DNA of 29,023 nt, taken from the IMG/VR virus record IMGVR_UViG_3300032240_000825, positions 1 to 29,023 of that record; one strand, given 5' to 3'. The notes below the pieces were generated by a model that was given only the letters and a program-made list of their open reading frames with translations, was not told the DNA's origin and searched no databases. A program made the position numbers and the translations under genes. This document shows, piece after piece, positions 1 to 29,023 of the stretch. Position 1 is the first letter of the stretch. Each line of letters starts with the position of its first letter. Origin of the DNA: a virus.

Positions 1-348
1 AATTCTGAATTCACGACCATGAATCTTCAGACGGGTGCCTGAATTGGGGCGGACGATGACAAAGTCACCCTCCTTGCAGCTCGGCCCACTGGGGAACCGG
101 GTTGGGTCTTTATACGCATCAGGGCCAAGCTTGATTACAAACAGGACTGGAGTCAGTACCTCTTCGTAGTGCATGGTCTTTGAGTCTTTCAGCAACCCAA
201 CTTCGCTATCGTGGTATTCCTCCATTGCTTCGGGGACAACACACAACAGGCGGAAGGTCTTCGGGTCAGGCAATTGCTTAGCTTTTTGCTCTGCGGTGGT
301 ATTCAAAATACCAGACAGATCAACTGCGGCAACGTCAAATTCAGTCAT
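1..348 (-). CDS. GroES-like co-chaperonin homologue, C-terminus cut by window edge
   Basis: The first 116 residues are visible, reading leftward off the window. The start is the ATG at 348, which overlaps the stop of the upstream small gene by 8 bases. The C-terminal visible part has the pattern of a GroES-type beta barrel: VLFVIKLGPDAYKDP, then EGDFVIVRPNSGTRLKIHG, where a glycine-aspartate turn precedes a strand, as in the co-chaperonin fold. Phages of this general type often carry a GroES-like gene in the head module, used for folding capsid protein with host GroEL; that role here is inferred. The N-terminus (MTEFDVAAVDLSGILN) is unlike cellular GroES, which is normal for phage versions. 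The assignment rests on pattern recognition only and an unrelated small beta-barrel virion protein remains possible. Confidence 0.5.
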   Translation of the reverse strand, partial: MTEFDVAAVDLSGILNTTAEQKAKQLPDPKTFRLLCVVPEAMEEYHDSEVGLLKDSKTMHYEEVLTPVLFVIKLGPDAYKDPTRFPSGPSCKEGDFVIVRPNSGTRLKIHGREFRI

Positions 349-538
349 TAGATTGCTCCATTCTTTGCACAAGGTTATTGATGATGTTTTCTGCGAAGTT
401 CAGACCCCGGATGATCCCGCAGACATGACGATACTCGTCAAAATTTATCGCTCTACCAGCAGCGAGGAACGCAGCGTTCTCATCGCGTAGCCTGTCAATT
501 TCTTTGGCTACATGAGCCAATTCTTTGTAGTTACTCAA
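341..538 (-). CDS. Small helical protein of unknown function, TTG start
   Basis: The 65-residue product is charged and helical (MSNYKELAHVAKEIDRLRDE...), with a likely coiled coil over the first 20-25 residues. The start is TTG at 538, placed directly after the portal stop TAA. The sequence AGAGGAGAG, immediately upstream in the portal tail, is a strong Shine-Dalgarno, and there is no in-frame ATG that would keep the gene. The stop overlaps the start of the GroES-like gene. The tight coupling to the portal upstream and the GroES-like gene downstream puts it in the late head module. I do not recognise the family. Confidence 0.7.
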   Translation of the reverse strand: MSNYKELAHVAKEIDRLRDENAAFLAAGRAINFDEYRHVCGIIRGLNFAENIINNLVQRMEQSND

Positions 539-3028
539 TTACTCTCCTCTTTTGTTGCTGGGCGGTTTCTGCGCTGCCCGTTGCGCCATTTGTACGGCCA
601 TCTGCGCTTTATGTTTCGCCGCATCAAGACCCATACGAACTCCTTCAGCTTGCTGCTGTTTATCCAACTGATCTCGTTTGGCAGCTGCTGTAGCGCTGAC
701 CTGCATAGCAGCAATCTCTTTCTGAGCCGCGATACGAGCTTCTTCAATACGCAACTGATCGGCCTTGGCCGCAGCGTCGATGGCTTGCTTTTGTTGTTTC
801 AACTGCAACTCGCCCTGCTTGATCTGAAGTTCCTGCATCTGCATCTGAACAATCGGATCCTGCATCTGCTGCTGAGCTTGTTGCTGCGCAGCTTGCTGTT
901 GAGCTTGTTGAGTCAACTGCTGTGTCGCTTGCGCCGCCAACATTGCAATCTGGTCGGCCAACTCTGGAGGTACTTGTTTGTTCTGCTCTTCATCAGGCAG
1001 CGGCATACCCATGGCCTGCTCAACTTGACGGCGATACTCGAACCCAATGTGCTCGTTAATGTGCGCCATAGCTGCTGCCATGATTGCTGGAGCTTGTGGG
1101 TTCATCTGCATCAACTGTTGAATCTGCGGATTCTGGATAGCAGCCATGTGCGCTTGAATATGAGCCTCATGGTTCTGCTCAATGAACGCTTTGACCGGCT
1201 TCATGTTCAACAAGTTTTGATTCTCTTGAACCGGGTCAGTCGGTATCGCATCATCTTCAGTCTTGACCAGTTTGTTAGCATTCTTCACACCCAACACTTC
1301 AATCATCTGGCGATGCAACAACGCCATGTCGTACAACTGAGGAGCTTGTTGTGCCAACTGCATAACAGCTTGGTACTGCACAATCTTCTGAGCCATAGTT
1401 GCGGCGTTGGGATCACTGACGGGAATCACATCCACTTGATCGTAGTCTGATCTACGAGCAGCACGGCTACCGTCAATAGGTTCGTAGTTGTACTCCTCGG
1501 GCGTATAGTCAGCAATAATTACCTTGAGCAGCTTGAATTCCTGCTTCATGGTGTAGTGCATACGAGCTTGGACAGCACCCATCACTTTGAGAGTACGTTC
1601 CAACAGAGCCAGAGTTGTACCAACAGGGGCGTTTGCGCTCATGTCGGATACATTCATATCACCGCTTGATGCGAATGCTCTTCCTTCTTCTACGATGTTT
1701 TGGAACAACGCAAACAGAACCTGACTTGGCTCCTTGTATGGAAGTGGTAATATGTTGTCACGGATGCTTCCCGAGGGTACATCTACGTCTCTAAATTCTC
1801 CGGGCTGGATGGGGGTGTCGTCTCCCTTAATGCGTAAGCCGCGAGATTTAAGACCTCCGGGTAAGTTAGATAACGTGCCAGCATCGACGAGCTGTCGGAT
1901 GAGCATCGTAGCCGATTTCGCATATCCCCCGATAAGGTGGATAAGACCATAGCCATAGAATCCAAAACCGGGGATGTATTGATAGTGGACGAAGTGCTGT
2001 CGCTTGGTGTGGAGTTTGTCGTTTTCATACCAATTTCTCCTGATAGCTAAGATTGTTGAAGTCTGCTTCTCAATAGTCACAACATAAGGCAGCGCAATCC
2101 CTGTAGGCTCACCCTTCTTATCTGTGTGTTCGTACCCCGGCAAGTCTAAGTCAACGTGCATTTCAAGCACGCGGAAGCGATCATCTTGAGTCGCGGCCAT
2201 ACCATCTTCTTCGGCCTTCTGCTTCTCAATGTCGTCTAAGTCATACCCGGGGTCACCTAACTCAACATCACTGTAGAACCCAGCGGCTTGTAAGCGGATC
2301 AACTCATTCTTGGTCTTGCGCATAACATGCGTTACACGTTCAGCAGTCTCAAGACTTGATGCGCCGTAAGGAACTACGATGTCTTCAGCAGGGATGAACA
2401 ACGCCATCTGGCGACCCTTGCTGGGGTCATAGTAAATCTTCTTGAACGCCGAGCCCGCAAGTGGTAGTGACCACAGCATCTTCTCATGCTCTGGGCGATA
2501 CTCAACCATCACCTCGGTCAGTTGATAGTTCATATCCTCCTGCACGCGGGCAGCGGATTCCGTAGTCTCCGGAGTTTCTTTACCAATGATTTTGGTCTTA
2601 ACCGGCCCCATAGCGGGAAAGGTCTCCATGATCCCCTCTGACTGAAAGCGCACAACTGACTCTGTCAGCATGGGGTGAAACACACCGCAAGCGCCTTGCC
2701 AAGGTTCGGTACGCTCTTCGTACTTGAGACCCAGTAGCTTCAACCCTTCGACATAGGTCTTGATCCAATCTTTACGATCTCCTAAGTCTTTCTCAAAGTC
2801 CCCAATCAAATCTCCTGCAAGCGTAGATAACTCCTTGTCATCCATGAAGTCAGCTAAGTTGGCATCGAAGTCTTCGGCTGTTGGTTTTTTATTTGGTTGC
2901 AAGTCAATCTCGACATCACCCATACCAATATGTACTGACTCGGGATCTTCGATCTCAATCTCCAAGTCGGGCGCGGCGGGCGCGGCGATACCTTGAGGAG
3001 CTGCGTACAAACCTTTTTCAATTGCCAT
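539..3028 (-). CDS. Portal protein (P22-like type)
   Basis: The 829-residue product has the pattern of the large portal proteins of podovirus-like phages: an N-terminal acidic leader, then GLKYEERTEPWQGACGVFHP (residues about 95-115), a membrane-free alpha/beta core with GSAFKKIYYDPSKG and FHYQYIPGFGFYGYGL-like segments, and a long helical C-terminus. Portals form the dodecameric ring at one capsid vertex through which DNA is packaged. The location next to the large terminase supports the call. From about residue 690 to 735 the protein is extremely glutamine-rich, followed by a charged coiled coil to the end, matching the helical crown or barrel of long portals. The start ATG at 3028 has AAGGAT 7-12 bases upstream. 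The gene lies 9 bases beyond the terminase stop. The assignment is firm; subfamily naming is less so. Confidence 0.9.
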   Translation of the reverse strand: MAIEKGLYAAPQGIAAPAAPDLEIEIEDPESVHIGMGDVEIDLQPNKKPTAEDFDANLADFMDDKELSTLAGDLIGDFEKDLGDRKDWIKTYVEGLKLLGLKYEERTEPWQGACGVFHPMLTESVVRFQSEGIMETFPAMGPVKTKIIGKETPETTESAARVQEDMNYQLTEVMVEYRPEHEKMLWSLPLAGSAFKKIYYDPSKGRQMALFIPAEDIVVPYGASSLETAERVTHVMRKTKNELIRLQAAGFYSDVELGDPGYDLDDIEKQKAEEDGMAATQDDRFRVLEMHVDLDLPGYEHTDKKGEPTGIALPYVVTIEKQTSTILAIRRNWYENDKLHTKRQHFVHYQYIPGFGFYGYGLIHLIGGYAKSATMLIRQLVDAGTLSNLPGGLKSRGLRIKGDDTPIQPGEFRDVDVPSGSIRDNILPLPYKEPSQVLFALFQNIVEEGRAFASSGDMNVSDMSANAPVGTTLALLERTLKVMGAVQARMHYTMKQEFKLLKVIIADYTPEEYNYEPIDGSRAARRSDYDQVDVIPVSDPNAATMAQKIVQYQAVMQLAQQAPQLYDMALLHRQMIEVLGVKNANKLVKTEDDAIPTDPVQENQNLLNMKPVKAFIEQNHEAHIQAHMAAIQNPQIQQLMQMNPQAPAIMAAAMAHINEHIGFEYRRQVEQAMGMPLPDEEQNKQVPPELADQIAMLAAQATQQLTQQAQQQAAQQQAQQQMQDPIVQMQMQELQIKQGELQLKQQKQAIDAAAKADQLRIEEARIAAQKEIAAMQVSATAAAKRDQLDKQQQAEGVRMGLDAAKHKAQMAVQMAQRAAQKPPSNKRGE

Positions 3029-3037
3029 GATGTATCC

Positions 3038-4576
3038 TTACACAGTGTAGAACCGCTCTTTTCTGCGGCTCCTAAAATACGTTACTTCATCAGGCTCATC
3101 GCTGGGTAAGCGTAAGAACCCACCTTGTCTAAACCGCATGAGTGCTAGTGTTGTCGCGTCAACCAAGTCGTCATACTCGCCTGATGGAAACTCTGCAATC
3201 TCGTCAACCAATTCTTCCGCCCATCGCGTGCGCGGAACCCACACTTTTCCAGACGCAATTATGTCTGATACAGAATTCAAGCGGGCGACTTTATCTTGGC
3301 CCTTGCTAGGTGTGTACTCTTGCACAGGAATTCCCATGGCCCGGAGTTCGTAGATAAGCGGTGCTCCCGTCGCTTTCTTTTCAATGAGCAGCCCGTCCGG
3401 TTCGTACTCGTTGTACTCCTCGAGCACATCACGTTTTAACTCCACCCATTCAACACGTTTCTTGTACGTGTTTAAAAGAATGATGTTTTTCGACATATCC
3501 CGCTCGTCGGTGAATATCCCCCACGTCGTTCCTGCGGAATAGTCAGCCCTGTTGTTCTTCTCAAACGCCGTGTCCCACGTCTGCAAGATGTATTCACACT
3601 GGGGTGGGCGTTCTTCCTCCCACCATTTCCACCAATCCCGTTTGACGATGGCCGACTCGTTACCTACAGGGTTCTGCTGGTACTGCGCCTGCCACTTACT
3701 GTTGGGCAATTCCTCACGGAGGGCTTCCAGTTCTTCCAAACTCCAGAACTCTGGCCATAGGGGTTTACCCGAGGGCATGATGGCGGGGAACTCAATGACT
3801 TCCCACTGCTCCCCACCCCGCTGAGCTGCCGCTTTGAGCACCTGACCGGTCAAATCCCGCATCGCCCACCGCGTCATCACGATCACGATAGCCCCGCCGG
3901 GCTGCAAACGCTGACGTGGGCCTGACGTATACCACTCAGTTACCTTGTCAAACACGTCCGGGTTACTCGCGGCGAGCGCGGCTTCCTGTTCAGAGTGGGG
4001 ATCATCAATGATTAAGAGGTCAGCACCCTTTCCTGTGACCGTTCCGCCCACACCAATCGCAAAATAGTCACCGTTTTTGCTGGTGTTCCATCGTCCAGCC
4101 GCTTTTGAGTCCGCACGAAGCTCTAAACCGGGGAAAAGTTCCTTGTAAGTATCCAAATCCACAAGATTTCGCACCTTTCGACCGAAACCGACCGCTAATT
4201 CGGCCGTGTTTGAGCTTTGAATGACCTTTTTGTGTGGAAATTTGCCCAAGAACCATGCTGGAAGGAGGTAGGAAGCGAACTCAGACTTCGTATGGCGGGG
4301 TGGCATGTTGATAATCAGGCGCTTACATTCCCCGTTTACTACTCTTTCGAACGCACGGGCCATGATTTTGTGGTGCCTACCCGAAATAAACTCTGGCCAA
4401 ACCTTATTCACAAACCCCATGAAGGTATTGCGGGCCTTTTCCTTGTCTATAAGCTCCTCACGGCGGGTGAGGTCTTCCAAAATCTTTACCTTTTGGTGCT
4501 CTGGCAGCTTATCCAGCTGGGCCAAAAGCGCATTCAACTCCGCATCCAGCGTATTTGTCTGCACGTTAGAGCGCAT
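3038..4576 (-). CDS. terL: Terminase large subunit
   Basis: The 512-residue product is the ATPase-nuclease motor that packages DNA into procapsids. It has a Walker A-like PPRHTKSE (residues 92-99), a GGTVTGKGADLLIIDDP segment with the Walker B aspartates D191-D192, and a coupling-motif strand VIVMTRW (231-237). The C-terminal RNase H-like nuclease has D335 (QTWDTA), E399 (LLIEKK) and D469/D470/D473 (EYDDLVDA). This is the TIGR01630-type terminase arrangement, with all catalytic residues present. The start is ATG 4576, preceded by AGAGGAA, not the longer reading from 4615, which would overlap the upstream gene by 50 bases. It overlaps the small terminase stop by 11 bases, consistent with translational coupling. 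Confidence 0.95.
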   Translation of the reverse strand: MRSNVQTNTLDAELNALLAQLDKLPEHQKVKILEDLTRREELIDKEKARNTFMGFVNKVWPEFISGRHHKIMARAFERVVNGECKRLIINMPPRHTKSEFASYLLPAWFLGKFPHKKVIQSSNTAELAVGFGRKVRNLVDLDTYKELFPGLELRADSKAAGRWNTSKNGDYFAIGVGGTVTGKGADLLIIDDPHSEQEAALAASNPDVFDKVTEWYTSGPRQRLQPGGAIVIVMTRWAMRDLTGQVLKAAAQRGGEQWEVIEFPAIMPSGKPLWPEFWSLEELEALREELPNSKWQAQYQQNPVGNESAIVKRDWWKWWEEERPPQCEYILQTWDTAFEKNNRADYSAGTTWGIFTDERDMSKNIILLNTYKKRVEWVELKRDVLEEYNEYEPDGLLIEKKATGAPLIYELRAMGIPVQEYTPSKGQDKVARLNSVSDIIASGKVWVPRTRWAEELVDEIAEFPSGEYDDLVDATTLALMRFRQGGFLRLPSDEPDEVTYFRSRRKERFYTV

Positions 4577-5273
4577 CTGGTTCCTCTTTAGGTTCTTCAG
4601 GCACCAATCCCTCAACCATTTCCAGTTCTAGAGTATCACCAAACTCCTTGTCCACATCAATATCTATGGGGGCTATGTCTGTAACCCCTTGAGCCATGAG
4701 CATCTTCCTGACTTTGTCCTTGATTGCGTTGTCAATATCAGATACTGAGTTGTACGTAACCGTGATCTCGGTCTTCTCAGAGAAGAGGCCCACGTCGCTG
4801 ATCTTGCCCAGCATCTCTGCTGCCTTGATCTCTATCTTGGGGTCACCGCATGACGCCAGATCAAGTAACTTGTTAGTAACTACTAACCTAAGTTCTGCGG
4901 CATCTGCAACGATTGGGTTGTTGTACTCCCTGAGCATCGTGCCGATTCGCTCGGCCACTGGGAGACTGTACATCGTAGCGGGCGTTTTACTCGGGGCGGG
5001 CGGTGCGTTCGGATCTTTGCGTGGACGACCACGGCCTCGCTTGGGGATCATGGCTTCTTCATACTGACGCTTCGCCAGCTCTGAGAAGTCATTGAATACG
5101 TTGTCGGCTTTGAGTTGCGCTTCGGGATCATCCTCTACTTGCGCACCCAATCCTTTGAGGACTTCGGCGGTGTTCGCCGCGATCTGCATGTTTTCGAAGA
5201 GCGTCCCGCCCGCTTCCGGTTCTAAGCTGTCCGGAAACGGAACTGTTTTGTCAGGCGTCAAATGCACTGTCAT
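4566..5273 (-). CDS. Probable terminase small subunit with AT-hook
   Basis: The 235-residue product lies directly before terL and overlaps it. Residues 77-87 (PKRGRGRPRKD) form an AT-hook-like DNA-binding segment, followed by a proline-rich linker. A helical region (105-165) contains KAAEMLGKISDVGLFSEK, a pattern typical of small terminases, which recognise the packaging site. The C-terminus is very acidic (PEEPKEEPDAL). The start at ATG 5273 is inferred: the frame stays open to 5456, but that extension crosses the divergent promoter region and has low-complexity, non-protein-like sequence (HTYIYFCYSRASSSRS). Upstream of 5273 the Shine-Dalgarno is weak (GAAAG). The call comes mainly from position, size and the DNA-binding character. 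Confidence 0.7.
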   Translation of the reverse strand: MTVHLTPDKTVPFPDSLEPEAGGTLFENMQIAANTAEVLKGLGAQVEDDPEAQLKADNVFNDFSELAKRQYEEAMIPKRGRGRPRKDPNAPPAPSKTPATMYSLPVAERIGTMLREYNNPIVADAAELRLVVTNKLLDLASCGDPKIEIKAAEMLGKISDVGLFSEKTEITVTYNSVSDIDNAIKDKVRKMLMAQGVTDIAPIDIDVDKEFGDTLELEMVEGLVPEEPKEEPDAL

Positions 5274-5499
5274 ACTTTCAGGGGCACTCCGTGAAGAGGA
5301 TGCGCGACTGTAACAGAAATATATGTAGGTGTGCAAGGGGAGGTAAGGAATCCTACCCGGGGGGTGTTCCCGGTGGAGTGCTACCGGCAGAACTCTAAAA
5401 TTTTTTATACCCCCCTCCCCCTGTTTTAAATTTTGCTCATCGGGTGTGCAAAACACTGTGTATGTGCCTGGGTCCCTCTCGGAGAAAATTTGGGGGTGT

Positions 5500-5549
5500 G
5501 GGGGTCTAGCCGGAGACAGTCGCCACTTTTTGAGGGGGTGTAGCCGGAG
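5500..5549 (+). repeat. Two 16-base direct repeats GGGGGT(C/G)TAGCCGGAG
   Basis: Copies at 5500-5515 and 5534-5549 differ at one base (C versus G at position 7). They are 34 bases apart, roughly three helical turns. They lie in the divergent control region, just before the 14-base palindrome at 5551-5564. Tandem sites at helical spacing suggest protein binding; this is inferred. Confidence 0.7.
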
Positions 5550-5698
5550 GAAATCGCGCGATTTTTTCGGCGCTTCGCGGGCATTGCGAGCATTATCATT
5601 CGGCGCGTTGCGTCGTTACCCTGTGTGCGGTTTTACCCTAAACTCTATCCATATGATATAGTTATATCCATGGACAGAGGGGTGATGCCCGCTGTGCT

Positions 5699-5728
5699 GA
5701 ACAAAGCGACAAGCCTGTCGTTTTGTTC
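5699..5728. promoter_or_regulatory. Dyad element copy 1
   Basis: Left arm GAACAAAGCGACA, 4-base spacer AGCC, right arm TGTCGTTTTGTTC. It ends 36 bases before the ATG at 5765. It is the only copy with a 4-base rather than a 3-base spacer. Seven more copies of this dyad occur at 6986, 8356, 8916, 10160, 11541, 14113 and 15966. Confidence 0.85.
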
Positions 5729-5764
5729 GGGCGCTTTGCCCGTTCTTTATTGGGAGAATACATC

Positions 5765-6502
5765 ATGGCTAAACAAGCCTCGCAAGCGGTTGTCGCGCCC
5801 GCCCAAAGCGCGATTGGTTCCGTGGTCGAAATGATCTGCGGTCGTACCTTGGCTGATGCGCAAGCATCAATTCACGATATCGGTTTTGCGACTCAAAAGG
5901 TCGAGTCCGGTATCGGTGACTTGGTCGCTGATCGCGATGTCTTGGACTCTAACCTGTTGCACTGGGTTGTTCAATCCGGTGGTGACAATGGCAAGCTCTT
6001 ACGCTTTGCTAAGGATCACGAATTTTCACCCAGTAAATTCGTGCCGATTCCTTACCCTGAATTCATGAAGGTTCGTGAGTTCTATGTGCAAGCGGCGTTC
6101 GATGCGGGCTCTGAGTCTTACGAGGGCGCGGAAAAAGTCTGGGAACGGGCGATTCAGCGCTTGGTCAAATTAGACTTTGTGCGCCCTAAGTCGCAAGGCA
6201 AGGATGCTGAGCGCATGGCAAAGAAACGCGCTGAAGAGATCGAGAAACACGCGGACAAGTCCGACGGCGAATTACTCGAGCTTAAGGCTGAGCTTGTCGC
6301 TAAGGGTGACACTAAGTCAATGAAAGAAGCTACGGCTCTGCAAAAAGAGATCGAGCGTCGGGAGAAACCCGAAATTGACAAGGTGGTTGCTGAGTGCAAA
6401 GCGCTGAATGAAACCCTGCGCAAGCGGGCAGGCGAATGGGCGAAAGCCGGTTCTATTGACGCGGTCGAGCGATTGACAGCGGCTCTGTTGGCTTTAGGCT
6501 AA
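5765..6502 (+). CDS. Early protein of unknown function, coiled-coil C-terminus
   Basis: The 245-residue product is the first gene of the rightward arm. The N-terminal half (residues 1-140) is mixed and not recognised; it includes SNLLHWVVQSGGDNGKLLRF and a short aromatic segment PYPEFMKVREFYVQAAF. Residues about 145-225 are strongly charged, alternating Lys/Glu, and read as a long coiled coil (AERMAKKRAEEIEKHADKSD and onward). The ATG at 5765 has GGGAG 9-13 bases upstream; a longer reading from 5723 would start inside the dyad and lacks a ribosome site. First position after the divergent control region suggests an early, highly expressed product. No function is assigned. Confidence 0.85.
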   Translation: MAKQASQAVVAPAQSAIGSVVEMICGRTLADAQASIHDIGFATQKVESGIGDLVADRDVLDSNLLHWVVQSGGDNGKLLRFAKDHEFSPSKFVPIPYPEFMKVREFYVQAAFDAGSESYEGAEKVWERAIQRLVKLDFVRPKSQGKDAERMAKKRAEEIEKHADKSDGELLELKAELVAKGDTKSMKEATALQKEIERREKPEIDKVVAECKALNETLRKRAGEWAKAGSIDAVERLTAALLALG

Positions 6503-6560
6503 CACCATGGCGGGCGGTGACAGCGCCCGTCTTTCCCCTATTCTTTCTTTTGGAGTCATC

Positions 6561-6737
6561 ATGCGTAAATTTATGGTTTTTATGGCGTTGCTTTGTTCTT
6601 TTATGGCGGGCATGTCTGTTGGTTTTGGTGTGGCGGGCAAGATCGAATTGGTCGATACCCTTGTTTTTACCGGTGTGTTTATTGGGTTGGGTTTCCTGAT
6701 TGACTGGGAAATTAGGCGTTTTGAATGTATGGATTGA
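6561..6737 (+). CDS. Small two-helix membrane protein
   Basis: The 58-residue product begins MRKFMVFMALLCSFMAGMSV, a positively charged start followed by a hydrophobic helix. A second hydrophobic stretch (about residues 30-48, LVFTGVFIGLGFLI) follows, and a short charged tail ends in ECMD. It may be an inner-membrane protein, for example involved in superinfection exclusion, or holin-like, but two-helix composition alone cannot decide. ATG 6561 has TGGAG upstream and is preferred to the longer reading from 6507. It is the last gene before the terminator at 6741, four bases after its stop. Confidence 0.7.
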   Translation: MRKFMVFMALLCSFMAGMSVGFGVAGKIELVDTLVFTGVFIGLGFLIDWEIRRFECMD

Positions 6738-6740
6738 TTT

Positions 6741-6768
6741 CGGGGGCTTCGGCCCCCGATTTTTTTTG
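6741..6768 (+). terminator. Rho-independent terminator with TTCG tetraloop
   Basis: CGGGGGC-TTCG-GCCCCCG (6741-6758) forms a perfect 7-bp GC stem closed by the very stable UUCG loop, followed by A and eight T residues. It starts four bases after the stop at 6737 and closes the first rightward transcription unit. Confidence 0.95.
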
Positions 6769-6844
6769 GCCTGCGCGGTGGCGCGGGCCCGCCCGATGCC
6801 AGTGACGTACTATGAACGGCGTAGCCTGTTCGCTGGAATAGATT

Positions 6845-6980
6845 GTTGTAGCAACGGGGTAGCCCAAGGCGGGCGTCGTCAACATGGCTGGCGTGGTTGC
6901 CTCGCCCGCCTCGTTAGTATCGTTAGATACCAGTCACCCGTAGAAACGGGATAGCCCCGCCCGCGCATTGCATTGCGGGC
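6845..6980. ncRNA. Candidate structured RNA: run of five hairpins in a gene-free region
   Basis: No gene lies between 6738 and 7568. The GC-rich part can fold as consecutive hairpins: GTTG-tag-CAAC (6845-6855); AGGCGGGCG/CGCCCGCCT (6867-6875 with 6903-6911, 9 bp) with a nested CAAC/GTTG; GTATC-gtta-GATAC (6917-6930); CCCGT-agaa-ACGGG (6937-6950); and GCCCGC/GCGGGC (6959-6964 with 6975-6980). An 18-base imperfect direct repeat (GTAGCAACGGGGTAGCCC at 6848, GTAGAAACGGGATAGCCC at 6940; 16 of 18 identical) sits within it. It lacks a clear promoter and has no recognisable tRNA features. It could be an RNA, a packaging or replication signal, or DNA structure. Confidence 0.4.
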
Positions 6981-6985
6981 ATAGC

Positions 6986-7014
6986 GAACAAAGCGACACT
7001 TTGTCGGTTTGTTC
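6986..7014. promoter_or_regulatory. Dyad element copy 2
   Basis: GAACAAAGCGACA, spacer CTT, TGTCGGTTTGTTC. It follows the hairpin cluster immediately and is far (about 550 bases) from the next start codon, unlike most other copies. Confidence 0.85.
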
Positions 7015-7492
7015 ATTACTTTTAGTTATGACGCAGCCCGCCTCGCCCGCTCACCAAGTGCAAAGCGGGCGTGGCTCATAGTCTGCATCCCATTGTTATC
7101 TATCATTACGCGCGGGCAACGCACCTTCCCACACACGAAACGCAACCAATAGTTTTCATACACCCTAAAAAGCCCGATTTTCACCCTCAAAACTTCTATA
7201 TCATCTATCATATATCCGTCGTAACTATATCAAATTGCACGGGGCGCAAAGGCTGAAAAGCCCGATTTTATTAGTTCTCTCTCTATAATAATAATAATAT
7301 AATATATAATATATGATGTCACTCCGCAAATTGAGGTATAACAAAGCGGGTCTAGGAATCTCCCTCCCAAACATAGAAAAAGTTGAGAATAGCGTGATTG
7401 ACCCCGCCCTCTCTTTTTCCCTTTCATACATACCCAATTTCAGGAGTGACATCATCTATCATTTATCTTATCCAAATAAACCCTTATACTTG
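7015..7492. other. AT-rich, repeat-rich non-coding region, possible replication origin
   Basis: Nothing here reads as a gene. ATCTATCAT(T/A) occurs three times in one direction (7098, 7203, 7454). AAAAGCCCGATTTT is repeated exactly at 7168-7181 and 7256-7269. A pure A/T stretch at 7284-7314 (repeats of TAATAA and ATATA) looks like an unwinding element. A perfect 13-base inverted repeat ATGATGTCACTCC/GGAGTGACATCAT (7313-7325 with 7443-7455) brackets the segment just right of it. Short iterated sites beside an A/T block are typical of origins; the function is inferred. Confidence 0.4.
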
Positions 7493-7520
7493 TTGACAAC
7501 CACGCCCGTTATGATATAGC
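7493..7520 (+). promoter_or_regulatory. Probable sigma-70 promoter for the HNH-like gene
   Basis: TTGACA (7493-7498), 16-base spacer, TATAGC (7515-7520). The -35 is perfect and the -10 matches four of six bases. Transcription would begin near 7528 and reach the start codon at 7569. Confidence 0.6.
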
Positions 7521-7568
7521 ATCTAACGATAGATAATATATGATGTGGAAACTCAAGAAAGGGAAATC

Positions 7569-8237
7569 ATGACCAAACCTGCCAAGTACAAGAACGCCGA
7601 CGACCTTTTGGACAACTGCGAGGTCAAGAACCTATGCTATGTGTGGCCCAAGTCATCTTGTGCCGTACCAATGCTTTCGCATTACTCGCCCTTAGCGGGC
7701 AAGTTCAATACCAACGCAGTCGTGCGCATCCTATTCACCATCTGTCGATTCCCGCCCGCAGGCCCACGCCTCATCAATGTGTGCGGGACAAAGTGGTGCG
7801 TCAACCCCTACCACCAGTCCGAATCCAAGATGTATCGGGTCAAGCGCTTTGCGTCCGGTCAACCAAATGACCTGCTTCCTGAGCAGGAGGGAAGTCGCCA
7901 CCTGATCGCCCCGCCCGACGAGGAGTTGATCGAGATGCGTCCAAAGAACCCGTACCACATCAAGATGCTGATGGATAGTGCGTCTCTCGCGGGCTACGAT
8001 ACCGAAGGCATCCTCAAATACAAAGGATTTGCCATACCCAAACCAAAACCTATCCCCACCGCAACCGAAGACCGCCCGATCTTCAAGATTAAGTTACGCG
8101 AAGAGCCAAAACCTGAACCAGTAGCAGAGAAAGACGAAGGCCCATCATGGGAAGAGATCGAATTCGGGCTGGACAAGATGATTGACCACATCTCCGCGCA
8201 ACGCAAAGCAAAGATGGAACGAAACTCAGATACATAG
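7569..8237 (+). CDS. Degenerate HNH-like zinc module protein
   Basis: The 222-residue product carries VCGTKWCVNPYHQ (residues 71-83), which resembles the core of zinc-binding HNH nucleases (cysteine pair, CxNPxH). C72, C77, N79 and H82 fit. However, the first histidine of the HNH motif, expected just before C72, is replaced (RLINVCG, N70), so catalysis is doubtful. The N-terminal part has further cysteines (C23, C31). The C-terminal half is proline- and lysine-rich, then acidic (AEKDEGPSWEEIE). ATG 7569 has AAAGGGA upstream; an earlier GTG at 7545 is less likely. It may be a DNA-binding regulator built from a dead HNH fold. It stands alone between its own promoter and the strong promoter at 8269. 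Confidence 0.75.
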   Translation: MTKPAKYKNADDLLDNCEVKNLCYVWPKSSCAVPMLSHYSPLAGKFNTNAVVRILFTICRFPPAGPRLINVCGTKWCVNPYHQSESKMYRVKRFASGQPNDLLPEQEGSRHLIAPPDEELIEMRPKNPYHIKMLMDSASLAGYDTEGILKYKGFAIPKPKPIPTATEDRPIFKIKLREEPKPEPVAEKDEGPSWEEIEFGLDKMIDHISAQRKAKMERNSDT

Positions 8238-8268
8238 GAACTTCGTTCTTAAAACACGAACGACCCCC

Positions 8269-8314
8269 TTGACAAATGAGTTATTTTGTGGTACAATGTA
8301 TCTTTAGATACATT
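8269..8314 (+). promoter_or_regulatory. Strong sigma-70 promoter with palindrome over the -10 and start
   Basis: TTGACA (8269-8274), exactly 17 bases, TACAAT (8292-8297). A palindrome AATGTATCT-TT-AGATACATT (8295-8314, 9-bp arms) overlaps the last bases of the -10 and the expected start point near 8304, the classic place for a repressor operator. It should drive the long unit from 8414 to 15915. Confidence 0.85.
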
Positions 8315-8355
8315 GGTGAGTGATGACGACGACACCGCATCTAAAAGCCCGTACT

Positions 8356-8384
8356 GGACATTCCGACATCATGTCGGTTTGTTC
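8356..8384. promoter_or_regulatory. Dyad element copy 3 (degenerate left arm)
   Basis: GGACATTCCGACA, spacer TCA, TGTCGGTTTGTTC. The right arm is canonical; the left arm has three changes outside the CGACA core. It ends 29 bases before the ATG at 8414. The sequence between it and the gene (CTTTATTGGAGA..CATCATG) resembles that after copy 1. Confidence 0.75.
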
Positions 8385-8413
8385 AGGTTCAAAGTCCTTT
8401 ATTGGAGATCATC

Positions 8414-8638
8414 ATGCAACACACAGAAACAGACAGACAACCTCAACCTCAACCTCAACTTCAACTCCATGACATGCACGAAGCCATGCTTCAAGTACTT
8501 ATGTTTTGGAACAGCGGTCTCATTACCGACCAAGAAATCACCGACCATTTTGCCAGCGTATCAGCTGACCTCAAGCTGCTCGAGCAACAAGGTTTGCTCA
8601 AGGGTTTACTCGACCCCAACACAGGTCTCCGGTACTAA
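8414..8638 (+). CDS. Small protein with PQ-repeat N-terminus, unknown function
   Basis: The 74-residue product begins MQHTETDRQPQPQPQLQLHD, coded by a hexamer array, then forms a compact predicted helical domain (MHEAMLQVLMFWNSGLITDQEITDHFASVS and on). TTGGAGATC provides the ribosome site before ATG 8414. It is the first gene after the strong promoter at 8269 and is coupled to the next gene by TAATG overlap. The C-terminal domain has the look of a small DNA-binding or regulatory helix bundle, but I do not recognise it. Confidence 0.75.
   Translation: MQHTETDRQPQPQPQLQLHDMHEAMLQVLMFWNSGLITDQEITDHFASVSADLKLLEQQGLLKGLLDPNTGLRY
8438..8467 (+). repeat. Hexamer tandem array CAACCT/CAACTT/CAACTC
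   Basis: Five consecutive hexamers: CAACCT three times, then CAACTT and CAACTC. They encode the PQPQPQLQL run in the small gene at 8414 and could change length by slippage. Confidence 0.85.
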
Positions 8639-8922
8639 TGAACTATCTGTATTCCACAGAATTGAATGACGATCTAGGTAGCTCATCTACTGATCGTTTC
8701 GAATGGATGTCGTGCACCCGTTGCGGGGACGATGTCCATGCAGAGCGTTGGGGCCTCGGCTACCGGCTCTGTCTACATTGCGGGCAAGACGCCGCAATTT
8801 CTGACCGCGCATCTTGGTGCGTGGTGCAAACCTACGGCAAGGGGCCGTACATGCTCGTAACACCTGAAGCTGCACCGCAGGTTCTGATGGATACGAATCA
8901 GAAGAACCCCCGCTCGAACTAA
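8638..8922 (+). CDS. Small C4 zinc-ribbon protein, TraR/DksA-finger-like
   Basis: The 94-residue product has CTRCG (C26, C29) and CLHCG (C45, C48) separated by 15 residues (DDVHAERWGLGYRL in between), a spacing and pattern close to the DksA/TraR-type zinc finger. DksA-like proteins act on RNA polymerase with ppGpp, but the coiled-coil arm and acidic tip of DksA are absent here, so only the finger can be claimed. The start overlaps the previous stop (TAATG). The last codons overlap dyad copy 4, so the stop codon lies inside that element. Confidence 0.7.
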   Translation: MNYLYSTELNDDLGSSSTDRFEWMSCTRCGDDVHAERWGLGYRLCLHCGQDAAISDRASWCVVQTYGKGPYMLVTPEAAPQVLMDTNQKNPRSN

Positions 8923-8944
8923 ACGACATCTTGTCGCTTTGTTC
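8916..8944. promoter_or_regulatory. Dyad element copy 4
   Basis: GAACTAAACGACA, spacer TCT, TGTCGCTTTGTTC. The left arm overlaps the stop of the zinc-ribbon gene. It ends 31 bases before the ATG of the AAA+ gene at 8976. Confidence 0.85.
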
Positions 8945-8975
8945 TTTTTAAATCTTTCTTATCAAGGAAATCAAA

Positions 8976-10055
8976 ATGTCTAAAGAGTTTACATCTTCCC
9001 GCCGTCTCAACTTTGCCGAGACTGTCGATCTTCTTCTCAATGCGGGCACGAATTCAGTCCACCTTACTGGCGAGCCCGGCGTTGGCAAGACCGCCATTCA
9101 GGATGTGATCGTTGAGCGCACCGGCTTTCGCAAGGTGTACATCGACGGCCCCAACACCGATGTTGGTCAGTCAGGTATGCCCATCCCCAACCATGCGACT
9201 CGCACCTTGGACTTCTATCCCACCGATTACTACGGCTTGCATCTCGATGAACCACAAGTCATCATGATCGACGAGTGGACAAAGACTGACGACTATGTGC
9301 GTAACACGCTTCACCCCCTGTTGCATGAGCGCAGACTTGGCACCTACAAACTGCACCCCGAGACTATCGTCTTCACAACGGGCAACATGGACAGTGATGG
9401 AGTGGGCGACCACACCAAGGCGCATACCCGTAGCCGTCAGACTGAGATCTTGTACTTCAAGCCAACGGCTGAGGAATGGTTGAAGTGGGCGGCGAACAAC
9501 GATGTCGCGCCCGAGATGCAGGCGTGGGTGAAAGAGTATCCGCATTGCATGGCGTCCTACTTGGACGGCGGGCAGAAAGAGAATCCGTATATCTTCAACC
9601 CCACCGATGCGTCGCAGAAGGCGTACTTCTGTCCTCGCACGGCGGTCAAGGCGTCCCATTGGATTACTGTTCGTCAAAACATTACAGAGAATGCGTTGAT
9701 CGCGGCGCTCGACGGCACTATCGGTCGCCCTGCATCGCGGGACTTGCAGGCGTATATCTCATTGGCAGATCAGCTGCCAACGACTGACACTATTCTTGCG
9801 AACCCTGAGAGCGCGATGATCCCGACCAGCCCTGCGGCTCAATGTATCTTGGCGTTCAAAGCCGTGTCTGTCTCTACCCGCGAGACATTCGCCACTTGGA
9901 TGCGCTTCCTCAAGCGCTTGCCCAAAGAAACGCAAGCCGTGTTTGTCAACAGTATCCTCGAGATTCCCACCAAGAAAGCATGGGTAATGTCTCACCCATC
10001 ATTCGTTACATGGGCGCGAGAGAACCAGTACATGTTTGCAGGATTGAAAGGTTAA
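8976..10055 (+). CDS. MoxR/CobS-like AAA+ ATPase
   Basis: The 359-residue product has Walker A GEPGVGKT (residues 32-39) and Walker B VIMIDEW (D99-E100), then a sensor-1-like strand ending in TTGN, and an arginine-rich segment SRSRQTE-like around 150. The layout is that of MoxR/CobS-type ATPases, which remodel or load cofactors onto partner proteins with VWA domains. Such a partner follows at 11024. AAGGAA lies before the ATG. MoxR-VWA pairs occur in bacteria, archaea and phages, and their phage role is not established. The substrate here is unknown. Confidence 0.9.
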   Translation: MSKEFTSSRRLNFAETVDLLLNAGTNSVHLTGEPGVGKTAIQDVIVERTGFRKVYIDGPNTDVGQSGMPIPNHATRTLDFYPTDYYGLHLDEPQVIMIDEWTKTDDYVRNTLHPLLHERRLGTYKLHPETIVFTTGNMDSDGVGDHTKAHTRSRQTEILYFKPTAEEWLKWAANNDVAPEMQAWVKEYPHCMASYLDGGQKENPYIFNPTDASQKAYFCPRTAVKASHWITVRQNITENALIAALDGTIGRPASRDLQAYISLADQLPTTDTILANPESAMIPTSPAAQCILAFKAVSVSTRETFATWMRFLKRLPKETQAVFVNSILEIPTKKAWVMSHPSFVTWARENQYMFAGLKG

Positions 10056-10057
10056 TC

Positions 10058-10210
10058 ATGACACCATCAGAACTTTACGATGCGTTAGACAGAGCGGGCG
10101 CGGACTACGAGATCGTCGAAATCTTCGAGGGCGTGCGTGTTATCAGTGTGCAAGTAACGGAACAAAACGACATCATGTCGGATAGTTCATCAACAACAGG
10201 AGAGAAGTAA
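10058..10210 (+). CDS. Tiny acidic protein, unknown
   Basis: The 50-residue product (MTPSELYDALDRAGADYEIVEIFEGVRVISVQVTE...) looks like a compact alpha-beta domain. It starts two bases after the AAA+ gene stop, with AAAGG upstream, and its TAA overlaps the next ATG (TAATG). The C-terminal 17 codons (from GAACAAAACGACA) lie over dyad copy 5, so that part of the protein is probably dictated by the DNA element. Confidence 0.65.
   Translation: MTPSELYDALDRAGADYEIVEIFEGVRVISVQVTEQNDIMSDSSSTTGEK
10160..10188. promoter_or_regulatory. Dyad element copy 5, inside a coding region
   Basis: GAACAAAACGACA, spacer TCA, TGTCGGATAGTTC. The right arm differs from canonical at the outer part (GATAGTTC) without matching change in the left arm. 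It lies inside the 50-residue gene and ends 21 bases before the ATG at 10210. Confidence 0.8.
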
Positions 10211-10455
10211 TGGTTACGAATATCAATGAAGCAAAGATCGTATGGCGTGGCATGGTCGCCACATACAAGCGTATGGGTGACCGCGTACACAAAGTAATGT
10301 ATTCACCCAACGCCGACAGTGGAAGCGTACTCGAGGCTCGCGGGCTGTACATCCAAGCGGGCAAGACTATGGACAGGATGGCTTCGCAGTTGAACGCGCA
10401 GTTCCCTGAGTATGAGTTTGATATGGACGGTAAATTTGTGAGGGTTAAACGATGA
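10210..10455 (+). CDS. Small protein, unknown
   Basis: The 81-residue product is basic and helical (MVTNINEAKIVWRGMVATYKRMGDRVHKV), ending in FVRVKR. CAGGAGAGAAG provides the ribosome site, and the start overlaps the previous stop (TAATG). The next gene starts inside its stop (ATGA). Unknown family; part of the small-gene string between the ATPase and the VWA protein. Confidence 0.75.
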   Translation: MVTNINEAKIVWRGMVATYKRMGDRVHKVMYSPNADSGSVLEARGLYIQAGKTMDRMASQLNAQFPEYEFDMDGKFVRVKR

Positions 10456-10595
10456 CACATGAGCAAATCATTGCCAGTATCTACTATCACGGCATGAAAC
10501 TGGCTGAGCTTCTCAGGAAGCTAGGCAACGACGAGGAAGCCCACTACCTTGAGATGTGGGTATTGGAAATTAAAGCAACAGGAGAGGTTCAATGA
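10452..10595 (+). CDS. Tiny helical protein, unknown
   Basis: The 47-residue product (MTHEQIIASIYYHGMKLAELLRKLGNDEEAHYLEMWVLEIK...) is a short helix pair. Both ends are linked by ATGA overlaps to neighbours, which supports translation, although only context and composition back it. Confidence 0.6.
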   Translation: MTHEQIIASIYYHGMKLAELLRKLGNDEEAHYLEMWVLEIKATGEVQ

Positions 10596-10849
10596 GACAT
10601 AAATTCTATGCGCGGAAGAATCCGTGGGCGGCTCATGGCGGGCGTATGACCATACAGAAAGCGTTTCGTAATTGGGCGCAATCGTATAAGCGTGAGAAAG
10701 CTGACAGCATGGCAACATGGAAGTACGAGCGCGAGCTTGCCTCATTCGGTAGCAACAAAGATCGCAGTCGTGCGGCAGTTGGTATGGTGCGAGCGTTTGG
10801 GTCACCAACATTTTTTAACGGAGCTTACAAGGGAGCAGAGAATGATTGA
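10592..10849 (+). CDS. Small basic protein, unknown
   Basis: The 85-residue product is rich in Arg/Lys and Trp (MRHKFYARKNPWAAHGGRMTIQKAFRNWAQSYKREK...). CAGGAGAGG precedes the ATG. It overlaps its neighbours by 4 and 8 bases. It may bind nucleic acid, judged only from charge. Confidence 0.7.
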   Translation: MRHKFYARKNPWAAHGGRMTIQKAFRNWAQSYKREKADSMATWKYERELASFGSNKDRSRAAVGMVRAFGSPTFFNGAYKGAEND

Positions 10850-11027
10850 AGTATCAGTAACAGAAATAGTCTTGTTCTGTTGGGCGGTATTGGCTACGGC
10901 TTACGCCCTCAAGTACAAGCAACAGGAAATGGGGGCGAAGATGTTTATCCGCGCAATCATGGAGGATGACAAGATGCGTGACGCCCTTGTCAAAGACTTT
11001 AAAGAACACATGGAGGAACAGACATGA
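10842..11027 (+). CDS. Small single-helix membrane protein
   Basis: The 61-residue product has one hydrophobic helix (residues about 5-24, SVTEIVLFCWAVLATAYAL) followed by a charged cytoplasmic-type helix ending EHMEEQT. GGGAGCAGAG precedes the ATG. Its TGA overlaps the VWA gene start (ATGA). Translation is likely from the double overlap. Confidence 0.65.
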   Translation: MIEVSVTEIVLFCWAVLATAYALKYKQQEMGAKMFIRAIMEDDKMRDALVKDFKEHMEEQT

Positions 11028-12292
11028 ACGGAATAGTTAGAAGCAAACTACCGGCTGAGAAACGAATCGAGCTGGTGCATGTAAGCCTGATGCGCGAGAA
11101 CAAGTTCGCTTGGTTCGCGGGCATGTTTATGGTCGGGTCTCTCAATGTAGTAGAGGACAAGATCACAGCGGGCACGAACGGCAGAGACGCTTGGTATGGC
11201 AGAGAATTCGTTGACTCTTTGACAGACAAAGAGTTAGCCTTTCTTGTCATGCACGAGAACATGCACAAGTGCTATCGCCACATGACAACATGGAAGGCAT
11301 TGGATGCAATCGACCGCAAGATTACGAATGCGGCGTGTGACTTCGTCATCAACATCCAGTTGCACGACATGGATCCCGAGGAAAAGTTTATAGCGTTTCC
11401 CCGTGACAAAGAAACAGGCGAGCGTAATGGTCTCTTCGATGAGGCGTATCGTGGCATGGACACCAAGCAAGTCTTCGACATTCTCATGAAGAAGAAGAAA
11501 GAAGGCGGGCGAGGCGGGCATAAAACCAAAGGCGGCAACGGAACAAAACGACAATCTGTCGATATGTTCGACGACGAGGATGGTGATGTTGGCTTCGACA
11601 ACCACGACTGGGAAGGTGCTCAAGCCCTGAGCGATGAAGAGAAGAAGCAACTTGAGCAAGAAGTTGAGCAGGCTCTTCGCCAAGGCGGTATCTATGCGGG
11701 CAAGTTTGGCAGTAAAGCACCGCGCGAAATCGGCGAGCTACTCAATCCCAAGGTTGATTGGAAAGAGGTGTTGCAGAGATTCGCCCGATCCAACATAAAA
11801 GATAGAGACTCTATCTCTTGGCGTAAGGCTCATCGCAACTTCTTGTGGCAAGACATCATCCTGCCTAGCATCCTCGGTAAGCGTGTGAAGAGCTTGCTTC
11901 TGGCGATGGACACATCCGGTTCTGTAGCAGGGCAGTTACTCACAGAGTTTCTCTCTGAGATGAACGGGCTTGTCAATAGCGTTGGCATCGACCGACTCGA
12001 CATCGTGTACTGGGACGCTGAGGTACAGGCGCATGAGATCTTTACTGGCGGTGCGAAAGACATCGTGCATCGTACTAACCCCAAGGGTGGTGGAGGTACT
12101 GACCCAGATGTTGTTGTTGATCTGATAGTAGAGAAACAATTGAAGCCTGACGCGATCATCATGTTGAGTGATGGTTACATGCACACCAACAGGAACAAGT
12201 GGGCGGTGATTACTCAGCCTACTCTGTGGTGCATCATCGGTAATGATAACTATGAAGTTCCTAATGGACAGAAACTTGTTATCAGAAACTGA
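11024..12292 (+). CDS. HExxH metallopeptidase-like and VWA domain protein (DUF2201 type)
   Basis: The 422-residue product combines a putative zinc site HENMH (H77, E78, H81) near the N-terminus with a C-terminal VWA fold. The MIDAS is complete: DTSGS (D296, S298, S300), T359 in GGGGTDPD and D383 in MLSDGY. Between them is an acidic, Gly/Lys-rich linker (residues 150-230). This is the DUF2201-like combination, and VWA proteins of this kind partner with MoxR/CobS ATPases such as the one at 8976. The two are separated by four small genes. Dyad copy 6 falls in the linker. The peptidase activity is inferred from the motif only; the metal-binding motif may be structural. Confidence 0.85.
   Translation: MNGIVRSKLPAEKRIELVHVSLMRENKFAWFAGMFMVGSLNVVEDKITAGTNGRDAWYGREFVDSLTDKELAFLVMHENMHKCYRHMTTWKALDAIDRKITNAACDFVINIQLHDMDPEEKFIAFPRDKETGERNGLFDEAYRGMDTKQVFDILMKKKKEGGRGGHKTKGGNGTKRQSVDMFDDEDGDVGFDNHDWEGAQALSDEEKKQLEQEVEQALRQGGIYAGKFGSKAPREIGELLNPKVDWKEVLQRFARSNIKDRDSISWRKAHRNFLWQDIILPSILGKRVKSLLLAMDTSGSVAGQLLTEFLSEMNGLVNSVGIDRLDIVYWDAEVQAHEIFTGGAKDIVHRTNPKGGGGTDPDVVVDLIVEKQLKPDAIIMLSDGYMHTNRNKWAVITQPTLWCIIGNDNYEVPNGQKLVIRN
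11541..11569. promoter_or_regulatory. Dyad element copy 6, inside the VWA gene
   Basis: GAACAAAACGACA, spacer ATC, TGTCGATATGTTC. It lies in the disordered linker of the VWA gene and encodes GTKRQSVDMFDD. There is no start codon nearby to serve. Confidence 0.8.
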
Positions 12293-12704
12293 TGCGCCGT
12301 TAATCGAATGTGGTGACTGGCATCCTTCTACGGCGTCAGACGGCTATGTTTGGTTACGCTTGCGACTGAATGTCGCCGGTATGCGGGTTATCAAAGAAAT
12401 AGATGCTGACGCATTATTTCATTGTGACTTCGGATACACCACGCCGGTTATGGGCGCGATGAACAACGCAAGAGTTACTCTGCTCGACCTGCAAGAACCT
12501 GAAGGTCTGGAGAAACTCCATCGTTGGATAGTAAAGGAAGAGTCGGAGCTTGAGAGGCCGTCGCCTACTTATAGCTTATTACCTACGGAATTGGTCAAGC
12601 TGATGTTCCTTGGGTATCCGTACTCTATTGGTTGTCACAAGGATAGCCCTTTGTTGGGCTGGTTTATTGTACTTGGAGGTAAAGAATGGAACTGGATGAG
12701 CTAG
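12243..12704 (+). CDS. Protein of unknown function
   Basis: The product is up to 153 residues and mixed alpha/beta (GDWHPSTASDGYVWLRLRLN, later WGFFIVLGGKEWNWMS-like hydrophobic end LLGWFIVLGGKEW). Starts at 12243, 12252 or 12264 are all possible, each overlapping the VWA gene end; none has a strong ribosome site, so coupling to the upstream gene is probable. The last codons overlap the next start by 19 bases. I do not recognise it. Confidence 0.65.
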   Translation: MITMKFLMDRNLLSETDAPLIECGDWHPSTASDGYVWLRLRLNVAGMRVIKEIDADALFHCDFGYTTPVMGAMNNARVTLLDLQEPEGLEKLHRWIVKEESELERPSPTYSLLPTELVKLMFLGYPYSIGCHKDSPLLGWFIVLGGKEWNWMS

Positions 12705-12940
12705 TAATTCTCTTTGTTGGGGATCAGAAGTTTTTGCTAAACATTTGCGAGGCTTTAGATATTTCTAAGACTTTGTGTAGCGCATCGCGTGTTACTACAA
12801 CATGGATGGCTGGACAAGACAACAAGAACGCAGTCTTGGGTGACCCCGACCCCAAGGCGGCGACCATCGCACCCATGACGGGCGTGATGCAACTTGAGAT
12901 CGAGGCAAACATGAAAGCTATCGCGGAGAAGAAACGATGA
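12686..12940 (+). CDS. Small protein of unknown function
   Basis: The 84-residue product starts at the ATG after TGGAGGTAAAGA, one of the best ribosome sites in the unit. MELDELVILFVGDQKFLLNICEAL suggests an alpha-beta N-terminus; the C-terminus is helical with alternating charge. It is linked to the next gene by ATGA overlap. Family not recognised. Confidence 0.7.
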   Translation: MELDELVILFVGDQKFLLNICEALDISKTLCSASRVTTTWMAGQDNKNAVLGDPDPKAATIAPMTGVMQLEIEANMKAIAEKKR

Positions 12941-13098
12941 CAAACGCAAAGACAGGGTACTCAGTAACCCTTAACAAAGAAACCTTTGAGCTTTTACAAG
13001 TTGTAAGAGACCAACTCATCGGTGCATTGGGCTTCGAGCCTACAAACGGACAGGTGGTTCGCCACCTTATTTCTCTCTTTATTGAAAGGAAAATGTGA
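12937..13098 (+). CDS. Small ribbon-helix-helix-like protein
   Basis: The 53-residue product has an N-terminal strand with alternating residues (GYSVTLNKETFELLQVV) followed by two helices, the layout of CopG/Arc-type ribbon-helix-helix dimers. Such dimers bind symmetric DNA sites, so it is a candidate for recognising the dyad elements or the promoter palindromes. Start and stop overlap both neighbours (ATGA, TGATG). The assignment is tentative. Confidence 0.55.
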   Translation: MTNAKTGYSVTLNKETFELLQVVRDQLIGALGFEPTNGQVVRHLISLFIERKM

Positions 13099-14114
13099 TG
13101 AGTTACAACACAGCAGGCGTGATAATGCGCGATTCGTTCGCCGCGTATGTTGAGAAATTTAAGAACACCAAGCCAATCAGAAGCAAGCAGAATGCGGGCG
13201 TGGTTCCCTTGGGTAATCGCAATAAACATTACATGGCGAACATATCCATGCCGGATGAGAACACGATTCATTTGAACTTCTATGGTCACCCACTGGTGAT
13301 TTGGAAGCCGGACGATACGCTTGAGATATTCCCGCCTCGATACTACTCGGCTTACGCCGTGGACAACATCCAACAGTTTGCCCCCGTGGGTATACATTTC
13401 GGTTGGAACAGAAGCCGCTTGACTGTGCATCATGGGGGTAAGACATATCTACTGGACAGCGACAAGAGCCTGAAGTTTAGGAAGATCGGTGCTGAGTCTT
13501 ACGAGTTGGTTGATGTCCCAGTCGAGTATGCGATCAAGAAGAAGCGTGGCATGGAGAAGAAGTTTCTCAAAGACTGTGTCCCGTTTCTTGACTGGTTGGA
13601 TTTGGTGCAGTCGATTGACAACAAGCCTGATCGTGAAGCTAACGACAGAAACATAAACGAGGGCATGGATGCCATGTTTGTAGAACTCGGGCTTCTAACG
13701 AATAGCGAGTTTATGAAGTGGCAAGGAACGGAAGAAGGTATGAAAGACAACACCCGATGGGAACAGGTGCGTATGCGTGTTCATGCGCCACATGATCGTT
13801 CATCATGGCGGGCATCGAAAGGCTTTAACACCGAGGGGTGCAAGCTGTTGCTTGACTGGATAACTGCGCCCATGAGCGACAACTGGGTACATGCCTTGTA
13901 TGTCATCGTGCACAACGCGGGCAAGAAAGCATACAAATACAACGATAGAGTTATGTATCTTGAGTTGACACGCGAAACCGCAGAAGAGTACATCACAGAA
14001 CTTGTTAAGCATGTTTACTTTGAGCATTGCTTTGACAGAGTGCCACTTGGGGCGGGTGAAATCCCAACCAAGCAAAACACCGAGTACTTAATCGTGCATC
14101 GGATCACCCGTTGA
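13098..14114 (+). CDS. Conserved-looking phage protein of unknown function
   Basis: The 338-residue product is rich in beta segments in the first half (MANISMPDENTIHLNFYGHPLVIWK, YLLDSDKSLKFRKIG) and helical later (KKRGMEKKFLKDCVPFLDWLDLV). ATG 13098 overlaps the preceding stop (TGATG). Its own stop overlaps dyad copy 7 by two bases. It sits in the MoxR-VWA unit between the RHH-like gene and the DUF3150-like gene. No domain is recognised. Confidence 0.8.
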   Translation: MSYNTAGVIMRDSFAAYVEKFKNTKPIRSKQNAGVVPLGNRNKHYMANISMPDENTIHLNFYGHPLVIWKPDDTLEIFPPRYYSAYAVDNIQQFAPVGIHFGWNRSRLTVHHGGKTYLLDSDKSLKFRKIGAESYELVDVPVEYAIKKKRGMEKKFLKDCVPFLDWLDLVQSIDNKPDREANDRNINEGMDAMFVELGLLTNSEFMKWQGTEEGMKDNTRWEQVRMRVHAPHDRSSWRASKGFNTEGCKLLLDWITAPMSDNWVHALYVIVHNAGKKAYKYNDRVMYLELTRETAEEYITELVKHVYFEHCFDRVPLGAGEIPTKQNTEYLIVHRITR

Positions 14115-14141
14115 ACAAACCGACATGGTGTCGCTTTGTTC
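14113..14141. promoter_or_regulatory. Dyad element copy 7
   Basis: GAACAAACCGACA, spacer TGG, TGTCGCTTTGTTC. It begins inside the stop codon of the upstream gene and ends 30 bases before the ATG at 14172. Confidence 0.85.
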
Positions 14142-14171
14142 GTATCAAACCAACCTATCTTGGAGAAAGTA

Positions 14172-15044
14172 ATGGAAAATTTTGAAGCCCCTGCAATATC
14201 GCTTGCATCAATGGCGATGCTTGTTGAACTACGCATCAGCACATGGACTGCTCGCAAACGCGACAAGGAAACAACCGCTGACTTGAACACAGCCAAAGAA
14301 GCCGATCAGGACGCAAGCTCTGTGTACAAGTACCTCATGGCGGGCAGTGACCATCTCAGCAAAATAGAGAAGTACGCGGCGAAGTGTCGCGCGTGGAACG
14401 GCACACAGACTCTGCCGTGGATGAAAGGCATAGGCTTACTGCCGATGGAGAACTTCTTCAGCTACCGCGAGCAACTCGGTACTATGGAAGCCAACTTCAA
14501 CGCTTTAGTCGATGACTTCATATTAGCTTATCCGACGTTGGTTAGCGCCCAGGCGTTCAAACTCGGTAAGTACTTTGACGCATCAGAGTTTCCTGATGCA
14601 ACATCGTTGCCCCGCCGGTTCAAGTTTGAATACAACTTCCTACCTGTCCCAGAGAAGGGTGACTTCCGTATTCAATGCGAGGACAAAGTGCGTCAGGACT
14701 TGGCTGAGCAGTACGACAAGATGTTCAACAACAAGATGAACGAGGCTATGCGTGACCCTTGGGAGAGGTTGCACAAGATGCTGTCGAAGATGAGTGAGAC
14801 GCTGACCGACAACGAAGACGGCAAGCGTAATATCTTCCGCGACAGTCTTGTCAACAACGCACTTGAGTTGTGTGGTCTGTTGTCTGTGCTGAATGTGATG
14901 AAAGACCCAGCGCTTGAAGAAGCTCGCCGTATGCTTGAGAAAGCTATCAATGGCATCGACCCCGAAGATCTACGCAAGATACCTAGCGCTCGCGCTGAGT
15001 TGAAGCATAGCGTGGATGACATCCTCAGTAAATTCCAATGGTGA
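14172..15044 (+). CDS. DUF3150-like protein of the MoxR-VWA module
   Basis: The 290-residue product opens with a helical region (RISTWTARKRDKETTADLN), then LPWMKGIGLLPMENFFSYRE (residues about 79-98), then a helical core and KFEYNFLPVPEKGDFRI. This pattern matches DUF3150, which occurs next to CobS-like ATPases and VWA proteins in phages and plasmids. TTGGAGAAAG precedes the ATG. Its biochemical role is not known; together with the ATPase and VWA gene it would form a three-part module. Confidence 0.65.
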   Translation: MENFEAPAISLASMAMLVELRISTWTARKRDKETTADLNTAKEADQDASSVYKYLMAGSDHLSKIEKYAAKCRAWNGTQTLPWMKGIGLLPMENFFSYREQLGTMEANFNALVDDFILAYPTLVSAQAFKLGKYFDASEFPDATSLPRRFKFEYNFLPVPEKGDFRIQCEDKVRQDLAEQYDKMFNNKMNEAMRDPWERLHKMLSKMSETLTDNEDGKRNIFRDSLVNNALELCGLLSVLNVMKDPALEEARRMLEKAINGIDPEDLRKIPSARAELKHSVDDILSKFQW

Positions 15045-15048
15045 ACAC

Positions 15049-15915
15049 ATGACAAAGTTAGCAAACATTCAGATACCGGACAACCGCATCCTTGACCCGT
15101 TCTTGGAAAAGCTGGTGCACAAGCTCGCGCTAGACAATCCGCAATGGGTATTCTCTTGGAAGAAACCCAACGAGAGCGTTAACCCTTGGCCCATACAACC
15201 CAAGAAAGACGCCGAAGGTAATGTCATCAAAGCGCCGGAAGGTTTCCAGTACTTGCGGGCTGTCATCGTTACTGAGCAAGGCGAGCGGCTCGGGCGGTTG
15301 TTTACCAACCTGCGGTACTCACGAAGCGGCTCTGCGCCGGTGTATGTCGTAGAGTCGTGGCGAATTGATAGGCAGCGCGGTGATCGCAACGCTACATACA
15401 CAGAGAAGTTTGACATCGCGGTACGCAAGGCGAAGAAGAACTTTGTGCGTATGAATCACGACGAGATGATGGGTAAGGGTGAGACCGCAATACGCGATGG
15501 GCTATGGACTACCCTGCGTGAATTGAGAGAACCTATCTATCGGACATCCTTGGTTAAGGATATTGTGGGTTTACAGAAGTATGTGTTCTGTGTGGTGCGT
15601 GGCTTGCCCGTACCTGACGACATACGCCACGCAATCGAAGATGTTTTCCAGTCTGAGAAATACAAGACGCACATGTCTAACTACGAGTTGGCTAATGAGA
15701 TGGAACTCAAAACCGGCACAGTCTATGTTGTCGATGAAGGCGGGCGGTACTTGTGCAAGCGTAAGGATGAGGACGAGATCAAAGCCATGGCATTTGATGA
15801 TCTGCCCGTTCCTTGGCAAGAGCGCATCGCGGTTCTTCAACTGATGCAAGACCACGAAGTAGTGCGAGATGTAGGCTACAGACACAACTCAACTCACTTC
15901 TATATAATAGCGTAG
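15049..15915 (+). CDS. Phage protein of unknown function
   Basis: The 288-residue product includes an N-terminal basic segment, an alternating strand region (YLRAVIVTEQGERLGRLFTNL, SAPVYVVESWRIDR), an Arg/Lys-rich central helix and a C-terminal region TGTVYVVDEGGRYLCKR. It starts five bases after the DUF3150-like stop. It is the last gene of its unit; the terminator stem begins 19 bases after the stop. Not recognised. Confidence 0.8.
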   Translation: MTKLANIQIPDNRILDPFLEKLVHKLALDNPQWVFSWKKPNESVNPWPIQPKKDAEGNVIKAPEGFQYLRAVIVTEQGERLGRLFTNLRYSRSGSAPVYVVESWRIDRQRGDRNATYTEKFDIAVRKAKKNFVRMNHDEMMGKGETAIRDGLWTTLRELREPIYRTSLVKDIVGLQKYVFCVVRGLPVPDDIRHAIEDVFQSEKYKTHMSNYELANEMELKTGTVYVVDEGGRYLCKRKDEDEIKAMAFDDLPVPWQERIAVLQLMQDHEVVRDVGYRHNSTHFYIIA

Positions 15916-15934
15916 ATATATAAAACCCCCTCTT

Positions 15935-15961
15935 GACCCGCCTATGTGCGGGTCTTTTTTT
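15935..15961 (+). terminator. Rho-independent terminator
   Basis: GACCCGC (15935-15941), loop CTATGT, GCGGGTC (15948-15954), then seven T residues. It ends the MoxR-VWA unit. Confidence 0.95.
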
Positions 15962-15965
15962 GCCT

Positions 15966-15994
15966 GAACAAACCGACACAATGTCGATATGTTC
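15966..15994. promoter_or_regulatory. Dyad element copy 8
   Basis: GAACAAACCGACA, spacer CAA, TGTCGATATGTTC. It lies between the terminator and the next promoter, 30 bases upstream of that promoter's -35 box. It is the last copy; none was seen downstream. Confidence 0.85.
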
Positions 15995-16020
15995 GGATAT
16001 AGTAATTACCCCTATAAAAA

Positions 16021-16053
16021 AGACTTGACAAAGTCTAAAGCTACCCTTATATT
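16021..16053 (+). promoter_or_regulatory. Sigma-70 promoter with dyad over the -35
   Basis: TTGACA (16025-16030), 17-base spacer, TATATT (16048-16053). The -35 sits in the palindrome AGACTT-GACA-AAGTCT (16021-16036). The 15 bases ACTTGACAAAGTCTA recur exactly at the promoter at 23411. It drives the replication unit beginning at 16075. Confidence 0.85.
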
Positions 16054-16074
16054 AGAGTCTCAAAGGGGAGAGAC

Positions 16075-16416
16075 ATGGGCATAACACCAGAAAGAAAAGT
16101 AAAAAACCAATGCGTCGAGATACTCAAGAAGCACGGCGCTTACTATTTTTTCCCAGCCGCTAACGGGCTAGGCCGCGCAGGTATACCTGACATCATAGTC
16201 TGTTTATATGGATACTTTCTTGCCGTCGAATGCAAAGCGGGCAAGGGAAAAACAACTGCACTACAAGACCGAGAACTGCAACGCATCCGCAACGCGGGCG
16301 GTGTAGCTCTTGTGATAAACGAATACAACATGGAAGAGTTGGAGAATGTATTGCAGGGTATGCACAGCTATAACACAAACGATCTGCTGAGAAACTTATT
16401 AGGAGAGAAGAAATGA
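16075..16416 (+). CDS. VRR-NUC nuclease domain protein
   Basis: The 113-residue product is a stand-alone VRR-NUC nuclease of the PD-(D/E)XK superfamily: GIPDIIV (D39), AVECKAG (E52, K54), LQDRELQRI (Q64) and the end strand GGVALVIN. Such small domains occur in phages, often beside DNA helicases or polymerases, and related Holliday-junction or flap cutting is plausible. GGGGAGAG precedes the ATG. First gene of the replication unit. Confidence 0.9.
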   Translation: MGITPERKVKNQCVEILKKHGAYYFFPAANGLGRAGIPDIIVCLYGYFLAVECKAGKGKTTALQDRELQRIRNAGGVALVINEYNMEELENVLQGMHSYNTNDLLRNLLGEKK

Positions 16417-16814
16417 AACTTACTGAGAAGATACTTCGCCGCCCACTGCCCGATCAACTCAAAGCTTTGCTTGAAAAGTTTGACGGAGACTTTGATGCCA
16501 GTCACCTAAGAGCGCTTAAAAATTTGGCAGATGAACCGAGCTTTACGCGGTACGAACAATTTATGTTGAAACGCACTTACAAAGATGCGCGGATGAAACT
16601 TGACCGCGATCACGCCTTAAACACTGCTATGTCGGTGGTGCTCAACTTAAAGGAAGGAGACCAACATTCGGGGTGGTATAGCAATCCTGCTCAGCAAATT
16701 ACTAATCCTTATCCAGCGATGCCAGCGAGTTTGTACCAACAGCATTTAGATGCGACGAAAGCCCGTGCGATTAAGCAAGATATAGAACGCCGGATGATGG
16801 GGATGCCCCTTTGA
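16413..16814 (+). CDS. Protein of unknown function before the polymerase
   Basis: The 133-residue product is helical and charged (MKLTEKILRRPLPDQLKALLEKFDGDFDASHLRALKN...) with a C-terminal Lys/Arg helix (TKARAIKQDIERRMMGMPL). It overlaps the nuclease stop by ATGA and the polymerase start by TTGA, so all three are coupled. AGGAGAGAAG precedes its ATG. Unrecognised. Confidence 0.8.
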   Translation: MKLTEKILRRPLPDQLKALLEKFDGDFDASHLRALKNLADEPSFTRYEQFMLKRTYKDARMKLDRDHALNTAMSVVLNLKEGDQHSGWYSNPAQQITNPYPAMPASLYQQHLDATKARAIKQDIERRMMGMPL

Positions 16815-18640
16815 TAACCATTGACTTTGAGACTTACTACGCCGCAGACTACAGCCTCACCAAGCTGACGACTGAGGAGTATGTGCGCGACTCACGCTTT
16901 CAAGTTGTGGGCGTAGCGGTCAAGGTGAACAACGAGCCAACAGAATGGTTCACGGGTGACATGGAGGAGACCGCTGAGTGGTTGGCGGGCTTTGATTGGG
17001 ACAGCCACTTCGTGTTAGCCCATAACGCTATGTTTGATGCGGCCATTCTGACATGGGTGTTTGGGCAGAAACCCAAGGCATGGCTGGATACGCTGTCTAT
17101 GGCTAGGGCAATACTTGGTACACAGGTGGGCGGCAGTTTGGCTAAGTTGGTAGAGCACTTTGGGTTAGGTGCAAAGGGTTTTGAAGTTAACGATGCCAAG
17201 GGGTTGAGAAGAGAGGACTTTGGCGCACAACAGTTGGCGCAGTATGGTGAGTACTGCAAGAACGATGTGGAGTTGACCTACAAGTTGTTCAAAGAACTTG
17301 ATGCGACATTCCCAGTGAGAGAAAAGCGTCTCATAGACATCACTATCCGGATGTTCAGCGACCCTCTGCTTGAACTGGATACGCAAAAATTGGAAGAGCA
17401 TTTGTCAGCGGTTCGTGAGCGCAAGGACAAATTGTTTACTGATTCTGGGATAACAAAAGAAGTCTTGAATAGTTCAGCCAAGTTTGCTCAGTTGCTTGAG
17501 TCTTATGGTGTGAAACCGCCCATGAAGCCAAGCCCCGCAGACCCTGAGAAGTTTATCTATGCGTTTGCCAAAAGCGATCAGGACTTCCTGCACTTACTGG
17601 GTCACCCCAACGAAGCTGTGCAAGCTATCGTGGCGGCAAGGATTGGCGCGAAGTCTACGCTTGAAGAAACACGGACTGAGCGTTTCATTGAGATCTCCCG
17701 TAGAGGGCATATCTGTGGGTCGCTTCACCGTCTACCTATTCCCTTGAAATACTACGCCGCGCATACAGGGCGGTGGGGCGGGTCTGACAAAGTTAACTTG
17801 CAGAATCTTCCGAGCCGTGGCGCAGAGGGCGGCAAGCTCAAGCGTTGTATCGTTGCGCCCAAAGGCCATGTCATCATTGACTGTGACTCATCTCAGATTG
17901 AAGCTCGGGTGCTTGCGTGGTTGGCGGGCGAGACGTATCTGTTGGATTTGTTTCGTCAGAAAGCCGACGTGTACAAACACATGGCGTCCGCAATCTATGG
18001 TGTGATAGAAGAGTCGGTTGACGCAGAGCAACGGTTCATTGGCAAGACCACCGTACTTGGCGCGGGGTACGGCATGGGTGGGGAAAAGTTTCAAGCTCAG
18101 TTGGCCAACATGGGTAAGGACTTAGACATCGACACTTGCCGCTTCATTATCAAGCAGTATCGTGGCGTGAATCGCCGTATTGCTGAGTGGTGGAATCATT
18201 TGAACTTGGTGTTAACAGCGATTGCGGCCAACAAACCAGTGCAGGTAGATTCGGTAGGGCTGATGGAGACTTCTCCATTCACAGGAATCCCATTACCCAA
18301 TGGTCTGTTTCTCAACTATCCTGAGTTGCAACGCAATGCTGGCGGGCAATTCACTTATCAAACACGCAGCGGGCCAAACAAAATCTACGGGGGCAAGGTG
18401 GCTGAGAACCTATGCCAAGCCGTTGCTCGTTGTGTCATTGGTGAGCAGATTATCCAAATTGAAAAACGCTACAGGGTTGTGCTGACTGTGCATGACGCTG
18501 TGGCTTGCGTAGTACCAGAGAACGAGGCTAACGAAGCTCGGGCTTACATTGAAGAATGTATGCGTACATCACCCCCTTGGGCTTTAGACCTGCCGCTTAA
18601 TTGCGAATCAGGAATGGCGAGGAACTATGGCGACTGCTAG
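16811..18640 (+). CDS. polA: Family A DNA polymerase with proofreading exonuclease
   Basis: The 609-residue product replicates phage DNA. The 3'-5' exonuclease is complete: DFE (D5, E7), AHNAMFD (N72, D76) and YCKND (Y148, D152). Polymerase motif A is DSSQIEAR (D359; another Asp at 357), motif B RFIGKTTVLGAGYG (R408, K412) and motif C VHD (H561, D562). The residue matching E. coli Phe762 is leucine (L416). No 5'-nuclease domain is present, as usual for phage enzymes. The start is TTG at 16811: the exonuclease motif begins four residues in and no ATG lies upstream in frame. TTGA overlap couples it to the previous gene. The usual Tyr of motif A (DYSQIE) is Ser. Confidence 0.95.
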   Translation: MITIDFETYYAADYSLTKLTTEEYVRDSRFQVVGVAVKVNNEPTEWFTGDMEETAEWLAGFDWDSHFVLAHNAMFDAAILTWVFGQKPKAWLDTLSMARAILGTQVGGSLAKLVEHFGLGAKGFEVNDAKGLRREDFGAQQLAQYGEYCKNDVELTYKLFKELDATFPVREKRLIDITIRMFSDPLLELDTQKLEEHLSAVRERKDKLFTDSGITKEVLNSSAKFAQLLESYGVKPPMKPSPADPEKFIYAFAKSDQDFLHLLGHPNEAVQAIVAARIGAKSTLEETRTERFIEISRRGHICGSLHRLPIPLKYYAAHTGRWGGSDKVNLQNLPSRGAEGGKLKRCIVAPKGHVIIDCDSSQIEARVLAWLAGETYLLDLFRQKADVYKHMASAIYGVIEESVDAEQRFIGKTTVLGAGYGMGGEKFQAQLANMGKDLDIDTCRFIIKQYRGVNRRIAEWWNHLNLVLTAIAANKPVQVDSVGLMETSPFTGIPLPNGLFLNYPELQRNAGGQFTYQTRSGPNKIYGGKVAENLCQAVARCVIGEQIIQIEKRYRVVLTVHDAVACVVPENEANEARAYIEECMRTSPPWALDLPLNCESGMARNYGDC

Positions 18641-18905
18641 AGAATCACACATGAAGAGCATCAAACGGCTCATGGAAGTTGGCAAGCTGTACAAAGATGG
18701 CGTTCCAGTTGTGGAGATCGCCAAACAATATGGTGTATCAACCACACGGGTATATGACTTAATTAGAGAGTTTAATTTCATTACTTCTGTGGAGCAGTTC
18801 AGATACCGCAGATATCAATTTTCGCACTATATGAAGAAAGAAGAATCGAAAGAACTTATGCACATCAAAGACTGGCTTGAATTTTTAACAGAGGAAACTA
18901 AATGA
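18627..18905 (+). CDS. Small helix-turn-helix protein
   Basis: The 92-residue product has VVEIAKQYGVSTTRVYDLIREF (residues about 28-49), a good helix-turn-helix of the resolvase/sigma-like kind, followed by a basic stretch and an acidic C-terminus. GAGGAACT precedes the ATG, which overlaps the polymerase end by 14 bases. The next gene overlaps by ATGA. Probably a DNA-binding regulator or accessory replication factor. Confidence 0.8.
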   Translation: MATARESHMKSIKRLMEVGKLYKDGVPVVEIAKQYGVSTTRVYDLIREFNFITSVEQFRYRRYQFSHYMKKEESKELMHIKDWLEFLTEETK

Positions 18906-19579
18906 CAAAACCTATCACATGGTCGTACAGCAGTTTGTCGTTGTACCAGCAGTGCCCGAAGAAGTACTACCACCTCAAAGTGGTCAAGGACATCAAAGAG
19001 CCATTGAGCGAAGCTATTACTTTTGGTAATGAGATTCACAAGATCGCTGAAGAATACGTTGGTAAAGGTATTCCTATTCCTGAGAAGTACAACCACATAG
19101 AACCAGCTCTCAAATCACTGAGAGACATGCCCGGGAGAAAACTTTGCGAGAACAAGCTGGGGCTTACCGCTGAGTTGGAGCCATGTGGGTTCTTTGATAA
19201 GAACGTATGGTGGCGTGGCGTTGCTGACATCATTATTCTGCAAGGAGATACTGCCCTGACTGTGGACTACAAGACGGGCAAGTCGAGCAAGTATGCAGAG
19301 TTAAAACAGCTTGAGATTGTGTCCCTTGCGATATTCAAGCACTTCCCAGAAGTAAAGAAAGTCAAAGCGGGCTTGATGTTCCTGTTCGCCGACGACTTCA
19401 TAAAGACTGCTTATCTGGCTGATTCACAACAAGAACTGTGGGGCAGTTGGATTTCAGATGTTGGTCAGTTGCAGGCTTCCGTAGAAAACAATATGTGGAA
19501 TCCTAAACCCAACTTTACATGTCGTGGCTGGTGCCCAGTCACATCTTGCGATCACAATGAAGGAGAGAGAAATGGCTAA
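18902..19579 (+). CDS. PD-(D/E)XK nuclease with four-Cys Fe-S type signature (RecB/Cas4-like)
   Basis: The 225-residue product carries the RecB-family nuclease motifs: GNEIH (H46), ADI (D109), VDYKTGK (D122, K124) and Q136. Cysteine C18 (YQQCPKKYY) and the C-terminal C207, C211 and C216 (CRGWCPVTSC) match the split arrangement that holds a 4Fe-4S cluster in AddB- and Cas4-type nucleases. No CRISPR array is present. In phages such nucleases process DNA ends in recombination. The ATG overlaps the previous stop. Metal cluster binding is inferred. Confidence 0.85.
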   Translation: MTKPITWSYSSLSLYQQCPKKYYHLKVVKDIKEPLSEAITFGNEIHKIAEEYVGKGIPIPEKYNHIEPALKSLRDMPGRKLCENKLGLTAELEPCGFFDKNVWWRGVADIIILQGDTALTVDYKTGKSSKYAELKQLEIVSLAIFKHFPEVKKVKAGLMFLFADDFIKTAYLADSQQELWGSWISDVGQLQASVENNMWNPKPNFTCRGWCPVTSCDHNEGERNG

Positions 19580-20144
19580 AAAATTAAGTAGAGCAGAGAA
19601 GATTCGTCGTTACCTTACAGCAAATCCCAACATGCCAATAAAAGATGTTGCAAAAAAGTTTGATACGACTTACCAGATCGTGTACATGGTTAGGAAAGCA
19701 ATGCCAAAAAAGGTTACGCTGACTGCAACCGAGGCAATGTTGGCTAAAAAGATTGGCGTAACTACAGAGGAATACGCAAAAGAAAAGGTGAAGTTGAAGG
19801 GCCGCAAACCACGAAGCAAGCCAGTGGAAACGCTACCTATACCCGAAGCAAAGGATGGATACGAATATCGTTGGGTAAACACAAACGCTCTGAGTGAAGA
19901 TGCCAAGGATGCGTTGGCCTCCAAGTTAATCACGATGGAAGAGCCAGTAAATGACCCAGTTAATAACCCATATCATTACACTGTGGGTGGTATAGACACT
20001 ATCGACTTCATCGAGGCGAAAGGTTTATCCTATCACTTGGGTAATGCAATAAAGTACATCAGTCGGTCTTATCACAAGGGTAACCGTAGACAGGATTTAG
20101 AAAAAGCTGTTTGGTATATCAACCGTGAATTAAGCAGGTTCTAA
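19572..20144 (+). CDS. HTH protein with C-terminal DUF3310-like domain
   Basis: The 190-residue product has an N-terminal helix-turn-helix (residues about 10-45, NMPIKDVAKKFDTTYQIVYMVRK) and a C-terminal DUF3310-like domain (about 127-188) recognised by NDPVNNPYHYTVGGIDTIDFIEA and the helical NAIKYISRSYHKG..EKAVWYINREL. DUF3310 is common in phages and is of unknown function, often near nucleotide metabolism genes. GGAGAGAGAA precedes ATG 19572. The coupled HTH suggests the pair bind DNA and a small molecule or nucleotide; this is inference. Confidence 0.8.
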   Translation: MAKKLSRAEKIRRYLTANPNMPIKDVAKKFDTTYQIVYMVRKAMPKKVTLTATEAMLAKKIGVTTEEYAKEKVKLKGRKPRSKPVETLPIPEAKDGYEYRWVNTNALSEDAKDALASKLITMEEPVNDPVNNPYHYTVGGIDTIDFIEAKGLSYHLGNAIKYISRSYHKGNRRQDLEKAVWYINRELSRF

Positions 20145-20145
20145 G

Positions 20146-20364
20146 GTGAAGACGATCATCCATGTGAATCAACACGTCATCAAAGCCAACGCAAAGAATG
20201 GCACGAACGAACCTGTGCTGACGGTTAAGGACTATAAAAGCAACAGATACGCCCATGCTGTAGACATTAAAGGCGCAAGTCGCATTGTGTATAGCCCCGA
20301 CAAACCGCTGTCATGCGGTGCAAAGGTATGGATTGAAACTGAATCTGAAGTGGAGGTGATGTGA
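20146..20364 (+). CDS. Small conserved-looking phage protein, GTG start
   Basis: The 72-residue product (IIHVNQHVIKANAKNG, then PVLTVKDYKSNRYAHAVDIKG and LSCGAKVWIETES) looks like a beta-rich domain that I have seen as a common unassigned small protein in phages. The start is GTG at 20146; no ATG is available. The ribosome site is weak (AGCAGG). The stop overlaps the next ATG. Confidence 0.7.
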   Translation: MKTIIHVNQHVIKANAKNGTNEPVLTVKDYKSNRYAHAVDIKGASRIVYSPDKPLSCGAKVWIETESEVEVM

Positions 20365-20495
20365 TGTTAGAAATGATTGCAAGTATTTTGCTAACAGCGG
20401 CGCTGTTGGCACTAGGCGCTATTCTGTTTGTGTTTGTATGCGCCATGATTGGTTGGATGATTTACACGACACAGAATGGAGGCGATGATGACTGA
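20364..20495 (+). CDS. Tiny single-span membrane protein
   Basis: The 43-residue product consists almost wholly of one hydrophobic helix (ASILLTAALLALGAILFVFV) and a short polar tail ending in DDD. GGAGGTGATG lies before its start. It shares bases with the stops and starts of both neighbours. It could be a membrane effector, but nothing specific can be said. Confidence 0.6.
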   Translation: MLEMIASILLTAALLALGAILFVFVCAMIGWMIYTTQNGGDDD

Positions 20496-20856
20496 ATCAA
20501 GATACATAGACCCCGAGGACGAAGCGTTCAACGAGATTGAGCGCCAAGCAAAGCAGAGGAAGGAAGCTGTGAAGGCAACGATTAGCAGGGTGACTGACAC
20601 TTGTGAGAAACACTGTGAAGCCACGGCGTTCAAGATTGCGATAAAGAATTTGGAACATGACGTTGCAAAACTCAAAGCAGAGCGTGACGAAATCTATGCA
20701 CTGCTTGGGTCAGCGCATCTTGAACTGCGACAGAACCTTGAGTACGGATACAACCGCAACACAATCAAGTCAACGCTTATCAGCGTAGGTCAATACGCAC
20801 CCAAGCTGAAAGCCAAGATGGATGAGTTGCAAGCCAAGATGGGAGAGAAGTTATGA
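20488..20856 (+). CDS. Coiled-coil protein, unknown function
   Basis: The 122-residue product is a long charged helix bundle with two cysteines (DTCEKHCEA) and a C-terminal KLKAKMDELQAKMGEKL. ATG 20488 is preferred to 20476 because GGAGG at 20478-20482 would serve it. It overlaps the membrane gene by 8 bases. Unrecognised. Confidence 0.75.
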   Translation: MTESRYIDPEDEAFNEIERQAKQRKEAVKATISRVTDTCEKHCEATAFKIAIKNLEHDVAKLKAERDEIYALLGSAHLELRQNLEYGYNRNTIKSTLISVGQYAPKLKAKMDELQAKMGEKL

Positions 20857-21002
20857 CACGCAAAGTTTGGTACACAACCGATGACTATGGGACGCTATGG
20901 CGGTTTGTTGAAACAGCATCAGGCGTTAGGTTTTGGTGGGATGCCATCCACGAAACAGCGATGATGAAGATTCTTGGGTATACACAATGGGAGAAGCTAT
21001 GA
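20853..21002 (+). CDS. Tiny aromatic-rich protein, unknown
   Basis: The 49-residue product (MTRKVWYTTDDYGTLWRFVETASGVRFWWDAIHE...) is rich in Trp/Tyr. GGGAGAGAAG precedes the ATG. Both ends overlap neighbours (ATGA type). Composition and position support translation, nothing more. Confidence 0.65.
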   Translation: MTRKVWYTTDDYGTLWRFVETASGVRFWWDAIHETAMMKILGYTQWEKL

Positions 21003-21163
21003 CATTCCAAGAATGGGTCAAGGCATTGCCCGAAGCGGAGAGGGCAAAGTTTTTCCGGCAAATCATGGCAGTCGTTGACGCAGGGCGTTTGGCTGGAGTG
21101 CCGCCCGAAAAATTGGCAAAAATGTACGCAGACACGTATAAGCAAGTGGAGAAGAACACATGA
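20999..21163 (+). CDS. Small helical protein, unknown
   Basis: The 54-residue product (MTFQEWVKALPEAERAKFFRQIMAVVDAGRLAGVPPEKLAKMYADTY...) looks like a three-helix domain. It overlaps the preceding and following genes by ATGA. No family is recognised. Confidence 0.65.
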   Translation: MTFQEWVKALPEAERAKFFRQIMAVVDAGRLAGVPPEKLAKMYADTYKQVEKNT

Positions 21164-21321
21164 TTGAACAAATTAAAACATTTTTTGGGAAGCTGCGAGG
21201 TATCCGTGGCGACCGCAGAGTGGTAGTAGAGGAAGGCTTAATTTGGAAATGCACCAAGTGCCACTTTATTTTTTTAACCAAGGAAGAAGGAGAGAAGCAT
21301 GATAGTGAAAACCATTGTTGA
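21160..21321 (+). CDS. Tiny zinc-finger-like protein (CCHH/C arrangement)
   Basis: The 53-residue product has CTKCHFIF (C31, C34) followed by HDSENHC (H47, H52, C53), a spacing that resembles a C2H2 finger. The N-terminus is basic (KLRGIRGDRR). It is linked by overlap to its neighbours. A nucleic-acid-binding role is inferred. Confidence 0.6.
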   Translation: MIEQIKTFFGKLRGIRGDRRVVVEEGLIWKCTKCHFIFLTKEEGEKHDSENHC

Positions 21322-21475
21322 GAACGAGGATGGCACTATGACCATCACTTGTGAATTTACCCCAGCCGAAGTACGTGCTTTGGTTGAGGTTGGAGTATTG
21401 AAATTGTTCAAAGATTACTTAAATGAACACGCACCATTCCATCAGGAGCAAATAGATGCCAAGACCGAAAAGTGA
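21299..21475 (+). CDS. Small protein, unknown
   Basis: The 58-residue product (MIVKTIVENEDGTMTITCEFTPAEVRALVEVGVLKLFKDYL...) is a strand pair followed by helices. AAGGAGAGAAGC, a strong ribosome site, precedes ATG 21299, which lies 23 bases inside the preceding gene. The C-terminal 20 bases overlap the next gene. Confidence 0.65.
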   Translation: MIVKTIVENEDGTMTITCEFTPAEVRALVEVGVLKLFKDYLNEHAPFHQEQIDAKTEK

Positions 21476-21620
21476 ATTGACGAAAAGCGGTAAAGCTATA
21501 GGTATTCGAGTGACTCAAAGTGAGTTTGAAGAATACATGAAATTAGGTGGGGGCAAATGGATAAGAAAACTTTTACAGGAAAGTAGAGACAAAAGGAAAG
21601 CAAGTGACAGAACTAATTGA
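21456..21620 (+). CDS. Tiny basic protein, ribbon-helix-helix-like
   Basis: The 54-residue product (MPRPKSELTKSGKAIGIRVTQSEFEEYMKLGGGKWIRKLLQES...) is basic, with a short strand then helices, resembling a ribbon-helix-helix or HTH fragment. ATCAGGAGCAAATAG gives a good ribosome site. It overlaps both neighbours. Confidence 0.6.
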   Translation: MPRPKSELTKSGKAIGIRVTQSEFEEYMKLGGGKWIRKLLQESRDKRKASDRTN

Positions 21621-21810
21621 TTATGCCTACCCTCTGATGATGGCAGAGCGGGCGTTGAAAAAAGCGCATGACTATTTACTCGAAGAGGACTATATTCTTG
21701 CCATGGATCAACTTGAGTCGGCTGTTGTGGAAGTCCGCATAGCCAGAAATTCCGTACTTCACATAAAGGAGAAATCTGATGCCTTACACCAACAAACCCA
21801 GACCTTATAA
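21604..21810 (+). CDS. Small helical protein, GTG start, unknown
   Basis: The 68-residue product has two helices (YPLMMAERALKKAHDYLLEE, ILAMDQLESAVVEVRIARNS). The start GTG at 21604 has AAAGGAAAGC upstream. It overlaps neighbours by 17 and 32 bases. Confidence 0.65.
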   Translation: MTELIDYAYPLMMAERALKKAHDYLLEEDYILAMDQLESAVVEVRIARNSVLHIKEKSDALHQQTQTL

Positions 21811-22033
21811 GAAAGAATATGAACAACAAAAACAAAGAGGTGAGTTACCTGACCGAATGGAACGCCAACGAGCCAGAAGAAAACTTGACGCCAAAGGCAT
21901 TGACCGTAGTGGAAAAGATGTTGCACACGTCAAGGCTTTATCTAAAGGTGGGTCAAACAAAGATGGAGTCAGACTTGAATCCCCCAGCAAAAATCGGTCG
22001 TTTAAAAGAAACCCCGATTCATCAATGAAGTAA
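21779..22033 (+). CDS. Small HNH-like protein
   Basis: The 84-residue product has a basic N-terminal stretch (ERQRARRKL), then DVAHVKALSKGGSNKDGVRL and SPSKNRSF. H50, the GGSN turn and N72 resemble the core of compact HNH nucleases, but no cysteine pairs for structural zinc are present. ATAAAGGAGAAATCTG precedes the ATG. It may be a free-standing HNH nuclease or a DNA-binding relic. A same-strand reading at 21819-22028 is a shadow. Confidence 0.7.
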   Translation: MPYTNKPRPYKKEYEQQKQRGELPDRMERQRARRKLDAKGIDRSGKDVAHVKALSKGGSNKDGVRLESPSKNRSFKRNPDSSMK

Positions 22034-22036
22034 AAC

Positions 22037-23416
22037 ATGCAAGAATACACATGGCCACGCCCGATGGGGTTTGAGCCTTTTGACCATCAACGGAAAACAG
22101 CATCTTTTCTTGTAGCCAACCACAGGGCATTCTGTTTTAACGAGCAGGGTACAGGAAAAACCGCCTCAGTAATCTGGGCTGCTGACCAACTTATGAATGC
22201 GGGCATAGTCAAACGTGTTTTGATTGTCTGCCCGTTGTCCATCATGCAATCCGCGTGGCAGGCTGATTTGTTTAAATTTGCCGTACACCGATCTGTGGAT
22301 GTGGCGTATGGGGACGCCAAGAAGCGGGCAAGGATTGTGCAAAGCAAGGCACAGTTTGTCATCATCAACTACGACGGACTGACAACCATTGCTGACGAAT
22401 TACTGAACAATGATTGCTTTGACCTGATAGTCATAGACGAGGCTAACGCATATAAAAATGTTCAGACCAAACGCTGGAAGTTGATGCACAAGTTGGTTAA
22501 GCCCAGTACGAGATTATGGTTGCTGACAGGAACACCTGCTTCTCAATCTCCTCTTGATGCGTACGGGCTTGGTCGGTTATGCGCACCGCAGAAAGCACCA
22601 CGTTTTTTTGGTGACTTCCGTGAATCTGTGATGCAGCAAGTCAGCATGTATCGGTGGTTACCCAAACCCAATGCTGAACAGATTGTGTTTGACATGTTAC
22701 AGCCAGCAATTCGGTTTACCAAGGACGAGTGCCTTGATTTGCCGGAGGTGATGTACACCAGCCGCTACGCACCATTGACTCCATCACAACGCAAGTACTA
22801 CAAGGAGCTTAAAGATCAGATGCTTCTTGAGGCGGCGGGCGAGGAGATCAGTTCGGTCAATGCGGCGGCAAAGATGAATAAGCTGTTGCAAATATCTTGC
22901 GGCGCTGTGTATAGCGACAGCGGGGCAGTCGTTGAGTTTGACGTATCCGACAGATTGAAAGCCATAAGAGAAGTCATCGACGAAGCCAGCCACAAAGTCT
23001 TGATCTTTGTCCCATTTAAACACACGATCACAATGCTTCACGATTACCTAAACAAAGAAGGTATCACTTGTGAAGTCATAAATGGTGATGTGCCGGTTCA
23101 AACACGCACAAGGATATTTAAGAATTTCCAAGAAACCAAAGACCCAAGGGTACTGGTGATACAACCGCAAGCAGCATCTCACGGGGTTACCCTGACCGCC
23201 GCCAATGTTGTTATCTGGTACGCTCCGGTGACGTCCACAGAGACGTATCTGCAAGCCAACGCCCGTATCAACAGGCCCGGCCAACGTAACACCATGACAG
23301 TGGTGCACATTGAAGGAAGTCCCATAGAGCGTAAGCTGTATGCCATGTTGCAGAGCAACATAACAAACCACGAAAAAGTGGTTGATCTTTACAAAAAAGA
23401 ATTGGCAGATACTTGA
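22037..23416 (+). CDS. SNF2-type superfamily 2 DNA helicase/translocase
   Basis: The 459-residue product has the SF2/SNF2 motifs: Q-like FDHQ (Q18), Walker A GTGKT (38-42), DEAN in the Walker B position (D134-N137), LLTGTPA (163-169) and QANARINRPGQ (406-416). SNF2 translocases in phages move along DNA and aid replication or recombination. The last position of motif II is Asn (DEAN) where DEAH is usual. The ATG has only a weak ribosome site (GAAGTAA), suggesting coupling to the HNH-like gene. It ends the long replication unit. Confidence 0.92.
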   Translation: MQEYTWPRPMGFEPFDHQRKTASFLVANHRAFCFNEQGTGKTASVIWAADQLMNAGIVKRVLIVCPLSIMQSAWQADLFKFAVHRSVDVAYGDAKKRARIVQSKAQFVIINYDGLTTIADELLNNDCFDLIVIDEANAYKNVQTKRWKLMHKLVKPSTRLWLLTGTPASQSPLDAYGLGRLCAPQKAPRFFGDFRESVMQQVSMYRWLPKPNAEQIVFDMLQPAIRFTKDECLDLPEVMYTSRYAPLTPSQRKYYKELKDQMLLEAAGEEISSVNAAAKMNKLLQISCGAVYSDSGAVVEFDVSDRLKAIREVIDEASHKVLIFVPFKHTITMLHDYLNKEGITCEVINGDVPVQTRTRIFKNFQETKDPRVLVIQPQAASHGVTLTAANVVIWYAPVTSTETYLQANARINRPGQRNTMTVVHIEGSPIERKLYAMLQSNITNHEKVVDLYKKELADT

Positions 23417-23441
23417 CAAAGTCTAGTACAGTCCATACAAT
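23411..23441 (+). promoter_or_regulatory. Strong sigma-70 promoter sharing a 15-base element
   Basis: TTGACA (23413-23418), 17-base spacer, TACAAT (23436-23441). It starts inside the helicase gene stop (TGA at 23414-23416). The sequence ACTTGACAAAGTCTA (23411-23425) is identical to that at 16023-16037. Confidence 0.88.
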
Positions 23442-23469
23442 AAATCCCACAACAACTTAGGAGCTTCAA

Positions 23470-23886
23470 ATGGAAGAGAGCGTAGTCACCTCTGAATCAG
23501 TAGAAGACTTATCTACTGAGTACATCAAGATTCGCACAGAACGCGAAGTACTCAAAGAAAAGTTTGAGAACGAGGACAAAGTGTTTGCTGATAAGCTTGC
23601 CGAGATTGAAAACAAACTCGTCCAGATCATGCTTGCTGACAATACCACAAGCATGTCAACTGCGAAAACAATCGTTGTCAAGCGAGTAATCAAACGCTAC
23701 AACCCTACAAACTGGGAAGCAGTTTACCGCCTTGTAGACAAGTACAAAGCATACGGCGTACTTCACAAGCGCATCCACGATACAAACATGAGAGATTTTC
23801 TGGAAGAACATCCAGACGAGTACCCTGAAGGACTCAACGTCGATAGCCGTTACGCTGTCACTGTCAAACGCAAACCATCTGTTTAA
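23470..23886 (+). CDS. Phage protein of unknown function beside the ssDNA-binding gene
   Basis: The 138-residue product has an N-terminal coiled coil (YIKIRTEREVLKEKFENEDK and on) and a basic C-terminus with the pattern KRIHDTNMRDFLEEHPDEYP followed by GLNVDSRYAVTVKRK. I recall this pattern from small phage proteins near recombination genes, sometimes labelled nuclease inhibitor, but I cannot confirm that. TTAGGAG precedes the ATG; the promoter at 23413 lies just upstream. Confidence 0.75.
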   Translation: MEESVVTSESVEDLSTEYIKIRTEREVLKEKFENEDKVFADKLAEIENKLVQIMLADNTTSMSTAKTIVVKRVIKRYNPTNWEAVYRLVDKYKAYGVLHKRIHDTNMRDFLEEHPDEYPEGLNVDSRYAVTVKRKPSV

Positions 23887-23896
23887 GGAGAGAACC

Positions 23897-24790
23897 ATGA
23901 GCAACGTCACCACATTTAGAGACAACCTTCCAGCCCACTTACAAAACGTAGAGCTGGATGATTTCACCAAAGCCTTCACCTCATCCGGTGGTAGCGTCAA
24001 GCGCATCACACTGCGCGGGCGTGTCTTCCGTCTGGTTGATGGCGGCAAAGAGATCGCCAAAAACACTGAGCCACACATGGATGTTGTGATTGTCAGTGGT
24101 AGCAAGAGCGTACAGAAATCTTACTACGCATCTGAATACAACGCTGAAGATACTTCCATCCCCGACTGCTGGTCAAACAATGGCGAGCGCCCAGATGCAG
24201 ATGTTCCAAATCCACAGGCAACTATCTGTAAAGACTGTCCCCAAGCTATCAAAGGTACAGGTGGCCCCGGTCGTGCGGCTTGCCGTTACTCATGGCGTCT
24301 GGGTGTTGTCCTGCGTAACAATGTGGGCGGCGACATCTTCCAGTTGATCCTGCCCCAGAAAAGTATTTTTGGTACAGGCGATGTTGACCACATGCCATTT
24401 CTGCAATACGCCAAATACGTTGCCAGCTCAGGTTACAACCTGAACATGTTGGCCACCCGCTTGACCTTTGATACTGACAGTGATTTCCCCAAGCTAGTAT
24501 TCAGCAACTCAGAGTTCCTTGATAAGCCGACATATCAAGTCGCCTTAGCCCAAGGGCAGACACCGGTTGCGATCAACGCGGGCAAGATGAACTTCACCAA
24601 GAAACAGGAGACCCCCGCTATTCCTAAGTTGGTTGCTCCTGCTGGTTCTGCCGCTGCCGCTTCCAAGCAAGACGAAGATGAAGTGAAAGAACCTACTGTC
24701 CGTGTTGAGAAGAAGAAAACTGTAGCCGAACCCAAACCAAAGCAAAACCTTGCCGCTATGGTTGATGACTGGGGTGATGACGACAAATGA
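23897..24790 (+). CDS. Probable ssDNA-binding protein with acidic tail and Cys cluster
   Basis: The 297-residue product has a central zinc-type set C91, C111, C114, C129 and a Pro/Ala/Lys linker (about 235-280), ending in MVDDWGDDDK. The acidic, Trp-containing tail is the hallmark used by SSB and phage ssDNA-binding proteins to contact partner enzymes. The core is not an obvious OB fold from sequence alone. AAGGAGAGAACC precedes the ATG. Its place next to primase-helicase and polymerase units supports a replication role. Confidence 0.6.
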   Translation: MSNVTTFRDNLPAHLQNVELDDFTKAFTSSGGSVKRITLRGRVFRLVDGGKEIAKNTEPHMDVVIVSGSKSVQKSYYASEYNAEDTSIPDCWSNNGERPDADVPNPQATICKDCPQAIKGTGGPGRAACRYSWRLGVVLRNNVGGDIFQLILPQKSIFGTGDVDHMPFLQYAKYVASSGYNLNMLATRLTFDTDSDFPKLVFSNSEFLDKPTYQVALAQGQTPVAINAGKMNFTKKQETPAIPKLVAPAGSAAAASKQDEDEVKEPTVRVEKKKTVAEPKPKQNLAAMVDDWGDDDK

Positions 24791-25011
24791 GCGGATACAG
24801 TCAGAAAGTTGCTCGACTAAACAAAGCAGCTGACATCAAAAACTTGGGTGTTCGTTTGGGGAGATTCTGTGTCTCCAACGACATCCCAGTCAGTGTCGTC
24901 ATGGATTTTTTTGGTGTATCTAAACAAACTGTTTACAACTGGTTCTTTGGAACTCATGTACCAAGTTTGGAACACCAACAAAACATATCAACTTTCTTGG
25001 GTCGGGAATAA
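24787..25011 (+). CDS. Cro/XRE-like helix-turn-helix regulator
   Basis: The 74-residue product contains IPVSVVMDFFGVSKQTVYNWF (residues 33-53), a standard Cro/C1-like helix-turn-helix, then GTHVPSLEHQQNISTFLG. Overlap ATGA couples it to the ssDNA-binding gene. It could repress one of the palindromes at the promoters. Its own stop lies just before the structured leader at 25018. Confidence 0.85.
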   Translation: MSGYSQKVARLNKAADIKNLGVRLGRFCVSNDIPVSVVMDFFGVSKQTVYNWFFGTHVPSLEHQQNISTFLGRE

Positions 25012-25017
25012 TTTTCC

Positions 25018-25083
25018 GGGGGGCAACTAGCTCGACGGAGCGAACGGGGTAACCGTCAGCCCCCGTTGTCCCCCTTTCTTTTT
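25018..25083 (+). terminator. Terminator-like three-way-junction leader before the primase gene
   Basis: GGGGGGCAAC (25018-25027) pairs with GTTGTCCCCC (25065-25074), ten bp with one G-U, and TTTCTTTTT follows. The 37-base loop holds two further hairpins: GCTC-gacg-GAGC (25030-25041) and ACGG-ggtaa-CCGT (25044-25056). An alternative outer stem, CGGGGGC-like/GCCCCCG (25017-25024 with 25059-25065), would prevent the terminator stem. This suggests an attenuator or a structured RNA controlling primase expression. Confidence 0.55.
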
Positions 25084-25101
25084 GGCGTGCTTGGACACAA
25101 T

Positions 25102-27939
25102 ATGGCGGATGTTCGTTTACTTGAAGCAGTAGTCCCTTCTGAAGAAGGGTTCTATTGTGTACTTGGGCTGAAGAATGGTACTCACTATTCTCAGACTCAC
25201 CATAAAACAATACAAGAAGTAGAAGCCGAAGCTGATCGTCTGGTAGCTAACGGTGTAGATGTATTCTTTGGCTGTGGCAAGTTTGTCACTGACGAGAACC
25301 GCGATGCGGCCAACTGCGGTTTGATGAAGTCTTTCTTTTTGGATATTGACTGCGGCGAAGACAAAGCCAAGCCTGATAAACGTGGACGTATAAAAGGATA
25401 TGTAGACCAAGCAACTGGGATGCAGGCACTCAAGGAGTTGTGCAAAACTCTTAATCTACCGAGACCAACCATTGTGAACTCAGGGCGTGGCTGGCATGTT
25501 TACTGGCCGCTTACTGAATCTGTACCCAAAGACAAATGGCTACCCGTTGCTGAGACGTTTAAAGCCAAATGCTTGGAACACAAGTTTATTGTTGACCCCG
25601 CTGTACCAGCAGATGCCGCAAGGGTATTACGTATCCCCGGAACAAAGAACTTTAAAGACACCCCACCACATGACGTTGTTCTGATGCACTTATCAGAGCC
25701 GATGGAGTTTGATGACTTTACCCAACGTATGGGGCCGCTGGTAGAAGCAAAGAAGCCTTATGCCTCCAAGGAATTAGACGACTTCACAAAAGCTGTTATT
25801 GGTAATAAGCAGTCACGGTTTCGTACCATCTTGAAGAAAACCGCAAGCGGGTTTGGCTGTGAACAGTTGCGCTTGGTGGTTGAAGATCAAGAGAACATTG
25901 AAGAACCTCTATGGCGGGCGGGGCTATCCATCGCCCAGCATTGTGTAGACCGCGACAAAGCTATACACATCATATCTAAGAACCATCCTAAGTATGACCC
26001 TGCGGCAACGGAGCGCAAGGCCCACCAAATCAAAGGCCCGTATACCTGCGATACGTTTGATTCTTTTGCGCCGGGGATATGCCAGAACTGCATCCATAAA
26101 GGGAAAATAAAATCACCAATCGTACTGGGGCATGAGATTGCCAAGTCCGAGGAAGGCGATGTCATCGAATATAAAACCACAACTGCGGAAACCCCAGTAA
26201 TGGAATTTGTAGTTCCAAAGCTACCCAATAGGTATTTCCGTGGGAAGAACGGCGGTATCTATAAGCATCTCAAGGAAGAAAACGACGAAGGCGATGGGCC
26301 GTCAGTTGCGTTGATCTATGAGTACGACTTGTTTGTCACCAAGCGGATGTTTGACCCCGCGCTGGGGGAGACCATCCTGATCCGCAGGGTTCTCCCAAGA
26401 GATGGGGCCAAAGAATTTTCAGTACCTCTGGTTGATGCGTTGAGCAAGGATGAGCTACGCAAGGTTGTGTCTTTTCACGGGATCATTGCCGGTACAAACC
26501 AAATGGCATTGATCTTGGATTATTTGATGCAATGTGCAAAAGAACTACAGGTTTCACAAGAGGTGGAGATGATGAGATTGCAATTTGGCTGGGCTGACGA
26601 TGATGAGAAGTTTATTCTTGGGAACAGGGAGATCGGTGCAAGCTACGTTAAATACAGCCCGCCATCCAAAGCTACGCGGGATATTGCCCACGCTTTACGC
26701 CCTATGGGTTCTTTGGATGAATGGAAAGACATCATCAATGTCTACGATATGCCCGGGTTTGAACCCCATGCCTTCGCCGTATTTTCCGCATTTGGTGCGC
26801 CCCTCATCAAGTTCATGGGTATCAAGGGCGGCATCATCAACCTTATAAATAATAAATCTGGAACAGGTAAGTCAACCATACTTCAGGTTATGAACAGCGT
26901 CTGGGGTCACCCTGATGAGCTGATGCTCCAGTGGAAAGACACCCTGAACGTGAAGCTACACCGCATGGCGGTCATGTGTAACCTGCCGCTGGGTGTGGAT
27001 GAGATCACCAAGATGAGCGGGGATGACTTCTCCGATCTGGCCTACAGCGTGACTCAGGGTGCGCCACGCCGCCGGATGAAAGCCTCATCCAACGAGGAGC
27101 GTGAGTCCCAAGGATTCTGGGCAACCATGATGGTGGCTACATCCAACGCCAGTATGACGGACAAGCTCGAGGCATTGAAGTCTACGTCTGAGGGCGAACT
27201 GATGCGCCTGATGCAGTACAAGATCGACCCCACAAATAACCTAGACCGTGCATCTGCCAAGCAGGTATTTGGTAGATTACACAGCAACTACGGGTTGGCT
27301 GGCCAACCATATGCACAATATCTTGTACAGAATCTAGAGGAAGTTGTTGATACAGCCTTGAAGGTACAGGCTCGTTTTGACAAGGCAGTTAATATAGACA
27401 CCCGGGAAAGGTTTTGGTCAGGCATGGCGGCGGCAAACTTGACGGGCGCGGTTGTTGCGGCCAAGTTGGGCCTACACAACATCAACCATAAACGTGTTTT
27501 TGATTGGGCTGTCTCTGAAGTCTCTGAGATGCAGTCTGCTACCAAACTTACATACAACGACTACGCCACCATCGTTGGTGAGTTTTTGTTGAAGCACAAC
27601 CTCAATACTTTGGTCATAAACAAATACAGTAACTCCAAATCCGGTATTGCTGCTTCTCCACTTATGCTCCCTCGGGGGCCGTTGGTGGTTCGCCACGAAC
27701 CAGATGCCCGCCGTATCTTCATCATCCGTCAGTCTCTCAAAGACTTCTGCGTACTCAAGCAGGTGACATTTACTGACCTGTTGACTGGGTTGAACAAGAC
27801 GGGGGCGTTTGTTGCTGAGGTACGTACCAGACTGGATATTGGTACAGACATCAGCGCTCCACCGGTTGTTGCCCTAGAGTTTGACTCCGACCTGCTGGGT
27901 ATTGAGTTAGACGTAAACGGTAAAGGCGATGAGGATTGA
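25102..27939 (+). CDS. Primase (AEP/PrimPol type)-helicase fusion
   Basis: The 945-residue product primes and unwinds DNA. The N-terminal archaeo-eukaryotic primase domain has FLDIDCG (D81, D83), SGRGWHVYW (S127, H132) and DPAVPADAARVLR (D165, R174, R177). A Cys set follows (C316, C327, C330, possible zinc link). The C-terminal helicase domain has NKSGTGKST (584-592) with Walker B-like VDE (D633-E634) and an ATSN strand (N682), resembling DUF927-type superfamily 3 ATPases. The ATG at 25102 is chosen because the upstream extension from TTG 25066 starts in the leader's 3' stem strand. The ribosome site is poor, consistent with control by the leader. Confidence 0.9.
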   Translation: MADVRLLEAVVPSEEGFYCVLGLKNGTHYSQTHHKTIQEVEAEADRLVANGVDVFFGCGKFVTDENRDAANCGLMKSFFLDIDCGEDKAKPDKRGRIKGYVDQATGMQALKELCKTLNLPRPTIVNSGRGWHVYWPLTESVPKDKWLPVAETFKAKCLEHKFIVDPAVPADAARVLRIPGTKNFKDTPPHDVVLMHLSEPMEFDDFTQRMGPLVEAKKPYASKELDDFTKAVIGNKQSRFRTILKKTASGFGCEQLRLVVEDQENIEEPLWRAGLSIAQHCVDRDKAIHIISKNHPKYDPAATERKAHQIKGPYTCDTFDSFAPGICQNCIHKGKIKSPIVLGHEIAKSEEGDVIEYKTTTAETPVMEFVVPKLPNRYFRGKNGGIYKHLKEENDEGDGPSVALIYEYDLFVTKRMFDPALGETILIRRVLPRDGAKEFSVPLVDALSKDELRKVVSFHGIIAGTNQMALILDYLMQCAKELQVSQEVEMMRLQFGWADDDEKFILGNREIGASYVKYSPPSKATRDIAHALRPMGSLDEWKDIINVYDMPGFEPHAFAVFSAFGAPLIKFMGIKGGIINLINNKSGTGKSTILQVMNSVWGHPDELMLQWKDTLNVKLHRMAVMCNLPLGVDEITKMSGDDFSDLAYSVTQGAPRRRMKASSNEERESQGFWATMMVATSNASMTDKLEALKSTSEGELMRLMQYKIDPTNNLDRASAKQVFGRLHSNYGLAGQPYAQYLVQNLEEVVDTALKVQARFDKAVNIDTRERFWSGMAAANLTGAVVAAKLGLHNINHKRVFDWAVSEVSEMQSATKLTYNDYATIVGEFLLKHNLNTLVINKYSNSKSGIAASPLMLPRGPLVVRHEPDARRIFIIRQSLKDFCVLKQVTFTDLLTGLNKTGAFVAEVRTRLDIGTDISAPPVVALEFDSDLLGIELDVNGKGDED

Positions 27940-28147
27940 CGGGGTTACTTACCAGTTAGACTGGGATAAGTTTTCTGTCGGGAGTTCGTTCTTTATACCG
28001 TGCCTCAATGACATAGAAGGGCGGGAACGTATACAACGCAAGATGGACCGTCTTGGTTATACAACGATCATTAAGCTAGTAATAGAAGATGAAGTACGGG
28101 GCTTGCGCGTATGGCGTGTTAATCGGCTACAATCTAAGCGCAATTGA
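27929..28147 (+). CDS. Small protein, unknown, last gene of the rightward arm
   Basis: The 72-residue product (MRIDGVTYQLDWDKFSVGSSFFIPCLNDIEGRERIQRKMDRLGYTT...) has an alpha-beta look with a basic tail. It overlaps the primase end by 11 bases, so translation is likely coupled. Similar short proteins that follow primases exist in phages; no function is known to me. Confidence 0.75.
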   Translation: MRIDGVTYQLDWDKFSVGSSFFIPCLNDIEGRERIQRKMDRLGYTTIIKLVIEDEVRGLRVWRVNRLQSKRN

Positions 28148-28169
28148 CCATTGCTCTCTCCTAGAATTA

Positions 28170-28201
28170 GCCCCCGCCGTAAAAAGCGGGGGCATTTTTT
28201 A
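28170..28201 (+). terminator. Rho-independent terminator at the convergence point
   Basis: GCCCCCGC (28170-28177), loop CGTAAAAA, GCGGGGGC (28186-28193), A and then T residues interrupted once. It lies between the convergent gene ends at 28147 and 28199. The T tract favours the plus strand; on the minus strand the stem is not followed by T residues. Confidence 0.93.
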
Positions 28202-29023
28202 TTTCTCGGAGACCTTGGTCATGTAGTTCTCGTTAATAAGCGTCATCAGCTTGGGATCAATGTACAGGCCATGGTCGGTCTGCGCAGACTTCTTCAGCTT
28301 GCCTTCGATTGACTTAACGATAGCATCCGCATCAATTGCAACTGTTGGGTGCTTCATAGTGAACTTCATCATGTTGTCGAACGCTTTTTGGTTGTTGTCT
28401 GTATCACCAGACATAAATGTCAGGGCGTACAGGTTTAACAGGTTCTGGCGCTCACGCATGATGTCTTGCTCTTGGCCTTTCTTCTTGATGTTGTAGAACT
28501 GACGTTCTGCCAACTCTGCGGAGCGGATACCAAGAGATTGCATCAACAAGTTGAATGGCCCAACTTCTTCGACCAACTTGTCACCAGCCAAAGTCTTTAC
28601 GCCTTCTTTTGCATAGCGGGCAGCGACCAACGGCTGTTTGATGAAAGCGGGGGAGAGCATCTCAATCGCTCTGTCTGCATGGCCTTGATTCCATAACTTC
28701 ATGGCTTCGGCAACATTGATTGTCAAACCAACGCTTGGGCCAAGCTGCTGGATCAGGAACGATTGGAGCGCCGCTACCTCATCAGGGTTGTTACGCTGCG
28801 GGTCGAGCCTCCACATATCGTCGAGTTTGACGCGGCTGGCCAAGTCAATACCGGCAGCGTTACTTGCTCCACGTAATAACAACATGCCTGCGTTCTTACC
28901 AAAAGTATTGATGGCCCAGTTTGCAAATGCCAACTCAAAATCAAACGGCTCATCGCGGTCGGGGTCTAAACCGTTCATCACGGCGTTCATAATGTGCGCG
29001 ACGGTAGAGAAGCCCCAGAGACC
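28199..29023 (-). CDS. C-terminal end of a PLxRFG-like giant virion protein
   Basis: The last 274 or so residues are visible; the frame stays open to the window edge (LWGFSTVAHIMNAVMNG), so the true start lies beyond. The pattern matches the C-terminus of PLxRFG-domain phage proteins: EPFDFELAFANWAINTFGK, RGASNAAGIDLASRVKLDDMW, LGPSVGLTINVAEAMKLW and a helical end. These are very large internal virion proteins thought to be ejected with DNA. The orientation matches the minus-strand terminase-portal arm. The ATG at 28990 is internal. Confidence 0.7.
   Translation of the reverse strand, partial: GLWGFSTVAHIMNAVMNGLDPDRDEPFDFELAFANWAINTFGKNAGMLLLRGASNAAGIDLASRVKLDDMWRLDPQRNNPDEVAALQSFLIQQLGPSVGLTINVAEAMKLWNQGHADRAIEMLSPAFIKQPLVAARYAKEGVKTLAGDKLVEEVGPFNLLMQSLGIRSAELAERQFYNIKKKGQEQDIMRERQNLLNLYALTFMSGDTDNNQKAFDNMMKFTMKHPTVAIDADAIVKSIEGKLKKSAQTDHGLYIDPKLMTLINENYMTKVSEK

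Follow-up and report, generated by a model that had tools for sequence, protein, structure and literature searches.

The 29,023-nt viral DNA analysed here (IMG/VR record IMGVR_UViG_3300032240_000825, positions 1 to 29,023, hereafter the window) carries, between a Cro-like ORF and a primase gene, a divergent int-alpA RNA, which is probably a cis-acting leader on the primase mRNA, operating as a switch in which a decoy strand and the Shine-Dalgarno (SD) sequence would compete for one hairpin loop. In a 201-nt scan the window RNA scores 38.5 bits against the Rfam int-alpA model (RF02996), only slightly past the gathering cut-off of 35.8, and the same leader in three related phages (G001-G003) scores 37.2-39 bits. 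The Rfam scan of the whole window or of longer sequence (G000) did not report the match, probably because of its speed filters. The window shares with int-alpA RNAs the CUAG...CGAA core, the order and lengths of the helices P1, P2 and P3, a conserved 3' tail and a phage or prophage location, and its three-way junction shows the covariation that marks the family structurally. It differs from typical members in its poly-G/poly-C P1 followed by a U tract, in a GAAC rather than GAAAA junction, and in its genes. The integrase/alpA setting behind the family name is absent, as the Cro-like ORF lies upstream, the primase downstream, and no integrase was found among the 13 window proteins scanned, while terminase, portal, DNA polymerase and helicase genes are present on the contig. 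That setting is the context of naming and not a structural criterion, many phage copies preceding endonucleases or replication genes. The window thus adds a primase, with no integrase seen, to the known contexts of int-alpA.

Table 1. Elements of the primase leader and flanking genes, in window coordinates
Feature	Position	Strand	Observation
Possible -10 box AATAAT	25007..25012	+	5/6 matches to TATAAT; overlaps Cro-like ORF stop; no good -35
P1 5' strand GGGGGGCAAC	25018..25027	+	pair probabilities 0.96-1.0
P2 hairpin GCUC-GACG-GAGC	25030..25041	+	pairs 25030-25033/25038-25041, by folding and covariation
Junction GAAC (family: GAAAA)	25042..25045	+	GAAAA in 78/116 relatives
P3 hairpin GGGGU (25046-25050)/GCCCC (25059-25063)	25046..25063	+	pair probability ~0.9; covaries
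P3 loop (L3) AACCGUCA	25051-25058	+	
P1 3' strand GUUGUCCCCC	25065..25074	+	by folding and covariation
U-rich tract TTTCTTTTT	25075..25083	+	linker from P1 to pseudoknot strand; possible terminator tract
Pseudoknot 3' strand UGGCG	25083..25087	+	pairs L3 25054-25058 (CGUCA), one G-U
Candidate P4 hairpin GUG-CUUGGA-CAC	25087..25098	+	SD in loop; weak in window
Weak Shine-Dalgarno GGA	25093..25095	+	6 nt before ATG 25102
Primase/helicase gene, 945 aa, DUF927	25102..27939	+	PF06048 E 3.7e-30; PHROG 25314 and primase/helicase families
Upstream Cro-like HTH ORF, 74 aa	24787..25011	+	PHROG 8 transcriptional regulator E 3.7e-4

RNA folding of the window gives P1, P2 and P3 pair probabilities of at least 0.89, with P1 enclosing a 37-nt loop (Table 1). 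A first, sequence-only reading of this DNA had described a mutually exclusive terminator within a three-way junction, and its observation is confirmed, and its interpretation supported, each in part. The 10-bp stem followed by TTTCTTTTT (25018-25027/25065-25074, then 25075-25083) and the GCTC-gacg-GAGC hairpin, here P2, are present as it drew them; P1 does begin just past the Cro-like stop, 7 nt away, and the ribosome site of the primase is weak, as it had also remarked. The folded stretch it delimited ends at 25083, 18 nt before the ATG. The three-way junction stands, with a different second inner hairpin: the proposed ACGG-ggtaa-CCGT (25044-25056) has a pair probability of 0.01 and gives way to P3; its 5'-strand/loop complementarity is at chance among 105 relatives, and we reject it. 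Likewise the GCCCCCG segment (25059-25065), which had been taken for a competing outer stem, resolves into the P3 3' strand, one unpaired base and the first base of P1, leaving no free competitor. The pseudoknot between 25054-25058 and 25083-25087 was absent from that reading. Nothing informative came from simple scans of the window for promoters and terminators.

The folding energy of the leader is not unusual for its composition (z -1.48, with 19 of 200 shuffles equally good), so the case for the fold rests on comparison. Across 28 relatives that align without gaps, 98.6% of the cells are paired and 10 of 13 pairs change on both sides, the P3 pairs covarying among them, and the covariation score of 0.793 compares with 0.216 after shuffling and at most 0.132 in slid controls; scoring used this gapless alignment, the MAFFT alignment having displaced P1. 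Compensatory changes in P1 among relatives include C-G to U-A at 25024-25068 and A-U to G-C at 25025-25067. In the main comparison set of 116 relatives less than 80% alike (105 for the loop-SD tests below) all four Watson-Crick combinations occur at both free P2 pairs, and even the 13 primase-linked copies taken alone show changes on both sides in two P1 pairs, one P2 pair and one pseudoknot pair. Compensation in both P1 and P2 is what the sequence-only reading had named as support in a covariance check. By these comparisons the fold is real and conserved, lifted above chance by conservation and not by folding energy.

The element is widespread. It occupies the same site in primase relatives of 69-98% identity and in one of 34% (locus L064), and with more than 20 related contigs carrying the same leader before this primase it is not rare there; the sequence-only reading had called such control otherwise rare at a phage primase. 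DNA similarity searches against cultured phages found none for the primase gene or the element, a single 21-nt match being attributable to chance, and at the protein level cultured phages offered only distant primases of less than 30% identity. A pattern scan of viral contigs in which the P2 bases were free found at least 120 stretches; P1, P2 and P3 are compatible in nearly all of them, and Rfam names many int-alpA RNA (RF02996). The scan of bacterial genomes gave at least 120 further stretches, those listed being mostly from Proteobacteria. Both scans fixed the letters CTAG..CGACGG..CGAA, and conservation of these letters in the resulting sets is therefore no evidence. The Rfam model, with hits in 22 of 185 genomes sampled from one bacterial class, yields a pattern-free set in which the P2 loop letters vary. 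Copies with P2 loops other than GACG, such as GGGUAGCUCCC and GGCUGAUCCCC (loci L341, L343, L350-L352, L354 and L356-L360), retain P1 and P3 and mostly also the pseudoknot and the loop-SD pairing.

Beyond the junction, L3 pairs with the 3' tail over at least 4 bp in 108 of the 116 relatives, where the maximum in 5000 trials re-pairing loops and tails was 59. The pseudoknot pairs are kept through sequence changes in the 13 primase-linked copies, and the Rfam consensus closes at its 3' end with AgGG, in agreement with this pseudoknot. In two copies (L168 and L184) P1-P3 are intact and the usual pseudoknot strand and start codon are absent, the element there having possibly decayed or moved. An ORF preceded by an SD follows P1 in 112 of the 116 relatives, with the start codon a median 33 nt away (10-90% range 28-42), start codons and SDs of relatives being assigned by script. 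Upstream, the motif TANNNT is most frequent at 12-13 nt from the 5' end of P1 (in 12 and 10 of the 116 sequences, against a background of about 1-2 per position), the position expected of a -10 element if the transcript begins with P1. AATAAT is not kept in all primase-linked copies, and for the window itself this evidence is weak.

These positions bear on the Rfam typing of int-alpA as 'Gene; sRNA', according to which the leader would be a small RNA of 60-70 nt with targets in trans, released by termination at the U tract or by processing. Such an RNA would fit a promoter-like signal of its own at P1 and, in some copies, a U tract able to terminate it. The fixed spacing to a start codon with its SD, the conserved, locus-specific pairing between L3 and the neighbouring gene's SD, and the absence of the terminator tract from most copies make it very improbable, and the evidence assembled here points instead to a leader acting in cis.

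L3 has a second potential partner in the SD region. Complementarity of at least 4 bp is found in 89 of 105 relatives, against permuted maxima of 60-63 and with none of 5000 permutations reaching it; under strict dereplication 36 of 44 still have it, where permutation reached 28 at most. Most of the complementary segments are located 5-9 nt upstream of the start codon, and the control segments (codons 2-8, +30 to +52, and upstream of P1) are at chance. L3 can pair with both the pseudoknot strand and the SD region in 84 of the 105, using the same L3 bases in 82 of these 84, so that the two pairings are mutually exclusive. An independent set of 29 elements, found with the Rfam model and no scan pattern, supports both pairings, each exceeding all 10,000 permutations in mean length. 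In two copies, L357 and L359, the pseudoknot strand and the SD site share identical 8- and 7-mers. At the level of the family, the P4 arms that flank the SD also pair more than permutations do.

This anatomy suggests a cis-acting translational switch with a decoy, whose direction and selector we infer. The pseudoknot strand would serve as a decoy for the P3 loop: with the loop held on the decoy, the SD, displayed in the loop of P4, would be usable, and with the loop paired to the SD initiation would be blocked, a ligand, a protein or folding kinetics presumably picking the state. Translational riboswitches and autoregulatory leaders with SD-sequestering pseudoknots form a general class, with which the leader shares its position, a conserved junction, a pseudoknot beside the SD and, at the level of the family, exclusive pairings of an anti-SD loop. 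We know of no class in which one hairpin loop has dual decoy and SD targets. Nor was a description of the decoy/SD mechanism found in the literature searched, where a single paper mentions int-alpA, as one row of a table listing predicted RNAs; the family's original description of 2017 may already show the pseudoknot. The window departs from the riboswitch class, and from its own family, in the strength of these elements. Its loop-SD pairing is only 3 bp (3-4 bp when its nearest relatives are included, 3-5 bp in most primase-linked relatives), and P4 has a pair probability of 0.36, falling to 0.01 with longer context, G25087 being common to P4 and the pseudoknot. The switch model is therefore weaker for the window than for the family, and there the element may act mainly as a pseudoknot/P1 block. 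The control leader envisaged by the sequence-only reading thus survives as a structured leader with compensatory changes, the exclusive pairing lying in the family's choice of partner for the P3 loop and not between an outer stem and a terminator.

The same SD-proximal parts could belong to a constitutive translation element, in which nothing switches and pseudoknot and P4 only expose the ribosome-binding site, shield it, or flag it to a protein of host or phage. The conserved P4 arms around the SD would be at home in such an element, as would the lack of a known ligand or protein partner. We nonetheless regard it as improbable, because a static element has no need for the recurrent match of one set of L3 bases to two sites.

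More weight attaches to control of transcription. P1 followed by TTTCTTTTT has the layout shared by intrinsic terminators and attenuators, a GC-rich stem directly before a U tract. In a transcription attenuator P1 and the U tract would stop most transcripts at 25075-25083, read-through would set the level of primase, and the junction and pseudoknot would tune it. At least five T in eight follow a GC-rich P1 in 23 of 23 primase-linked copies, a set incompletely dereplicated, against 36 of 111 others. Among 24 dereplicated distant primase leaders, almost all without int-alpA, 12 have a terminator-like hairpin 10-27 nt before the ATG, against 3 of 24 on the reverse complement, a distance that leaves no room for a promoter between hairpin and start. 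Distant primases with such a plain hairpin and no int-alpA upstream include loci L028, L034, L036, L037, L046, L057, L071 and L072. The U tracts of the primase clade and the plain hairpins at the same spot make attenuation possible, as a serious rival or as an addition to the translational switch. As the main explanation it is nevertheless unlikely. The U tract is not conserved across the int-alpA family and is kept only in the primase-linked copies; P1 closes a 37-nt three-way junction, unlike the stem of a simple terminator, and the terminator scan does not report P1 and its tract; and the conserved pairing beyond the U tract would be left unexplained. A non-exhaustive search for conserved pairing able to open P1, as an antiterminator would, found none, ACGG/CCGT being at chance in the 105 relatives. 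Of the terminator proposed from the sequence alone, the U tract after P1 in primase-linked copies remains and the alternative stem does not. Returning to the translational switch, in these copies the GC-rich P1 and U tract may in addition lower transcription into the primase.

The dual pairing offers the orphan int-alpA family a concrete and testable function, and its class would then likely change from sRNA to cis-regulatory leader. Extended to the whole family, int-alpA could be a large unrecognised class of phage translational switches, in which the junction senses a signal and moves the anti-SD loop from decoy to SD, with control of early phage genes (replication initiators, primases, antirepressors and free-standing homing endonucleases) and a terminator added in the primase-linked copies; we put this forward tentatively, as a reading that may well not hold. 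Given that the RNA occurs in 22 of the 185 genomes and, in many phages, ahead of genes for replication or homing endonucleases, any signal that it senses could act as a decision point common in phage development.

The genes downstream of the leader in viral contigs, among the matches listed, most often code for HNH/endonuclease VII type proteins; others among them code for DUF1376 primosomal proteins, primases or antirepressors. Bacterial copies are often downstream of an integrase (21 of 46); one E. coli copy, within a prophage-like element, has an integrase on one side and a hypothetical ORF on the other. At loci L088, L099, L106, L122, L125, L144 and others the gene behind the leader encodes a free-standing HNH or related endonuclease, and this suggests that the leader may travel with homing endonucleases. 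The window itself has a 422-aa ORF matching the HNH endonuclease family PHROG 1314 at 11024-12292 (+). Two int-alpA RNAs 364 nt apart, each before its own small gene, occur at L187 and L202. A different leader, closed by G5...C5 and with inner hairpins, lies about 90 nt upstream of the same primase family at L050-L054 and L070.
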